From assembly GCF_003148665.1 (NCBI RefSeq), contig NZ_QGGQ01000007.1, forward strand, positions 1 to 64,000: a DNA stretch of 64,000 nt. The letters run 5' to 3'. The DNA is from Maribacter polysiphoniae. GTDB lineage: Bacteria; Bacteroidota; Bacteroidia; Flavobacteriales; Flavobacteriaceae. Position 1 is the stretch's first letter. The number at the start of each line of letters is the position of its first letter. Below the pieces are notes generated by a model that was given only the letters and a program-made list of their open reading frames with translations, was not told where the DNA came from and did no database searches. The translations under genes were made by a program, and so were the position numbers. Positions 1 to 64,000 of this stretch are shown in pieces.

Positions 1-100
1 AAGGTCGGGTACGGCCGGCCCTAAAAAGAACCCCTCCCTTTTTCCGCAAACCTTGGAAAAAAACGACCCTCCCGGATCGATAATTGATGACAACATAGGA

Positions 101-122
101 ATATAGATCATATGATCTATAT
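101..122. repeat. 22-bp perfect palindrome
   Basis: A perfect 22-bp inverted repeat without a spacer (core AGATCATATGATCT) lies in the first 248 bases, which otherwise show no gene. It is downstream of the minus-strand serine deaminase gene. No T-run follows on either strand, so it is not a standard terminator. It could be an operator for a gene left of the window or a cruciform. Function unknown. Confidence 0.5.
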
Positions 123-248
123 ATCTTTTATATGTTCATTCCTTAAAATTCCTACAAAAAACCGAAAGAACCAAGTGATTCAGCAGAAAAGGGCGATGTA
201 AGCAATTACAAATGAGTACAAATGTTTTTAAACGGATAATCAAAAAAA

Positions 249-1697
249 TCAACAATCACTTAGGTAAACCCCAACAGCGAGTCCGCCTTCCGAGGTTTCC
301 TTGTATTTGGTGTTCATATCCTTGGCGGTTTCCCACATGGTCTGTACTACCTTATCCAAACTTACCTTGGCTTCCTTGGGGTCAGAACCCAAAGCCAGTT
401 CCGCGGCATTTATGGCCTTTATGGCGCCCATGGAGTTTCGTTCTATACAAGGTACCTGCACCAATCCCCCAATGGGGTCACAGGTAAGGCCCAAATGGTG
501 TTCCATCGCAATTTCAGCGGCCATCAATACCTGTTCGGGACTTCCGCCCAAAAGTTCGGTCAAGGCACCTGCGGCCATGGCCGAGGACACACCGATCTCT
601 GCCTGGCAACCTCCCATGGCTGCGGAAATTGTAGCTCCTTTTTTAAAAAGACTTCCTATTTCACCGGCTACGGATAAAAACTGCTTAATGTCCTTAAAAT
701 CGGCATCGTGGTTTTCTATGACCAGATAATACATGAGTACGGCCGGGATTACGCCGGCACTACCGTTGGTAGGGGCAGTAACGACACGGCCCAAAGAGGC
801 ATTTACTTCGTTTACGGCCAAGGCAAAGCAACTTACCCATTTTAAGATCTGTCGGAATTTGACCTCGGTATGTCGAATGGTCTCCAACCATTCCTCAGGA
901 TTTGAGTAGGGCATGTCACCTTTTAGGTTTTGGTGCATGGCAAAGGCACGCCGGCGCACGTGGAGTCCACCAGGGAGAATACCTTCGGTATGGCAACCGA
1001 TATACATACATTCGAGCATGGTATCCCAAATGCGGCGCATTTCGTGGTCTATCTCGGCATCGGTACGAAGGGAGCGCTCATTAAGGAGTACAATTTCTGA
1101 AATACACTTTTTTTCCTGTTCACAATAGGCCAGGAGTTCATGGCCTTTGGTAATGGGTAAGGGAAAGGTTTTGAAGGTCTCCCTATTGCGCTTGGCATTC
1201 TTTCGTTCTTCGACAACCACAAAACCCCCACCAATGGAGTAGTAGGTCTGTGACTTTTTCTTACCATCGGCAAGCGTCGCCACAAATTTTAACCCGTTGG
1301 CATGAAAGGGAAGGAATTTCCGATTGAAAATAATATCGGTTACCGGATCAAAGGGTAAGGGTACCGCATTATTGAAATTTAATATTTTAGTGTTTTTAAT
1401 GTTTTGTACAATGGCATGTATGTCATTCACAGGCACATATTCGGGATTGGCCCCGGAGAGTCCCAACATAACGGCATAGTCCGTGGCATGGCCTTTTCCG
1501 GTTAGGGAGAGGGAACCGTACATATGTATTTGAATACCCGCTACTTGGTCGAAGATGTTTTCCGACCTGAGTTTGGCAATCCAACGTTCGGCAGCACGCC
1601 AAGGTCCCAAGGTATGGGAACTTGAAGGACCGATGCCGATTTTCAACATATCAAAAATACTGATACACTCTATCTTAACATCCATCTTTTCCATCAT
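249..1697 (-). CDS. sdaA: L-serine ammonia-lyase, iron-sulfur-dependent, single chain
   Basis: Cytosolic 4Fe-4S enzyme that deaminates L-serine to pyruvate and ammonia. Both the beta and alpha domains are present in one 482-aa chain. The SSSHT motif is at residues 25-29. Three cluster cysteines lie at about 364 (GGCQAE), 406 (LTCDPIGG) and 417 (VPCIERN). The chain ends in cysteine (SDC); in the structurally known single-chain enzymes the C-terminal Cys is a cluster ligand (tail in mouth). Three ATGs are possible (1697, 1694, 1685). A -7-like box TATCTTTA at 1706-1699 would put transcription start at about 1694, so the second ATG is the better mechanistic choice. It is transcribed away from the dnaK region and stands alone. 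Confidence 0.95.
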
Positions 1698-1911
1698 GTA
1701 AAGATATAATTATTGTTGGATGAAACCCCGTATTATATTTTTCTTGTAGACAAAATTCCACATTGGTTTTACAGGGTTTGGCAGCGTATATATTCCTGTG
1801 GGAAAGCTTGTTTTTCGTTGTGATGTTTCTTTAAGGCTAAAACGAAATGAAAGGGAACTTCAAAAGTTTATGGTCAGGTAGAAGACCATAGTACTGACTA
1901 GATCTTATGAT

Positions 1912-2073
1912 AAAGTCGGTTTGTCCTTCAAACGAAAACAGGAAGTCAGGGAACAAAATCCCTTCAATCACCCCGTAAAATGGGTGTTTCCCTATAATTC
2001 AGCAGTATCTTGAATGACATGCTGTCAGTTTATTGTTGACGAAACTATATGTGGGAATATTATTTCCATTCCC
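1912..2073 (+). promoter_or_regulatory. Second copy of the dnaK leader, without a gene behind it
   Basis: This stretch matches the dnaK leader (4279-4430) in ungapped blocks: AAAGTCGGTTTGTC at 1912 and 4279, CACCCCGT 57 nt on in both, ATGACAT 102 nt on in both, and TGTCAGT 111 nt on in both. It keeps a TGACA-N3-TGTCA inverted repeat (2015-2027). The TTGGCA element seen in the dnaK copy is here TTGACG, so it may be inactive. No reading frame follows before the terminator at 2332. The rest of the gene-free stretch 1698-2450 shows nothing else I recognise. Confidence 0.5.
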
Positions 2074-2331
2074 CAACAATGTTATTTTATCAAAATAAAT
2101 AAGTCGTTTTCACCAAAGTCATAGATTGGTAATTGGGTTGAATTTTTGGTTCCTAGTATTATAGGGTCGTGGTAATTTATTGTTTTTAATCCCCTAGGAT
2201 GGTTAAACAAGCATGTTCAACGTGCCTAAATTTTTATAGAAGTGGTAATGTTTTGGTTTCTTTGATGAATATGCCGTTATTTTATTTGATCCATTGACGC
2301 GTTACATGATGTCAAATAGGTTTTGAATTGA

Positions 2332-2358
2332 AAAAAAGCCGCTCTAAGCGGCTTTTTA
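2332..2358. terminator. Bidirectional intrinsic terminator
   Basis: A perfect 11-bp stem (AAAAAGCCGCT / AGCGGCTTTTT) with a CTA loop, with A- and T-runs on the two sides. It lies about 90 nt downstream of the minus-strand gene ending at 2451. It could also end any plus-strand transcript from the dnaK-like leader at 1912-2073. Confidence 0.8.
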
Positions 2359-2450
2359 TTAGTACTGAATGTATAAAATAAAGGTTTTTGCAACACGTAT
2401 CGATTCAAGTTGTTGTGTTCTGTAAATCAGATTCGATCTTTTTCTTTCGT

Positions 2451-3938
2451 TTAAAATTTTACAGCTTTATTTTTTTTGATTGTATGTATGTTCATGTTTG
2501 CTTTCTGTATTTTAGGTTTATTGCATGGATGGTTTTTAACATCCCTGATCATAGGATTTACGACGATCATTTTTTCTATTAGAGCATCGTAGTAAGCTTT
2601 ATCCTTAATTTTGCATTGTTCATTGTATCTTACCCCATTTACATCAGTTATGTCGGATAATCCCATCGATTTCCCAGCTGCGGAATTGTCAACTAAAACG
2701 CAATCATACTGAATCCTGTTTTTAGCAGGATTCTCTGCAATGGTATTAGCCCTATCTTCCCGCCTTAGGTTGTTAAAACTATTAAAAATATCCACACCCT
2801 TTTCTTGGATTAGATCCAATTGGTCATACGTTAGGTATTCAACTTCCGCAAATAATTCTAAAAGTATATCTGAGTTCGTAACATACATTGGTATGTAGGA
2901 TTCACTTGTGGGATCGTTTTGTTCACAATAATCAGGATTAGGGCCTCCATCCCTGCCTTGTCCCCCAGGTAAATTCTTATTAGTAGTTTGAGGTATGTAC
3001 ATACATGATGGAAATGATAAACATTGTCCTGCTAGGAATGCAGGAATATTTAGTTTTGGTAAAATGATAACTGGTGGATCCTCTCCTTCTTCAATGGGTT
3101 CTAAACATAAAAAATCCAGGCTTGGGGTGCTTATCTTCTTTAAGATCAATCCATATTGGGGAGTTTGATCCATAACCTGGGCTTTAATTGCAGCTCCATT
3201 GATAATACCTAAATTATTTAGGACATTCAACCAACTTGAAGATAATCCTCTAACATCTTCTACAGAATCGCCCCATCCAGAGCTTTCTCCCTTCCAAAGT
3301 CTTATAGCATCGTAAGTATCTAACCATGGAGCATCTGCCATTAAATCAGCAATTGAGAATCTAGTGTTACCTTGTTGGACTAAATCGGCATTTCCACCAT
3401 TACTTCCACTTTGATGACTACATCCAAGGGCATCTGAACAAGAAGAGGGTATTGCTCCGCCGTTTGAAACATTTTCCAATTTGGACTTATAAATATTTAA
3501 TACTTCACTAGGGTTGGTAAATCCTGATAGGTCGATAGGTACGTTTTGAACATATACAGCTATGGTACTACTCCAAGGATTTCTATTACCTTTTGTAATC
3601 GTATAATAGTAATCTCTGGGTGACACGTAAAAACCCGTTTTTAAACAAACTTGATTAGGTTCTACTGGTGCTTGCTTTTTAACATAAGACTCACTATAGG
3701 GATTGAATGGACTCCAACTGGTTATTTCAGAGACATCCATATATATAGTGCCACTACCATAAAATGAAACAGAGGCAGTACCATCATCAAAGTTACGCAG
3801 TTGAATATTAAAACCACCCTGTGAGCAAACAAACCCTTTAGATTCAATCGCTACCTTATCATTGGTTTGCGCTTTGTTTTGTTGTGCATTTAATAAAATG
3901 GAGTTGATAAATAAAAGGATTAGTAATAATTGTCTCAT
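2451..3938 (-). CDS. Secreted protein of unknown function
   Basis: A 495-aa protein with a clear signal peptide (MRQLLLILLFINSILLNAQQ), so it is probably periplasmic or exported. I do not recognise a family. The N-terminal part (about 35-160) looks like beta-rich all-Ser/Tyr/Gly sequence. The middle has Cys-containing, Pro/Gly-rich stretches (CLSFPSCMYIPQT at about 310). The C-terminus (370-495) is mixed alpha/beta and ends in a basic tail. No GPI, sortase or Por-type sorting domain is visible. The DNA appears more AT-rich than the flanking genes. The gene lies between two similar dnaK-type leaders, which suggests it arrived by insertion or with a duplication (inference). Confidence 0.75.
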   Translation of the reverse strand: MRQLLLILLFINSILLNAQQNKAQTNDKVAIESKGFVCSQGGFNIQLRNFDDGTASVSFYGSGTIYMDVSEITSWSPFNPYSESYVKKQAPVEPNQVCLKTGFYVSPRDYYYTITKGNRNPWSSTIAVYVQNVPIDLSGFTNPSEVLNIYKSKLENVSNGGAIPSSCSDALGCSHQSGSNGGNADLVQQGNTRFSIADLMADAPWLDTYDAIRLWKGESSGWGDSVEDVRGLSSSWLNVLNNLGIINGAAIKAQVMDQTPQYGLILKKISTPSLDFLCLEPIEEGEDPPVIILPKLNIPAFLAGQCLSFPSCMYIPQTTNKNLPGGQGRDGGPNPDYCEQNDPTSESYIPMYVTNSDILLELFAEVEYLTYDQLDLIQEKGVDIFNSFNNLRREDRANTIAENPAKNRIQYDCVLVDNSAAGKSMGLSDITDVNGVRYNEQCKIKDKAYYDALIEKMIVVNPMIRDVKNHPCNKPKIQKANMNIHTIKKNKAVKF

Positions 3939-4278
3939 AAATTTATTTTTACTTTAAGTATATCTAACGGGTTGTTAAATAATTTGTTGCGTGGTCAGAT
4001 CCCTGATTTGGTAAAAAAGCCGAAGGTTTCTAAAAGATATAAATCTTTTCTTCAATGTTTTATGTCATAAGAAGTTTTCATAGGACCGCCTTTCCAAACA
4101 ATAAATAATTCTAAGGTTTTAAATATTATTGATCGATCAGAAAGAATAAAAGAGGAAATTAAGGGTGTTTTATACTTGGGGGTTAAAACTTTGTCAACAC
4201 GGTTTATCCCCCCTGTTTTTCGTTTAAGACTTGTTACGTTCTGTTGGCCTTGGAAATTCGGGTCACCCTATCAAAATT

Positions 4279-4430
4279 AAAGTCGGTTTGTCTTTCAAGG
4301 CTATGAAGTAAGTTGTCAAACAAGAATATGACAAACACCCCGTGAATGGCTATTTTATTGGTGGTGCTGCCGCATCATGGATGACATCATGTCAGTATGT
4401 CGGCAATTGGCATATTGTTTGTCATTCCCT
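4279..4430 (+). promoter_or_regulatory. dnaK leader with TGACA-N3-TGTCA palindrome and TTGGCA element
   Basis: Upstream of dnaK there is an inverted repeat TGACA-N3-TGTCA (4382-4394), then TTGGCATATTGTTTG (about 4407-4421). The latter resembles a -24/-12 (sigma-54-like) promoter with GT instead of GC at -12. It could equally be a heat-shock regulator site plus another promoter. No ordinary TAnnTTTG box is evident close to the start codon. The blocks repeat at 1912-2073. The rest of 3939-4473 shows no gene. Confidence 0.45.
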
Positions 4431-4473
4431 TATCGACATATAAAAGTAAGCACTAATATTTAAAACATAAATA

Positions 4474-6381
4474 ATGAGCAAGATTATAGGTATAGATTTG
4501 GGTACGACCAACTCCTGCGTTTCCGTAATGGAAGGTAACGAGCCTGTTGTAATTCCCAATGCCGAAGGTAAGCGAACTACACCATCAGTAATCGCATTTG
4601 TTGAAGGTGGGGAAATCAAAGTAGGGGATCCTGCAAAAAGACAGGCAGTGACCAACCCACATAAAACCGTTTACTCGATCAAACGTTTTATGGGTAACAA
4701 GTTCTCCGAATCTCAAAAAGAGGCGCAACGTGTTCCTTATAAAGTGGTAAAAGGGGATAATGATACCCCAAGGGTTGATATAGACGGACGTTTGTATACG
4801 CCCCAGGAACTTTCAGCGATGATCCTTCAGAAAATGAAGAAAACCGCTGAGGATTATTTAGGCCAGGATGTTACCAGAGCGGTAATTACCGTACCAGCCT
4901 ATTTTAACGATGCACAAAGACAGGCTACCAAAGAGGCCGGTGAGATTGCCGGACTTAAGGTAGAACGTATCATCAACGAACCTACCGCGGCTTCTTTGGC
5001 CTACGGTATGGATAAAAAGGACACTGACCAGAAAATAGTGGTTTTTGACTTTGGTGGTGGTACCCATGATGTTTCCATCTTGGAATTGGGTGACGGTGTA
5101 TTCGAAGTATTGTCTACCGATGGGGATACCCACTTGGGAGGTGATGATGTTGACCAAAAAATCATTGACTGGTTGGCTGAAGAATTCAAAAAAGATGAAA
5201 GTATAGATCTTCGTGATGATGCCATGGCATTACAACGTTTGCGTGAAGCTGCCGAGAAAGCGAAAATCGAATTGTCTTCTTCTTCACAGACCGAGATCAA
5301 CTTGCCTTACGTTACAGCTACGGCTACAGGACCTAAACACTTGGTGCGTTCTTTGACACGTTCCAAATTTGAGCAATTGATCGCTGATTTGGTGAAAAGA
5401 ACCATTGATCCCTGTGAGTCGGCCTTAAAAGCTGCCGGACTTTCAAAAAGTGATATCGATGAAATCATCTTAGTAGGTGGTTCAACACGTATCCCTGCCG
5501 TTCAGGAAGCTGTTGAGAAATTCTTTGGTAAAAAACCATCGAAAGGGGTGAACCCGGATGAGGTTGTTGCCGTAGGTGCTGCCATTCAAGGTGGTGTATT
5601 GACCGGTGATGTTAAGGATGTATTGTTATTGGATGTTACACCATTATCATTGGGTATCGAGACCATGGGTAGTGTTATGACCAAGTTGATCGAGGCCAAC
5701 ACCACGATCCCTACCAAAAAATCGCAAGTGTTCTCTACAGCGGCTGACAACCAGCCATCGGTTGAGATCCATGTGTTGCAAGGGGAAAGACCAATGGCAG
5801 CGGATAACAAAACAATAGGACGTTTCCATTTAGACGGAATTCCACCTGCACCAAGAGGTACACCTCAAATTGAAGTGACTTTCGATATTGATGCCAATGG
5901 TATCATCAAGGTTTCTGCAACCGATAAGGCTACCAATAAAACACAGGATATCCGAATCGAGGCTTCCTCAGGATTGACTGAAGAGGAAATCAAAAAGATG
6001 AAAGCGGAAGCAGAGGCAAATGCTGAAACCGATAAAAAAGCCAAGGAAACCGCCGATAAATTGAATGAGGCCGATGGAATGATCTTCCAGACCGAAAAAC
6101 AATTGTCAGAGTTTGGTGATAAACTTTCCGATGATAAGAAAAAGCCGATTGAAGCAGCTTTGGAAGAATTGAAGAAAGCTTATGAAAGCAAGGATCTTGC
6201 AGTCATTACACCTGCCTTGGACAAAATCAACGAAGCTTGGAAGGTAGCTTCTGAGGAAATGTATAAGGCCCAAGCGGAAGGTCAACAAGCCGGAGCTTCA
6301 CCCAATGGTGAGGAAACAGCCAGTGCCGATGCCGGTGAAGGTGATAACGTTGAAGACGTAGACTTCGAAGAAGTCAAGTAG
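4474..6381 (+). CDS. dnaK: Molecular chaperone DnaK (Hsp70)
   Basis: Cytosolic ATP-dependent chaperone of 635 aa, normal length. The nucleotide-binding domain starts [12 protein letters not shown] (5-16). The phosphate-2 loop is GGGTHD (194-199), with His where many bacteria have Phe, a variant usual in Flavobacteriia. The interdomain linker DVLLLDVTP is at 382-390, followed by the substrate-binding domain, helical lid and an acidic tail ending DFEEVK. dnaJ and grpE are not adjacent. The last codons and stop are part of a tandem DNA repeat that continues downstream. A leader with a palindromic element precedes it, consistent with heat-shock control (inference). Confidence 0.98.
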
Positions 6382-6475
6382 CCTGTCCTGAGCGCAGACG
6401 AAGGGTAGACTTCGAAGAAGTCAAGTAGCCTGTCCTGAGCGCAGACGAAGGGTAGACTTCGAAGAAGTCAAGTAG
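6361..6475 (+). repeat. 47-bp tandem repeat spanning the dnaK stop codon
   Basis: Two identical 47-bp units start at 6361 and 6408, followed by a 21-bp partial third copy at 6455. Each unit begins GACTTCGAAGAAGTCAAGTAG, which encodes the DnaK C-terminus DFEEVK-stop, and contains a small hairpin (GACTTC / GAAGTC). The other half holds CCTGTCCTGAGCGCAGACGA, which I recall as a short interspersed repeat common in Bacteroidota genomes (from memory, not checked). The array probably arose when that element inserted at the stop codon and the junction was duplicated. Confidence 0.9.
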
Positions 6476-6496
6476 TTATAAAGACTACGTTATAGT

Positions 6497-6534
6497 AAAA
6501 AGCATCCTGATGATACTATCAGGATGCTTTTTTT
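6497..6534 (+). terminator. dnaK terminator
   Basis: An 11-bp perfect stem AGCATCCTGAT (6501-6511) / ATCAGGATGCT (6518-6528), with GATACT loop and a T7 run. It follows dnaK and the tandem repeat and precedes the convergent phosphoesterase gene. Confidence 0.9.
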
Positions 6535-6551
6535 ATGCAATGCGTTTGCGT

Positions 6552-7454
6552 TCAACGGATGCGCAATCCGCGATCAGGCTCCCGACCATAGCCTTTTACG
6601 AGGAGTGAATCGTTATGGAAAGTGACCCTGGCAAATGAAGTACTGTCTCGGGTGTCGAGCATACCTTTGAAGTTCAGGTAATGTACACCGTCTTTCTGAA
6701 CATAGCTTCCGTAGTGGTTATGGCCATTAAAATAAAACTTTACACAGTCGTACTTATCAATGATTGCCAGGAGATGTTCATAATTCCAAAGATTATGGTC
6801 ATTGGTTTCCCCAAGCGCGGGAAAGTGACAATAAAAGCCCACACGTTCGTTCTTTTCGGTGGCCTGTTTCAATTCATTTTCCACCCATTGCAATTGTTCG
6901 GTACCCAAGCCGCCATTCCAATGTTTCAAATTGGGTAACTCCCTTTCGGATAATAGGTTGAAAAGGGAATCGGTCTGTTGTTTTTTTGTTTCCGTTAAGG
7001 CGCCATGTACACTTAGGTCATTTCCATCCAAAACAATAAAACGCCATTTGTTCTTAACGATGCTGTAATACCGTTCCTTTAGGTCCATTTTGTCAAAGAC
7101 CATGGGTTTTAGGGAGTCGGCAACTTTAAAATCATGGTTGCCCAACACATGGTACCGGTCCGATTTGAGTCCGGCCCAAATAGGGATAAGGGTATCGAAG
7201 CTGTTAAAGTCCCTATCGATAAAATCCCCAAGGTGGATGGTATAATCCAAGGTATGGGTGTTGAGCTCATTTACGGCTTCCTGCAACTTCCCCGAGGCTT
7301 TCTTGTAAAAACGGATTTCGGAAGGTTCACAATAACAGTATTGGCAGTCGGCAATTACCCCAATCTCAAAGTCAGGATATTCCGGTACGGGTTTTTCCTT
7401 GGTGTTGCATCCTATGATCAGGAGTAAGGGAATAAAGGCGGCAAATTTTTTCAT
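6552..7454 (-). CDS. Metallophosphoesterase lipoprotein, ADP-ribose/CDP-alcohol diphosphatase-like
   Basis: A 300-aa calcineurin-like phosphoesterase. The start at 7454 gives a lipoprotein signal with a lipobox LIIGC (Cys16), so the protein is probably anchored in the envelope; the longer upstream frame is unlikely. Metal-site motifs appear in order: GVIADCQY (Asp-x-Gln rather than Asp-x-His), GDFIDR, GNHD, HFPA and GHNH. The DxQ form and the GGLGxEQLQW segment match the Mn-dependent ADP-ribose/CDP-alcohol diphosphatase (ADPRM) family. The substrate is not settled from sequence. It converges on dnaK and is divergent from the next gene. Confidence 0.85.
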   Translation of the reverse strand: MKKFAAFIPLLLIIGCNTKEKPVPEYPDFEIGVIADCQYCYCEPSEIRFYKKASGKLQEAVNELNTHTLDYTIHLGDFIDRDFNSFDTLIPIWAGLKSDRYHVLGNHDFKVADSLKPMVFDKMDLKERYYSIVKNKWRFIVLDGNDLSVHGALTETKKQQTDSLFNLLSERELPNLKHWNGGLGTEQLQWVENELKQATEKNERVGFYCHFPALGETNDHNLWNYEHLLAIIDKYDCVKFYFNGHNHYGSYVQKDGVHYLNFKGMLDTRDSTSFARVTFHNDSLLVKGYGREPDRGLRIR

Positions 7455-7602
7455 TTTGTTGGTTTTTCTTGGTTTCGCTATCATTAAAGGTTTAAAGATA
7501 CAGGACAATTCATTTGAAAATACATGTACGGTCAACGAATTTTCATGGCATACCACAATATTAATGGTACGGATTTTGTTTTATTGTTGCAGTATTATAA
7601 AG

Positions 7603-7610
7603 TACTTTTG
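7603..7610 (+). promoter_or_regulatory. -7 box TACTTTTG
   Basis: A perfect TAnnTTTG box ends 4 nt before the ATG at 7615, with TTTG at 7575-7578 as a possible -33. Transcription would begin at or beside the start codon. Confidence 0.6.
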
Positions 7611-7614
7611 ATCT

Positions 7615-8568
7615 ATGGTGAAAAACTACACGACTTCTTTTTTACATTCCTTGATGACGATAACAACCCTTTTGGGTGTTGTTCTAGTAGGGTATTCCCA
7701 ACAACCTAGGATTTTTACGATCGCCGATTTCGATTTAAAGGGCCCTGTAAAATCATGTCTGGTCATTACATCCTATGGAAAGGAAGCCTATGATTTTGAT
7801 ATGGAAGGCAAATTGACCAAGTCGGTTACCCGGTATAGCGACACCGATTATGATGTAACCTATTACAAATACAAGGGGGAGGAGCTTGTGGAAAAACGTT
7901 TTGAGAATTATAGGAACAACATCTTTGAAAGCAGCACTTCCTATGCCAATTTTTATGAGATAGATACCATACCTGTACGTAAGGTCACCGAAAAGATAAT
8001 CTCATACGATAAGGAATTCCTGGACCGCTATGAGTATATCTATAATGCCGATAATATTTTGGTCAAGATCATTAGGACCAATAATGATGGCAATGACGAA
8101 ACGTTGATTGAATACGCTGATTACAAAGGGGAACAGACCCAGACCAATTCATTGAATGGAACGGTTTTGAAATCGGTTCGAAAATCAACAAGGATCGGAA
8201 AGGATAAAAAGAAGCAGAAGGTGGTGTTGACCAAGAACTTTCTGGAAGGGGAGCCCCAATCAGCCACGGAAGCCATTTATGATTTGGAAGGGAAATTGAT
8301 TGCTGAGACAAAGTTTAAACAAGATCCTAAGAAGCAGCAGTTTGTTCCCGTGGAAAAAATCATTTACGAACATGACGAAAAGGGGATGCTCGTTAAGTGC
8401 ACATCCAAAAAAGGTAAAGTGGTCGATGTGAAGGAATACATTTACCAGTACGATAATGGGGAGGAAGGCAATTGGATCAAAGAGATCATTACCCCCCAAA
8501 ACAGTTATACGTCCCGCAAGATCGAGTATTACAAGGTAGCCGAGGAAAAACCCCCTGTGAAAGAGTAA
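7615..8568 (+). CDS. Secreted protein of unknown function
   Basis: A 317-aa protein with an N-terminal hydrophobic segment (residues 14-27) ending GYSQQ, read as a signal peptide. The mature part is a chain of short strands such as DMEGKLTKSV, YNADNILVKI, DLEGKLIAET and HDEKGMLVKCTSKKG. These resemble the YD-type strand pattern seen in Rhs-like and related beta-sheet surface proteins of Bacteroidota, but no complete Rhs core or toxin domain is present. Function unknown. ATG 7615 is favoured by the adjacent promoter; Met14 (7654) would also give a signal peptide. It ends directly against the convergent VOC gene, with no terminator between. Confidence 0.8.
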   Translation: MVKNYTTSFLHSLMTITTLLGVVLVGYSQQPRIFTIADFDLKGPVKSCLVITSYGKEAYDFDMEGKLTKSVTRYSDTDYDVTYYKYKGEELVEKRFENYRNNIFESSTSYANFYEIDTIPVRKVTEKIISYDKEFLDRYEYIYNADNILVKIIRTNNDGNDETLIEYADYKGEQTQTNSLNGTVLKSVRKSTRIGKDKKKQKVVLTKNFLEGEPQSATEAIYDLEGKLIAETKFKQDPKKQQFVPVEKIIYEHDEKGMLVKCTSKKGKVVDVKEYIYQYDNGEEGNWIKEIITPQNSYTSRKIEYYKVAEEKPPVKE

Positions 8569-8961
8569 TTATCCCTTGGGCTGTAAAAGGTCCCATAGAT
8601 TGCCATAAAGGTCTTGGAAAACAGCGACCGTGCCATAGGGTTCTTCCCGTGGTGCTTCATTAAAGACAACACCTTTCGCTTTCATCCGCTTATAATCCCT
8701 CCAGAAATCATCGGTATGAAGAAAGAGTAAGACCCGGCCACCGGTTTGGTCACCAATACGTTCTTTTTCCTTGTCAGAGTCTGCCTTGGCCAATAACAAA
8801 GCGGTACCCATGGCTCCGGCAGGGGACACCAAGACCCAACGTTTATCACCCTCCAAGGGAATGTCTTGCCGTAGTTCAAAACCCAATTTTTGGGTGTAAA
8901 ATTTAAGGGCCTTGTCATAGTCCTCAACAATAAGGGTAATGTTCGCGATTATTTGGTTCAT
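8569..8961 (-). CDS. VOC-family (glyoxalase/bleomycin-resistance fold) protein
   Basis: A 130-aa single vicinal-oxygen-chelate module pair. It starts MNQIIANITLIVEDYDKALKFYTQKLGF and ends with AVFQDLYGNLWDLLQP, a typical metal-ligand-containing C-terminal strand. The start at 8961 is chosen because its ATG overlaps the stop of the upstream acetyltransferase (ATGA), pointing to translational coupling, and the fold begins there. The substrate cannot be told; such proteins include lyases and dioxygenase-like enzymes. It is the last gene of a four-gene minus-strand group. Confidence 0.85.
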   Translation of the reverse strand: MNQIIANITLIVEDYDKALKFYTQKLGFELRQDIPLEGDKRWVLVSPAGAMGTALLLAKADSDKEKERIGDQTGGRVLLFLHTDDFWRDYKRMKAKGVVFNEAPREEPYGTVAVFQDLYGNLWDLLQPKG

Positions 8962-9533
8962 AGGGATTTTCCTTGGGGTTTGTTTTGCCATTCTTCCTTT
9001 AAAATACCATAGCAACAGGTATTGCGCTTAAATCCATCCAAAAGATATACGTTTTTACGTAAGATGCCCTCAAGGACCCCACCTAATTTTTCAACGGCCT
9101 TACGTGAGCGTACATTGCGCTCGTCGATACGGAATTCTATTTTTTCAAAGCCCATGGTATCAAAGGCGTGATCGATCATCAGGTTTTTCATATGGGTATT
9201 GAGTCCGCTTCCTTGGAAATCCTTGCCAATCCATGTTGAGCCGATATGAAGCACCTTGTTTTTCCAATCGATATGCATATACCTTGTGCATCCGGCAAAG
9301 GACTCCTTTCTTTTGTCGTACACCAAAAAGGGAATACCCTGGCCTTCACTTTGCTGTTGCAATGCGGTTGCCACATAATTTTTCAAGGCTTCGGGGGTTT
9401 CGATATCCGAAGGGGAAAATTGAACCAACTTTTTTTCTGAAGCTATGGGTATAAGATGCTTATAGTTGTCCATGGTCAACGGTTCGAGCCGCACATGGTC
9501 ATTTTCCAAAGTGATTGAAGGGGTATTTGGCAC
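8958..9533 (-). CDS. GNAT family N-acetyltransferase
   Basis: A 191-aa RimJ/RimL-type acetyltransferase. The N-terminus DHVRLEPLTMDNY, the acetyl-CoA loop region GKDFQGSGLNTHMKNLMIDHAF, and the FRIDERNVRSRKAVEKLGGVLEG segment are family hallmarks. It transfers an acetyl group from acetyl-CoA to an amine, with unknown acceptor. The gene overlaps the VOC gene by 4 bp and lies 12 bp downstream of a second, different GNAT gene; the two share only the fold. Confidence 0.9.
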   Translation of the reverse strand: MPNTPSITLENDHVRLEPLTMDNYKHLIPIASEKKLVQFSPSDIETPEALKNYVATALQQQSEGQGIPFLVYDKRKESFAGCTRYMHIDWKNKVLHIGSTWIGKDFQGSGLNTHMKNLMIDHAFDTMGFEKIEFRIDERNVRSRKAVEKLGGVLEGILRKNVYLLDGFKRNTCCYGILKEEWQNKPQGKSL

Positions 9534-9545
9534 GGGTACGTTTAT

Positions 9546-10112
9546 TTACAGGGATTCATATTCATTTTTGGTCATGCGATATTGTATTAATGAAACATAA
9601 CGGTTGTCGGCAATGGTATATCCTCTTTGTACATCGTGGTCTTTGAATTCGGCTTCTTTGATCATACCGTTTTTGACCATTACTTTGCCCGATGCTTCAT
9701 TGGTGGTTAAATAAACAGCGATGATCTTGTTGAGTTGCAGTTCTTCGAATCCGAACGAAATAATGGCTTTGGCCGCTTCTGTGGTTATGCCCTTGTTCCA
9801 AAAAGGTTCAGCTAGCCAATAGCCTAACTCCGCCCGGTTGTTTTCCTTGTTGATGTCGAGTCCGATAGCTCCGATCAAACCAAGGTTGTCCTTAAGCCGA
9901 ATGGCAAACATATAGTTGTCTTTTTCCTTGAAACCGGCATTTGCGATTTGGATCCAGGCAATGGCATTTTCCTCGAGATAAGGGTGTGGTATACTCCGCG
10001 TATTCTCCGCGATTTTTATATTACCGGCATAGGTAAGGATATTGGGGATGTCAGCGGTTTTTATCTGATCTAAAATAAGTCGTTTGGTGGTAAGTGTAGG
10101 AAACTGGTCCAT
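9546..10112 (-). CDS. GNAT family N-acetyltransferase
   Basis: A 188-aa RimJ/RimL-like acetyltransferase. The sequence TTKRLILDQIKTADIPNI is followed by GYWLAEPFWNKGITTEAAKAIISFGFEE (acetyl-CoA binding) and VYLTTNEASGKVMVKNGM. The acceptor may be a protein N-terminus or a small molecule and is not determined. Its ATG is 1 nt from the stop of the upstream hydrolase gene, so the two are probably cotranscribed. Confidence 0.9.
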   Translation of the reverse strand: MDQFPTLTTKRLILDQIKTADIPNILTYAGNIKIAENTRSIPHPYLEENAIAWIQIANAGFKEKDNYMFAIRLKDNLGLIGAIGLDINKENNRAELGYWLAEPFWNKGITTEAAKAIISFGFEELQLNKIIAVYLTTNEASGKVMVKNGMIKEAEFKDHDVQRGYTIADNRYVSLIQYRMTKNEYESL

Positions 10113-10113
10113 G

Positions 10114-10758
10114 TTAAAGAAATTGATTTAGGAGTTCTTTTTGTATCTCATGCTTACCAACGAAGATAATCTGTTTGGCCCTTCCAGAAAACAAAGTCAC
10201 CATTCTTTTTGATTCCAGTTGCAACCGTTCCGGGGTAATGTACTCGTCTTGGTCACCCACTAATAAGGTGACCTGGGTCTTGTTCTTGGCCAAAAATTCG
10301 AAATCGTCCGGTACAAGTTCCTTGGGAAGTCCCCCGGCATATAAAACCAAATGGTGGCATTTCAGCTTACGGTGTGCCACCCACCTTGTGGCAATGGAGA
10401 CCCCTTGTGAAAAACCGAACACAATCAGCTTACAGGTTTCGGGAATGTTTTCCCTTGCCCAAACAGCATCTAGGTAGGCCAGAACATTAGTGGTTTCCAT
10501 GGCGGTATTCTCTTTGGTCAACCAACTGGCCCCGACATGGCGGTATTGGTTGTTCAAATAGTATTTTGAGGGGGCTTGGGGGGCAATGATATAATTTTCA
10601 TCGGGCGGGAGCTCGTTAAAATACTTAAGAAAGTACCTGCTTAAATAGCCGATACCATGAAAGACCACCCATACATTTCTTGTTTTTGCGGTAAGCGTAT
10701 TCAGTGTTTCGTACGAATTCGTAGCTTGGAATGTCACCTGTTTTTCAACCTGATCCAT
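10114..10758 (-). CDS. Alpha/beta hydrolase, phospholipase/carboxylesterase type
   Basis: A 214-aa serine hydrolase without a signal peptide. The oxyanion region is VVFHGIGYLSRYF; the nucleophile elbow is GFSQG (Ser117). The likely acid is in GDQDEY (Asp169 or Asp171) and the His is 203 (GKHE). The length and GFSQG match the YpfH/carboxylesterase group. It is first in the four-gene minus group and divergent from the menaquinone thioesterase. A role as the missing MenH-type hydrolase is conceivable only from location and is not supported by sequence. Confidence 0.85.
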   Translation of the reverse strand: MDQVEKQVTFQATNSYETLNTLTAKTRNVWVVFHGIGYLSRYFLKYFNELPPDENYIIAPQAPSKYYLNNQYRHVGASWLTKENTAMETTNVLAYLDAVWARENIPETCKLIVFGFSQGVSIATRWVAHRKLKCHHLVLYAGGLPKELVPDDFEFLAKNKTQVTLLVGDQDEYITPERLQLESKRMVTLFSGRAKQIIFVGKHEIQKELLNQFL

Positions 10759-10824
10759 ATAAATTCAATTATTCTGCGGGAGTTTGTTGCCTAAGTTATG
10801 CTTAATTTTACAAAAAATTATTTG

Positions 10825-11247
10825 ATGGACGAATACAAAGAAAAGATCCTAAAGGTTTGCAATGAGTCCTCCAAGAATACTTTGATGCAAACGTTGGATA
10901 TAGAATATGTTGAAATAGGGGAGAATTTTTTAGTGGGCAAAATGCCAGTAACCCCTAAAGTGCACCAGCCCGATGGGGTTTTACATGGTGGCGCCATGGT
11001 GGCATTGGCCGAGAGTGTTGGTAGTATGGCTTCCTATATTTTTCTGGATGCCCAAAAGTATTTTGTCCGGGGTATTGAAATCTCGGCCAACCATATCAAG
11101 AGTGTTTCATCGGGTGAGGTGTTTGCCAAGGCGACCATTCTGCACAAAGGAAGGACCACCCAACTCTGGGATATAAAGATTACCGATGCTGAAGATCAGT
11201 TGATATCAATCTGTAAATTGACTACGATTGCCTTACCCAAAAAATAG
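10825..11247 (+). CDS. menI: Hotdog-fold thioesterase, probable DHNA-CoA hydrolase
   Basis: A PaaI/YdiI-type thioesterase of about 140 aa. The motif HQPDGVLHGGAMVALAESVGSMAS carries the catalytic Glu and the HGG loop. In the menaquinone route this family releases 1,4-dihydroxy-2-naphthoate from its CoA ester. The role is inferred from the family plus menF starting 1 nt after its stop. ATG 10825 (MDEYKEKIL) is preferred; an ATG at 10798 would add nine residues. It is divergent from the hydrolase at 10114-10758. Confidence 0.85.
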   Translation: MDEYKEKILKVCNESSKNTLMQTLDIEYVEIGENFLVGKMPVTPKVHQPDGVLHGGAMVALAESVGSMASYIFLDAQKYFVRGIEISANHIKSVSSGEVFAKATILHKGRTTQLWDIKITDAEDQLISICKLTTIALPKK

Positions 11248-11248
11248 G

Positions 11249-12355
11249 ATGTTCCCGGAAGTGTTAAAGCGGGTAGGGGAGCAGTTGTCGAATGCCCTGC
11301 CATTTGTGGTTTATCGAAAACCAAATAGGAAGGAGATCCATGCCATTTTACAAAAGGATGACATGGTACACCATACCTCGGATTTTAGTGAAAAGGGATT
11401 CGTTTTTGCCCCGTTCGCAAAGCAATCCCCGGTTATTTTATTGCCATACGACGAACAGCTGACAGCCGAGATTCCCAGCGATAACCCATTTGTCATGGGG
11501 GCCGTGGATACCTTGGAATCGGTTGCCCAGGATAAAGATTATCATCTGCATCTTGTGGCCCAGGGTATTCAGGAAATACATAAAGGGAGGTTGGACAAGG
11601 TTGTACTGTCAAGAAAAATGGAAGTGGATTGTCCGAGTGCCCCATTGGAGGTTTTTCAGCGCTTGTTGGCTACCTATGATACGGCCTTTTGTTATCTGTG
11701 GTACCACCCTAAGGTGGGCATGTGGTTGGGGGCAACCCCGGAAATTTTATTGCGTACTTCGAATAACAGCTTAACGACCATGTCCTTGGCCGGTACAAAA
11801 CCTTTTGTTGAAGGCGTTCGCCCTGCATGGGGGAAGAAGGAATTGGAAGAGCAACGCTTGGTTACCGATTATATCCTAAGGGCCTTAGAAGACAAGGTAT
11901 CGAACATCAGGGAATCGGAAGTGGAATCTTCACAGGCCGGGAATCTTTGGCACTTACGCACGAGGATCACGGCCGTGTACAAAAACAACCTAAGGGCCAT
12001 TATAGAGGCCCTTCACCCAACGCCTGCCGTATGTGGTATGCCTTTGCAGCCTGCCCAAAGATTCATCGCGGAAAACGAACAATACGATCGGGAATATTAT
12101 ACGGGGTTTTTGGGGGAATTGAATTTGAGGCAGGAAATATCCCGGGCTAAAAGTGAACGGAACCAAGAGAACAAATCATACAAGGTAATTAAAACGGCTA
12201 CCGAGCTCTTTGTCAACCTTCGTTGTATGAAATTGACCGATAGCAAGGCTACCGTTTTCATAGGGGGCGGTATTACACGGGATTCCGATCCGGAAAAGGA
12301 ATGGCAGGAAACCGTCGCAAAAAGCAATACCATACTAAGGGTGATCAATCCCTAA
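11249..12355 (+). CDS. menF: Isochorismate synthase
   Basis: A 368-aa chorismate-binding enzyme that converts chorismate to isochorismate for menaquinone. Family motifs include VVLSRKMEVD, GATPEILLRT, LAGTKPF, and the C-terminal HPTPAVCGMPLQPAQRFI, EQYDREYYTGFLGE and FIGGGITRDSDPEKEWQET. The start ATG at 11249 lies 1 nt after the thioesterase stop; a longer frame from 11228 overlaps that gene and is less likely. It is shorter at the N-terminus than many homologues but complete in the catalytic part. menD follows after 54 bp. Confidence 0.95.
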   Translation: MFPEVLKRVGEQLSNALPFVVYRKPNRKEIHAILQKDDMVHHTSDFSEKGFVFAPFAKQSPVILLPYDEQLTAEIPSDNPFVMGAVDTLESVAQDKDYHLHLVAQGIQEIHKGRLDKVVLSRKMEVDCPSAPLEVFQRLLATYDTAFCYLWYHPKVGMWLGATPEILLRTSNNSLTTMSLAGTKPFVEGVRPAWGKKELEEQRLVTDYILRALEDKVSNIRESEVESSQAGNLWHLRTRITAVYKNNLRAIIEALHPTPAVCGMPLQPAQRFIAENEQYDREYYTGFLGELNLRQEISRAKSERNQENKSYKVIKTATELFVNLRCMKLTDSKATVFIGGGITRDSDPEKEWQETVAKSNTILRVINP

Positions 12356-12396
12356 CAGTATTTTAGGTTAGATTGGGTTAAGAACAATGGGCGTTG

Positions 12397-12404
12397 TATT
12401 TTTG
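12397..12404 (+). promoter_or_regulatory. -7 box TATTTTTG before menD
   Basis: A perfect TAnnTTTG match ends 5 nt before the menD ATG, with TTG at 12373-12375 as a weak -33. menD may therefore have its own, nearly leaderless, transcript in addition to read-through from menF. Confidence 0.5.
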
Positions 12405-12409
12405 TTTCA

Positions 12410-14182
12410 ATGAATTATTCTAGCATACCGGTGGCCCAAACCGTGGTCCAGCATTGTAAGGCCAAAGACATACGGGATATTGTCATTTCCCCAGGCTCAA
12501 GAAGCGCCCCTTTGACCATTGGTTTTACCGAAGATCCTTTTTTTAATTGCTACAGTATTGTTGATGAGCGTTGTGCGGCCTTTTTTGCTTTAGGCATGGC
12601 CCAACAACGGCAACGACCGGTTGCCGTACTCTGTACCTCGGGGAGTGCTTTGTTGAATTACTATCCGGCTGTGGCCGAGGCTTTTTATAGTACCATACCC
12701 TTGGTGGTCCTTTCTGCGGATCGCCCGTTATATAAAATTGATGTCGGTGATGGTCAGACCATACGGCAAGACCATGTCTTTGATAGGCATATCGGTTATT
12801 CGGCCAATTTGAAGCAAGATGTTTCCCATGCCACGGAGAAGATTGAAAAGTACGCCCCACACTATCTTGAAGGGGATATGGAAGCGATACAGAAAGGTAT
12901 TCAAGCCTATAATGATGGGGAATTGAACAAGGCCATCAATCTCGCTTTTGACAAAAGATTGCCGGTACATATCAATGTGCCTTTTGAGGAGCCTTTGTAT
13001 GACAAGATAACCCTACCGTTGGTGCATCCAAACATCGCTGGGGATAAAAGTGGGGCGATTGCCTTGGAGGAGCTGGACGACTTTTCCAAAATATGGAATG
13101 CATCCACGAGAAAAATGGTTTTGGTAGGGGTGAATTATCCCGATTCCGTGCAAAGGGAATTCTTGGAGACCTTGGCCCAAGACCCATCAGTCATAGTGTT
13201 GACCGAAACGACATCGAACATGCACCATCCCAACTTTTTTCCTAGCATAGATAGTATTATCGCCCCGATTGAGAAATCGAGTCATACGGAAGAGCTGTTC
13301 GCGGCATTGCAGCCCGACATACTGCTTACGTTCGGGGGACTCGTGGTGTCGAAAAAGATAAAGGCATTTTTAAGAAAATACAAGCCGAGGCATCATTGGC
13401 ATATTGATCCACTGAGGGCTTATGATACCTTCTTCGCCCTAAACCACCATTATAAGGGTAGTGTCAATGATTTTTTCGGGCTTTTTGTCCCTAAGATACA
13501 TGCTGTCGAAAGTGATTATTACGGGTTTTGGAACCGTATAAAAGAGGATTGCGAAGCGAAAAGGAAGGAATACCTCGAAAAGATACCTTTTTCGGATTTC
13601 TTGGCCTTTAAACATATATTTGAAAGCACCCCTGGGGGAGTGCAGTTGCAATTGGCGAACAGCTCTACGATACGGTATGCACAGTTGTTCGATTTAAAGC
13701 CCTCGCAAGAGGTTTTTTGCAATCGGGGCACAAGTGGTATCGACGGTAGCCTTTCCACGGCGGTAGGGGCCGCGATGTACAATGGTAAACAAACGGTACT
13801 TATAACAGGTGACCTGAGTTTTTTCTACGATAGCAATGGTTTGTGGAACAACTATCTAAAATCGGATTTCCGGATTATCTTGATCAATAACGATGGCGGG
13901 GGTATTTTCAGGATCCTTCCGGGACAGGAGGAATCTGACACCTATGCCACTTATTTCGAGACCACGCATAAATTGGATGCGGAACATTTATGTGCGATGC
14001 ATGGCGTCGGTTATACCTGTGCCAATGACGAAAAATCGCTCATAAACCAATTGGATGGCTTCTTCGAAAGTTCTGTAGAACCCAAGCTTTTAGAGATAAA
14101 AACCCCTAGAATATTGAACAATAAAATTTTGATGCAATACTTTGATTTTATATCTTCGGGTATTATTAATCATATTCTATAA
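12410..14182 (+). CDS. menD: SEPHCHC synthase (menaquinone)
   Basis: A 590-aa thiamine-diphosphate enzyme joining isochorismate and 2-oxoglutarate. The N-terminal pyrimidine-binding domain has ISPGSRSAPL, DERCAAFFALG (catalytic Glu region) and CTSGSALLNYYPAVAEA. The C-terminal domain has CNRGTSGIDGSLSTAVGAA and GDLSFFYDSNGLWNN, then INNDGGGIFRILPG. The length is slightly above the usual 550-570. It follows menF; the next gene (DUF2853) starts 14 bp later. menB, which often lies nearby in related genomes, is not here. Confidence 0.97.
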   Translation: MNYSSIPVAQTVVQHCKAKDIRDIVISPGSRSAPLTIGFTEDPFFNCYSIVDERCAAFFALGMAQQRQRPVAVLCTSGSALLNYYPAVAEAFYSTIPLVVLSADRPLYKIDVGDGQTIRQDHVFDRHIGYSANLKQDVSHATEKIEKYAPHYLEGDMEAIQKGIQAYNDGELNKAINLAFDKRLPVHINVPFEEPLYDKITLPLVHPNIAGDKSGAIALEELDDFSKIWNASTRKMVLVGVNYPDSVQREFLETLAQDPSVIVLTETTSNMHHPNFFPSIDSIIAPIEKSSHTEELFAALQPDILLTFGGLVVSKKIKAFLRKYKPRHHWHIDPLRAYDTFFALNHHYKGSVNDFFGLFVPKIHAVESDYYGFWNRIKEDCEAKRKEYLEKIPFSDFLAFKHIFESTPGGVQLQLANSSTIRYAQLFDLKPSQEVFCNRGTSGIDGSLSTAVGAAMYNGKQTVLITGDLSFFYDSNGLWNNYLKSDFRIILINNDGGGIFRILPGQEESDTYATYFETTHKLDAEHLCAMHGVGYTCANDEKSLINQLDGFFESSVEPKLLEIKTPRILNNKILMQYFDFISSGIINHIL

Positions 14183-14196
14183 GAACACTAACTATT

Positions 14197-14535
14197 ATGA
14201 GCAAAAGAGACGATTTGATCAAGAAGTATGCCGAAGACATTAAAGACAAATTCGGTGAGTCAGCAGACATGGATCTTTTAACCAAAGTGACTATTGGTTT
14301 AGGTCCATCCATTTACAATATTGATGCCTCTAAAGTTTCGGGTTCCGATGAAAAGGAATTGGAAACGGTTAAGAAAAACTACTTAATCAAGAAATTAGGA
14401 ATGAGCGATAGTCCTAAGCTGATGGAAGGTATCAAAACCGTTATGGACAAGTATGGTTCATCAAACAGGAACAAACACAGGGCAGTGGTATACTATATGC
14501 TTTGCAAGCATTTTAAAAAACAATCTGTCTACTAG
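14197..14535 (+). CDS. DUF2853 family protein
   Basis: A 112-aa cytosolic, helical protein (MSKRDDLIKKYAEDIKDKFGE), matching the small DUF2853 family by its DLLTKVTIGLGPSIYN and HRAVVYYMLCKHF segments. No biochemical role is known to me. It lies 14 bp after menD, so it is probably cotranscribed, and it is followed by a strong terminator. Confidence 0.9.
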   Translation: MSKRDDLIKKYAEDIKDKFGESADMDLLTKVTIGLGPSIYNIDASKVSGSDEKELETVKKNYLIKKLGMSDSPKLMEGIKTVMDKYGSSNRNKHRAVVYYMLCKHFKKQSVY

Positions 14536-14561
14536 ATAGAGGCTTGTTCAATAAGAAATGG

Positions 14562-14590
14562 AAAACCGCTCATTTTATGGGCGGTTTTTT
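14562..14590 (+). terminator. Terminator after menF-menD-DUF2853
   Basis: Stem AAAACCGCTCAT / ATGGGCGGTTTT with a G-T pair, TTT loop and T-run. It closes the first menaquinone transcription unit. Confidence 0.85.
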
Positions 14591-14611
14591 TAGGTCCACA
14601 CTTTTAAATCT

Positions 14612-14619
14612 TACTTTTG
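14612..14619 (+). promoter_or_regulatory. -7 box TACTTTTG
   Basis: A perfect TAnnTTTG box ends 4 nt before the ATG at 14624, placing the predicted transcription start at the start codon. The stretch back to the previous terminator has no clear TTTG -33. Confidence 0.55.
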
Positions 14620-14623
14620 CAGT

Positions 14624-15460
14624 ATGATAGCATTGGGAACATATAATACACTTGAGATCTTACGCGATACAAGTGTCGGTCTTTTTTTAGGGGATGGAGA
14701 GGGTAATGATATACTACTGCCCAATAAATACGTTCCGGAGGACTATGAAATTGGACAGTCGTTAACCGTTTTTTGTTATCTGGATCATTCGGAAAGGCCT
14801 GTGGCCACAAACTTGGAGCCCGATATCGTCGTCAACGAATTCCAATTGTTGAAGGTCGTTGAGGTTAATGAGTTTGGTGCCTTTATGGATTGGGGCTTGG
14901 AAAAGCATCTATTGGTGCCTTTTCGCGAACAACGCAATAAAATGGTGGAAGGCCATTGGTATGTGGTGCACTGTTATCTAGACCAACAAAGTAACCGATT
15001 GGTGGGGTCCAATAAAATAGATAAGTTTTTGAGCAATGAAACCCTTTCGGTAAGTGAAGGGGATGTGGTCGAATTGGTGGTTTCGCGAAAAACCGATCTG
15101 GGATATGAGGTAATCATCAACAACCAGCATAAAGGGCTGGTCTATTTGAATGAGATCTTCAAAACCTTGGCCATTGGGGATAATACCAAAGGCGTTATAA
15201 AGAGAATCCGTCCCGATAATAAGATCGATGTATCCTTACAGCCCTTGGGTGAAAATATCCTCGAACCTGCCGCCAACAAGATTTATGAACAACTGAAGGC
15301 CCATGGTGGTTTTTTGGGGTTGCATGACAAGTCGGACCCCGAACTGATCAAGGAAGAGCTACAGATGAGCAAGAAAGTGTTTAAAAAGGGGATAGGAACG
15401 CTTTACAAGGCAAGAAAGATCGAGATCAAGGATGACGGCATTTATGATATTGATTCATAA
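14624..15460 (+). CDS. cvfB: S1-like RNA-binding protein, CvfB/YitL family
   Basis: A 278-aa protein made of S1-type OB-fold modules followed by a winged-helix end. Segments EVNEFGAFMDWGLEKHLLVPF and KTLAIGDNTKGVIKRIRPDNKIDVSLQP are S1 repeats. The C-terminal region (about 220-278; FLGLHDKSDPELIKEELQMSKKVFKKGIGTLYKARKIEI) is the conserved CvfB winged helix. In Staphylococcus the family affects virulence-gene expression through RNA binding; the role here is unknown. It has its own promoter box adjoining the ATG. Confidence 0.92.
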   Translation: MIALGTYNTLEILRDTSVGLFLGDGEGNDILLPNKYVPEDYEIGQSLTVFCYLDHSERPVATNLEPDIVVNEFQLLKVVEVNEFGAFMDWGLEKHLLVPFREQRNKMVEGHWYVVHCYLDQQSNRLVGSNKIDKFLSNETLSVSEGDVVELVVSRKTDLGYEVIINNQHKGLVYLNEIFKTLAIGDNTKGVIKRIRPDNKIDVSLQPLGENILEPAANKIYEQLKAHGGFLGLHDKSDPELIKEELQMSKKVFKKGIGTLYKARKIEIKDDGIYDIDS

Positions 15461-15532
15461 ATGATTGGAATCAATGGAATTACGGTTTTAAAGGGCTAAT
15501 TGTCAACGTGGTATCGATAAAATACATCGTTA

Positions 15533-15566
15533 TTTGTGTATATAACCACGAAATATTATATTTTTG
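15533..15566 (+). promoter_or_regulatory. Promoter TTTG-N22-TATTTTTG
   Basis: The -33 TTTG is at 15533-15536 and the -7 TATTTTTG at 15559-15566, giving a leader of about 80 nt before the ATG at 15650. It probably drives the SPOR-like gene and menA. Confidence 0.65.
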
Positions 15567-15649
15567 CAACTTTGAAAGGAGTTTTCATTAGATCATTGAA
15601 CATTTTTGGTTACCTTTAACCGATAAGACCCCTAAAAACATAACATTAC

Positions 15650-16249
15650 ATGCCATTTATAGAAGAAAGCGATCTACTCGAATTGCATAAGGATATAGAC
15701 AAAGCGCAAATTATAAACGAGCGTCTTTTAGATCAGATCAAAATAAAGAACAAAGAGCTTAAAAGAAGCAAGGTACAGCGTAATTTTTTGGCTGTGATCA
15801 CCGGTTTGTTCCTTGTGGGGACATTTGGGATAACAACCTATACCGCTGGTTTAAGTACTTCGAATAACCTTGAGAACAGAAACAACCTTTTGGTATCCAT
15901 CGATAGTCTGGAGGCCCATAAGGCCCGAATCGACAATCTGAGACGACAAAATGAGGAGTTGAGCCTGGTAAAGGAATTTTATTTGGCCAAGAGCTTCTTG
16001 GATAAGGAAACCATCTATTCCGTACAGATTAAATCTTTTGTCGATAATAACGTAACCTTGGCTTCAGAGGCGTTGACAAACACGCTTTTTGTGAAGACCA
16101 ATCCCTTTTATTCCTATTCACTCGGTAATTTTGAAACTTTACAAGAGGCCCAGAAATTCCGCAAGCAATTGGTTGATCTGGGATTCAATGATGCTTTTGT
16201 GGCGTCATATAAGGAAGGTAAACGATTACAAATAGAAGATCCATACTAG
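15650..16249 (+). CDS. Membrane-anchored coiled-coil protein with SPOR-like C-terminus
   Basis: A 199-aa protein. Residues 1-43 are charged and helical. One transmembrane segment (about 45-67, FLAVITGLFLVGTFGITTYTAGL) is followed by a short coiled coil (75-115). The C-terminal region (120-199) has SVQIKSFVDNNVTL, YSYSLGNFETLQEAQKFRKQLVDLGFNDAFVASYKEGKRL, the pattern of a SPOR peptidoglycan-binding domain. A role in envelope or septal biology is inferred. The menA start codon follows after 1 nt. Confidence 0.8.
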   Translation: MPFIEESDLLELHKDIDKAQIINERLLDQIKIKNKELKRSKVQRNFLAVITGLFLVGTFGITTYTAGLSTSNNLENRNNLLVSIDSLEAHKARIDNLRRQNEELSLVKEFYLAKSFLDKETIYSVQIKSFVDNNVTLASEALTNTLFVKTNPFYSYSLGNFETLQEAQKFRKQLVDLGFNDAFVASYKEGKRLQIEDPY

Positions 16250-16250
16250 A

Positions 16251-17168
16251 TTGCCGAAATTATCAACTTGGGTAAACGCTGCGCGATTGCGAACGCTCCC
16301 CCTTTCGGTTTCCGGGGTCTTGGTAGGTACTGCCCTAGCCGGTTTCTACGGTAGTGGTAACCTCACTATTTTTATCTTGGCGCTTTGTACAGCCATCGGT
16401 TTTCAGATCACATCGAATTTTGCCAATGATTATGGCGACGGGGTAAAAGGTACCGATAATGAGGAGCGTATTGGGCCGAAGCGTGTTCTTCAGAGCGGCT
16501 TACTCACCCGTAAGGTGCTAAAAAGGGGAATCATCGTCTCTATCATTGTGAATGGTATCTTGGTGGTCTCAGTGGTCTATCTCGCATTCGGACCGGAAAA
16601 TTTAGGGTATATATTCCTTTTTATGGTCCTTGGGGCCTTTAGTATCTGGGCTGCGATCAAATACACCGTCGGGACATCGGCTTATGGTTATCGGGGATTG
16701 GGAGACGTTTTTGTTTTTCTTTTCTTTGGATTGCTTGCTGTTTTGGGAACCATGTTCCTTTTTACCAAAAATATTTCATGGCCGGCCGTACTTCCTGCGA
16801 TTTCGATAGGTGCGTTGAGTACCGGGGTTTTGAATTTGAACAACCTGAGGGACCACGAATCCGACAAGGCTTCCAACAAGAATACCCTGGTAGTGCAAAT
16901 GGGATATGAAAAAGGTCTGATCTACCATACTTGGCTCATTGGGGTCGGCTTGCTGAGTTTATTGATTTTTATTGTTTTGGAGTTCCAATGTTATTTTCAA
17001 CTCCTACCGTTCATTGTTTTTATACCCATTTTGTTGCAACTCAAAAGAGTGCGCGGGACCCGTATACCTTCATTGTTGGACCCCGAATTGAAAAAACTGG
17101 CCATAGGCATATTCCTGCTTTCCGCCTTGTTTTATTTGGGTAATAATATTTTTTGTAATTTTGAGTGA
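16251..17168 (+). CDS. menA: 1,4-dihydroxy-2-naphthoate polyprenyltransferase
   Basis: A 305-aa UbiA-superfamily membrane enzyme that attaches the prenyl tail to DHNA. About eight to nine transmembrane helices. The first Asp motif is NFANDYGDGVKGTDNEER and the second is NNLRDHESDKASNKNTL, both needed for Mg-diphosphate binding. The start is TTG at 16251, one nucleotide after the preceding stop; no ATG or GTG lies before the conserved WVNAARLRTLPLSVSG. The unusual start may keep its level tied to the upstream gene. Confidence 0.95.
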   Translation: MPKLSTWVNAARLRTLPLSVSGVLVGTALAGFYGSGNLTIFILALCTAIGFQITSNFANDYGDGVKGTDNEERIGPKRVLQSGLLTRKVLKRGIIVSIIVNGILVVSVVYLAFGPENLGYIFLFMVLGAFSIWAAIKYTVGTSAYGYRGLGDVFVFLFFGLLAVLGTMFLFTKNISWPAVLPAISIGALSTGVLNLNNLRDHESDKASNKNTLVVQMGYEKGLIYHTWLIGVGLLSLLIFIVLEFQCYFQLLPFIVFIPILLQLKRVRGTRIPSLLDPELKKLAIGIFLLSALFYLGNNIFCNFE

Positions 17169-17191
17169 TAACTTACTAAACCACAAATGTC

Positions 17192-17950
17192 TTGGAACAA
17201 CCCATTAGAATATTGATCGTTGAGGATAACGTGATTATTGCCGACGATATGCAATCAATGCTTGAAGAAATAGGCTATGAGATTGTTGACAACGTCATAG
17301 TGTATGAACAAGCGGAAAAAGTATTGAAAACCGAACAAGTCGATTTGGTTCTGATAGATATTATTCTGGCATCCGATAAGACTGGGATAGATTTGGGTAA
17401 ACATATTCGGGAGAATTATGATATTCCTTTCATCTTTGTTACTTCCAACTCGGACCGGGCAACGGTGGAAAATGCCAAAACAGTGAAACCGAATGGGTAT
17501 TTGGTGAAACCTTTTGAACAACAAGATCTTTATACCTCCATCGAGATTGCTCTTTCCAATTTTACATACGGTACCAATAAGCAGGCTCCCGTTGAAAATA
17601 AGGTCAATGACGATGACGTACCCATGTCCAACTCTGTTCTTAAGGATTCCATTTTTGTAAAAAAACAGCATTTGTATTACAGGATCCAATTTGGGGATAT
17701 CCAATTTATAAAAGCGGACAATGTATACTTGGAAGTGAATACGGTTGACAAAAAATTCCTGGTACGTTCACCATTGAAGGACTATCTCGAAAAATTACCT
17801 AAGAACAAGTTCTATAGGGCACACAAATCCTATATCGTCAATGTGGATCATATTGATGCCATCAACTCCAAGGATATCATGATCAACAATAATTTGATTC
17901 CGATCAGTAAGGATTTTAAGGAATTCATTATTTCGGCAATGAATTCCTAG
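17192..17950 (+). CDS. LytTR-family response regulator
   Basis: A 252-aa two-component regulator. The receiver domain (about 5-120) has the acidic pair Glu11/Asp12, phospho-acceptor Asp56 (LVLIDI), Thr84/Ser85 and Lys106 (VKPFE). The LytTR DNA-binding domain spans about 153-250 (IQFIKADNVYLEV, FYRAHKSYIVNVDHID). LytTR proteins bind pairs of direct repeats about 21 bp apart, and such pairs lie just downstream. The start is TTG at 17192; the nearby ATG is out of frame. The likely partner is the TPR histidine kinase at 18662-20629. Confidence 0.95.
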   Translation: MEQPIRILIVEDNVIIADDMQSMLEEIGYEIVDNVIVYEQAEKVLKTEQVDLVLIDIILASDKTGIDLGKHIRENYDIPFIFVTSNSDRATVENAKTVKPNGYLVKPFEQQDLYTSIEIALSNFTYGTNKQAPVENKVNDDDVPMSNSVLKDSIFVKKQHLYYRIQFGDIQFIKADNVYLEVNTVDKKFLVRSPLKDYLEKLPKNKFYRAHKSYIVNVDHIDAINSKDIMINNNLIPISKDFKEFIISAMNS

Positions 17951-17971
17951 GGTTAAGGAAACCATAACTAT

Positions 17972-18003
17972 AAAGAGGTGCATATCAGCACCTCTTTTTT
18001 TTT
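17972..18003 (+). terminator. Terminator of the LytTR regulator gene
   Basis: Stem AAAGAGGTGC / GCACCTCTTT with ATATCA loop and a long T-run. It insulates the regulator gene from the non-coding region that follows. Confidence 0.9.
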
Positions 18004-18024
18004 GTGATAACGGTATAGCCCACG

Positions 18025-18054
18025 TTCACCACAGAAATCGCATTGTTCACAACA
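18025..18054 (+). promoter_or_regulatory. Direct-repeat pair, candidate LytTR operator 1
   Basis: TTCACCACA (18025-18033) and TTCACAACA (18046-18054), start-to-start spacing 21 bp (two helical turns), which is the arrangement LytTR dimers bind. A -33-like TTTG (18061-18064) and -7-like TATATTAG (18083-18090) follow. The distance from the second repeat to the -7 box is 37 bp, the same as at operator 2. Confidence 0.65.
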
Positions 18055-18094
18055 TTAAGTTTTGGAAAGTGGTGAATGCTTCTATATTAGCCAT

Positions 18095-18196
18095 GTGATA
18101 CGAAACAAGGTATTACCGCTTAAAAAAGTATAAAATTTTTCATTTTCATATAGTGTTCTCGTAAAAGAGCCTTGTTTTAACGACAAGGCTCTTTTT
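18095..18196 (+). ncRNA. Candidate small RNA 1 (about 100 nt)
   Basis: The predicted start is about 5 nt after the -7-like box at 18083-18090; the predicted end is the T-run of the hairpin at 18163-18196. No reading frame of useful length lies inside. The terminator cannot serve the LytTR gene, which already has one at 17972-18003, so a separate transcript is the simplest explanation. This is inference from promoter and terminator only. Confidence 0.4.
18163..18196 (+). terminator. Strong terminator with no gene before it
   Basis: Stem AAAAGAGCCTTGT / ACAAGGCTCTTTT around TTTAACG, followed by T residues. The nearest upstream gene has already ended at its own terminator 160 bp earlier. Confidence 0.85.
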
Positions 18197-18322
18197 AGTT
18201 GTAAAAGTTTCTTTTGGCCATTCGTGGAATGGGATGCCTTGGAGACTTCCTGTTTTCCTACAAAACTCCATGAAATGCAATAAAAAGACGACGAAATACA
18301 TAGGAATGTCCCAATTCATCGT

Positions 18323-18352
18323 TTCACAACAGAAAAAGGCAGTTTCACAACA
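18323..18352 (+). promoter_or_regulatory. Direct-repeat pair, candidate LytTR operator 2
   Basis: TTCACAACA at 18323-18331 and again at 18344-18352; the match extends one or two bases (GTTTCACAACA). Spacing is 21 bp. A -33-like ATTG (18355-18358) and -7-like TAATTTTA (18381-18388) follow. The second repeat to -7 distance is 37 bp and the first repeat to -7 distance 58 bp, identical to operator 1. Confidence 0.65.
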
Positions 18353-18392
18353 TAATTGCCGGGTCAGCCGACCTATGCCATAATTTTATGGT

Positions 18393-18491
18393 TCAATTAG
18401 TTTCCCCAAACTTACTTGATAACGGAATAAAACCTGCGTTTTTGTGGGGTATTGATGTTGCATATCAACCAAGGGGGACAAAACCCTTTTT
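18393..18491 (+). ncRNA. Candidate small RNA 2 (about 100 nt)
   Basis: Predicted from the -7-like box at 18381-18388 to a weak terminator-like hairpin (AAGGG / CCCTT, then T residues) at 18471-18491. It is the same length as candidate 1 but not obviously similar in sequence. It could instead be part of a long leader for the histidine kinase gene at 18662. The remaining 18492-18661 holds nothing else I recognise. Confidence 0.3.
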
Positions 18492-18661
18492 AGTGGAATG
18501 CCTTGCATTTTGTTAAAATAGGGTACGATTTATTAAACGAGGACAATCACAGTTGTAAAATTTCGTTCTAACGATACGCTAATACGAGTATGGAAGGATT
18601 TGATTTACAACAAAAAACTTATAAAACGGATTATATAAAATAATCTGGTTTTTTATTACAT

Positions 18662-20629
18662 ATGAAAAAGCTGCTTGGCAATTTTTTATTTTTTAGCATT
18701 CTTAGCTTATTTATAGCTCCTACGGCGCTATCCCAAGATTCGGTCCCATTGGTTGACGATGTTTATCTCAATTTTAAGAACCAGGATCAAAACGCCGAAC
18801 GGTTTTCTTATTTTTTCGGGGCTCCCAACAGGTATAAACAGAATTCGGCCTATGATTGGTTGGATGCCGTGAACCAATATTTGAATGAGGCCATCAAACA
18901 AAAAGATTCCATAGCCATACGGGATTATATGTTGATGCAATCCCAGGTCTATTATGACTTGGGTGATTACGATAAGAGTTTGGCTATATCAAGCGAATTG
19001 TATGATATTAAGGAACAACTGAGCCTTGATTTTAAGGCGAAGCTCTTGGGATTGATGGATCAGAATTATTCCCAGCTAGCACTCTACGCAGAACAAATCG
19101 ATATACGTAAAGAAAAGAAAGATCTCGGCCTTACCGATGATATTGCCTTTTATGACATATATTCCAATTTGGGTTTGCACCGAAAGGCAATGAAGGATTA
19201 TATCATCGAGGTGCGGAAAACCTTTCCCGACGATGACGAGTTCAGCCAGGCCAAATACCATAACAATATTGGTAATTATCTGCGATTGGACAATTCCCCA
19301 TCGGTTGCACTCAATAAATATAAAGAGGCCAAGGGCCATTTAACGGTATATCTTAACAACATTACCGTAGTTAAGACCGAAAACGAACTGATCAGCGCCA
19401 ATAGCCTTATGGGCGTCATTGATGGTAATATCGGTAAGTGCTATTCCCAATTGGGGCAATATGAGGTGGCCATTCCTTTTCTTGAATCTGGGATTGAGCA
19501 AATCATGGAGAACAGTAAAGGGAAATATTCCGATGATATTGTGGAAAACACCTTGGAAATCGCCAACTGTTACTTGCAATTGGAGGATTATGAAAAGGCT
19601 GTGGAATATTTGAGTTCTGATGTGAACCTCACGAAAACCGAACATATTCTCAAAAGAAACCGTTTGCTGGCGTCTTATTATGACAAAACAGGGGATTACC
19701 AAAATTCCGCGGCATACCTAAAACGGAATATGCGTATTAGGGACTCCATAGACATTAATGAGTCTGAACTCAGAACGCAACAATTGGCTACCGTAATGGG
19801 GCGTGATCTCGCCAATACCCAAGCCATGTTCGAAGAACAGAAAAAGAGTTTAGAGCAACAACGCTTGGAAATGACGGCCCAGGATGAAAAGATCAGCTTG
19901 GTGTTCATTTCATTGGTATTCACGCTCTTAGGTTTTGCAGGTCTTGTATATGCGTATTTGAAGAGTATTAAGAATCAACGTTTGATTGCGGAACAAAAAC
20001 ACATTATTGAAAATTCACTGATAGAGAAGGACTCTTTATTGAAAGAGATCCACCATAGGGTAAAGAACAATCTCCAGATGGTCTCAAGTCTATTGAGCCT
20101 ACAGACCAAGAATACGCGGAGCAAAGCTGCCATAGAAGCCCTGGAAGAGGGTAAGAGTAGGGTAAAGGCTATGGCGTTGATACATCAAAAACTGTATCAG
20201 AATGACGACCTTTCCGTAATTGAGATGCAAGGCTATATCGAAAGTCTGATCAATAGCGTACAATCCGTTTATAAGAAGGGTGGACACAACATTAACATTA
20301 CCATTGATGCCGAGGGGGTCGAATTGGATATCGATCGGGCCATACCCTTTGGATTGATATTGAACGAATTGGTTTCCAACTCATTTAAATATGCCTTTCC
20401 AAACGATGAAGAGAATGGAAAGATCTACATCCATATCCGAAAAGTGAACGGACAGGAAGGATTTTTCGAATATACCGATAATGGGGTGGGCCTACCCGAG
20501 GATACCGACATACGTGCCCAATCCTCTATGGGTATCCGACTAATGAATCGTTTGGCAAACCAGTTACAAACCAGTTTAAATGTGGATAAAGTTTCGGAAG
20601 GGGTTCACTTCTGGTTTAATTTTAAATAG
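18662..20629 (+). CDS. Sensor histidine kinase with TPR sensor region (HisKA_2 type)
   Basis: A 655-aa membrane kinase. Signal peptide 1-24; tetratricopeptide-type helices from about 70 to 375; a coiled coil (375-408); one transmembrane segment (411-434, ISLVFISLVFTLLGFAGLVYAYL). The HisKA_2 dimer/phosphotransfer segment follows (KEIHHRVKNNLQMVSSLLSLQ, His464/465), then the ATPase domain with N box LNELVSNSFKYAF (567-579) and G box DNGVGLP. The TPR part is outside the cytoplasm, suggesting peptide or protein sensing. It is the likely partner of the LytTR regulator at 17192; the 711 bp between them hold the paired repeats. Confidence 0.95.
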   Translation: MKKLLGNFLFFSILSLFIAPTALSQDSVPLVDDVYLNFKNQDQNAERFSYFFGAPNRYKQNSAYDWLDAVNQYLNEAIKQKDSIAIRDYMLMQSQVYYDLGDYDKSLAISSELYDIKEQLSLDFKAKLLGLMDQNYSQLALYAEQIDIRKEKKDLGLTDDIAFYDIYSNLGLHRKAMKDYIIEVRKTFPDDDEFSQAKYHNNIGNYLRLDNSPSVALNKYKEAKGHLTVYLNNITVVKTENELISANSLMGVIDGNIGKCYSQLGQYEVAIPFLESGIEQIMENSKGKYSDDIVENTLEIANCYLQLEDYEKAVEYLSSDVNLTKTEHILKRNRLLASYYDKTGDYQNSAAYLKRNMRIRDSIDINESELRTQQLATVMGRDLANTQAMFEEQKKSLEQQRLEMTAQDEKISLVFISLVFTLLGFAGLVYAYLKSIKNQRLIAEQKHIIENSLIEKDSLLKEIHHRVKNNLQMVSSLLSLQTKNTRSKAAIEALEEGKSRVKAMALIHQKLYQNDDLSVIEMQGYIESLINSVQSVYKKGGHNINITIDAEGVELDIDRAIPFGLILNELVSNSFKYAFPNDEENGKIYIHIRKVNGQEGFFEYTDNGVGLPEDTDIRAQSSMGIRLMNRLANQLQTSLNVDKVSEGVHFWFNFK

Positions 20630-20636
20630 AGTTCTG

Positions 20637-20644
20637 TAACTTTG
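20637..20644 (+). promoter_or_regulatory. -7 box TAACTTTG
   Basis: A perfect TAnnTTTG box lies 20 nt before the ATG at 20665, just after the kinase stop codon, so the metal-dependent hydrolase gene likely has its own promoter. Confidence 0.6.
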
Positions 20645-20664
20645 AAGTACTAAAAACTTCAAAA

Positions 20665-21345
20665 ATGAAAATTACTTTCCTAGGTCATGCTTCACTCATG
20701 ATTGAAGCTGAAAATTCGTGCATCTTAGTCGATCCCTTTATTTCTGGAAACGAAAAGGCTTCCGGAAAAATCAATATCAAGGATTTGAATCCGGATTATA
20801 TTCTCGTTACCCATGCACACCAAGACCATATTTTGGATGTGGAGGCCATTGCCAAGGCTTCCGGTGCTGTGGTGGTCAGTAATTTTGAGATAGCGACACA
20901 TTTTGAATCCATGGGTATCAAGGTCCATCCTATGAACCATGGGGGCAATTGGCAATTCGATTTTGGGAACCTCAAGTACGTGTATGCCATTCACACCTCT
21001 TCCTTTCCCGATGGGTCTTATGGAGGGCAACCAGGGGGATTCATTCTCTCTACCGAGGGAAAACATATCTATATCGCCGGTGATACGGCCTTGACCATGG
21101 ATATGAAACTCATTCCCATGACCACATCATTGGATTTGGCCGTTCTTCCGATTGGGGACAACTTCACCATGGGGATTGATGATGCTATCCTAGCCTCGGA
21201 CTTTGTGGCATGCAACAACATATTGGGATATCATTTCGATACTTTTGGATATATTGAAATCGACCATAAAGTAGCCATCGATAAATTCAAGAGTGCCGGC
21301 AAGAAATTACATTTGTTGGATATAGGGGAGCATATCGTTATATAA
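20665..21345 (+). CDS. Metallo-beta-lactamase-fold hydrolase, UPF0173 family
   Basis: A 226-aa cytosolic hydrolase that starts directly with the fold (MKITFLGHASLMIE). Metal ligands: THAHQDH (HxHxDH), MNHGG, AGDTA and GYHFDTFG. The family is widespread, with no firm substrate assigned. Its last 8 bases overlap the end of the convergent SDR gene. Confidence 0.93.
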   Translation: MKITFLGHASLMIEAENSCILVDPFISGNEKASGKINIKDLNPDYILVTHAHQDHILDVEAIAKASGAVVVSNFEIATHFESMGIKVHPMNHGGNWQFDFGNLKYVYAIHTSSFPDGSYGGQPGGFILSTEGKHIYIAGDTALTMDMKLIPMTTSLDLAVLPIGDNFTMGIDDAILASDFVACNNILGYHFDTFGYIEIDHKVAIDKFKSAGKKLHLLDIGEHIVI

Positions 21346-22132
21346 CCTGGCTCTTTAAGACAAACTTGTGCAGTAGCCTTGGGAAAAAGCGTTTGAGATA
21401 AATACCCATGGTCTCTTTTCGGCCAATATAGGCCTCGAACTTTTTCTTTTCGATGGCCCGGATCATTCTTTTGGCAAAAACAACGACCGGAAGACCGTTT
21501 TGGGTAGCGACATCGTCCTTGATTTGTTGGCTTCCGTTTGCGGTAAGGGCATTTTTGGCAATATTGGTCTGTACAAACCCGGGACAAATAAGGGTTACAT
21601 CGACCCCATCCCTTTCGTGTTCCATCCTCAGAACGTCAAAGAACCCGTGTAGGGCATGTTTCGCACCACAATAACCCGACCGATAGGGAGAACCGAATTT
21701 CCCCATTAAGCTGGTCACTGTAACAAAATGACCTATATTCCTTCTAATGAAATAAGGGAGTAGGGCTTTGGTCAATGCGACGGTGCCCAAATAGTTAATA
21801 TCAATCAATTTTTTGTACACCCCCAATTCGGTATCGATAATCAAGGAACGTTGGCTAATGCCCGCATTGTTGATCAGGATATCAATTTCGTTGAAAAAGG
21901 TGAGGGCTTTGGTCACATGGGCTCCCATCGTATCCAAATCCCCTAAATCCAAGGGTAAAATCCTTATATGATCGGTCTGGACACAACGGCTCTTTACCTT
22001 TTGTAAGGCACTTTCATCCCTGGCGGAAAGGATCAGTTTGCAATCTTTTTTGGCCAATTCATAGGCCAACGTTTCACCAATACCGGAAGATGCCCCTGTA
22101 ATCCAAATAACTTTACCCTCGATACTTTGCAT
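21338..22132 (-). CDS. Short-chain dehydrogenase/reductase
   Basis: A 264-aa SDR of the DHRS7/KDSR-like kind. The cofactor loop is TGASSGIGE, with NNAG at about residue 89. The catalytic Ser is in VTVTSLMG, and YCGAKHALHGF gives the Tyr-x-x-x-Lys. A basic C-terminal part (LKRFFPRLLHKFVLKSQ) may touch the membrane. The substrate is unknown. 3-Ketosphinganine reductases belong to the same broad group, so it is a possible but unproven candidate for reducing 3-ketocapnine (see 51582-55185). It converges on the UPF0173 gene with an 8-bp overlap. Confidence 0.9.
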   Translation of the reverse strand: MQSIEGKVIWITGASSGIGETLAYELAKKDCKLILSARDESALQKVKSRCVQTDHIRILPLDLGDLDTMGAHVTKALTFFNEIDILINNAGISQRSLIIDTELGVYKKLIDINYLGTVALTKALLPYFIRRNIGHFVTVTSLMGKFGSPYRSGYCGAKHALHGFFDVLRMEHERDGVDVTLICPGFVQTNIAKNALTANGSQQIKDDVATQNGLPVVVFAKRMIRAIEKKKFEAYIGRKETMGIYLKRFFPRLLHKFVLKSQVI

Positions 22133-22161
22133 TTCTTTAGATTTTAGACCTAAAATATAAT

Positions 22162-22169
22162 TAAATTTG
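22162..22169 (+). promoter_or_regulatory. -7 box TAAATTTG before menC
   Basis: A perfect TAnnTTTG box 10 nt before the menC ATG, predicting a leader of about 5 nt. It probably drives menC, the CPBP gene and menE. Confidence 0.55.
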
Positions 22170-22179
22170 GCAGCATCGA

Positions 22180-23232
22180 ATGCAAGCTAAAGTAAAAAAA
22201 TACACATTAGATTTTAAAAGACCCAGTGGTACTTCACGGGGGATTCTCAATCAAAAGGAAACTTGGTTCCTGATCTTGGAAAAAGAAGGTCGTTTTGGAA
22301 TCGGGGAATGTGGCATGTTTAAAAGCCTCAGTTATGATGATGTGCCTGAATATGAAGCCAAGCTTCAATGGACTTGTGACCATATAGAAAGAGGATTGTC
22401 CCAATTGTGGGAGGAACTGAGGTCATTTCCGAGTATCCAGTTTGGACTCGAGCAGGCCTTTTTGTCCTTGGAGTCAGGGGATCCCTATAGGTTGTTTCCC
22501 TCGGCTTTCACCAGTAAGGAAGCATCAATCCCTATAAACGGACTCATTTGGATGGGGGATAAGGGGTATATGTTGGAACAGATCCAACAGAAATTGGAGG
22601 AAGGGTTCCGTTGTCTTAAAATGAAAATAGGGGCTATTGACTTTCAATCTGAAATTTCCCTTTTAGAGGCTATTCGTAAGGAGTATTCCGAAGACCGGAT
22701 TGAATTGCGGGTCGATGCCAATGGGGCATTTAAACCGGAAGAGGCCTTGGGTAAACTTACGGAATTGTCCAATTTCGGATTGCATTCCATAGAACAGCCC
22801 ATACGGCAGGGCAATATTCTGGAAATGAAAGACCTATGTAAAAGAACGCCGTTGCCCATTGCCTTGGATGAAGAATTGATCGGGGTTATTGATGTAACGC
22901 AAAAGGAAGAGCTGTTACAAACCGTAAAACCCCAATACATTATTCTAAAACCTACTTTGGTTGGGGGGTACAAGGGGAGTGGGGAATGGATTGAAATTGC
23001 CGAACGTATGGGGATTGGATGGTGGATAACCAGTGCCCTGGAAAGTAATATTGGTTTGAATGCCATTGCGCAATGGACCTATACCTTGAACAATACAATG
23101 CCACAGGGGTTGGGAACCGGTGGCCTTTATACCAATAATTTTGAAAGTCCACTTGAAGTAAAAAAAGGATATATTTATAGCCGGGCGAATAAGGGTTGGC
23201 AACCAAATTTAATAGCGAAATTATGTATATAG
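22180..23232 (+). CDS. menC: o-Succinylbenzoate synthase
   Basis: A 350-aa enolase-superfamily dehydratase. The N-terminal capping domain is followed by a barrel with the expected residues: CLKMKIG (Lys of the KxK pair), LRVDANG (Asp), SIEQP (Glu), ALDEE (Asp/Glu) and ILKP (Lys). It makes o-succinylbenzoate for menaquinone. Its end overlaps the start of the CPBP gene by 10 nt, and menE follows, so the three form one tightly packed unit. Confidence 0.95.
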   Translation: MQAKVKKYTLDFKRPSGTSRGILNQKETWFLILEKEGRFGIGECGMFKSLSYDDVPEYEAKLQWTCDHIERGLSQLWEELRSFPSIQFGLEQAFLSLESGDPYRLFPSAFTSKEASIPINGLIWMGDKGYMLEQIQQKLEEGFRCLKMKIGAIDFQSEISLLEAIRKEYSEDRIELRVDANGAFKPEEALGKLTELSNFGLHSIEQPIRQGNILEMKDLCKRTPLPIALDEELIGVIDVTQKEELLQTVKPQYIILKPTLVGGYKGSGEWIEIAERMGIGWWITSALESNIGLNAIAQWTYTLNNTMPQGLGTGGLYTNNFESPLEVKKGYIYSRANKGWQPNLIAKLCI

Positions 23233-24158
23233 AACAGGGATACAGAGGGAATTTGGGATTATGGAAATATTGGGTTCCTATTTTGGGGTTTTCAGCGATG
23301 ATGGTGATAAATTATATTATGACCATTAATTCGCCAGTGGATGTCGATGTGATGATGGCCGATATCATCGATAAAATTGGGCTTAATGTATTCTTTATCT
23401 TGGCAATCGGTCCTTTGGTGGCCGGTTTCTTTGTTATCCTGGGCTGGGTGTATTTGGTTCACGGACAGTCCATCACCTCCTTGACGACTTCCCGAAAAAA
23501 GGTGGATTGGAAACGTGTAATGTTTTCCTTTTTGCTTTGGGGAGGTATAACCACCGTAATGATGTTGGCCGATATCATGATGTCGCCAGATGATTATGTC
23601 TTTAACTTTAAACCCGTACCTTTTTTAATATTGTTCGTGATGGCGGTAGTCCTGGTACCACTACAAACCAGTTTTGAAGAGTATATGTTTCGGGGACATT
23701 TGATGCAAGGCCTCGGGATCATGGCCAGGAATAGATGGGTGCCTTTGATCGTCACTTCCGTTCTTTTTGGGGTTATGCATGCCGCCAATCCCGAAGTGGG
23801 TAAGATAGGATATGGCATCATGGTATTCTATATAGGAACCGGATTCTTTTTGGGGATACTGACCTTGATGGATGAGGGACTTGAACTGGCACTTGGTTTT
23901 CACGCAGCGAATAACCTGACAGCAGCATTGCTGGTAACCGCGGACTGGACGGCTTTTCAGACCAATTCGATTTATAAGGATGTCTCACAACCCACATTGG
24001 GATGGGATATTTTTATTCCTGTCTTGGTGATCTATCCGATCCTTTTGTTGATTTTCTCAAAAAAATATGGTTGGACGAACTGGAAAGAGAGACTCACGGG
24101 AAAAGTAATGGATAAGGACGCTTTTATCGCACAAAATACAAATGAAACACATGTATAG
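23223..24158 (+). CDS. CPBP family intramembrane glutamic endopeptidase
   Basis: A 311-aa integral membrane protein with about seven to eight transmembrane helices. It has the CPBP/Rce1 motifs: FEEYMFRGHLMQGL (paired Glu and Arg), LFGVMHAANPEVG (His) and GFHAANNLTAALL (His/Asn). Start ATG 23223 overlaps menC by 10 nt; the upstream TTG at 23196 is less likely. It overlaps menE by 17 nt. Its place inside a menaquinone operon suggests a linked role, for example processing or housing a membrane partner, but no substrate is known. Confidence 0.9.
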   Translation: MYIEQGYRGNLGLWKYWVPILGFSAMMVINYIMTINSPVDVDVMMADIIDKIGLNVFFILAIGPLVAGFFVILGWVYLVHGQSITSLTTSRKKVDWKRVMFSFLLWGGITTVMMLADIMMSPDDYVFNFKPVPFLILFVMAVVLVPLQTSFEEYMFRGHLMQGLGIMARNRWVPLIVTSVLFGVMHAANPEVGKIGYGIMVFYIGTGFFLGILTLMDEGLELALGFHAANNLTAALLVTADWTAFQTNSIYKDVSQPTLGWDIFIPVLVIYPILLLIFSKKYGWTNWKERLTGKVMDKDAFIAQNTNETHV

Positions 24159-25215
24159 GGATATTCATTATAAATTCAAATGGAACGGGGCATCCATTGA
24201 TTACAAAGATTTAGGGGAAATAAGCTATAGCTTGATCAAAGAAGGCAAGTCATACCAAAAGGCAATGGGTGAGTTTTTATTGGATTGGATCGATAAGAAC
24301 GATTATATCCCCGTAAAGACATCAGGTTCAACCGGGGAACCAAAAGAAATATTGTTAAAAAAACAAAATATGGTCAATTCGGCCAAAATTACGGGTTCTT
24401 ATTTTGATCTATGGCCTGGGCAGTCTGCTTTGCTTTGCCTTCCCGGGGATTATATTGCAGGGAAAATGATGTTCATAAGGTCAATGGTCCTTGGTTTGGA
24501 ATTGGACTGGGTGCCGCCTTCCTCGACCCCTTTAAAAGATTCGGAACGTTGTTATCATTTCAGTGCCATGGTTCCCTTGCAATTGGAAAATTCCTTGGAC
24601 AAAATCAACCATATCAAAACCTTGATCGTCGGTGGTGCTCCAGTGTCCTCAGACCTTAAAGCGAAGATTCAGGATAAAATGACAGATATATATGAGACTT
24701 ATGGTATGACGGAAACCATAACCCATGTGGCCGTGAAGAAAATCAACAATGGTGCCAAGGATTGCTTTGAAACATTGCCCAATATCTCCATAGAAAAAGA
24801 CAATAGAAATTGCCTAGTATTACATGCGCCCAACTTAAATAATGAACGAATTGTCACAAATGATATCGTAGAACTGGTTTCCAATAAAGAATTTAAATGG
24901 TTGGGGAGGTATGATAATGTGATTAATTCAGGAGGAATTAAGTTGTTGCCTGAACAGATAGAAAGTAAACTTAATTCCGTTTTGAACCAAAGATATTTTG
25001 TTACAGGTTTGCCGGACGATCTATTGGGGCAAAAATTGATTCTTTTGATTGAAGGAAAACAGGAGGATGATCATCTTTCGGAAAAAATTAAAACCTTGCA
25101 GACATTGAAAAAGCATGAGGTTCCTAAGGAAATCATATTTGTTGAAAAATTCGTTGAAACTATAAATGGCAAGATTTCACGAAGGGATACCTTGGCTAAA
25201 ATACAAAGCATTTAA
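24142..25215 (+). CDS. menE: o-Succinylbenzoate-CoA ligase
   Basis: A 357-aa adenylate-forming enzyme, shorter than typical MenE (about 450-480) because the N-terminal part is reduced. Motifs: TSGSTGEPKEILLKK (P-loop), TYGMTETITH, GRYDNVINSGGIKLLPEQIE, and the C-terminal lysine region INGKISRRDTL. It activates o-succinylbenzoate with ATP and CoA. Assigned from motifs plus the adjoining menC. It overlaps the CPBP gene; no strong terminator follows. Confidence 0.93.
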   Translation: MKHMYRDIHYKFKWNGASIDYKDLGEISYSLIKEGKSYQKAMGEFLLDWIDKNDYIPVKTSGSTGEPKEILLKKQNMVNSAKITGSYFDLWPGQSALLCLPGDYIAGKMMFIRSMVLGLELDWVPPSSTPLKDSERCYHFSAMVPLQLENSLDKINHIKTLIVGGAPVSSDLKAKIQDKMTDIYETYGMTETITHVAVKKINNGAKDCFETLPNISIEKDNRNCLVLHAPNLNNERIVTNDIVELVSNKEFKWLGRYDNVINSGGIKLLPEQIESKLNSVLNQRYFVTGLPDDLLGQKLILLIEGKQEDDHLSEKIKTLQTLKKHEVPKEIIFVEKFVETINGKISRRDTLAKIQSI

Positions 25216-25338
25216 AAGCGAATAGGGCGTATACCGTTAAGGGGGGTTATTATTGCCCTACTTTATGGCATCGTGATATGCGTATTCCGTACGAAGCGTC
25301 TCGATGTTAAATTCAAAAAGAATTTCGACCTCTAACCA

Positions 25339-26967
25339 CTATACTTGCAACACCCCCATATTGAATTGTTTTTCTATGGGCGCATGGTTGGCCGCCTCTA
25401 TGCCCAGTGATATCCATTTACGGGTATCCAAGGGGTCTATGATGGCATCTGTCCATAATCTCGCAGCAGCGTAATACGGGGAAACCTGATCGTCGTATCG
25501 CTCCTTTATTTTGTTGAAGAGGGCTTCTTCCTTTTCTTTGGTAATTGTTTCCCCTTTTTTCTTTAAGGAGGCTTTTTCAATCTGCAATAAAACCTTGGCG
25601 GCAGAATTGCCACTCATAACGGCAAGTTCTGCACTGGGCCAGGCTACAATCAATCTTGGGTCGTATGCCTTTCCACACATGGCATAATTACCTGCGCCAT
25701 AACTATTGCCAATCACGATAGTGAATTTGGGAACAACGGAGTTACTCACGGCATTCACCATTTTAGCCCCATCCTTGATAATGCCCCCTTGCTCACTTTT
25801 ACTGCCTACCATAAATCCGGTAACATCCTGTAAAAAGACCAACGGAATTTTCTTCTGGTTGCAATTGGCGATAAAACGGGTGGCTTTATCCGCGGAGTCC
25901 GAATAGATCACACCCCCGAATTGCATTTCGCCTTTGGCTGTCTTAACCACTTTGCGTTGGTTGGCGACAATCCCTACGGCCCATCCGTCGATACGGGCGT
26001 AGCCTGTTACTATGGTTTTTCCATAACCTGCCTTGTATTCCTCGAATTCCGAATTATCGACCAATCGACTGATGATTTCTCCCATATCGTACTGATCCGT
26101 TCTCGAACCGGGAATGATCCCGTAGATATCGGCAACGTTTTCCTTGGGGTTTTGGGCGGGTTTACGATTAAAGCCGGCTTTGTCAAAATCCCCGATCTTA
26201 TCCACGATATTTTTAATTTTATCCAAGGCGTCCTTGTCATCCTTGGCCTTGTAATCGGTTACTCCGCTTATCTCACTATGGGTCGTTGCCCCCCCTAAGG
26301 TTTCGTTGTCGATCTGTTCCCCGATAGCGGCCTTAACCAGATAACTTCCGGCCAAGAAAATACTACCTGTTTTATCAACGATCAAGGCTTCATCACTCAT
26401 GATGGGCAAGTAGGCGCCACCGGCAACACAACTCCCCATGACCGCGGCAATTTGGGTGATGCCCATACTGCTCATAATGGCATTATTCCTAAAGATGCGA
26501 CCAAAATGTTCCTTGTCAGGGAAGATTTCATCCTGCATGGGTAGAAATACGCCTGCGCTATCGACCAAGTAGATGATTGGCAATCGATTCTCTATGGCAA
26601 TTTCCTGGGCACGAAGGTTTTTCTTTCCGGTAATCGGAAACCAAGCGCCCGCCTTAACGGTGGCATCATTGGCCACTACGATACACTGCTTGCCTTGTAC
26701 ATGGCCTATTTTAACCACTACGCCACCTGAAGGGCAACCCCCGTGTTCCTCATACATACCTTCACCCGCGAATGCACCAATTTCTATACTTTCCCCATCG
26801 TCATCCAACAAATAGGCGATACGTTCCCTTGCGGTCAACTTTCCCTGTGCGTGTTGCTTCTCGATTCGGGATTTTCCCCCACCCAATTTCACTTGGGCCA
26901 GTCGCTTGCGTAATTGGGATAATTGCAACTTGTTTTGATCTTCGTTTTTGTTGAACTTAATGTCCAT
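25339..26967 (-). CDS. Acyl-CoA carboxylase, carboxyltransferase (beta) subunit
   Basis: A 542-aa carboxyltransferase with both crotonase-like halves. Segments include KLTARERIAYLLD, GGCPSGGVVVKIG, DSAGVFLPMQDEIFPD, GSCVAGGAYLPIMSDE, GSIFLAGSYLVKAAIGE and GNSYGAGNYAMCGKAYDPR. The arrangement and the GAYLPIMSDE and FLAG segments resemble methylcrotonyl-CoA carboxylase beta rather than propionyl-CoA carboxylase, but the substrate is not certain. It needs a biotin carboxylase/carrier alpha subunit, and none is in this window. Confidence 0.93.
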   Translation of the reverse strand: MDIKFNKNEDQNKLQLSQLRKRLAQVKLGGGKSRIEKQHAQGKLTARERIAYLLDDDGESIEIGAFAGEGMYEEHGGCPSGGVVVKIGHVQGKQCIVVANDATVKAGAWFPITGKKNLRAQEIAIENRLPIIYLVDSAGVFLPMQDEIFPDKEHFGRIFRNNAIMSSMGITQIAAVMGSCVAGGAYLPIMSDEALIVDKTGSIFLAGSYLVKAAIGEQIDNETLGGATTHSEISGVTDYKAKDDKDALDKIKNIVDKIGDFDKAGFNRKPAQNPKENVADIYGIIPGSRTDQYDMGEIISRLVDNSEFEEYKAGYGKTIVTGYARIDGWAVGIVANQRKVVKTAKGEMQFGGVIYSDSADKATRFIANCNQKKIPLVFLQDVTGFMVGSKSEQGGIIKDGAKMVNAVSNSVVPKFTIVIGNSYGAGNYAMCGKAYDPRLIVAWPSAELAVMSGNSAAKVLLQIEKASLKKKGETITKEKEEALFNKIKERYDDQVSPYYAAARLWTDAIIDPLDTRKWISLGIEAANHAPIEKQFNMGVLQV

Positions 26968-27018
26968 ATACTATCGGATTTGTGAAATATTTGGTTAAAG
27001 ATAAGGAGTAAAATTGAT

Positions 27019-27026
27019 TACTTTTG
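27019..27026 (+). promoter_or_regulatory. -7 box TACTTTTG
   Basis: A perfect TAnnTTTG box 18 nt before the ATG at 27045; TTTG at 26990-26993 is a slightly distant -33. Confidence 0.6.
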
Positions 27027-27044
27027 GGTATAATTTAAATCAAC

Positions 27045-28028
27045 ATGGAACAAAAGATACGATGGGGAATTATCGGATTGGGAGGTATTGCCCATAAATT
27101 CGCCAACGACCTCAATTTGGTGGATGGTGCTGAAATTACTGCAGTTGCCTCAAGAAGTATGGACAAGGCAGCGGTATTTGCCAAACAATACCAGGCAAAA
27201 CATGCCTTTGGTAGTTATAAGGATTTATTTGAATGCGATGAAGTGGATGTGGTTTACATTGCCACACCGCATACGGGTCATAAGGAATGGAGTATTATGG
27301 CGATGGAGCATGGGAAACATGTCCTTTGTGAGAAACCCATGGGAATAGACCGTTCGGATATTGAAACAATGATCGCCGTTGCAGGGAAGCACCAGGTTTT
27401 TCTTATGGAGGCGCTATGGTCACGCTTTAATCCTTCGATTAGGAAGGCAAAAGCGATGGTTGATGCCGGGGAGATAGGGCCATTGGGTTATTTGCATGCC
27501 GATTTTGCATTTTATGCCTTGGATAGGCCAGAGGAAGGTCGATTGTTGAATCCCGATTTGGGAGGGGGCTCTTTGTTGGATATCGGTATATATCCCGTTT
27601 TTCTTTCCTATTTATTGTTAGGGATGCCGGAAACCATTAAATCATCATCCAAGTTTTATAAAACAGGGGTGGAAATCCAAACTTCGATGATCTTTGATTA
27701 TCCCAAGGCCCAAGCCATTTTGTATAGTGGGTTAACCTCCGAATCGAAAATGGAGGCAGAGATTTCGGGCAGTACGGGATCTATATTCCTCAACGGACAA
27801 TGGCATATCGCACAAGGGTATAGCCTAAAGAAAGGGAAGCAGATCGATGCTGTTGAACTACCCACACCAGGTAACGGTTATACGTATGAGATAGAGGAAG
27901 TCAATTCCTGTTTGCGAAAAGGGAAGTTGCAGAGTGATTTATGGTCCCATCAAAACAGTTTGGATTTGGCCGAATTATTGGAAACCATTAGGGTCCAAAA
28001 TGGGATAAAGTTTCCCTTCGAGCAATAA
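27045..28028 (+). CDS. Gfo/Idh/MocA family oxidoreductase
   Basis: A 327-aa NAD(P)-dependent oxidoreductase. The Rossmann start RWGIIGLGGIAHKFANDL is followed by YIATPHTGHKEW, CEKPMG (the EKP motif, near residue 97) and GGGSLLDIGIYPV in the C-terminal domain. It resembles trans-1,2-dihydrobenzene-diol or glucose-fructose oxidoreductase-like members. The substrate, probably a sugar or polyol, is not known. It is monocistronic, with its own promoter. Confidence 0.92.
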   Translation: MEQKIRWGIIGLGGIAHKFANDLNLVDGAEITAVASRSMDKAAVFAKQYQAKHAFGSYKDLFECDEVDVVYIATPHTGHKEWSIMAMEHGKHVLCEKPMGIDRSDIETMIAVAGKHQVFLMEALWSRFNPSIRKAKAMVDAGEIGPLGYLHADFAFYALDRPEEGRLLNPDLGGGSLLDIGIYPVFLSYLLLGMPETIKSSSKFYKTGVEIQTSMIFDYPKAQAILYSGLTSESKMEAEISGSTGSIFLNGQWHIAQGYSLKKGKQIDAVELPTPGNGYTYEIEEVNSCLRKGKLQSDLWSHQNSLDLAELLETIRVQNGIKFPFEQ

Positions 28029-28102
28029 AATAGGGGTGTTTAGGATACTTTTTATCTAAAAATTACGATATTTGGAGTTACCAAAAACCTAACGAACTTA
28101 AA

Positions 28103-28285
28103 ATGGGAATGAATAAAAATACTGTATTGGCATGGGCTACCTTTATTATGATATTTGTTGGCCTTGCACTTATAGCTTTAGGGGCTTTTAGATATGACGA
28201 AGTTGCCGGATGGGGATTTGCATCGGTTGGTGTTGGTTTTTTTGCCATTGCCTGGGTTTTCAATGCCCTTAAGGGACGCGTTTAA
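28103..28285 (+). CDS. CAL67264-family small membrane protein
   Basis: A 60-aa protein with two transmembrane helices (residues 8-28 and 33-54), matching the small family named after a Gramella protein. The Gly-rich second helix (GWGFASVGVGFFAIAWVFNAL) is typical. Role unknown. It lies 38 bp before ettA, and the order may be conserved in related genomes. Confidence 0.85.
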   Translation: MGMNKNTVLAWATFIMIFVGLALIALGAFRYDEVAGWGFASVGVGFFAIAWVFNALKGRV

Positions 28286-28322
28286 CCACTACATTTTCCA
28301 ATAATTTAATACCCAATATCAA

Positions 28323-30014
28323 ATGTCCGACGATAAGAAAGTCATTTTCTCTATGTCCGGGGTTACCAAAACGTATAAAAATGCGAATACCCCAGTATTA
28401 AAAAACATTTATCTAAGTTTTTTCTATGGTGCCAAAATCGGTATCTTAGGATTAAACGGCTCAGGTAAATCCACGTTATTGCGCATCATAGCCGGTCTCG
28501 ATAAGAATTACCAAGGCGATGTGGTGTTTTCACCAGGCTACAATGTGGGGTATTTGGAACAGGAACCTCAATTGGATGAGGATAAGACGGTCCTTGAGGT
28601 CGTGCGGGAAGGAGCAGCCGAAACGGTAGCGATTTTAGACGAATACAACAAGATCAATGACATGTTTGCCTTGCCTGAAGTTTATGAGGATGCGGATAAG
28701 ATGCAAAAACTCATGGATCGACAGGCAGTGCTGCAAGATCAAATCGATGCTTCCAATGCTTGGGAGTTGGATACAAAGTTGGAAATTGCCATGGATGCGC
28801 TTCGGACCCCGGAACCGGATAAAAAAATCGGGGTACTTTCTGGAGGGGAAAGAAGAAGGGTAGCCCTTTGTAGGCTGTTGTTGCAAGAACCGGAAATACT
28901 TCTTTTGGATGAGCCTACCAACCACTTGGATGCTGAATCCGTACATTGGTTGGAACATCATTTGGCACAATATAAGGGTACGGTAATTGCCGTGACCCAC
29001 GACCGTTATTTCTTGGATAATGTTGCAGGTTGGATCTTGGAACTTGATCGAGGTGAGGGTATACCGTGGAAAGGAAACTATTCCAGTTGGTTAGACCAAA
29101 AATCGAAACGAATGGCCCAAGAGAGTAAAACCGCATCAAAACACCAAAAGACCCTGGAACGGGAGTTGGAATGGGTGCGTCAAGGGGCTAAAGGTAGACA
29201 GACCAAGCAAAAGGCGCGTTTAAAGAATTATGACAAGCTCATGAGCCAAGATCAAAAGCAGCTCGATGAGAAATTGGAAATCTATATTCCCAATGGGCCA
29301 CGCTTAGGAACCAATGTCATTGAGGCCAAAGGTGTGAGTAAGGGATATGGTGATAAATTATTGTACGAGGACCTGAACTTTAAATTACCCCAGGCAGGTA
29401 TCGTTGGTGTTATCGGACCCAATGGTGCCGGTAAGACGACAATTTTTAGAATGATCATGGGAGAGGAAACCCCGGATAAAGGGGAATTCATAGTAGGGGA
29501 TACCGCGAAAATAGCCTATGTGGATCAAAGTCATTCCAATATCGATCCAGAAAAAACGATTTGGCAAAATTTCAGTGATGAGCAAGAGTTGATCATGATG
29601 GGAGGAAGGCAAGTAAATTCAAGGGCCTATTTAAGTCGATTCAATTTTTCGGGTAGTGAGCAGAACAAAAAGGTAAGTATGCTTTCCGGTGGGGAGCGTA
29701 ACCGCTTGCATTTGGCCATGACCTTAAAGGAAGAAGGGAACGTACTCCTTTTGGATGAGCCTACGAACGATTTGGATGTGAATACCTTGCGGGCCTTGGA
29801 GGAAGGTTTGGAAAACTTTGCGGGTTGTGCCGTGGTCATTTCCCACGATAGATGGTTCCTAGACCGTATTTGTACCCATATTTTGGCTTTTGAAGGGGAT
29901 TCCCAAGTATATTTCTTTGAAGGTTCATTCTCTGATTATGAGGAGAACAAGAAAAAACGTTTGGGTGGTGATTTGATACCGAAACGAATCAAGTATAAAA
30001 AACTGATACGATAA
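28323..30014 (+). CDS. ettA: Energy-dependent translational throttle protein EttA (ABC-F)
   Basis: A 563-aa cytosolic ABC-F ATPase with two nucleotide-binding domains and no membrane part. Domain 1: Walker A GLNGSGKST (43-51), signature LSGGERRRVALCRLL, Walker B ILLLDEPTNHLDAES. A charged linker and arm region follows (about 240-320). Domain 2: GPNGAGKTT, MLSGGERNRLHL and LLLDEPTNDLDVNT. EttA binds the ribosomal E site and gates the first steps of elongation according to ATP/ADP ratio. A terminator follows directly. Confidence 0.96.
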   Translation: MSDDKKVIFSMSGVTKTYKNANTPVLKNIYLSFFYGAKIGILGLNGSGKSTLLRIIAGLDKNYQGDVVFSPGYNVGYLEQEPQLDEDKTVLEVVREGAAETVAILDEYNKINDMFALPEVYEDADKMQKLMDRQAVLQDQIDASNAWELDTKLEIAMDALRTPEPDKKIGVLSGGERRRVALCRLLLQEPEILLLDEPTNHLDAESVHWLEHHLAQYKGTVIAVTHDRYFLDNVAGWILELDRGEGIPWKGNYSSWLDQKSKRMAQESKTASKHQKTLERELEWVRQGAKGRQTKQKARLKNYDKLMSQDQKQLDEKLEIYIPNGPRLGTNVIEAKGVSKGYGDKLLYEDLNFKLPQAGIVGVIGPNGAGKTTIFRMIMGEETPDKGEFIVGDTAKIAYVDQSHSNIDPEKTIWQNFSDEQELIMMGGRQVNSRAYLSRFNFSGSEQNKKVSMLSGGERNRLHLAMTLKEEGNVLLLDEPTNDLDVNTLRALEEGLENFAGCAVVISHDRWFLDRICTHILAFEGDSQVYFFEGSFSDYEENKKKRLGGDLIPKRIKYKKLIR

Positions 30015-30016
30015 TA

Positions 30017-30056
30017 AAAAAGACCCTTCAAGATTTTTTGAAGGGTCTTTTCTTTT
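30017..30056. terminator. Bidirectional terminator between ettA and the lipoprotein gene
   Basis: Stem AAAAGACCCTTCAA / TTGAAGGGTCTTTT with GATTT loop and A/T-runs on both sides. It serves ettA (+) and the convergent gene ending at 30070 (-). Confidence 0.9.
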
Positions 30057-30069
30057 ACAATCACTTCCG

Positions 30070-30882
30070 CTAATATTCGTCATTCGGGTACCAATCCAGT
30101 TGGATAACCTGAATATTCGGATCTCCCTTTTCAACTATGGTTTTGAATTTAGCAACATCACTCACCTCAGGTTTCCCCCTGTAATGATAAGGATATACTT
30201 GTTTGGGCTTAAATTCCAACACCGCATCGGCAGCACTTTCAACCGTCATGGTATATGGCAGGTTCATACAGATAAAAGCCCTATCGATGTGTTGTAGTGC
30301 CCTCATTTCTGGAATGTCCTCGGTATCCCCGGAAAAATAGATGCGCTCATTACCGATATTCAGTACATAACCATTGCCACGGCCGGCTTCATGGAATTTT
30401 TTCGCTTCTTCCCTAAGGTTATACATCGGAATGGCCTCTATATTTATGCCGTATCGTTCTTTGCTTTCCCCATTGTGCAGCACATCGATTTGGGGCGTGA
30501 ATTCTTTGGGCATTTTGTCGGCCACGGCTTGGGGGGCGATTATTTTTGCTTTTTCGGTATCCAGGGCCTGTAAGGTTTCAATATCCAAATGGTCCCCATG
30601 AATGTCGGTGATCAAAATCAAATCAGGTTGTTTTTGGCCTTTAAAAGCCTCGGCACCACCTATTGGGTCTATGTATATGGTAATGTCGTTCCATTCCACA
30701 ACCGCTGTGGCGTGTTCTATGGGAATGATTTTAACCGTTGGGCTAACAGATGGACTTTGGGAGGGCACACCATCGGCCTCGAGCTTGGGTTCTGTGTCGA
30801 GTGTGTGACTAATATTCTTTTTATCCTTACAGGAAATACTACAAAGGGTGATGACGAATGTGAAAAGTATAAGTTTTTTCAT
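30070..30882 (-). CDS. Metallo-beta-lactamase-fold lipoprotein
   Basis: A 270-aa protein. The N-terminal signal ends ITLCSISC (Cys18), so it is probably lipid-anchored, followed by a Ser/Pro-rich spacer (25-50). The MBL fold follows: EHATAVVEWNDITIYIDP, TDIHGDHLD (residues 92-100), FSGDTED and YPYHYRG. The first His of the usual HxHxDH metal motif is Asp93. This is like the UlaG/UPF0173 branch in shape, but with an altered metal site. Substrate unknown. Confidence 0.88.
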   Translation of the reverse strand: MKKLILFTFVITLCSISCKDKKNISHTLDTEPKLEADGVPSQSPSVSPTVKIIPIEHATAVVEWNDITIYIDPIGGAEAFKGQKQPDLILITDIHGDHLDIETLQALDTEKAKIIAPQAVADKMPKEFTPQIDVLHNGESKERYGINIEAIPMYNLREEAKKFHEAGRGNGYVLNIGNERIYFSGDTEDIPEMRALQHIDRAFICMNLPYTMTVESAADAVLEFKPKQVYPYHYRGKPEVSDVAKFKTIVEKGDPNIQVIQLDWYPNDEY

Positions 30883-30960
30883 TTTTTCAGGTTTAATGAT
30901 TCTATTCCATCCTTAAATAAGAATTTGCGATATGGGTATTTTAGTATCTGATTTTTAACT

Positions 30961-31062
30961 TCAATATAATACAATTTTGTGCCATGGCTTCTTTTTTACA
31001 TAATCAATGGTGGTTTTTAATAGTTTCTTGCCCGTTTTTGTTTCCGGAATGTAGTCAGACGG
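30961..31062 (-). pseudogene. Possible decayed 3' end of a gene
   Basis: On the minus strand a 33-codon stretch reads natural-looking protein (PETKTGKKLLKTTIDY, then KKKPWHK), ending at a TGA. Two stops precede it, and other frames upstream also look protein-like (for example WIVGGFPFITVNHN). The PxTxTGKxL pattern recalls the C-terminal lysine motif of adenylate-forming enzymes, but this is weak. The rest of 30883-31466 shows no intact gene. Confidence 0.2.
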
Positions 31063-31466
31063 TCATTATTTATACGGGCTTGAACGTTATGGTTTACAGT
31101 AATGAAGGGGAAACCACCTACAATCCATCCCATATGCTCCACAAAAAAAAAGAACAGCCTTGTCGTTTATCGATTTTTTGGGAGACACCAAAATTCGGGT
31201 ATTCTTTACTTCGTATTAAAGTGATCTTCAGCCGACGTCAATTCCAAAATATGGAAGTTATTGATAATCTTACTGTTAAAAGGAGTTGTTTTCGTTTTTA
31301 AAATGATGGAAAACCAAAACATCCTTAAAAGTCAGGGATCGGGGAGGTCTAATATTTTAAGAATGTTAATTTTTTTTAATCCAAAAAAATCCAATCGGAA
31401 AATTGAACCGTATATAAAACACGAACAAACACTTTTATAAAGTAAAAGTTAATTAATTTTTAGATT

Positions 31467-32354
31467 ATGACTGAAACAAAGAATAACAATGGATTAAAAG
31501 TATTGGCAGGTTTGCTAGGGGTTATACTTTTAGGTGTGATCATCTACACTGTGAGTCTTTACCAAGACAAGAAGGAGACCGAGTCTGTACTTACAAAAGA
31601 AAAAGAATTGGTTGTTGAAGACCTTAATAGTCTTAAGTCTGAATACGACAAAGCTATTTTGGAAAGCAATGCGACCAATGAAGAGTTGGTTACTGCTAGG
31701 GATAACATCGCAAAATACTTGGATTCAGTACAAACAATGAAAGCTGATATAGCTTCTTTATCAAGATATAGAAGACAAGTTAGTGTTCTTAAAGCTGAAA
31801 GGGAGCAATTGCTTAAACAAGTGGATTCGTTGACACGTTCAAATACGATGATTGCCATGCAACGTGACAGTACGTATGTTGAATTGGAAAAACAAACTGT
31901 CTTCAATGATTCCTTGGTGGTACAAAACACCCAATTGGCCGATGTGGTTGAAAAAGGTTCTGCCTTGAATCTTTCCAAATTCAACGTTGATGCCGTTAAG
32001 GAACGTAGCAGTGGTAAATTGGTTTCTACTTCAAGGGCAGGAAGAACCGATAAGTTCAAAATCTGCTTTACCGTAGCGGATAACATTATAGCCGAAGCAG
32101 GTGACAGGGAATTTTATGTAGAGGTTTTAGACCCACAAGGAAATGTTCTTGGAGAAAGTTTTTCAAAAACCAATGAAAGTGGAGCTTCCGTAACGTACAG
32201 TAAAGGCACAAATTTCTACTACGAAAACAAGTCTTTGGATGTTTGTGATTACATTGGTAAGCCAGCGGGTGATTTCCAAAAAGGAAATTACATGGTAAAC
32301 GTTTATGATGACAAATTAAAATTATTGGGAACTTCCAAGTTCACTCTAAAATAG
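31467..32354 (+). CDS. Membrane-anchored coiled-coil protein of unknown function
   Basis: A 295-aa protein: short cytosolic N-terminus, one transmembrane helix (about 10-31, GLKVLAGLLGVILLGVIIYTV), a long coiled coil (about 35-165) and a C-terminal beta domain (about 185-295; FKICFTVADNIIAEAGDREFYVEVLDPQGNVLGE). The C-terminal domain probably lies in the periplasm. I know similar proteins only as conserved hypotheticals in Flavobacteriia. It is followed by a terminator shared with fumC. Confidence 0.85.
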   Translation: MTETKNNNGLKVLAGLLGVILLGVIIYTVSLYQDKKETESVLTKEKELVVEDLNSLKSEYDKAILESNATNEELVTARDNIAKYLDSVQTMKADIASLSRYRRQVSVLKAEREQLLKQVDSLTRSNTMIAMQRDSTYVELEKQTVFNDSLVVQNTQLADVVEKGSALNLSKFNVDAVKERSSGKLVSTSRAGRTDKFKICFTVADNIIAEAGDREFYVEVLDPQGNVLGESFSKTNESGASVTYSKGTNFYYENKSLDVCDYIGKPAGDFQKGNYMVNVYDDKLKLLGTSKFTLK

Positions 32355-32379
32355 ATAATACACACTATCCATTTAAACG

Positions 32380-32412
32380 AAAAGGGGCAATCTTAATTGA
32401 TTGCCCCTTTTT
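32380..32412. terminator. Bidirectional terminator
   Basis: Perfect stem AAAAGGGGCAATC / GATTGCCCCTTTT with TTAATT loop. It lies between the coiled-coil gene (+) and fumC (-). Confidence 0.9.
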
Positions 32413-32438
32413 AATATTTCAAATATGGAATAGGTACG

Positions 32439-33836
32439 CTATTTTAAACTACCTACCATATCCTCAGGTTTTACCCATTCGTCATATTCCTCAGCGGTAA
32501 CATAACCAAGATTCACGGCTTCTTCTTTTAAAGTAGTACCGTTCTTATGGGCTGTATTTGCAATTTCAGCAGATTTATAATATCCTATTTTAGGATTAAG
32601 GGCCGTAACCAACATTAAGGAGTTGTTCAATAATTGTTTGATCACTTCATGGTTTGGTTCAATACCTATTACACAATTGGTTTCGAAACTTAAGCAGGCA
32701 TCACCCAATAATTCGGCAGATTGTAAAAAGTTCGCCGCCATAACCGGTTTAAAGACATTTAACTCGTAGTGTCCTTGTGTACCACCAACAGAAATAGCAA
32801 CGTCGTTACCCATTACCTGTGCGCAGACCATGGTCAATGCCTCACATTGGGTAGGGTTTACTTTCCCGGGCATGATGGAACTTCCCGGTTCGTTGGCAGG
32901 AATAATGATTTCACCGATTCCTGAACGTGGACCGGATGCCATCATACGTACATCATTGGCAATCTTATTCAATGAAACCGCCAACTGTTTTAATGCCCCG
33001 TGACTTTCGACAATGGCATCATGGGCAGCTAGGGCCTCAAATTTGTTTTCAGCCGTTTTAAAAGGTAATCCGGTGAATTTGGCAATATATTGGGCTACGA
33101 GTACATCGTATCCTTTAGGAGTGTTCATACCGGTACCTACAGCTGTTCCCCCAAGGGCGAGCTCACTTAGGTGGTCCAACGTATTGTTCAATGCTTTTAA
33201 ACCATGTTCCAATTGTGAAGCGTAACCGGAAAACTCTTGGCCAAGGGTTAGGGGAGTGGCATCCATTAAATGGGTACGTCCTATTTTAACCACATTTTTG
33301 AATTCCTTGGATTTTTTCTCCAAGGTCTCCTTAAGTTTGGTGACACCGGGAATGGTGACTTCAATAATTTTCTTGTACGCGGCAATATGCATACCGGTAG
33401 GGAACGTATCGTTGGAGGATTGTGATTTATTCACATCATCGTTTGGTTGAATGGTCTTTTCCCCTTCACCGATAACATTACCCGCCATTTCGTGTGCACG
33501 GTTCGCGATGACCTCGTTGACGTTCATATTGCTTTGTGTACCGGATCCTGTTTGCCAAATAACCAAAGGAAACTGGTCATCGTGCTTACCATCCAGGATT
33601 TCATCACAAACAGAAGCGATTAAATCTCTTTTTTTCTCATCAAGTACGCCCAATTCGTGGTTAGCGTATGCTGCTGCTTTTTTTAAATACGCAAAGCCGT
33701 AAACGATGTCCAAGGGCATTGATGCCGAAGGTCCGATTTTAAAATTATTTCGAGAACGCTCAGTCTGTGCGCCCCAGTATTTATCGGAGGGCACCTCGAC
33801 TTTTCCCATCGTGTCTTTTTCGATTCTGAAACTCAT
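32439..33836 (-). CDS. fumC: Class II fumarate hydratase
   Basis: A 465-aa homotetrameric, metal-free fumarase of the TCA cycle, normal length. Motifs: [18 protein letters not shown], the TGxHxxxY-like region around [26 protein letters not shown] and the signature [11 protein letters not shown]. The start [16 protein letters not shown] at 33836 fits family N-termini; a nine-residue longer frame exists. It stands alone, divergent from the small membrane protein gene. Confidence 0.97.
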
Positions 33837-33940
33837 ATGTAAGGTGTTTTTTATTTCCTGCAAAGGTACTCCATTACGGGATTTTAAGAGAGGCAGGGAA
33901 ACCTTAATTTTAGAAAAATCAACATTTTTTTTGAATTTGA

Positions 33941-33973
33941 TTTGTTCTTTTGAATCTTTTCAAAGTATATTTG
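33941..33973 (+). promoter_or_regulatory. Promoter TTTG-N21-TATATTTG
   Basis: The -33 TTTG is at 33941-33944 and the -7 TATATTTG at 33966-33973. It is 20 nt before the ATG at 33994 and is one of the clearest Bacteroidota-type promoters in the window. Confidence 0.75.
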
Positions 33974-33993
33974 TTTTTAATAAACAAGTACAG

Positions 33994-34170
33994 ATGTTTG
34001 ATTTTGACCAATATTTAGGATTTTTAGCGTTTTTAACCATATTGACCATTGGTTTCTGGTTGATGATTTTCTTATTGACCTTTGTTGTACCTTATTGGTT
34101 ATTCGGTAATATTCGTGAACTGATAAAAGAAAAGCGCAAGGCCAAAGCGGCTGCGCGATTAGAGGAATAA
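33994..34170 (+). CDS. Small membrane protein of unknown function (58 aa)
   Basis: MFDFDQYLGFLAFLTILTIG starts one long or two short hydrophobic helices (residues 8-40), followed by a basic C-terminus (RELIKEKRKAKAAARLEE). The start is fixed by a clear promoter 20 nt upstream; the longer open frame that runs back into fumC on the other strand is not credible. A strong terminator begins directly after the stop. Likely an inner-membrane micro-protein; role unknown. Confidence 0.75.
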   Translation: MFDFDQYLGFLAFLTILTIGFWLMIFLLTFVVPYWLFGNIRELIKEKRKAKAAARLEE

Positions 34171-34200
34171 AAAAAAGAAGCCATTTGGCTTCTTTTTTGT
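34171..34200. terminator. Bidirectional terminator
   Basis: Stem AAAAAAGAAGCC / GGCTTCTTTTTT with ATTT loop, between the small membrane protein gene (+) and the TonB-dependent receptor gene (-). Confidence 0.88.
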
Positions 34201-34219
34201 TTTGGACATATTCATTCTT

Positions 34220-36733
34220 TTATCCTTCAAAATCCATATCATCGTCCCCACCGCCATTTCTTTGGCCGTTTCTTTCACCTTTTTGGTTCTGGGGCTGATT
34301 GAACCTGTAGAGGAAAGATAGGGTAACTTGTCTTTCCCTACGTTGAAATTCACTATACGTAAAAACGTTGTCGGTTCTGGTTTCACCCCTACGCTTACGG
34401 GTATTGAATACATCACTCACATTCAATGAAACCGTGGCCTTATCCTTAACAACATCCTTGCTAAAGGCTAAGTTGGTGCTCAACATGCTTTTGTATTTTG
34501 ATTGTGCACTCTCCGAGGGTCCCATATAAAAAAGGTTGGATTGGAAATCAATGGCTCCCGGTAATGGTAATTTAGCACTGAATCTCGTGAAATAGGCAAA
34601 ATTGTCCACGTCAAAATTTTGTACTATCAGTTCATCCTGATAATTGGTGTATTCATAATCCCCGGTTAATTTTTGTTGGAATAGATTCAAATTCCAACTT
34701 AATCTCCAATTTCTTTTAGGAACAAAGGATGTGGTAAACTCCATACCATATCGACTTTCGTCCGCCAAATTGATGGGTGTTCGCACTTGAACGGGAACAA
34801 TAACCGGATTTGCTGGGTCATCCGGATTTTCTATCTCAACAAAATCCCCGGTTTCTTGGGTAATAAACTGGAATACTCCAGTGGAGTGATTGTAATAGGC
34901 AGAGGTGTTAAAGGTAAATTTATCCCACCTTCTTAAATAGCCCAAATCAAAGGCATTGGTATAGGTAGGGTCCAAATCGGGATTTCCTTGGAACAGGTTG
35001 GTGTTACTCGATCTTGAGGGAAACGGATTAATGAACCTGGAACGTGGCCTACGCAATCTTCTACTATAACTGATGGTCAATTGTTCCTTTTCGGAAAATT
35101 CATATCCTAAAAACAGGGAAGGAAACCAATTTACATAGGTTTTGTTGCTTACCTCGTTGGTATTTACCAATTCGACGCCTATATCGGAAGCCTCCATACG
35201 AAGTCCGCCCAAAATATTGAATTTACCGGCCTTGGTTCCCAATTGGGTGTAGGCCGAGTTCACATATTCCTTATAATTGAGCTCGTTACTGAAATCCGGG
35301 TCGCTGGCCAGAACCCCGTTGCTAAGTATGCCGTAATTAAAATCGGTATTGAAATTATTGAAAGTTCCTCTATAACCTATTTCAAACTGGGATTTACTGT
35401 CCTTGCCAAAAGGCAGAACGTAATCCATTTGTACCAATTGCCTAACTTGACTTTCATCGTTGATGGTCTGTTCTGTGGGTAGCTCATCATTTTCGCCCAC
35501 AACGGTCTCTTCTATTATGGAATTTTCGAGTTCGCTTCCCGAGGAATATTGATAGTCGATGGTTAGTTCATGCCCGTCTTTATCGAAATTTTTCTTATAG
35601 TTGACCGAATACTGCACATCCTCATCATCATCACTTTCGGTTGAGAACCGGTTTCTTAGGATCGTAGGGTTCATCAAAGCATCGAAATTGAAAAAATCAA
35701 TATTCGTATTATCGTCCCCTCCTGACGTTCTATAAACCAAGGAATTGGTGATACTACTGGATTCATCAATGAAATACTCAAAACCGATATTGGTATTAAA
35801 ACCATCACTTTGTCTTTGATAATCCCTGATTTCATCTTGGAAGCTTGCGGTGGAGCCATCGGCATTAAAGTTTTCCTGTTCAAAAAGGGCATTTCCAGGA
35901 CTATTACGGTATCGATAGGAGGTATTTGTGAAAATATTGAACTTGTCCCTTCTTAGATTGAGGCTAACATTGGCTCCATAAGACTCAGGGTTTCCTACGT
36001 TTAAACTTACTGAACCATTGATCCCGGCTGTCTTACTTTGTTTTAGGATGATGTTCAGGATTCCGGCTGTTCCTTCTGCATCGTAACGGGCAGAAGGGTT
36101 GGTGATGACTTCCACTTTCTCGATAGCTTCGGCGGGCAGTTGTTGTAAAGCGTCGGTACTTAGTCCGGATAGGGCAGACGGCTTACCATTGATTAGGATC
36201 CGCACACTTTCATTGCCACGAAGACTGATATTTCCTTCAACGTCAACGGTAACCGATGGTACGTTATCCAAAACATCCGTAACGGAACCTCCCTTGACGG
36301 TAAGATCCGATCCTACATTATATATTTTTTTATCGAGACGAAGTTCAACGGTGGTTCGCTCTGCGGTTACCTCAACTTCCTGTAACTGCTCCACATCAAG
36401 GGCTAACTTGATGGTTCCTAAATCCGTGGAGGTCCTGAAGGTCTGGGCATCGAGGGTATAGGTCTTATAGGATATGTATTCTATCCTTGCGTTATATTTT
36501 CCGGGCATGACCTCGACATCGAACTTACCGGATGTATCGGTAATGCCACCGGTCACTTTATCGGGATTACGAAGGCTTTGTAGGATTAGGGTCGCATATT
36601 CAAGGGGTTCGCCCGTATCCTGATCTAGAACTATTCCTGTTATATTTATGGGTTCAGGGGATTGCCCTTGGGGTCTTTGCGCTGTTGCAATGAATGTTGT
36701 TAACGATAAAAATAACGGAAATAGTTTTTTCAT
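34220..36733 (-). CDS. TonB-dependent receptor, outer-membrane beta-barrel (OMP_b-brl_3 type)
   Basis: An 837-aa outer-membrane protein. Signal peptide 1-18. A CarboxypepD_reg-like domain is at about 28-115 (ITGIVLDQDTGEPLEYATL). The plug follows at about 125-230 (VTVDVEGNISLRGNESVRILINGKPSALSG; VEVITNPSARYDAEGTAGILNIILKQ), then a barrel to about 815 and a short Gly/Asp-rich tail (NGGGDDDMDFEG). No SusD partner is adjacent, so it is not a typical glycan-uptake pair. The substrate is unknown. It lies 13 bp after a small secreted protein gene that may be cotranscribed. Confidence 0.93.
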   Translation of the reverse strand: MKKLFPLFLSLTTFIATAQRPQGQSPEPINITGIVLDQDTGEPLEYATLILQSLRNPDKVTGGITDTSGKFDVEVMPGKYNARIEYISYKTYTLDAQTFRTSTDLGTIKLALDVEQLQEVEVTAERTTVELRLDKKIYNVGSDLTVKGGSVTDVLDNVPSVTVDVEGNISLRGNESVRILINGKPSALSGLSTDALQQLPAEAIEKVEVITNPSARYDAEGTAGILNIILKQSKTAGINGSVSLNVGNPESYGANVSLNLRRDKFNIFTNTSYRYRNSPGNALFEQENFNADGSTASFQDEIRDYQRQSDGFNTNIGFEYFIDESSSITNSLVYRTSGGDDNTNIDFFNFDALMNPTILRNRFSTESDDDEDVQYSVNYKKNFDKDGHELTIDYQYSSGSELENSIIEETVVGENDELPTEQTINDESQVRQLVQMDYVLPFGKDSKSQFEIGYRGTFNNFNTDFNYGILSNGVLASDPDFSNELNYKEYVNSAYTQLGTKAGKFNILGGLRMEASDIGVELVNTNEVSNKTYVNWFPSLFLGYEFSEKEQLTISYSRRLRRPRSRFINPFPSRSSNTNLFQGNPDLDPTYTNAFDLGYLRRWDKFTFNTSAYYNHSTGVFQFITQETGDFVEIENPDDPANPVIVPVQVRTPINLADESRYGMEFTTSFVPKRNWRLSWNLNLFQQKLTGDYEYTNYQDELIVQNFDVDNFAYFTRFSAKLPLPGAIDFQSNLFYMGPSESAQSKYKSMLSTNLAFSKDVVKDKATVSLNVSDVFNTRKRRGETRTDNVFTYSEFQRRERQVTLSFLYRFNQPQNQKGERNGQRNGGGDDDMDFEG

Positions 36734-36746
36734 GTATTGGATGTAT

Positions 36747-37268
36747 TTAGCCTTTGTCCTTCTTTTTTTTCTTTTTCTGCTTTTTTTGCTTCTTCTTTTT
36801 CTCCTTTTTGGTTTTTGAAACCCCTTTTTTCTGTAATTCCACGAATGCCTCGTATTTTTCCAAAGGCAATCCTGCTTTCAGCTCCTCTGTCTGCCGCACC
36901 GTAATTTTGTCCATCTGCTCTCGCATTTGCTCTGGCGTCAACTTAAGTATTTGCATTTCGATACGTTCTTGCACGTACTTCTTTAAAATGCTACTTAGAA
37001 CAGCGGTTTCAAATTCATTCAATTCCAAGGCCGAAGCAATTTCCGGCATTTCATTATCCACAATTTGATCAGCGGTCAGGGGTTCCGGTTCTTTTTGCGG
37101 TGCTGTGGCCTGTGGTATGGAATTACGTGCCCTACCATAACCATATCCGCCCCTACTTCCATATCCGCCATAGCCGTAGCCATTGCCATAACCATATTGT
37201 GCTTGTACTTCCACTCCTGCCATTAACAGGGTAAACAGTACCATCAAAAACGATTTATTGATTTTCAT
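36747..37268 (-). CDS. Secreted Gly/Tyr-rich protein with poly-lysine tail
   Basis: A 173-aa protein. Signal peptide 1-23 ends VQAQ. A Gly/Tyr repeat region (YGYGNGYGYGGYGSRGGYG, about 24-48) is followed by a helical domain (65-145) that recalls periplasmic metal- or stress-sensing (Spy/LTXXQ-like) proteins in its Gln/Glu/Leu pattern. The tail (about 150-173) is nearly all Lys. It is upstream of the TonB-dependent receptor gene by 13 bp. Function unknown. Confidence 0.8.
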   Translation of the reverse strand: MKINKSFLMVLFTLLMAGVEVQAQYGYGNGYGYGGYGSRGGYGYGRARNSIPQATAPQKEPEPLTADQIVDNEMPEIASALELNEFETAVLSSILKKYVQERIEMQILKLTPEQMREQMDKITVRQTEELKAGLPLEKYEAFVELQKKGVSKTKKEKKKKQKKQKKKKKKDKG

Positions 37269-37421
37269 TATGTGGTATATTAGATTTCAAAAATAGTTGA
37301 AGGTTTAACCCTTAAAGGTTAAAACTTTGTTAATTCAAATGTCGTGTATTCCCAATACAAACAAGAAAGGTGCCAAAATAGGGTGTTTGGTTCTAAACCA
37401 CTAAAAAAATCAAGTGGTTTC

Positions 37422-37769
37422 TCACTCTTTTAATAGCTCAAGTATGTTTTCGGTGGGTCTCCCGATAACGGCTTTGTCCCCCTTTACGACAATAGGACGT
37501 TCTATAAGCTTGGGATGTTGAACCATGGCCGTGATGATTTCATCCTCGGTGAGGTCCTTTCCTCGGTATTGTTCTTTCCAAATAGCCTCATTCTTGCGCA
37601 CCAATTCCCCTGCAGGCAGGTTCAAATACCCCAATAGCTCCTTCAATTCCTTTTTGGTAGGAATGTCCTCAAGGTATTTGACAATCTTAAACGGCTCTCC
37701 GGAGGCTTCCAAAGCACTTAAGCCTAGGCGCGATTTGGAGCATCTTGGATTATGGTAAATTTTGATCAT
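37422..37769 (-). CDS. arsC: ArsC-family reductase
   Basis: A 115-aa thioredoxin-fold protein of the glutaredoxin-dependent arsenate reductase family. The active Cys10 is in HNPRCSKSR. The later arginines are in IERPIV and VIGRPTE, as needed to hold arsenate. No arsR, arsB or acr3 gene is near, so it may be a housekeeping ArsC/YffB-like member rather than a resistance gene. It precedes the HAD gene on the opposite side by 13 bp, in the same direction, and is likely cotranscribed with it. Confidence 0.88.
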   Translation of the reverse strand: MIKIYHNPRCSKSRLGLSALEASGEPFKIVKYLEDIPTKKELKELLGYLNLPAGELVRKNEAIWKEQYRGKDLTEDEIITAMVQHPKLIERPIVVKGDKAVIGRPTENILELLKE

Positions 37770-37782
37770 GATGTTTTACTTA

Positions 37783-38400
37783 TTATATTTTAATGCCCAA
37801 GGCATTTAATTCACTATGTAATTGGTCAGGGTTCTTGAAATGTATACCCGTGATACCCATTTGGTTGGCAGCTTCAACATTATCGATGTTGTCATCAATG
37901 AAAACCGCTTTTTCTGGGGTGATACGATATCTGTCCAGCGTGATTTCATAGATTTCTTTGTGGGGTTTTCTGGTGTTTTCATCACCGGAAACAACAATTC
38001 CCTCGAAATCATTCAAGAATTCAAAACGTTCCAAGGCCACGGGAAAGGTCTCGTTACTCCAATTGGTCAACGCCAACAGGTTGTAGGTTTCCTTTTGTTT
38101 TAGCTGTTTTAGAATGGCAACCGTTCCTGAAATAGGGCCTCCTAACATCCTAGGCCATTCGTCATAATATAGCCTGATCCAAGATTCGTATTCAGGAAAC
38201 TCCTTAATCAGTAGATCCGTACCTACCTTTAAGGGCCTTCCGGCGTCGTGTTCCATATTCCAATTGTAGGTGCAAATGGTGTTAAGAAACCAATCCACTT
38301 TTTCTTCATCGCCATCAAAAACATCGCGATAGAGATATTTCGGATTCCAATCAATCAGAACCCCACCCAAATCAAATATAATCGTATCGAATGCGCCCAT
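37783..38400 (-). CDS. HAD-superfamily hydrolase (YihX-like)
   Basis: A 205-aa HAD-IA phosphatase. Motif I is FDLGGVLIDWNP (nucleophile Asp10; the second position is Gly rather than Asp). Motif II is ALTNWS, motif III the Lys in RKPHKEIYE, and motif IV is FIDDNIDNVEAA. It resembles E. coli YihX (alpha-glucose-1-phosphatase), but the substrate is uncertain. The gene lies between prfB and the arsC-like gene, all on the minus strand with short gaps. Confidence 0.9.
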   Translation of the reverse strand: MGAFDTIIFDLGGVLIDWNPKYLYRDVFDGDEEKVDWFLNTICTYNWNMEHDAGRPLKVGTDLLIKEFPEYESWIRLYYDEWPRMLGGPISGTVAILKQLKQKETYNLLALTNWSNETFPVALERFEFLNDFEGIVVSGDENTRKPHKEIYEITLDRYRITPEKAVFIDDNIDNVEAANQMGITGIHFKNPDQLHSELNALGIKI

Positions 38401-38417
38401 GTGATCTGTTTACAGGA

Positions 38418-39516
38418 TTAGTCTTCTTCTTTTTGTCCCATCATCATGAGAAAGGCCTTTAGGAATTGATCGATATTGCCATCCATAACGGCGTCGACAT
38501 TCCCGGTTTCCTCACCGGTCCTAACATCCTTGACCAATTTGTATGGGTGCATTACATAATTTCGGATCTGTGATCCCCATTCAATCTTCATCTTGGACGA
38601 TTCAATTTCCTCCCGGGCTTCCATTTTCTTGCGCAATTCAATCTCGTACAATTGGGATTTCAACATTTTCATGGCCGTGGCCCTATTATCGTGTTGGGAA
38701 CGCGAATCGGAACATTGGATCTGTATGCCTGTAGGCTTGTGGACCAATTGGACCTTGGTTTCCACCTTGTTTACATTCTGACCACCGGCACCACTGGATC
38801 TTGCCGTGGTTATCTCTATATCGGCAGGGTTGACATCGATTTCGATACTATCGTCGACCAAAGGATATACATAAACCGAAGCGAAAGAGGTATGCCTTTT
38901 GGCATTACTGTCAAAAGGGGAGATGCGCACCAAACGATGTACACCATTTTCGCCTTTCAACCACCCAAAGGAATATTCACCCTCAATTTCAAGGGTCACC
39001 GTTTTAATACCGGCCACATCACCTTCTTGGTAGTTGAGTTCCTTGACCTTGTACCCGTTTTTTTCGCTCCACATCATATACATGCGCATAAGCATAGCGG
39101 CCCAGTCACAACTTTCGGTCCCACCGGCTCCTGCGGTAATCTGTAAAACGGCGGTCAGTTCATCACCCTCTTCGGAAAGCATGTTCTTGAACTCTAATTT
39201 TTCAATGAGATCCACGGCTTTTTCATATTGGGCCGTAACCTCGGATTCGGGTACTTCGCCTTCTTTTTGGAACTCGATTAAAACCTCGAGGTCGCCGACC
39301 ATGGTCTTGGCGGCATTGTAATCATCGACCCAATGCTTTTTCGATTGGATGAATTTCATTTGCTCCTGCGCTTTTTTGGGGTCATCCCAAAAATCCGGGG
39401 CAAGTGTTTTTTCTTCTTCGTTCTCTATCTCTATAAGCTTGGCATCTATGTCAAAGATACCTCCTTAACGCACCAAGGCGCTCTATAAGATCTTTGGATT
39501 GATCTACGGTTATCAT
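38418..39516 (-). CDS. prfB: Peptide chain release factor 2, with programmed +1 frameshift
   Basis: The gene reads in two frames. Frame 0 starts at 39516 ([21 protein letters not shown]) and meets an in-frame TGA at 39453-39451. The ribosome must slip +1 on CTT, skipping base 39453, and continues GAC ATA GAT ([15 protein letters not shown]) to 38418. The joined protein is about 365 aa, the normal RF2 length. It has the SPF anticodon-like tripeptide (RISPFDSNA) and the GGQ motif ([14 protein letters not shown]). RF2 terminates at UGA and UAA, so low RF2 promotes the shift: an autoregulatory loop known in many bacteria. This is not a pseudogene. Confidence 0.97.
39450..39465 (-). promoter_or_regulatory. 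RF2 recoding signal: AGGAGG-TAT-CTT-TGA-C
   Basis: On the minus strand, AGGAGG (39465-39460), three nucleotides, the slippery CTT, then TGAC. The spacing is the same as in E. coli prfB, where an internal Shine-Dalgarno sequence pulls the ribosome into the +1 frame. Confidence 0.93.
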
Positions 39517-39580
39517 ATTTTTCGATTTAAACACAAAAATAATATTCTTTAAGGGACTTATAGCGGTATGGTCAAAAGTT

Positions 39581-40438
39581 TTACTGCTGCTGCTGATGGG
39601 ATACCAGTACGGAATGTTTGGTTTCGTTACTGCCACTGGCATAAACAACTCCCCTCAGTGGGGAACAATCGTTATAATCCTTTCCGTGGGCTACTTTAAT
39701 ATGGCTATTGTTTGCCAGGATGTTATTGGTAGGGTCAAACCCTATCCACCCTAAATTTGGAATATAAGCCTCTGCCCACGCATGCATTTGTGAGTCGCCA
39801 AAATATCCATTGCCCTGATGAAGATATCCCGAGATATAACGGGCCGGAATATGGTTTTGTCTAGCAAGTGCACAGAATAAATGGGTGAAATCTTGACAAA
39901 CACCTTGTCTGTGTTTTATAATTTGGTCGAGCGTGGTGTAAACGTCTGTCACCTCGGGAGCATAATATATTTTTTCAAACACCCATTGATTTAAGGCTTG
40001 AAGGTTTTCGAAAATCGATTTATGGGTATCAAACGAGAATAATGTTTTTGTTTCGGTTGGAATGGACGTGTAATGGGTTTGTCGTAAGAAGGGTTCGAAA
40101 TCTACCTTGAAATCCAGTTCCATGACCTTTTGGTAATCTATGGCAATATCTGAATTAGGTTCAAAATCAAAGGGATTTACATTGTTTTTGATGAGCTTAA
40201 AAGAAGCTTCAAAGGTGATATGTTTGAATTTGGACTTTGGCTGTACCCTAATGGTTTTAAATCCATACCCATTGATAGAATGTTCGTTGTAGGCATCAAT
40301 CGAGTTTTTAAAATCGACCGTTATGAATTCTTGGTTGATGTTATGTTCAGGAATGATCAGAAATTGCCAATGGGCATCGTTTACCATACTTTCATAATGG
40401 TTTTCAGCCTTGTAGGTAATAAAGTATTCTAATGACAT
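39581..40438 (-). CDS. Transglutaminase family protein (bacterial, N-terminal beta domain)
   Basis: A protein of about 285 aa. The N-terminal beta region (1-110) is typical of bacterial transglutaminase-like proteins. The catalytic triad is Cys181 (RQGVCQDFTHLF), His219 (SQMHAWAEAY) and Asp235 (GWIGFDPTNN). Start 40438 (MSLEYFITYK) fits the fold; an ATG at 40480 overlaps the alpha-E stop (TAATG) and would add 14 residues. With the next two genes it forms a conserved trio thought to act in peptide-bond formation or cleavage, though no product is known for most. Confidence 0.9.
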   Translation of the reverse strand: MSLEYFITYKAENHYESMVNDAHWQFLIIPEHNINQEFITVDFKNSIDAYNEHSINGYGFKTIRVQPKSKFKHITFEASFKLIKNNVNPFDFEPNSDIAIDYQKVMELDFKVDFEPFLRQTHYTSIPTETKTLFSFDTHKSIFENLQALNQWVFEKIYYAPEVTDVYTTLDQIIKHRQGVCQDFTHLFCALARQNHIPARYISGYLHQGNGYFGDSQMHAWAEAYIPNLGWIGFDPTNNILANNSHIKVAHGKDYNDCSPLRGVVYASGSNETKHSVLVSHQQQQ

Positions 40439-40479
40439 AGGTTTTATACAGGCTGCTAAGTTAAAGGAATGTTCCAACA

Positions 40480-41427
40480 TTAATGGTTAAAATACTCCAT
40501 TTCCATTTTTTGACTTATTTGTCCTAAACTGTTAAGGATATTCTCAATGAAAGATTGGATGTTGTCCTCGATTTCCTCAATGTGTTTATATCGATATTCG
40601 GACCTTGTTTTGCCTACAAGAAAGGCTGTTGAGTTTTTATTATAATGTTTACTGGTATCCAAGATCAAAATATGTGCATATACCTGATTTAAACAGTTCA
40701 TTACCGATCTTGGGCAGTTGGGATTCAAGATCAAAAACTCCAAAGTTGAAATACTGGTTGGGGTCTTTTTGTATAAACGGCGCATCATATCATAGGATTC
40801 CGTGCATTTCAATAGGGTAGTCCATTCGAAACTTTTACTGAACTTGTCGCCATAGCTTCCTTGTGCCTTTAACGCATCATTATATTTTGCATTTATTATA
40901 CGGGTAATCTGTGTAGCTCTTTCAATATTCATGCCCATCATTATTAGGGCATAAACTTCATTGTGTAATAGGGTTCCTCGAATTTTACCACGCAATACGG
41001 CAGTGATCTCGGTGATATTAACCGTAAAATCATAGAGTCCATTTTTTACGAAGGATCCCACGGGGTAGTTTAATCCGAAATGATAGAATTTGTTTATGGA
41101 TTCATAGAGTTCGGTAGATATTAAATCCCGTGCACTATTGGCATTCTCCCTTGCATGTTTAATATTATTGATGATTGAATAGGATGTATCAATGTCCAGA
41201 CCGATCTTATAGAGCACATCTTCTTCATTGAGTTCAACCGAGAGGTCTTCCGTTTGGTCACCCACCATATATAACATGGATTGAAGAACGAATTGTCTGG
41301 ATTGGGACAATTTATTGGGGGCATCCAATGAAGAAAAATAGTTGACATTCAGATAACGGGCAATATGTTCGGACCGTTCAATATAACGTCCCATCCAAAA
41401 AAGGTTATTTGCTACACGTGCAAGCAT
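40480..41427 (-). CDS. Alpha-E domain-containing protein
   Basis: A 315-aa all-helical protein starting MLARVANNLFWMGRYIERSEHIARYLNV, the alpha-E signature. These proteins occur with circularly permuted ATP-grasp enzymes and transglutaminases and are thought to assist a peptide-ligase reaction. It is second in the minus-strand trio, 6 bp after the ATP-grasp gene, with its stop touching the possible upstream ATG of the transglutaminase gene. Confidence 0.9.
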   Translation of the reverse strand: MLARVANNLFWMGRYIERSEHIARYLNVNYFSSLDAPNKLSQSRQFVLQSMLYMVGDQTEDLSVELNEEDVLYKIGLDIDTSYSIINNIKHARENANSARDLISTELYESINKFYHFGLNYPVGSFVKNGLYDFTVNITEITAVLRGKIRGTLLHNEVYALIMMGMNIERATQITRIINAKYNDALKAQGSYGDKFSKSFEWTTLLKCTESYDMMRRLYKKTPTSISTLEFLILNPNCPRSVMNCLNQVYAHILILDTSKHYNKNSTAFLVGKTRSEYRYKHIEEIEDNIQSFIENILNSLGQISQKMEMEYFNH

Positions 41428-41433
41428 AATCGA

Positions 41434-42897
41434 TTATTTTTTTAATACCCAAGTATCTTTAGATCCACCTCCTTGGGATGAATTAACAACAAGATTGCCT
41501 TTTTCCAAAGCCACTCTTGTCAGGCCTCCTTTTAATACGAATTCTTTGTCCTTTCCCAACACCGTAAAGGTTCTGAGGTCAATATGACGTTGTTCAAAAG
41601 ATTCGCTTTCGTCTATATAGGTAGGGTGCACAGAAAGTGACATAATTGGTTGTGCAACATACTTCCTTGGATTTTCCTTTATTTGTTTTTTGACTTTTTC
41701 AATTTCATTCTTGGTCAGTCTATTGCCTATTGATATGCCATAACCCCCGGCTTCATCAACAGGTTTTACCACCAATTCATGAACATGTTCCAGTACATAT
41801 TTTAACTCATCCGGCCTACTACAATGATAGGTGTGTACATTGCTTAATATAGGTTCTTCATCAAGATAGTATTTGATTATTTGCGGCATATAGGTATACA
41901 CGGCCTTGTCATCGGCCACACCGGTACCCGGGGCATTTGCCAGGGTGACATTGCCTTTTTTATATGCGGCAAAAAGACCGGGCACCCCTAAGGAGGAGTT
42001 AGGTTTAAATTCAAGTGGGTCTATGAATAGATCGTCAACACGCCTGTAAATCACATCAACCTTTAATGGGCCACGAATGGTTTTCATGTATACAAAATCA
42101 TTTTCCACGAACAGATCTTTCCCTTCTACAAGCTCAACGCCCATGGTTTTCGCCAAATATGAGTGTTCATAAAAAGCGGAATTGAACATGCCAGGGGTTA
42201 TGACCACACATACAGGATTGTCGACACCTTTGGGTTTGACCGTTTCCAAAAGGTCAAGCAGGTTTTCGGCATAGTTTGTCACGGTATGTGTTTGGTAGTG
42301 GTTAAACACACCAAAAAGAGCTCTTTTAAGGGCGGTTCTATTACAGATGACATAGCTTACCCCGGAAGGACATCTGATGTTGTCCTCGAGAACATAGAAT
42401 TTACCGTCTGTGTGTTTAATGACATCAGTGCCCGATATATGGTTGTAAATTCCTCCAGGGGGGTCTAAATCCATCATTTGATGAAGATAATTATTGGAAG
42501 AACTGATAAGATCCAAAGGAACAATTCCTTGTTTGATTATTTTCTTTTCGTGATAAACATCCCAAAGAAAAAGGTTCAAAGCCTTACTGCGTTGAATAGA
42601 TCCACGCTCAATAATGTCCCATTCATTTGCATCAATGATTCTTGGAAAAAGGTCAAATGGAAAAATTTTCTCATGGCTTTCTTTTTCACCATAAACCTGG
42701 AAAGTAATCCCTTGGTTAAAAAAGGAAGCCCTGGCTTTTTTATTCAAATCAGCAAATTCCTTAATCGAATGCCCACCATAAATATCGAACAATTTTTGGT
42801 AAACCTCTTTTATGTCCCCTCCCTTTGTATAGATTTCATCATATAAATCAGGGTTTTTATTATAGAAAGAAAATATAGGATGTTCGGCTTTCCCCAT
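41434..42897 (-). CDS. Circularly permuted ATP-grasp type 2 protein
   Basis: A 487-aa ATP-dependent carboxylate-amine ligase-like enzyme. Segments include HIPG-type GGIYNHISGTDVIKHTDGKF, LEDNIRCPSGVSYV, VIYRRVDDLFIDPLEF, ANAPGTGVADDKAVYTYMP, VVKPVDEAGGYGISIG and HPTYIDESESFEQRHIDLRTF. The family probably makes an unknown peptide bond. It is first in the operon with alpha-E and transglutaminase genes. 42898-43090 upstream is AT-rich and holds no gene. Confidence 0.92.
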   Translation of the reverse strand: MGKAEHPIFSFYNKNPDLYDEIYTKGGDIKEVYQKLFDIYGGHSIKEFADLNKKARASFFNQGITFQVYGEKESHEKIFPFDLFPRIIDANEWDIIERGSIQRSKALNLFLWDVYHEKKIIKQGIVPLDLISSSNNYLHQMMDLDPPGGIYNHISGTDVIKHTDGKFYVLEDNIRCPSGVSYVICNRTALKRALFGVFNHYQTHTVTNYAENLLDLLETVKPKGVDNPVCVVITPGMFNSAFYEHSYLAKTMGVELVEGKDLFVENDFVYMKTIRGPLKVDVIYRRVDDLFIDPLEFKPNSSLGVPGLFAAYKKGNVTLANAPGTGVADDKAVYTYMPQIIKYYLDEEPILSNVHTYHCSRPDELKYVLEHVHELVVKPVDEAGGYGISIGNRLTKNEIEKVKKQIKENPRKYVAQPIMSLSVHPTYIDESESFEQRHIDLRTFTVLGKDKEFVLKGGLTRVALEKGNLVVNSSQGGGSKDTWVLKK

Positions 42898-43090
42898 AGA
42901 AAATTATTTTTCATCAAAATACTTTATAGCTGGCACTTATCCTATAATGATTTGATATTAGTTTAGTAAATAATATAAATATACTGGATAAAAGTAAGTG
43001 TATTATTATCATATTCTTACTAAAATCAAGAATTGATCAAGATACTTATTTAATGGAATTTTGGTTATTTTTAGACCATAATACACAACT

Positions 43091-45487
43091 ATGAAAATAA
43101 GGCTACTGCTACTCGTTTTTTTGATGCTTTCCAACACGATTGACGCACAATTCAAAGGAAATAAGGAAGATTATAAAAAGTACGACGGCTTGTTCAACTT
43201 TTATCTGGATGATAAAAACGATAGAATCTATTTAGAGGTCGAGGACTTGGAAAAGGAATTTCTATATGTTTATGCATTAAGTAGCGGTATTGGGAGTAAC
43301 GATATAGGCTTGGATCGTGGACAGCTCGGTAACGAACAGGTTGTTTTCTTTAAAAAGGCAGGCGGTAAACTGTTGCTGGTTCAACCCAATTTAAAATTTA
43401 GGGCTCTGACCGATAATGCCTTGGAACGGAAATCGGTGGAGCAGGCATTTGCGAAATCCGTCCTTTACGGTTTTAAGATCGAGGAGGAAAAAGACGGAAA
43501 ATATATTATAGATATTACGGATTTCCTACTGCAGGATACCCATGGTGTTGCCTCAAGGTTAAAACAATCCGAACAGGGGGTCTATAGCTTGGACAAAACT
43601 AAAAGTGCCTTTGACATGGACAGGACCAAGGCATTTCCAAAGAATGTTGAATTTGATGTGACTTTGACTTTTAAGGGGGAAGCCAAGGGGCAATACATCA
43701 AATCCGTTACCCCGAACCCTAATTTGGTTACCGTGGCCCAACACCATTCGTTGATCGCCTTGCCCGATGAGGGCTATAAAAAACGGATTTTTGATACCCG
43801 CTCTGGATCGTATCCTATGAGTTATTATGATTATTCCACGCCGGTACAGGATCCAATTGTCAAAAGGTTCATTACCCGACATCGGTTGCAGAAAAAAGAC
43901 CCGAATGCCCCAATCAGTGAAGCCGTAGAACCAATTATTTATTATTTGGACAATGGTACACCCGAACCCATTCGTTCCGCACTTTTGGAAGGAGGGAGAT
44001 GGTGGAACCAGGCTTTTGAGGCTATTGGATATAAAGATGCCTTTCAGTTGATCATGTTGCCCGATGATGCCGACCCCTTGGACGTACGTTATAATGTGAT
44101 TCAATGGGTGCATCGATCGACCAGGGGATGGAGTTATGGTGGTAGTATCACAGACCCTAGGACAGGCGAGATCATTAAAGGGCACGTAAGTCTTGGCAGT
44201 CTGCGTATTAGACAGGATTTTCTAATCGCCCAGGCATTAATGGATAAACCCTTCGCGGAGCGGGACGATAATGACCAACCCATGTTGGATTTGGCCTTGG
44301 CACGTATTCGACAGCTTTCTGCACATGAGATAGGGCATACCCTTGGTTTTGCCCATAATTATGCGGCTTCAACCAATGACAGGGCTTCGGTAATGGATTA
44401 TCCGCATCCACAGTTTACCATGAAAAATGGGAAAATTGATTTTTCTGAAGCCTATGCCACAGGTATTGGGGCATGGGATAAGGTTACCGTTGCCTACTCC
44501 TATACCGATTTTCCTGAAAATAAGGATGAAAAGCAGGGATTGGAGACTATTTTGGGAGCTGCCAAAGAACAAGGACTGCGATATATCACCGATCAGGATG
44601 CCCGCCCAGGGGGAAGTGCCCATGTTTTGGCACATTTGTGGGACAATGGAAAAAATATTACAAAGGAATTGGATGCGATGTTGGATTTGCGGGCTCTTGC
44701 CATTGCTAATTTTTCCATCGATAATATCCGAAAAGGGGAGCCCAATACCGTTTTGGAGGATGTTTTTGTACCCCTTTATTTCTTTCATCGTTATCAAACG
44801 GAAGCGGTGGCCAAGGTTGTGGGCGGTATGGATTATCATTATGCGGTAAAAGGGGATGGACAGGCAGTCGTCTCCATTGCGGACAAAAAAATGCAGCAAG
44901 AGGCGCTGTCGACTCTTTTAAAAACATTGGATGCCCAGTGGATGGCCATTCCTAAGGAAAAGTTGGAATTGTTTCCTCCGAGGGCTTTTGGGTATCCAAA
45001 AAACAGGGAATCCTTACAAGGGAAGACCGGGGTTGGTTTTGATGCGTTATCGGCACCGGAAACCTCCGCGGATATGACCTTGACTTTTTTATTGCACCCG
45101 GAAAGGGCTTCTAGGTTGATTCAGCAAAAGGCCTTACAGCCCAAGAATTTGGGATTGGCCGATGTACTCGATGCCGTAATTGAAAATACCATAGACAAAC
45201 AGCATAAGGATGCCTATTTTTCTGAAGTCCAGTGGAACATCAATTTTCGGGTGGTATATCATTTGATGAATCTTGCGGCCCATGATAAGGTCCATCCCCA
45301 AGTGAATGCCATTGCCTTTCAAAAATTAAAAAGACTTAGACAGCAACTATTGGCCAAAAATGACCCCTATCCACAAGAAATGATAAGACGGATCGATGGG
45401 TTTTTGAAGGCTCCGGAGAAATTCCAATTGATTGCTGCCCCAAAGATTCCTGATGGTTCCCCAATAGGAATGGACTGTATGCATTAA
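43091..45487 (+). CDS. Secreted zinc metalloprotease, DUF5117/DUF5118 type
   Basis: A 798-aa protein. Signal peptide 1-20 ends IDAQ. The N-terminal beta part covers about 25-270. The metzincin-type zinc site HEIGHTLGFAH (412-422) follows, with a Met-turn candidate VMDYPHP (434-440). A helical C-terminal half ends near 798. The family is common in Bacteroidota and uncharacterised as to substrate. No C-terminal Por sorting domain is visible, so it is probably periplasmic. Monocistronic. Confidence 0.92.
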   Translation: MKIRLLLLVFLMLSNTIDAQFKGNKEDYKKYDGLFNFYLDDKNDRIYLEVEDLEKEFLYVYALSSGIGSNDIGLDRGQLGNEQVVFFKKAGGKLLLVQPNLKFRALTDNALERKSVEQAFAKSVLYGFKIEEEKDGKYIIDITDFLLQDTHGVASRLKQSEQGVYSLDKTKSAFDMDRTKAFPKNVEFDVTLTFKGEAKGQYIKSVTPNPNLVTVAQHHSLIALPDEGYKKRIFDTRSGSYPMSYYDYSTPVQDPIVKRFITRHRLQKKDPNAPISEAVEPIIYYLDNGTPEPIRSALLEGGRWWNQAFEAIGYKDAFQLIMLPDDADPLDVRYNVIQWVHRSTRGWSYGGSITDPRTGEIIKGHVSLGSLRIRQDFLIAQALMDKPFAERDDNDQPMLDLALARIRQLSAHEIGHTLGFAHNYAASTNDRASVMDYPHPQFTMKNGKIDFSEAYATGIGAWDKVTVAYSYTDFPENKDEKQGLETILGAAKEQGLRYITDQDARPGGSAHVLAHLWDNGKNITKELDAMLDLRALAIANFSIDNIRKGEPNTVLEDVFVPLYFFHRYQTEAVAKVVGGMDYHYAVKGDGQAVVSIADKKMQQEALSTLLKTLDAQWMAIPKEKLELFPPRAFGYPKNRESLQGKTGVGFDALSAPETSADMTLTFLLHPERASRLIQQKALQPKNLGLADVLDAVIENTIDKQHKDAYFSEVQWNINFRVVYHLMNLAAHDKVHPQVNAIAFQKLKRLRQQLLAKNDPYPQEMIRRIDGFLKAPEKFQLIAAPKIPDGSPIGMDCMH

Positions 45488-45540
45488 AACGAGTCGAAAA
45501 ACGTGCAGATAAAGGAGTATCCAAATAAATAAATTACAAA

Positions 45541-46563
45541 GTGAATATCAATTTGATCAGTGATACGGTGACCCAACCTTCCAAGGGAATGTTGGAGGCC
45601 ATGATGAATGCCCCAGTGGGCGATGATGTATTTAAGACCGACCCCTCGGTCAATGCCTTGGAGGCCAAGACAGCGGAACTATTCGGTAAGGAAGCCGCTT
45701 TGTTTTTTCCTAGCGGCACCATGGCGAACCAGACGGCCATAAAACTGCATACCCAACCTGGGGAGCAATTGATATGCGATAAATATGCCCATGTATATAA
45801 TTATGAGGGTGGGGGAGTCAGTTTCAATAGTGGCGTTTCCTGTAGGCTAATCGAGGGCCATCGGGGAATGATGACCGCAGGACAAGTGGAGGCAGCTATA
45901 AATCCGCCCGATTTTTACCACAGCCCATTGACTACCTTGGTGTGTATTGAGAATACCACCAATAAGGGTGGTGGTGCGTGTTGGGATATTGAGGAGTTGA
46001 AGAAGATCAAGAATGTTTGTAAAAAGCATAACCTGGCCTATCACTTGGACGGTGCGCGAATATGGAATGCAATGGTCGCCAAGAATGAGACCCCGCAACA
46101 GTTCGGACAATTGTTCGATACCATCAGTGTTTGTTTCAGCAAGGGGCTCGGTTGTCCCGTAGGTTCCGTGCTGATGGGTAGTAAGGCGATGATGGACAAG
46201 GCCTTGAGGATACGGAAGATCTTTGGAGGGGGCATGCGACAAGCGGGTTATTTGACGGCGGCGGCATCCTATGCCTTGGATCACAATATCAACCGATTGG
46301 CAGACGATCATAGGAAGGCATTTGAAATTGGGGAGGTATTGGAAGGATTGTCCTTTATAAAAAAGGTGGAACCGATTGAAACCAATATTATCATTTTCGA
46401 GATCGATGAAAATACGTTGTCCGAAGAGGGCTTTTTAAAAAAATTAAGCGAACAAGGAATATCGATCATAGGTATGGGACAAGGAAAATTGCGCATCGTC
46501 ACCCATATGGATTATACCGACGGAATGCATGTGCGATTCCTCGACATCCTGAAAAAACTATAA
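45541..46563 (+). CDS. ltaE: Low-specificity L-threonine aldolase
   Basis: A 340-aa PLP enzyme cleaving threonine to glycine and acetaldehyde. It starts with GTG at 45541 (MNINLISDTVTQPS), conserved from the first residues, so the GTG is well supported. The PLP lysine is Lys201 (CFSKGLGCPVGS); the PLP Asp is in HLDGARIWNA. Active-site FFPSGTMANQTAIK is present. Its last 6 bases overlap the convergent YegP-like gene. Confidence 0.95.
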   Translation: MNINLISDTVTQPSKGMLEAMMNAPVGDDVFKTDPSVNALEAKTAELFGKEAALFFPSGTMANQTAIKLHTQPGEQLICDKYAHVYNYEGGGVSFNSGVSCRLIEGHRGMMTAGQVEAAINPPDFYHSPLTTLVCIENTTNKGGGACWDIEELKKIKNVCKKHNLAYHLDGARIWNAMVAKNETPQQFGQLFDTISVCFSKGLGCPVGSVLMGSKAMMDKALRIRKIFGGGMRQAGYLTAAASYALDHNINRLADDHRKAFEIGEVLEGLSFIKKVEPIETNIIIFEIDENTLSEEGFLKKLSEQGISIIGMGQGKLRIVTHMDYTDGMHVRFLDILKKL

Positions 46564-46881
46564 TTCACCTAAATGGGATAAGGTGTCAATTCTTTTCATC
46601 AAGGTTTTGATGCCATTTTCCATTCCGGCCTCAGAAGTATAATATTGGCTGTGACCGATCAGTTGGCCATTCGGATTTTTGATGTCGAACAAGAATAATC
46701 CGTCGTTACTGGTTTTTCGTTCAAACCGTATACTTTTAATATTGGTGGGATTTAGGTTTTGTACGGTATGCTGCATTTCTGCCTTATCGAAATACTCAAC
46801 ACTTCTCAAAAGGGTATGCCCACTTTGTGATTTAAGTTTGAAACTATATTTGTTCGTGCCTTTTTTCTTTATTTCTATCAT
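46558..46881 (-). CDS. YegP/DUF1508 family protein
   Basis: A 107-aa protein made of two DUF1508 half-repeats: KYSFKLKSQSGHTLLRSVEYFDKAEMQ (11-37) and LFLFDIKNPNGQLIGHSQYYTSEAGMENGI (63-92). The family is small, beta-rich and of unknown function. It converges on ltaE. 46882-47103 upstream holds the ompA promoter region. Confidence 0.9.
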   Translation of the reverse strand: MIEIKKKGTNKYSFKLKSQSGHTLLRSVEYFDKAEMQHTVQNLNPTNIKSIRFERKTSNDGLFLFDIKNPNGQLIGHSQYYTSEAGMENGIKTLMKRIDTLSHLGEL

Positions 46882-47055
46882 AGCGAAACCCTGTAATACT
46901 TAAAAGTAACACATTTTGATCAAATAATTTTTAATTCTTTTTCTCAAAAAGTAATAAAAATCCTACGTAATTGTATTTCATCGAAGAAATATGTTGTTTG
47001 TCGACACTTGAATCGGTCATTTTTTTAGTTCCTCTATAAAGGTTTTGTGTTCATC

Positions 47056-47063
47056 TACTTTCG
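47056..47063 (+). promoter_or_regulatory. -7-like box TACTTTCG before the OmpA-family gene
   Basis: It matches TAnnTTTG at seven of eight positions, 40 nt before the ATG at 47104. The leader is A-rich (ending ACAAACACTAAATTTTTATT), which favours translation in Bacteroidota. Confidence 0.45.
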
Positions 47064-47103
47064 CAGCAAGTAACAATACAATAACAAACACTAAATTTTT
47101 ATT

Positions 47104-48204
47104 ATGAGAAAAATTCTATTCCTTTTTGCAGTTATGACTGCGTCTATTACAATGGCACAAGACTTGCCAGCCAATCCTGAGCCGGGAAAATGTTACGTTC
47201 GTTGTACCACTCCGGATGTATACGTTAATGAAACCGTGACTTTAACGGTAAAGCCTGCTTACAAGGTTTTAAAAACTGTTCCTGCCACTTTTAAGACAAT
47301 TACTGAAAGGGTTGAGATAAAGGCTGCTGGTAAAAAATTGACCGTTGTTCCAGAGAAATGGGGAACTGAGACCATTACATATGTATCCAAAGAAGGCGGT
47401 AACACCTTGCGTGTTAGTACGGCATCCTTTAGACCAAGTTCTGAAACCATTGAAATTAAGCCCGCTTATGCACAATGGGAATTGGGAGCTGCAGCACCTG
47501 ATTGTGCCTCTGGTAATCCTGATGATTGTAGATACTGGTGTTATAAAGGGTATCCTGCTGAGTTCACTACTATTTCAACTGAGGTCTTGGGAACGGATGC
47601 TTCTGTTGCCAAAACACCAATAGGTTCCAAAAACGCTTCCTATACCAAAAGGGTATTGTTAGAGCCGGCCAAAGTTATCGAAGAGGTGATTCCTGCCCAG
47701 TACGACGAGATCACTAAAACGGTATTGGATAAAGATGCTTATACTGTTGAAGAAACCGTACCTGCTGTAACAAAAACAATTACTAAGGAAGTGTTGAAGC
47801 AAAAAGGTGGATTGACTACATGGACAGAAGTTGAATGTTCTTTAGTGGAATACCAAGCTTTGCCTATCAACTGGAACTTGGGTAGTGCTACTTTGACTGC
47901 TGAGGCCAAAAGAATCATCGATACACGTTTAATGCCTGTTTTGCAACAAAACCCAGGTGTTAAATTGGAGATTGCTTCCCATACCGATGTAAGGGGTAAT
48001 GCTTCTTCCAACCAAGATCTTTCTGAAAGAAGGGCTAAGGCTGTCGCTGATTATTTGATCACCAAAGGAATTAACTCTAGCTTATTGGTAGCCAATGGTT
48101 ACGGAGAGAATAAAGTTAAGAACAGATGTGCAGAAGGTGTTTCTTGTACCGAAAGAGAGCACGCGGTTAACCGAAGAACGGAATTCAGGTTGATCAACAA
48201 CTAA
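47104..48204 (+). CDS. OmpA-family outer-membrane protein
   Basis: A 366-aa secreted protein. Signal peptide 1-18 ends TMAQ. The N-terminal region (about 25-250) is not an OmpA barrel but consists of degenerate beta modules such as KTVPATFKTITERVEIK, EEVIPAQYDEITKTVLDK and ETVPAVTKTITKEVLK. The OmpA peptidoglycan-binding domain is at about 258-366 (LEIASHTDVRGNASSNQDLSERRAKAVADYL). Six Cys residues sit in the N-terminal part. It probably links the outer membrane to peptidoglycan and is likely abundant. Terminator follows. Confidence 0.93.
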   Translation: MRKILFLFAVMTASITMAQDLPANPEPGKCYVRCTTPDVYVNETVTLTVKPAYKVLKTVPATFKTITERVEIKAAGKKLTVVPEKWGTETITYVSKEGGNTLRVSTASFRPSSETIEIKPAYAQWELGAAAPDCASGNPDDCRYWCYKGYPAEFTTISTEVLGTDASVAKTPIGSKNASYTKRVLLEPAKVIEEVIPAQYDEITKTVLDKDAYTVEETVPAVTKTITKEVLKQKGGLTTWTEVECSLVEYQALPINWNLGSATLTAEAKRIIDTRLMPVLQQNPGVKLEIASHTDVRGNASSNQDLSERRAKAVADYLITKGINSSLLVANGYGENKVKNRCAEGVSCTEREHAVNRRTEFRLINN

Positions 48205-48226
48205 TACAGGTAAAACACTAACCTAT

Positions 48227-48258
48227 AAAAAGGACCTCCATATCGGGGGTCCTTTTTT
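48227..48258 (+). terminator. Terminator of the OmpA-family gene
   Basis: Stem AAAAGGACCTCC / GGGGGTCCTTTT with one G-T pair, followed by T6. Confidence 0.85.
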
Positions 48259-48426
48259 GTTGAACCGTAATTTGAAATCTAAATGCTTCAATAGGTAAAA
48301 AGACCTAATCGGTAACCATTGATTATAATAGCTTTAAAACAACACATTGTCCTGTTGTTGGTAAAGGACTAATACACCTAGCTACAGCCTATCGTATCGT
48401 ACATGCCAACACAGGGTTGGTCCATA

Positions 48427-48464
48427 AAAACAAAAGGCTTCCTGAATGGGAAGCCTTTTGTTTT
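48427..48464. terminator. Terminator of the thioredoxin-like gene
   Basis: Perfect stem AAAACAAAAGGCTTCC / GGAAGCCTTTTGTTTT with TGAATG loop, downstream of the minus-strand gene ending at 48483. Between 48259 and 48426 I see nothing definite. Confidence 0.88.
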
Positions 48465-48482
48465 ATAAAGGTAATCGATGTA

Positions 48483-48935
48483 TTATTTATACCTGCTCAA
48501 TAAGTCTAGATGATAGCGGATCTCACCATTCATGCTATAACCAGAATATTCGTCCAACGCCTTCCCTTTTGCATTGACTATTTTTAGAAGGGGGAATACT
48601 CCCTTTTTGTTGTACTTCTTTAAAAGATCCTTGTTGTGTTGCCTCTGCTCTGGGGAAAGTAAATCCCTATTTCTTGGCATATCAATATATAAAAGGACAT
48701 AGTCTTTGGAAAGCGCCTTGAATTCCGCTGAATCGAATAAATCGGTCTTTAGCATTTTGCATGGGGGACACCAATCGCTTCCCGTAAAATAGACCAAGAC
48801 ATTCTTATGGTCTTTTTTTGCCACTTTTAGCGCCTTTTCAAAATCAGTCAACCATTTCGTATCCTTATCCATGTCCGTATGCATCTCGGTGGTAAGGAAT
48901 AATGGGACTAGGAATAGGAATAACAAACTTTTCAT
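48483..48935 (-). CDS. Periplasmic thioredoxin-family protein
   Basis: A 150-aa thioredoxin-fold protein with an N-terminal hydrophobic segment (1-15) that serves as signal peptide or anchor. The active site is WCPPC (Cys56, Cys59), close to the DsbD C-terminal domain and TlpA-like type (FTGSDWCPPCKMLKTDLF). cis-Pro is in KGVFPLLKI. It probably reduces or forms disulfides outside the cytoplasm. It lies 42 bp downstream of ebfC on the same strand. Confidence 0.9.
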   Translation of the reverse strand: MKSLLFLFLVPLFLTTEMHTDMDKDTKWLTDFEKALKVAKKDHKNVLVYFTGSDWCPPCKMLKTDLFDSAEFKALSKDYVLLYIDMPRNRDLLSPEQRQHNKDLLKKYNKKGVFPLLKIVNAKGKALDEYSGYSMNGEIRYHLDLLSRYK

Positions 48936-48977
48936 GATGTCGTTTTTTATGAGCTTTTCAAAAACCCTGCCAAGGGT

Positions 48978-49304
48978 CTATTTGAATAACGAATCCATTC
49001 CTGGAATATTGGGCATGCCTTCCTTGGCAACTGCCGCAAGTTCGGTTTCGTTGACTTTCGTGGCCTTTTCTATCGCCGTGTTCAAGGTTAGGATAAGGTA
49101 ATCCTCTAGCTGCTCCTTGTCCTGCAATAAACTTTCATCCAATTTGATTTCCTTTATGACCCTATTGGCTGAAATCGAAACGGATAATAGGCCATCGGAT
49201 GATTCTTCCTGAAGGTAAACGGTATCCAATCTTTTTTTTGTGGCTTCTACTTTTTCTTGGGCTTCTTTGAGTTTTCCCATCATTCCCATCATATCTCCAA
49301 ACAT
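48978..49304 (-). CDS. YbaB/EbfC family nucleoid-associated protein
   Basis: A 108-aa DNA-binding dimer starting [26 protein letters not shown]. The start at 49304 gives normal length; the open frame continues 42 codons upstream without conserved sequence. The YbaB core [23 protein letters not shown] is clear. The usual neighbours dnaX and recR are not here. Divergent from oligopeptidase B. Confidence 0.92.
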
Positions 49305-49408
49305 GTTGTCTATTTTATATGTTACGGAGTCAAAATTACTAAATTGTACCGATACCCCAATTATATGATCCACAGGGTAAAAAGAATGCTTGTTTCTATG
49401 GTAAGTAT

Positions 49409-49416
49409 TACTTTTG
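49409..49416 (+). promoter_or_regulatory. -7 box TACTTTTG
   Basis: A perfect TAnnTTTG box 29 nt before the ATG at 49446, on the plus strand between divergent ebfC and the peptidase gene. Confidence 0.55.
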
Positions 49417-49445
49417 CATTTTCTTTCCATAATGAATAGATTACC

Positions 49446-51503
49446 ATGACAAAAAATGTTGCCCCCGTTGCCAAAAAAGTAAAAAAGGAATTAGTAAAAC
49501 ATAATGATATAAGGGTAGATGATTACTATTGGATGAACGATAGGGAGGACCCGGAGGTCATAGCCCATCTCGAGAAGGAAAATGCCTATTATGAAAAATT
49601 GACTGCGCATACCAAGGATTTCCAAAACGTTTTGTTCGAGGAGATGAAGGAAAGGATCAAGGAGGATGATTCCTCGGTACCTTATAAGAAAAATGGATAT
49701 TGGTATGTTACCCGCTATGGGAAAGGCAAGGAATACCCCATTTATAGCCGTCATAAAGACACGTTGGACGCCCCGGAGGAAATCATGTTCGATTGCAATG
49801 AAATGGCTGAAGGGCACGAATTCTTCAATTTAGGGGGGATTGCTATCAGTCCAGACAATAAATTGGCGGCATTTGGTATAGATACGGTTTCGCGAAGGCA
49901 GTATACCATTCAGATCAAGAATCTTGAAACTGGTGAAATTTACAGTGATAAAATAGAAAACACCACGGGTGGCTCTGTTTGGGCCAATGATACCAAAACC
50001 TTGTTCTACAGTAAAAAAGACCCAGTTACCCTTCGTGCAGATAAGATTTACAGGCATACCTTCGGTACCGATGCCAAGGAGGACCATATGGTGTATCATG
50101 AGGAGGATGAGACGTTCGGAACCTTTGTCTATAAAACAAAATCACACAAATATTTGGTCATAGGTAGCTACAGCACATTGACGTCCGAATTCAGGATATT
50201 GAATGCTGATACCCCCATGGATGATTTCAAGGTATTTTCCCCACGGAAAAGGGGATTGGAATATTCCATAGCGCACTATGGCGATTCATTTTATATTCTA
50301 ACCAATAAGGATAAGGCAAGGAACTTTAAACTGATGAAGGTAGGGGAAGTGCAGACTTCTTCGGAATATTGGGAAGAGTTCATCCCCCATAGGGAGGAGG
50401 TCTTGCTAGAGGATATTGATATCTTCAAGGATTATTATGTGCTTTCCGAACGGGAGAATGGGTTGAATAAACTAAAGATCACCCGTTGGGATAAAACGGA
50501 TAGTTATTATTTGCCCTTCGAAAGTGAAACCTATACGGCTTATGTGGGTGCCAACCCAGAGTTCGACACGGAGATCCTACGCTATGGCTATAACGGGATG
50601 ACGACACCCAGTTCGGTTATTGATTTTAATATGCGCACCAAGGACAAGGTGGTAAAAAAAGAACAGGAAGTCTTAGGGGGTAAGTTCAAAAAGGAGGATT
50701 ATCGATCAGAGCGAATATGGGCCACCGCCCGTGATGGGGCAAAGGTCCCGATGTCTATCGTGTATCATAAGGACACTGAGGTCAACAAAAACACACCCGT
50801 ATTGCAATATGCCTATGGTTCTTATGGGTCAACCATTGATCCGTATTTCTCAACGGTCCGTTTAAGTCTTTTGGATCGTGGTTTTGTTTATGCCATTTCC
50901 CATATAAGGGGCGGACAATATTTGGGTAGGCAATGGTATGATGATGGTAAACTCCTAAAAAAGATGAACACGTTCACCGACTTTGTTGATTGTTCGAAAC
51001 ATCTGATCAAAAACAACTTTACAAGTCCTGACCATCTCTATGCGATGGGGGGGTCTGCGGGTGGACTTCTGATCGGGGCAGTGGTGAATATGGCACCCGA
51101 ACTTTATAATGGGGTTATTGCCGCTGTGCCTTTTGTGGATGTGGTAACTACCATGTTGGATGATTCCATTCCGTTAACGACAGGGGAATATGACGAATGG
51201 GGGAATCCCAATGAGAAAAAATATTACGATTATATGAAATCGTACTCCCCTTATGATAATGTAACTGCCCATGAATATCCTAATATATTGGTAACTACGG
51301 GATTGCATGATTCCCAAGTGCAATATTTCGAACCTGCAAAATGGGTGGCGAAATTACGGGAATTAAAAACTGATGATCATTTATTGTTGTTCAATATCAA
51401 TATGGAAGCTGGCCATGGAGGTGCTTCCGGTCGTTTCGAATCCTTGAGGGAAGTGGCTAAGGAATATGCATTTATATTGGATTTGGAAGGGAAAATCGAA
51501 TGA
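49446..51503 (+). CDS. ptrB: Oligopeptidase B (S9A serine peptidase)
   Basis: A 685-aa cytosolic prolyl-oligopeptidase-family enzyme that cuts short peptides after Arg/Lys. The beta-propeller covers about 75-400 and the catalytic alpha/beta-hydrolase domain about 410-685. The triad is Ser537 (GGSAGG), Asp622 (GLHDSQV) and His657 (EAGHGG). GEYDEWGNP and the Glu-rich pocket region fit oligopeptidase B rather than prolyl oligopeptidase. No signal peptide. Confidence 0.95.
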
Positions 51504-51581
51504 TAATAAAAAAAATAGTAGTTTTGTCGAGGAATTTGATCAATTTGATAATTGTCAAGGGTCAAAACTTAGATTGCCTTT

Positions 51582-52622
51582 ATGGAACATAAGATAAATG
51601 CCTACGATAGTGTCCTAGACTTAATAGGAAACACTCCCCTAATCAAACTGAATAAATTAACGGCCAACCTTCAAGGTAATTTTTATGCCAAAGTAGAGGC
51701 CTTTAACCCAGGACATTCCACTAAGGACAGAATAGCATCCTATATAATAGATCAAGCGGAAAAGAAAGGTATCCTAAAGGAAGGGAACACCATAATCGAG
51801 ACCACTTCGGGGAATACAGGCTATAGCCTTGCCATGGTGAGTATCATTAAAGGGTACGATTGTATTCTTGCGGTCAGTTCTAAATCCTCTGCCGATAAAA
51901 TTGATATGCTGCGTTCAATGGGTGCCAAAGTTTATGTGTGCCCTGCCCATGTTAGTGCTGATGATCCACGGTCTTATTATGAGGTGGCAAAAAGATTGCA
52001 TAAGGAAACAGAAGGTTCCGTGTATATCAACCAATATTTCAATGAATTGAATATTGATGCCCACTATGCATCAACAGGTCCCGAGATTTGGGATCAGACC
52101 AATGGAAGGATTACCCATTTGGTTGCCTGTAGTGGCACCGGCGGTACCATCTCTGGCATAGGAAGATATTTAAAGGAAAAGAATTCCGATGTAAGGGTCA
52201 TCGGGGTTGACGCTTTTGGTTCAGTATTGAAAAAATACCATGAAACCGGTGAATTCGACAATAAGGAGATTTACCCATATCGCATAGAAGGACTAGGGAA
52301 AAATCTGATTCCTACTTCGACCGATTTCAGTGTTATCGATGAATTTATTAAGGTTACCGACGAGGAAAGTGCCCATTCTGCACGGGAATTGGCCCGTACC
52401 GAGGGTATTTTTGCCGGTTATACCAGTGGGGCGGCCATGCAGGCCATAAAACAATTGGATGCCCTTGGGAAATTTGACAAGGATAGTAATATCGTGGTGG
52501 TGTTCCCTGACCATGGGTCTCGATATATGAGTAAGGTCTACAGCGACAAATGGATGGAAGACCAAGGATTTATGGGGGCTGAGGTAGAACAAGAAACCCA
52601 CAGTGTACAGTTTATAAAATAG
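51582..52622 (+). CDS. PLP-dependent cysteine-synthase-family enzyme, probable cysteate synthase
   Basis: A 346-aa fold-type II PLP enzyme. PLP Lys48 is in NPGHSTKDR; substrate loop TSGNTG (75-80); phosphate loop GTGGT (185-189). Closest in form to cystathionine-beta-synthase/cysteine-synthase proteins without a CBS domain. The next gene is a serine-palmitoyltransferase-like enzyme of the kind that condenses cysteate with a fatty acyl group in sulfonolipid (capnine) synthesis, so cysteate synthase from phosphoserine and sulfite is a reasonable reading. Ordinary cysteine or cystathionine synthesis cannot be excluded. A terminator separates the two genes. Confidence 0.85.
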
Positions 52623-52645
52623 GGTTTAAAATTATCTAAACCAAT

Positions 52646-52681
52646 AAAAAGCAATGATTTAAACATCATTGCTTTTTTTTT
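52646..52681 (+). terminator. Terminator after the cysteine-synthase-family gene
   Basis: Stem AAAAAGCAATGAT / ATCATTGCTTTTT with a short TTAAAC loop, ending in a long T-run. Confidence 0.88.
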
Positions 52682-52718
52682 GCGTACCAATATGTTATGA
52701 ATGCTGATGAAAAATCTC

Positions 52719-52726
52719 TACTTTTG
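52719..52726 (+). promoter_or_regulatory. -7 box TACTTTTG; decides the start of the next gene
   Basis: A perfect TAnnTTTG box lies inside the longest open frame of the following gene, downstream of its first ATG (52697). The true start is therefore most likely the ATG at 52748. Confidence 0.6.
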
Positions 52727-52747
52727 CAGACAAACCAATTAGGTAAA

Positions 52748-54007
52748 ATGAGAGATATATTTGAAAGAATTATTGAGAATAAAGGTCCGTTGGGAAAATG
52801 GGCTTCTCAGGCAGAAGGATATTTTGTTTTTCCAAAATTAGAAGGACCTATTTCCAATAGAATGAAGTTCCAAGGAAAAGAGGTGATTACTTGGAGTATA
52901 AATGATTACTTGGGACTATCCAATTTACCGGAGATTAAGAAAGTTGATGCGGAAGCCGCTGCAGAACATGGTTCTGCGTACCCTATGGGGGCGAGGATGA
53001 TGAGTGGACATACTGATTTTCATGAGCAACTCGAGAGGGAATTGGCAGCGTTTGTTTCCAAGGAATCTGCATATTTATTGAATTTTGGGTATCAAGGTAT
53101 GGTTTCGGCCATAGATGCTTTAGTGGCGAAGGACGATATTATCGTATATGATGTAGACGCCCACGCTTGTATCATTGACGGTGTACGTTTGCATATGGGT
53201 AAACGTTTTACCTTCAAGCATAATGATATGGAGAGTCTTGAGAAAAATCTGGAACGTGCCAAAAAAATGGCTGAACAGACCGGTGGAGGTATATTGGTTA
53301 TTTCGGAAGGTGTATTTGGTATGCGTGGGGAACAAGGCAGGTTAAAGGAAATCGTTGCCCTAAAGGAAAAATATAATTTCAGACTGTTCGTTGATGATGC
53401 GCACGGATTCGGTACCCTAGGTAAAACGGGTGCTGGAGCAGGGCAGGAGCAAGGTGTACAGGATGATATTGATGTGTATTTTGCGACTTTCGCAAAATCA
53501 ATGGCGGGTATAGGCGCTTTCTTGGCTGCTGATAAGGAAATTATAGATTATCTAAAATACAATCTTCGTTCACAAATGTTCGCCAAGTCACTTCCTATGA
53601 TTTATGTGAAAGGTGCCTTGAAACGTTTGGATATGTTACGCACCATGCCACAATTAAAGGCCAAACTTTGGGAGAATGTAAATGCATTGCAAAATGGTCT
53701 TAAGGAACGAGGTTTTGATATCGGTAGTACCACAAGTTGTGTGACACCTGTTTATTTAAGCGGAAGTATTCCTGAGGCAATGGCTTTGGTTAAGGACCTA
53801 CGTGAAAATTACGGAATATTCTGCTCAATTGTAGTGTATCCTGTAATCCCTAAAGGGATGATCTTATTGCGTTTGATTCCTACAGCTACACATACGATGG
53901 CTGATATTGAAGAAACTTTGGAGGCGTTTTCAGCAATACGCGAGCGTCTTGAAAATGGTACGTATAAAAGATTGTCAGCTGCAGTTGCTGCTGCCATGGG
54001 AGAGTAA
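52748..54007 (+). CDS. Alpha-oxoamine synthase (serine palmitoyltransferase-like), probable cysteate acyltransferase
   Basis: A 419-aa PLP enzyme. Segments: INDYLGLSNLPE, GARMMSGHTDFHEQLE, DVDAHACIIDG, VDDAHGFGTLG (PLP Asp at about 216) and TFAKSMAGIGAFLA with Lys250. The TF-x-KS-x form matches serine palmitoyltransferase more than AONS or KBL. In Flavobacterium and relatives such an enzyme joins cysteate and a branched acyl chain to make 3-ketocapnine for sulfonolipids, needed for efficient gliding. Function is inferred from family and neighbours. ATG 52748 is chosen over 52697 because a promoter box lies between them. Confidence 0.9.
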   Translation: MRDIFERIIENKGPLGKWASQAEGYFVFPKLEGPISNRMKFQGKEVITWSINDYLGLSNLPEIKKVDAEAAAEHGSAYPMGARMMSGHTDFHEQLERELAAFVSKESAYLLNFGYQGMVSAIDALVAKDDIIVYDVDAHACIIDGVRLHMGKRFTFKHNDMESLEKNLERAKKMAEQTGGGILVISEGVFGMRGEQGRLKEIVALKEKYNFRLFVDDAHGFGTLGKTGAGAGQEQGVQDDIDVYFATFAKSMAGIGAFLAADKEIIDYLKYNLRSQMFAKSLPMIYVKGALKRLDMLRTMPQLKAKLWENVNALQNGLKERGFDIGSTTSCVTPVYLSGSIPEAMALVKDLRENYGIFCSIVVYPVIPKGMILLRLIPTATHTMADIEETLEAFSAIRERLENGTYKRLSAAVAAAMGE

Positions 54008-54025
54008 ACGTACTTATTATACCAT

Positions 54026-54063
54026 TAAAAACCCCCAGCATTCATGGAACGCTGGGGGTTTTG
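54026..54063. terminator. Bidirectional terminator
   Basis: Stem AAAACCCCCAGC / GCTGGGGGTTTT around ATTCATGGAAC, between the PLP acyltransferase gene (+) and the GNAT-like gene (-). Confidence 0.9.
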
Positions 54064-54066
54064 TTA

Positions 54067-55185
54067 TTATAGCTCTTTGCGATACGTTCTTCTGCGTTTA
54101 TATATTTCCGGGTCAAAATGCTTCCATAATTGCTTTATGGCAATATTGTCTGCCAATTCAGGGGTTCGGACACAGTGCTGTATTTTTTTTGCCGTAAACG
54201 TCTTGTAGTACTCTTGGAACATGACGGCTGTAACCCCTTTATTTTGATAATCGGGGTGTACCCCGATCAAGTAAAAAATAACTTCTTTACTATATTTTTT
54301 GGCCATAAGCATATGAAAGAGACCGAATGGGAACAATTTGCCTTTCGATTTTTGAAGGGCTTGGGAAAATGAGGGCATAACAATACCAAAGGCAATTAGC
54401 TTATCATTCTTATCAAGGATGAATTTGATGTATTCAGGATTGATAAAACTGATGTATTTCTTTTTGAAATAGGCCTTTTGTACCTCTGTTATCGGAACAA
54501 ATGAGGATAAGGAGGAATAGGATTCGTTGAAAAGATCGAACATGGTATCCGCCATGGCCATTACATCCTTTGTTTTGGTATAACTCAATGGTTTTACACC
54601 ATACCTTCTTTTAACCAATTCACCGGCCTTATCATAGAATTTAGGATGGGCATTGGCAAAAGGGAATCTATTTTCTTCATATTCCTTTTCCTTTACAAAG
54701 CCCAATCGCTCATAATGTTTTTGGTAATAGGGATGATTGTACCAGGTAATCATGGTGCCTATTTCCTCGAAGCCCTCGACGAGCACACCCACCTTGTCCA
54801 AATTGGAGAACCCTACAGGTCCTTCCATATATTCCAGGTTGTGTTGATGGCCTATGGCCTCAACTTTCTTCAGTAAGGTTTCCGACACCTCGAAATCATC
54901 GATAAAATCGAACCATCCAAAACGCATTTTGCTTACTTTTTGTTGGTTGATCTCTATCCAGTTGACAATAGCTGCGACCCTACCTACAGGAATGTCGTTC
55001 TTGTATGCCAGGAAAAAACGGGCCTCTGCATTTTTAAAGGCCGGGTTTTTTGATTTGTCAAAGGAATCAAGTTCTTCATTGATAATGGGTGGGACCCAAT
55101 ACGGAGAGTCTTTGTACAATGAAAAAGGAAACTTGACGAATTTTTTTAAATCGGCTTTAGAGGTGGCTTCTTTTAGGGTGACCAT
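54067..55185 (-). CDS. Large GNAT-fold protein, candidate lipid N-acyltransferase
   Basis: A 372-aa protein with two GNAT-like halves: the first with YKNDIPVGRVAAIVN and MRFGWFDFIDDFEVSETLL, the second with KLIAFGIVMPSFSQAL and FYLIGVHPDYQNKGVTAVMFQEYY. A basic C-terminus (YKRRRTYRKEL) follows. Start 55185 (MVTLKEATSK) is preferred over an ATG ten codons earlier. It lies tail to tail with the serine-palmitoyltransferase-like gene. Bacterial ceramide synthases of GNAT type are known next to such enzymes, so N-acylation of capnine is a plausible job, but not shown. Confidence 0.85.
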   Translation of the reverse strand: MVTLKEATSKADLKKFVKFPFSLYKDSPYWVPPIINEELDSFDKSKNPAFKNAEARFFLAYKNDIPVGRVAAIVNWIEINQQKVSKMRFGWFDFIDDFEVSETLLKKVEAIGHQHNLEYMEGPVGFSNLDKVGVLVEGFEEIGTMITWYNHPYYQKHYERLGFVKEKEYEENRFPFANAHPKFYDKAGELVKRRYGVKPLSYTKTKDVMAMADTMFDLFNESYSSLSSFVPITEVQKAYFKKKYISFINPEYIKFILDKNDKLIAFGIVMPSFSQALQKSKGKLFPFGLFHMLMAKKYSKEVIFYLIGVHPDYQNKGVTAVMFQEYYKTFTAKKIQHCVRTPELADNIAIKQLWKHFDPEIYKRRRTYRKEL

Positions 55186-55289
55186 ACGAATTTTTTGTAA
55201 GGTCAATATTAGCAATATTAATCAAGATCAGAAAATTAACCCGTCAATTTTTCATGGTATGGGTGAAGGTTTTTACCGAACATTGGGCA

Positions 55290-56354
55290 TTATCGTCCAT
55301 TATCCTTTTTTTGCTCCTTTTTAAGTTTTCGAAGTTGCTTTTTGGTCGGACCGAGATCGATGTCCTCTGCACCCCTGCCATTATTCTTTTTCTTTTTTAC
55401 CTTCTTATTCTTCTTCATGGAGTTTTTCTTGATTTCCCCACCATTCCCATCGGCATTTTGATCCTCGATGGCCTTGGGTTGGTCTTTATGGAAATCAAAG
55501 CGGTACGACACACCGGCACTTATAAAAATACGGGAAGGTGTATTCTTGAAACTGGCACCAAGATTTAAATCCGCCTGTAGCTCTTCAGTGAACAAATGGG
55601 CCACCCCGCCACGTAGCAGAACATCGGAGTAACGGTCACTGTCGATACCTTGGTTTTCCACGAACACACTCCACTTAGGATTTCTAAAGGCGTGGGAGAG
55701 CGAGATGATATAACTCATTTCAGGGAAATCGGTTCCTATACGGTCGTATGCAAGGTTGGAGATAAGGACAAACCTAGGCGATAATCGACTCTGGGTAGCT
55801 ACCATTACCCGTGGGGATATGGTAGGGTCGCCAACATAGAAAGGGTTGTCGCCCAAAACAAAATTAGCACCGGCATACAGGGCTATTGACGGAATCAAGT
55901 TTTTCAATTGAAAAACGTTATTGGCCTTCCAGCTATATAGATTGGGTTTGTCATCCTTGTAACGATCGTAGATCAAATATTTCAATCCAATCCTGTTTCT
56001 ATAAAAATCGGTTCTGGTTTCACTAAGGTCAAAATTCGCAAACGTAATATTTTGGTTTTGAAACGTACCTTCCCAATTCAGTTCCAATTGCTCGAACAAC
56101 AAACCATATCGTAAGGAGATGTCGGTGCCTATAATATCACTTTGTGTATTCAATAAATTGTGGTCCTGTTGTTCATAGAACAGACCGGATTCCAACTGAA
56201 TCACATTCTTACCCACAGCATAAGCACTAACAGATAAGCCAGGTCTATTGGAATTAATGACATCTGTATATTGGGATCTTCCAAGGAAAGGGAGGACCAG
56301 ACTTATAAAAAGGATATAAAACGTTGATTTTTTCAACTCAAAACAACCGCCCAT
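55290..56354 (-). CDS. Outer-membrane beta-barrel (transporter-like) with basic tail
   Basis: A 354-aa protein. A signal peptide (about 1-27) ends at GRSQ. Residues about 30-285 form alternating amphipathic strands typical of the Phenol_MetA_deg/transporter barrel family (SRLSPRFVLISNLAYD; RIFISAGVSYRFDF). The last 60 residues are strongly Lys-rich (KKNKKVKKKKNNGR; KKQLRKLKKEQKK), which is unusual for a barrel and probably lies in the periplasm. Substrate unknown. It is near the putative sulfonolipid genes, but in its own unit. Confidence 0.85.
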   Translation of the reverse strand: MGGCFELKKSTFYILFISLVLPFLGRSQYTDVINSNRPGLSVSAYAVGKNVIQLESGLFYEQQDHNLLNTQSDIIGTDISLRYGLLFEQLELNWEGTFQNQNITFANFDLSETRTDFYRNRIGLKYLIYDRYKDDKPNLYSWKANNVFQLKNLIPSIALYAGANFVLGDNPFYVGDPTISPRVMVATQSRLSPRFVLISNLAYDRIGTDFPEMSYIISLSHAFRNPKWSVFVENQGIDSDRYSDVLLRGGVAHLFTEELQADLNLGASFKNTPSRIFISAGVSYRFDFHKDQPKAIEDQNADGNGGEIKKNSMKKNKKVKKKKNNGRGAEDIDLGPTKKQLRKLKKEQKKDNGR

Positions 56355-56411
56355 AGTTTGATTTTATTATTATTTTAAGACTTTTACGTTATTATTACAA
56401 CGTTAGAATTG

Positions 56412-56419
56412 TACTTTTG
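56412..56419 (+). promoter_or_regulatory. -7 box TACTTTTG
   Basis: A perfect TAnnTTTG box 22 nt before the ATG at 56442; probably drives DUF4834 and the YfhO operon. No clear TTTG -33. Confidence 0.55.
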
Positions 56420-56441
56420 ATATAAATTACTGAAAATTAAT

Positions 56442-56705
56442 ATGGCTTTTCTGAAAACGATTTTAATAATTCTCTTGGTGTATTATCTGCTAAAAATTTT
56501 GGCAAGGTGGTTTGCCCCAAAGATTTTCAGCTATGCAGCAAGAAAGACCGAAGAGCGATTTCGTGAGAACTTCGGTGGTTTTCCCGAACAAGGGAATACC
56601 CATGAGGAAAAAGTTGGTGATGTCATAATCGACAAAAAACCATCAAAAAGATCTTCATCCTCTAAAAAAGTTGGTGAATACATCGAGTTTGAGGAACTAG
56701 ATTGA
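56442..56705 (+). CDS. DUF4834 family protein
   Basis: An 87-aa protein with one N-terminal transmembrane helix (5-22) followed by a charged, partly disordered tail (KKPSKRSSSSKKVGEYIEFEELD). The pattern matches the small DUF4834 family of Bacteroidota. Unknown role. It lies 34 bp before the YfhO gene in the same direction. Confidence 0.88.
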   Translation: MAFLKTILIILLVYYLLKILARWFAPKIFSYAARKTEERFRENFGGFPEQGNTHEEKVGDVIIDKKPSKRSSSSKKVGEYIEFEELD

Positions 56706-56739
56706 TTATTTTAGCGAAACCAACCACATCCGTAAACCA

Positions 56740-59178
56740 ATGAAGTCAGGTTTAAAAGCTTTTTTTATCCATTTTTTTGTTTTTGTTTTTTTTGTAATCG
56801 TTGCCTTGGCATATTTCAGCCCTGTACTACAGGGCAAGGTCATTGAGCAATCCGATATTCGTCAGTATACCGGAATGGCTAAGGAACAGAACGATTTTCG
56901 AAAGAAAACAGGGGAAGAACCTTATTGGACGAATAGCGCTTTTGGCGGTATGCCAACCTATCAATTAGGGGCCTATTACCCACATGATTATGTCAAGAAA
57001 CTGGATCGAGTGATTCGTTTTCTGCCGAGACCTGCCGACTATCTTTTTATTTACTTTTTGGGATTCTATATTTTGCTGTGTTGCCTAAAGGTGGATTATA
57101 GGCTGGCAGCCATTGGGGCGTTGGCTTTTGGGTTTTCGACCTATTTGATCATAATACTCGGGGTAGGCCATAACGCAAAAGCCCATGCATTGGCCTATAT
57201 GCCCATGCTCTTGGGGGGCATCGTACTTACCTTCCGAAAGAAATACCTATGGGGATTTGTGCTGACGGCCATTGCCATGGCTCTTGAAGTAGGTGCCAAT
57301 CATTATCAAATGACCTATTACTTTATGCTTTTGGTATTGATTTTGGGACTGGTCTATTTATTTTTTGCAATCCGTAAGAATGAATTGCGAAATTTCTTTA
57401 CTTCTGTAGGGTTACTGTTGGTTGCGGTTGTTCTTGGTATAGCGGCCAATGCCACAGGTTTGATGGCTACAAAGGAATACGCCGATTGGAGTACCCGAGG
57501 TACATCCGAACTGACCATTAATCCCGATGGTTCTGCAAAGACAACGGCCAAAGGACTTGATAAAAATTATATTACACAATACAGTTATGGTATCGTGGAG
57601 TCGTTGAACTTGTTCGTTCCCCGCTTATTCGGCGGGTCCAATTCCGAGGATTTGGGCAGTGATTCCAAAACATACGACTTTTTGATCGACCAGGGCATTT
57701 CAAGAAGTCAGGCGCTGGATTTCTCACGACATTTACCACTTTATTGGGGAGACCAGCCGATCGTTGCCGCACCGGCCTATATCGGTGCCGTGATTCTCTT
57801 TTTGTTTTTATTGGGGTTGCTCTTGGTCAAGGGTAGGGCCAAATGGTGGCTCTTGGGAGGGGTAGTCCTGTCCCTTCTTTTGTCATGGGGAAAGAATTTT
57901 GGTTTTTTGACGGATTTTATGATCGATTACTTCCCATTTTACAACAAGTTCAGGGCCGTATCATCAATACAGGTGATTATTGAGCTTTGTGCTCCCGTAT
58001 TGGGTATTTTGGCCTTGAAGGAACTACTGGATCCCACAGTGGAAAAAAGCAGGAAGTTAAAAGCATTGAAGATTTCCTTTTTCACCATGTTGGGGCTTGG
58101 TGTAGCCTTGTTTTTGGTTAAGAATACTTTCAGTTTTGAAGGTGCCTCCGATGAAACACTCAAACGCTATTATGGCGATGAGATCCTCTCGCTGATTCGG
58201 TTGGATCGGGAAGCGGTGTACACCAGTGATCTTTTACGGACGTTGGTTTTTGTTATTTTGGCAGCCGCGGCGATCTGGTTGTTTTTAAAGGAGAAATTAA
58301 AGAGCAATATACTTATCCTGGCCATAGGGGTGTTGATCGTAGTCGATTTGGTCGGTGTGGACCTCCGTTATGTAAATAAGGATGATTTTGTGTCAAAACG
58401 AAAAATGGCAGCGCCTTTTCCAGTAACACCAGCAGATCAACAAATATTACAGGACAAAAGTATTTATAGGGTATACGACCCCCAAGAAGGCTTAAATGGG
58501 GCACGGACTTCATTCTACCATAAATCCATTGGTGGTTACCATGCGGCCAAACCTGCTAGATTGCAGGATCTATTCGATTTTTATATCTATCAGGGAAATA
58601 TCGAGATCCTGAATATGCTGAATGTAAAATATGTGGTCCAACAAAATGAGGAGGGTAAGAGTGTGCCAACCTTGAATGCCAATGCCCATGGGAATGCTTG
58701 GTTTATAGATAGCTTGATTGGTGTGAATTCGGCCAACGAGGAAATAACAGCCTTGGGAAGTATTGATCTAAAACATGAAGCTGTTGTGAACACTACCGAG
58801 TTTTCAAATATAAATCGGTTCGATTTCCAAGTGGATTCATTGGCTACAGTCACTTTAACGGATTATGAACCCAATAATTTGGTCTATAAATCATCGAACC
58901 CCAATGCCGGTGTATTGGTGTTTTCCGAAATGTTTTATGAAAATGGTTGGAATGCCTATATCGATGGTCAACGCAAAGACCATTTTAGGGTTAATTATGT
59001 TTTACGGGCCTTGAAGGTACCTGAAGGCGACCACACCATAGCGTTTAAATTTGAGCCCCCGATTATAGAAAAAGGCAGTCAAATAACCTTGATAAGTTCC
59101 ATTTTATTGGGGCTGATCATTCTTGGTGGTATTTTATATTCCGTAAAACGTTCTTCTAAAAAAGAGGAAGACCAATGA
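56740..59178 (+). CDS. YfhO family membrane protein
   Basis: An 812-aa integral membrane protein of the glycosyltransferase-C-like YfhO family. First helix at about 9-28, about eleven more helices up to 540, then a periplasmic beta-rich domain (about 550-785, ending in a YfhO-typical ENGWNAYIDGQ and VPEGDHTIAFKFEPP segment) and a last helix (about 785-803). In Gram-positive bacteria YfhO decorates lipoteichoic acid; here a role in cell-surface glycan is inferred. The gene overlaps the downstream glycosyltransferase gene by 4 bp (ATGA). Confidence 0.92.
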   Translation: MKSGLKAFFIHFFVFVFFVIVALAYFSPVLQGKVIEQSDIRQYTGMAKEQNDFRKKTGEEPYWTNSAFGGMPTYQLGAYYPHDYVKKLDRVIRFLPRPADYLFIYFLGFYILLCCLKVDYRLAAIGALAFGFSTYLIIILGVGHNAKAHALAYMPMLLGGIVLTFRKKYLWGFVLTAIAMALEVGANHYQMTYYFMLLVLILGLVYLFFAIRKNELRNFFTSVGLLLVAVVLGIAANATGLMATKEYADWSTRGTSELTINPDGSAKTTAKGLDKNYITQYSYGIVESLNLFVPRLFGGSNSEDLGSDSKTYDFLIDQGISRSQALDFSRHLPLYWGDQPIVAAPAYIGAVILFLFLLGLLLVKGRAKWWLLGGVVLSLLLSWGKNFGFLTDFMIDYFPFYNKFRAVSSIQVIIELCAPVLGILALKELLDPTVEKSRKLKALKISFFTMLGLGVALFLVKNTFSFEGASDETLKRYYGDEILSLIRLDREAVYTSDLLRTLVFVILAAAAIWLFLKEKLKSNILILAIGVLIVVDLVGVDLRYVNKDDFVSKRKMAAPFPVTPADQQILQDKSIYRVYDPQEGLNGARTSFYHKSIGGYHAAKPARLQDLFDFYIYQGNIEILNMLNVKYVVQQNEEGKSVPTLNANAHGNAWFIDSLIGVNSANEEITALGSIDLKHEAVVNTTEFSNINRFDFQVDSLATVTLTDYEPNNLVYKSSNPNAGVLVFSEMFYENGWNAYIDGQRKDHFRVNYVLRALKVPEGDHTIAFKFEPPIIEKGSQITLISSILLGLIILGGILYSVKRSSKKEEDQ

Positions 59179-60446
59179 AAAAGGTATTGATCGTTACGTA
59201 CTATTGGCCCCCAGCGGGTGGGCCTGGGGTACAGCGATGGTTGAAATTCGTTAAATACCTACCCGAATTCGGGATAACCCCAATCGTTTATATTCCTGAA
59301 AACCCGAATTATCCCATAATCGATGATTCCATTGGGAACGAGGTTCCGGAGGGATTGGTCATTTATAGACATCCCATTCGGGAACCCTATAAAGTAGCGG
59401 GGTTTTTCTCTAAAAATGATGCAAAACGCATAAGTTCGGGGATTATAACCACCAAGAACCAATCGTTTTTGGAAAAGGTGATGTTATGGGTACGGGGTAA
59501 TTTTTTCATTCCGGATGCACGTAAGAATTGGGTAAAGCCATCAGTGCGTTTTTTACAGACCATTATCGAAAAGGAAAATATCGATTGCCTTGTTACCACA
59601 GGACCTCCCCATAGTCTTCATTTGATAGGAAACCAATTGAAACAAATTACAAAGGTGAAGTGGTTGGCCGATTTTAGGGATCCATGGACCTCGATAGGCT
59701 ATCATAAAAAATTAAAGCTAACCCGTAAATCACAGCAAGAACATAAACGGTTGGAGCAGCTGGTGTTGAACAATGCCGATAGGGTCATCGTGACCAGTAA
59801 CACCACCAAAGAGGAGTTCCAAGGAATCACCCAGAAACCCATTTCAGTCATCACCAATGGGTATGATACCGATATTTCGGTCCCAAAGGTAACGACCAAG
59901 GGGTTTACGATTTCGCATATAGGTTCCTTGCTTTCCGGTAGGAACCCTGCGATTTTATGGCAGGTATTGGGTACGATGGTACTCGAGAATGACGAATTTG
60001 ATTCTTGTTTTAAATTGCGTTTGGCAGGCGTGGTGAGTGAGGATGTACTGCAAAGTATCTATGATGCCGGGTTAAGGGGCCACACTGAATTATTGGGGTA
60101 TGTGTCCCATGAAGAAGCTGTAAGGTTGCAACAGGAATCCCAGGTCCTTTTATTGGTAGAGATAGATTCCCACGAGACCAAGGGCATATTGCCGGGCAAG
60201 TTATATGAATATATGGCTGCTGGGCGACCTATATTGGGTATAGGTCCAAAAGGTTGGGATGCCGCTCGGATCATTGCGGATACCCATTCGGGGTTCAGCT
60301 TTGGATATGATGATGAAAATAAATTAAAAGATGTACTTTTAAAGTGGTTCGAGGCCTATAGCAATGATGGCCTGATAATGGATGCACAAGGCATTGAAAA
60401 ATATAGTCGCAGGGCGCTTACCAGGGAATTAGCCAAACTTATTTAA
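59175..60446 (+). CDS. Glycosyltransferase, GT4-like
   Basis: A 423-aa cytosolic GT-B glycosyltransferase. The N-terminal fold is MKKVLIVTYYWPPAGGPGVQRWLKF; the C-terminal nucleotide-sugar region is KTKGILPGKLYEYMAAGRPILGIGP, with the Glu-x7-Glu-like pattern. The sugar donor is not known. Its start overlaps yfhO by 4 bp and its stop overlaps the flippase ATG (TAATG), showing tight coupling. Confidence 0.92.
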   Translation: MKKVLIVTYYWPPAGGPGVQRWLKFVKYLPEFGITPIVYIPENPNYPIIDDSIGNEVPEGLVIYRHPIREPYKVAGFFSKNDAKRISSGIITTKNQSFLEKVMLWVRGNFFIPDARKNWVKPSVRFLQTIIEKENIDCLVTTGPPHSLHLIGNQLKQITKVKWLADFRDPWTSIGYHKKLKLTRKSQQEHKRLEQLVLNNADRVIVTSNTTKEEFQGITQKPISVITNGYDTDISVPKVTTKGFTISHIGSLLSGRNPAILWQVLGTMVLENDEFDSCFKLRLAGVVSEDVLQSIYDAGLRGHTELLGYVSHEEAVRLQQESQVLLLVEIDSHETKGILPGKLYEYMAAGRPILGIGPKGWDAARIIADTHSGFSFGYDDENKLKDVLLKWFEAYSNDGLIMDAQGIEKYSRRALTRELAKLI

Positions 60447-61900
60447 TGGGAATAGTCAGTAAACAAGCATTGAACAACACCATAATCACCTATTTGGGGT
60501 TTGGGGTTGCTGCCGTAAATACGCTTTTTCTTTATACCAATTTTTTGACGGATGCCTATTACGGATTGGTAACGGTCATATTATCCACTTCCGCCGTTTT
60601 AATGCCCCTCTTGGCATTTGGCGTACCCAATACTTTGGTCAAGTTCTATAGTAGTTTTAAAAAAACGGGAAACACCGAGGCCTTTGAGACCCTTATGTTA
60701 TTGTTGCCCCTGCTACTTATTCTTCCCATAGCCTTGGTGACTTTTCTTTTTACGGATGCCATAGGGAGCTTTATATCCAAGGAAAATGGTATTGTCAGGA
60801 ATTATGTATGGTACATTTTCCTGATTGGATTCGCCATGGCATATTTTGAGGTGTTCTACGCATGGGCCAAAGTTCAGATGAAATCTGTTTTTGGTAATTT
60901 TATGAAAGAGGTCTTTAATAGGATAGGGGTAATGATCCTTTTGATATTGGTTTATTTCGATAGTATTACGGTAGACTTTTTCCTTAAGGCCCTAGTCGGT
61001 TTATATCTTTTGCGAACCTTGATCATGAAGATCTATGCCTATGGTTTAAAAAGACCCAGATTGAATTTTGATTTTCCGGCCAATACACGGGCAATCTTAA
61101 GTTATAGTGCCTTGATTATCCTTGGGGGGTCGGCTGCGGTGATTATCCTTGAGATAGACAAAGTAATGATCAACCAATATAAACTCATTGAAAATGTGGC
61201 CTATTACGGAGTGGCCATTTATATTGCCACAACCATTATCGTACCTTCTAGGGCCATGCATCAAATCACCTATCCGCTAACGGCGGAATTGTTGAACAAT
61301 AACGATCATGAAGGATTGGGGTCCTTGTATAAAAAATCCTCTTTGACGCTGTTTATTGCATCGGGTATATTGTTCGTATTGATCATAACCAATTTGAACG
61401 ATCTGTTCATGGTCCTTCCTGAAGAATACCGGGGTGGCTTCGCTATTGTGTTTCTAATAGGCTTGGCCAAGGTGTACGATTCGGTGTTGGGGATCAACAA
61501 TGCGATCCTATACAATTCCGATTACTATAAAACCTTATTGGGTATGGGGGTTTTATTAGCGGTCCTAGTCATACTGCTTAACATGCTTTTCATTCCGAAA
61601 TATGGACTTTATGGGGCTGCATTGGCGACCTTCATTGCAATTTCAATCTACAATACCATAAAATTATTTTTTGTCCGTGCCAAATTCAAAATAATGCCCT
61701 TCACCATGGAGACCCTAAAAGTAGGTGGACTTCTACTTTTTTTAGGTGGTGTGTTTTATATGGTCAACCTGCCATTTCATTCGCTAGTGAATATTGTGGT
61801 CAAGGGTACCATCACCACCGTGCTATATCTAGGGGTCCTATATCGGTTTAAGATTTCAGAGGATGTTTATCGGATGCTTTCAAAGTATTTAAAAAGATAA
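60446..61900 (+). CDS. Polysaccharide flippase (Wzx/MATE-like, MVF superfamily)
   Basis: A 484-aa membrane protein with about 13-14 transmembrane helices, starting MGIVSKQALNNTIITYLGFGVAAVNTLFLY, as in oligosaccharide-lipid exporters. It would move a lipid-linked glycan across the inner membrane. It is the last gene of the yfhO-glycosyltransferase-flippase operon and is followed by a terminator-like hairpin. No polymerase or other glycan genes are in the window. Confidence 0.92.
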   Translation: MGIVSKQALNNTIITYLGFGVAAVNTLFLYTNFLTDAYYGLVTVILSTSAVLMPLLAFGVPNTLVKFYSSFKKTGNTEAFETLMLLLPLLLILPIALVTFLFTDAIGSFISKENGIVRNYVWYIFLIGFAMAYFEVFYAWAKVQMKSVFGNFMKEVFNRIGVMILLILVYFDSITVDFFLKALVGLYLLRTLIMKIYAYGLKRPRLNFDFPANTRAILSYSALIILGGSAAVIILEIDKVMINQYKLIENVAYYGVAIYIATTIIVPSRAMHQITYPLTAELLNNNDHEGLGSLYKKSSLTLFIASGILFVLIITNLNDLFMVLPEEYRGGFAIVFLIGLAKVYDSVLGINNAILYNSDYYKTLLGMGVLLAVLVILLNMLFIPKYGLYGAALATFIAISIYNTIKLFFVRAKFKIMPFTMETLKVGGLLLFLGGVFYMVNLPFHSLVNIVVKGTITTVLYLGVLYRFKISEDVYRMLSKYLKR

Positions 61901-61931
61901 ACCCTGACGGGAATATTCCACATCAGGGTTT
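61899..61931 (+). terminator. Probable terminator after the flippase gene
   Basis: A 9-bp stem AAACCCTGA / TCAGGGTTT with a 15-nt loop; the T-run is short. Confidence 0.6.
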
Positions 61932-62054
61932 AAACAACCAACCAACCTAAAAACTATCTTTATGGGACCCGAATTTCAAAAGCCGCAAGCTTATTGAAAT
62001 ACGTTGGTCGAACCAACCCTGACAGAATCGCCAGGGTCTTCGTTCTTCTATTCT

Positions 62055-63266
62055 TTACTGTCTACTAGAGCTTCTTCCTTTAGAGCTTCTAGAGCTACTA
62101 CTCCTTGTTGCAACACTTCTACTTTTGGAAGCAGCTTTTCGTACGGTACTTTTACTAGTACTACGACTTGATGGCCTTTGGGCAACGGACCTTTGGGTTC
62201 TTGTAGAGGTAGTGCTACGTACGTTTTTGTTCGTGGTTCTACTTACAGGTTTCTTGTACGTGGTGGTACTTCTTGTTACCGTGGTTCTTCGAGGCGTTTG
62301 TGTTACTGTCCGTTTGGTAGTTGTATTGCGTTGTGGTGTCCTTACCGATGTTGATCGTTGGGCTACACTACGGTTATTCACGGATTTTGTTTGAACGCTC
62401 TTGGATCTATTGACTGTCGATCTATTGGCAACATTGGCAGAGGAACGATTCGAACGGGTTCCAGCATTTCTGGCTACAGTACCTCTTTGGGTATTTGATC
62501 TATAGTTCTTGTTTGAATCATTGTTCCTGTTTACCGTTCTATTACTTCGTGCCACATCATTTCTTCGGGTATTGTTCACTCTGCGTTGGGCAACCCTTTT
62601 ATCATTTCTGTAAATAGTGGCTCTTTCACGACGTACTTGGTTATATCTATGTTCCCTTCCGATTTTGGCATAAGCTCTTCGTGTATTATAGTGATATGGT
62701 CTATAATAGGTATATCGGTAAGGTGTATAATACCTTCTGTAGGGTCTCTGGTATACTAACGAAAATCCGATTGCGGGTCTTAAAAAGAACCTGTGGAAAG
62801 GTCTGTATACATAGTGTCTGTTGTAAACATTGATGTATCCTGTATGGTGATCATAGAATCCGTTATGGTTGTAATAAACATACATGCCACCCATTCTGAA
62901 AACCCTATTGTTCCTATAACGTATATCAACATCACCAATTTGGGTCACACGACCATAGTGGTCATAATAAATAGGTACGTTCTCTACTTGGATAACGGCA
63001 CCATAATCATCGTATTGGGCATAAGGACTATAATCATATCCGGAATTCATGGTTATTCCATTATTACGTCCGGATACATAATTCTCAATATAAAAATCGA
63101 ATTCACCATCGGGAAATACTGAAAACGTAATGCCTTGCTCAATAAAAATGAACGAGTTGTTGTTTGTATAAGCATTGCGTGTTGCAACCTTATCTTCAAC
63201 GGTACTAGCCATGGTTCCAGAGGTACCAAATACGAGGGCTGTTAAAAGAAGTACTAAATTTCTCAT
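62055..63266 (-). CDS. Very basic secreted protein, Tyr/Arg-rich then Ser/Thr/Arg-rich
   Basis: A 403-aa protein. Signal peptide 1-20 (ends TMAS). Residues 30-130 are mixed and beta-like (ENVPIYYDHYGRVTQIGDVDIRYRNNRVFR). Residues 130-200 are Tyr/Arg/His-rich (RPYRRYYTPYRYTYYRP). Residues 205-403 are low-complexity Arg/Ser/Thr/Asn, with repeats such as NRSTVNRSKSV and RTTVTRSTTTYKKP, and almost no acidic residues. Bacteroidota often have such exported proteins; the role is unknown, perhaps binding acidic polysaccharide or DNA at the surface. 63267-63501 upstream holds its promoter and hairpins. Confidence 0.85.
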   Translation of the reverse strand: MRNLVLLLTALVFGTSGTMASTVEDKVATRNAYTNNNSFIFIEQGITFSVFPDGEFDFYIENYVSGRNNGITMNSGYDYSPYAQYDDYGAVIQVENVPIYYDHYGRVTQIGDVDIRYRNNRVFRMGGMYVYYNHNGFYDHHTGYINVYNRHYVYRPFHRFFLRPAIGFSLVYQRPYRRYYTPYRYTYYRPYHYNTRRAYAKIGREHRYNQVRRERATIYRNDKRVAQRRVNNTRRNDVARSNRTVNRNNDSNKNYRSNTQRGTVARNAGTRSNRSSANVANRSTVNRSKSVQTKSVNNRSVAQRSTSVRTPQRNTTTKRTVTQTPRRTTVTRSTTTYKKPVSRTTNKNVRSTTSTRTQRSVAQRPSSRSTSKSTVRKAASKSRSVATRSSSSRSSKGRSSSRQ

Positions 63267-63395
63267 GATATAAGGTTTTAATTCCCGAATGCAACTATTT
63301 ACATTCGATTAGTATATACCAAACAACGTGCCAAAAAATAGTTTACGATTGTAATCAACTGATAAACAGCCAAATAAAACTATATGTAAATATGG

Positions 63396-63418
63396 GGAAA
63401 GTCGTAGCTTTCCTTTTT
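63396..63418 (+). terminator. Terminator-like hairpin without a plus-strand gene
   Basis: A 6-bp stem GGAAAG / CTTTCC, TCGTAG loop and T6 run, on the plus strand between two minus-strand genes. It may be part of the 3' structure of uvrA or end a short antisense transcript. Confidence 0.4.
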
Positions 63419-63443
63419 TACAGGAAAAACAACGCCCGATCAT

Positions 63444-63473
63444 AAAGGTGGTACCACCCAATAGGGCCTTTCT
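63444..63473. repeat. Inverted-repeat structure downstream of uvrA
   Basis: It contains the perfect 12-bp palindrome GGTGGTACCACC (63447-63458) and flanking AAAGG / CCTTT arms. Read on the minus strand it could serve as uvrA terminator, but the T-run is poor. Confidence 0.5.
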
Positions 63474-63501
63474 GATTTAAATAAATAGTAGAGTGGTCCG
63501 G

Positions 63502-64000
63502 TTATAGTTTTTCCTTTAAGTAATTAGCAGTAAAGGAGGATTTGTTTTTAATGATTTCCTCAGGCGTGCCTTGTGCCAATAGTTGTCCGCCATTTTCGCC
63601 ACCTTCGGGACCAAGGTCAATAATATGGTCGGCACATTTGATAAGTTCGATATTGTGTTCGATGACTATGACCGAGTGCCCTTTTGATATTAAGGCATCA
63701 AATGACTTCAACAATTTTTTAATGTCATGGAAGTGCAATCCGGTCGTTGGTTCATCAAAAATGAACAAAGCTTTGTCTTTCGTGGTCCCTTTTACCAGGA
63801 AAGAAGCAAGTTTGATCCGTTGGGCCTCACCACCGGAAAGGGTAGAGGAGGATTGCCCTAAAGTGACATACCCAAGTCCCACTTCCCGTAAGGGGCTTAA
63901 CTTGCCTACAATTTTATGCTGTCCATGTTTTTCGAAAAAATCGATGGCATCATCAATTGTCATATTCAGTACATCGGCAATATTGGCTCCTTCGAAAGTA
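63502..64000 (-). CDS. uvrA: Excinuclease ABC subunit A, C-terminal part (runs off the window)
   Basis: About 166 residues of the C-terminal ATPase domain of UvrA are visible, starting TFEGANIADVLNMTIDDA at the window edge. The signature is TLSGGEAQRIKLASFL, the Walker B is LFIFDEPTTGLHFHDI and the switch His region is VIVIEHN. UvrA finds bulky DNA lesions with UvrB. The gene is complete at its 3' end and cut at 64000 by the window; an internal ATG at 63963 is not the real start. Confidence 0.95.
   Translation of the reverse strand, partial: TFEGANIADVLNMTIDDAIDFFEKHGQHKIVGKLSPLREVGLGYVTLGQSSSTLSGGEAQRIKLASFLVKGTTKDKALFIFDEPTTGLHFHDIKKLLKSFDALISKGHSVIVIEHNIELIKCADHIIDLGPEGGENGGQLLAQGTPEEIIKNKSSFTANYLKEKL

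Follow-up and report, generated by a model that had tools for sequence, protein, structure and literature searches.

Direct-repeat pairs beside a LytTR regulator gene of Maribacter polysiphoniae as probable operators for a small RNA and the partner kinase

Two pairs of direct repeats between a LytTR-family response regulator gene and a histidine kinase gene in Maribacter polysiphoniae are very probably operators of the neighboring regulator, driving a small RNA (RNA-A), the partner kinase and a wider regulon. The window analyzed here is the whole 64,000-nucleotide stretch at positions 1 to 64,000 of contig NZ_QGGQ01000007.1 (assembly GCF_003148665.1). The features of the locus are as follows.

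16251..17168, + strand: UbiA/MenA-like prenyltransferase gene (Pfam UbiA, 1.1e-27)
17192..17950, + strand: LytTR-family response regulator gene, 252 aa, receiver and LytTR domains, TTG start (Pfam Response_reg, 3.9e-20; LytTR, 1.4e-17)
17972..17997, + strand: intrinsic terminator after the regulator gene (fold z -6.4)
18025..18033, + strand: operator 1, distal half-site TTCACCACA, about -70 to -62 (direct reading, conservation)
18046..18054, + strand: operator 1, proximal half-site TTCACAACA, about -49 to -41 (direct reading, conservation)
18083..18090, + strand: -7 box TATATTAG of the predicted RNA-A promoter (conserved +37 position)
18095..18199, + strand: RNA-A, predicted small RNA of ~105 nt (start from the -12 to -5 rule; fold z -4.4)
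18137..18160, + strand: near-invariant block TTTTCATTTTCATATAGTGTTCTC of RNA-A, candidate pairing region (identical in 30/30 aligned copies)
18163..18195, + strand: terminator stem of RNA-A, formed by 18163-18175 and 18183-18195 (compensatory change at 9 of 14 pairs)
18323..18331, + strand: operator 2, distal half-site TTCACAACA (direct reading, conservation)
18344..18352, + strand: operator 2, proximal half-site TTCACAACA (direct reading, conservation)
18381..18388, + strand: -7 box TAATTTTA of the predicted kinase promoter (TAnnTTTG at equal offset in relatives)
18393..18661, + strand: kinase leader, with hairpin AGTTTCCCCAAACT near its start (18399-18412)
18662..20629, + strand: TPR - HisKA_2 - HATPase histidine kinase gene, 655 aa (Pfam HisKA_2, 1.3e-26; TPR; HATPase_c)

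A preliminary description of this DNA had reported four repeats in two pairs with a 21-bp spacing, each pair followed by a -7-like box at +37, and direct reading of the sequence reproduced this arrangement exactly. The pattern TTCACMACA-N12-TTCACMACA occurs twice in the window (18025/18046 and 18323/18344), with a 21-bp period in each copy, and both TATATTAG at 18083 and TAATTTTA at 18381 begin 37 bp past the start of the second repeat. Each of these boxes matches five of the six fixed positions of TAnnTTTG and differs at one. Lone half-sites with up to one mismatch were not enriched in the window (39 versus 36.1 expected), and the spaced pair, rather than the lone half-site, constitutes the signal. 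A promoter scan of positions 17940-18670 returned one weak sigma-70-like site, fewer than in shuffled sequences. A study of Flavobacterium psychrophilum places the TAnnTTTG box at -12 to -5 (PMC9723704). Application of this rule predicts transcription starts at 18095 and 18393, the same positions as the figures given previously, and places the half-sites at about -70/-62 and -49/-41.

A total of 286 stretches were found to encode relatives of the regulator, and conservation of the pairs was measured in the best 80 of them, drawn from Maribacter, Zobellia, Arenibacter, Kriegella, Ulvibacterium, Euzebyella and other genera; these 80 loci share kinship, and counts made on them are of non-independent events. 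Under a strict test (up to one mismatch per half, within 900 nt after the regulator gene, spacings up to 60), a spacing of 21 was found beside the orthologous LytTR gene in 68 of these best 80 loci, a spacing of 53 in one, and no other spacing in any. The 900 nt upstream yielded no pair, the other strand yielded one locus (spacing 14), and reversal of the sequences gave a spacing of 21 in two of the 80 loci and five other spacings in one locus each. When a total of up to three mismatches was tolerated, at least one pair was found in 74 of the 80 loci and two separate pairs in 27; the six without were L062, L099, L104 (at a contig end), L112, L123 and L131. The box position was equally constrained, as TAnnTTTG lay exactly at +37 in 60 of 90 sites, with three sites at each of the next best offsets, and TAnnTT was present at +37 in 81 of the 90.

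The window's genome (5.13 Mb, 30 contigs) contains five exact pairs, all with an N12 spacer when N11 to N13 was allowed, and none in the reversed-pattern control. Together with the 21-bp spacing in related loci, this search strongly upheld the earlier view that the pairs are unlikely to have arisen by chance. Among 60 genomes, this one included, exact pairs were detected in 16, and the reversed control was zero in every genome. Fifteen of the 16 were from the same genus or from three other genera with a close (at least 91% identical) LytTR ortholog. Exact pairs were still located 3' of the regulator gene in G131 and G150, which encode divergent orthologs (77% and 69% identical, respectively), and a terminator followed five of the seven sites listed in these two genomes. 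The ortholog of G064 (71%) was followed only by pairs with three mismatches, and no comparable pair was found downstream of the G114 ortholog (60%).

Behind operator 1 there is no protein gene, and no ATG occurs within 18095-18199. Judged by sequence, RNA-A has the attributes of a small RNA: a predicted promoter of its own, an intrinsic terminator and no open reading frame. The invariance of its block is in part a product of how copies were collected, since 18147-18158 served as the search key. A count independent of this key was obtained from the 29 pairs (up to three mismatches) within 85 nt past the regulator gene in the 80 loci, 25 of which were followed by the exact string TTTTCATTTTCATATAGTGTTC (18137-18158). 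The remaining early pairs were followed by a variant block in L053 and L058 and by neither form in L075 and L088. RNA-A was also present in L076, though no pair there passed the early-site test. The 3' side of the block is occupied by a hairpin and T-run, in which nine of 14 pairs covary across 30 aligned copies (a 32-copy set minus L053 and L058, which have unusual 3' ends; the L084 copy was shortened). Four copies of RNA-A are present in the window's genome. The other three, which were found with 18137-18158 and three mismatches allowed, each follow a -7 box and a pair of 21-bp period that departs from the pattern at two or three positions. No Rfam family matched at its gathering score in positions 17100-19000 of the window or in 11 related loci; weaker matches, such as ncr1015 (32 bits versus 60), fell below the gathering score and were treated as chance.

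A covariance model of RNA-A, which starts after the -7 box and hence excludes the operator, matched in 18 of 99 genomes, the window's own included. Two of these 18, the weak matches in G042 and G077 outside the group (E about 1e-5), look like bare terminators and were discarded. Operators were scored at 27 of 30 loci, the others (L152-L154) having no block; some of the scored copies, such as those of the window's genome, had helped to build the model. A spaced pair with up to three mismatches was located upstream of 23 of 27 RNA-A copies but in only 1 of 338 control windows, and that single positive control was operator 2 of the same locus. Eight of the 27 copies adjoin the regulator gene; among the 19 situated elsewhere, 15 had such a pair. 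With up to five mismatches, a pair was found upstream of all 27 copies versus 7 of 338 controls, the degenerate operators that need four or five mismatches numbering 4 of the 27. In L160 a pair with four mismatches stands at the right distance with box TACATTTA, and its score equals that of a misplaced pair.

Operator 2 would drive the kinase gene; in 73 of the 80 loci this gene is located downstream in the same orientation. The kinase gene is separated from the regulator gene in three Arenibacter genomes (G099, by about 276 kb; G100, on another contig; G101, by about 433 kb) and in G102 (by about 21 kb), and an operator-2-type pair was found upstream of the separated kinase in all four. In L099 (genome G103) the kinase is adjacent and has no pair, and the contig contains no match to the exact pattern. 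Across loci L052-L131 the regulator is far more conserved (89-98% identical) than the kinase (47-99%, median 67% in 73 loci).

A second small RNA may be made from operator 2, instead of or besides the kinase messenger; we consider this a genuine possibility, if the lesser one. Of 76 sites not belonging to RNA-A, the window included, 16 have a terminator within 184 nt past the -7 box, versus 1% in shuffled sequences. Ten of these 16 sites belong to the 80 loci and six to G101, G131 and G150, and several terminated units occur in G131 and G150. In addition, CCC-loop stems of at least five pairs were present at 19 of the 76 sites. Against this reading, no terminator was detected in the kinase leader of the window or at 60 of the 76 sites. 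Part of the transcripts from the terminated sites may end early.

The assignment of the pairs to the LytTR protein was examined by co-occurrence in 199 Flavobacteriaceae genomes, the window's own included, with thresholds of E <= 1e-6 for RNA-A and of E <= 1e-60 and at least 60% identity for the regulator. RNA-A was detected in 32 genomes, all among the 36 with a LytTR ortholog, and in none of the 163 without one; 30 of the 32 carry it in two or more copies. The genomes with a regulator and no RNA-A were the divergent G064, G114, G131 and G150, and the filters of the RNA search lose weak matches. Exceptions came from the sample of relatives. In G002 (83% complete), the regulator is present and no RNA-A match was found. 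Conversely, G004 (68% complete) and G007 (99% complete, 810 contigs) have RNA-A and operators, and a close LytTR ortholog was not found in either. The kinase was not found in G007 either and is represented in G004 only by its 3' part, at a contig end; the missing regulators are likely due to assembly gaps.

These distributions bear on an alternative in which some other direct-repeat regulator binds the pairs and the LytTR protein merely neighbors them. The regulator encoded in the window contains receiver and LytTR domains that both exceed their Pfam cut-offs, and its gene begins 23 nt 3' of the prenyltransferase gene, which we take to be menA. All 80 loci have a menA-like gene immediately before that of the regulator, with a gap of 17-34 nt, and the two genes are probably cotranscribed. 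This linkage suggests that the level of the regulator follows that operon and not the regulator's own operators. The position of the regulator gene could likewise reflect membership of that operon, and G049 has one isolated exact pair with no close LytTR ortholog found; both points favor another binder. However, the restriction of RNA-A to genomes with the ortholog in the 199-genome sample argues against it, as do the use of paired direct repeats upstream of the promoter by LytTR proteins and the tracking of the pair with the kinase where the two genes are separated. Binding by a different regulator is thus improbable, and the LytTR protein remains the preferred candidate.

It is more improbable still that RNA-A is a leader or attenuator of the gene downstream rather than a free small RNA. 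The kinase gene does lie downstream on the same strand in the window. However, RNA-A ends in a terminator maintained by compensatory changes, RNA-A and the kinase gene are separated by a further operator with its predicted promoter, and each of the three other copies in the genome is followed by a long open reading frame on the opposite strand.

The proposed regulon extends well beyond the two promoters of the window. A search with strict half-sites, which misses degenerate operators, yielded 134 distinct sites: 12 at RNA-A, 19 at a second small-RNA family (RNA-C), four at a related class and 99 at others, many of them kinase leaders. RNA-C is ~150-180 nt long and occurs in up to four tandem copies, with units about 310 bp apart; in the window's genome it follows a gene that we recognized by eye as, presumably, hflX. 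Its own motif was detected in 10 of 60 genomes, all with a LytTR ortholog. A pair with up to three mismatches accompanied 17 of 18 RNA-C copies, the 18th abutting an N run, versus 1 of 119 control windows. The RNA-C consensus fold has six pairs, none with a compensatory change. In the RNA-C stretch of the window's genome (L001, 1501-2077; L220), an N run is flanked by the same repeat and perhaps represents a collapsed tandem array. Least probable of all is that these elements are a small repeat family spreading through intergenic regions and conserved only by recent copying, since the several copies per genome and the tandem RNA-C units that favor it are outweighed by free variation of the copies outside the block, terminator and operator, by compensation in the terminator, and by retention of the place beside the regulator gene in genera such as Maribacter, Zobellia and Euzebyella.

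Several protein genes were also observed behind operators. A gene for a peptide of 33-36 aa was present in L002, L031, L032, L039, L041, L045, L047 and L214; the one copy scanned had no Pfam match, and a terminator followed the gene in the seven cases examined. Proteins of 123-124 aa with a MEN or MEK start were encoded in L003, L026, L029, L038 and L042 and in the further loci L187, L189, L193, L195 and L204. Their sites have no clear TAnnTT at +37, and the one copy scanned had no Pfam match over the cut-off. L051, L192, L197, L202 and L207 encode proteins of 292-298 aa that share the motif LxDLYxxxxGxxW and begin with a signal-like sequence, and a 56-aa protein is encoded in L036 and L203, the L036 copy matching DUF6747.

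The preliminary description had interpreted the pairs as operators of the regulator, each activating one promoter within the locus. Conservation, recurrence and co-occurrence with the LytTR ortholog support this interpretation, which was incomplete in that it missed the small RNA behind the first promoter and the wider regulon. We propose that the pair is most likely a binding site from which the phosphorylated regulator activates transcription. A regulator dimer would contact the half-sites (about -70/-62 and -49/-41) from one side of the helix and would recruit RNA polymerase to the -7 box at a fixed distance. From operator 1, this would produce RNA-A as a terminated small RNA of ~105 nt with its block probably exposed. 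From operator 2, it would produce the partner TPR-HisKA_2 kinase and so create a feedback loop. The same regulator would also control the wider regulon, in which short peptides and a few proteins join the RNA-C genes and between one and five copies of RNA-A in each genome.

RNA-A probably exerts its effect by base pairing, with the block as the contact region. Apart from the four copies of RNA-A, a search of the window's genome for the complement of the 22-base string of the block, with up to three mismatches, gave a single other site. Predicted pairing of RNA-A with kinase leaders was weak (mean z -0.67 in 43 leaders). The sequence TATGAAAA, which resembles the complement of the block, was detected in 41 of the 64 leaders of kinase genes compared, versus a shuffled mean of 2.0. 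Start regions of the TATGAAAA type are common in exported proteins, and we regard this sequence in kinase leaders as a lead only to an RNA-A target. The motif GAG[AG]ACA occurs in 16 of the 64 leaders and lies between -106 and -133 in 14 of these. A broader reading, which we hold to be rather doubtful, is that the system works largely through RNA, in that paralogous small RNAs with a shared block UUUUCAUUUUCAUAUAG complementary to UAUAUGAAAA-type start regions would silence many exported MKK- proteins together with the system's own kinase, in a family without Shine-Dalgarno sequences.

Small-RNA control in Bacteroidota is, to our knowledge, little charted. One operator and one promoter geometry are linked here with two or more families of small RNA that lack an Rfam match, all attributable to one regulator. 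The recurrence of these sites before many related small RNAs in marine genera points to a signaling system that acts partly through small RNAs. Among known systems, VirR and RgaR are LytTR proteins, and the VirR repeat sequence differs from that of Maribacter; the CiaR and LhrC systems have OmpR-type regulators and other operators.

The AgrA-P2/P3-RNAIII system of Staphylococcus aureus is alike in combining a LytTR regulator, direct repeats and two promoters within its own locus, one for signaling genes and one for a regulatory RNA (PMC4227749). However, the AgrA system has divergent promoters, peptide quorum sensing and one RNA, whereas the Maribacter system has same-strand promoters, a TPR-HisKA_2 kinase and several short RNAs; the adjacent kinase is not of the AgrC type that defines agr systems. 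VirR-VR-RNA of Clostridium perfringens shares paired, phased direct repeats at a fixed position and a regulatory RNA target (PMC2838878). It differs in phylum and kinase type, and its repeats lie just upstream of a -35 element. RgaR-SpoZ of Clostridioides difficile is the closest in spacing, as its half-sites are 21 bp apart and a small RNA is activated; changes at G-51 and G-72, also 21 bp apart, are reported to have lowered spoZ activity about 5-fold (PMC10602386). The Maribacter operators have this same period of 21 between two direct repeats, with a box at +37. In contrast to the Maribacter system, RgaR belongs to the Firmicutes and has one small RNA among the direct targets named in that study (PMC10602386). 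Sets of several related small RNAs that are controlled by, or connected with, a single two-component system are likewise described for the CiaR csRNAs of Streptococcus and LhrC1-5 of Listeria (PMC8186281, PMC3091779, PMC6305404), which unlike the Maribacter system are from Firmicutes. Among the matches listed in a literature search of open-licence papers, none concerned LytTR-controlled small RNAs in Bacteroidota. The arrangement described here resembles a kind known in Firmicutes, in which a LytTR regulator is joined to a regulatory RNA; what appears to be new is its setting in Bacteroidota and the several RNA copies. Collectively, this comparison suggests that LytTR regulators are coupled to regulatory RNAs in marine Bacteroidota as well as in Firmicutes, from which such coupling is known.
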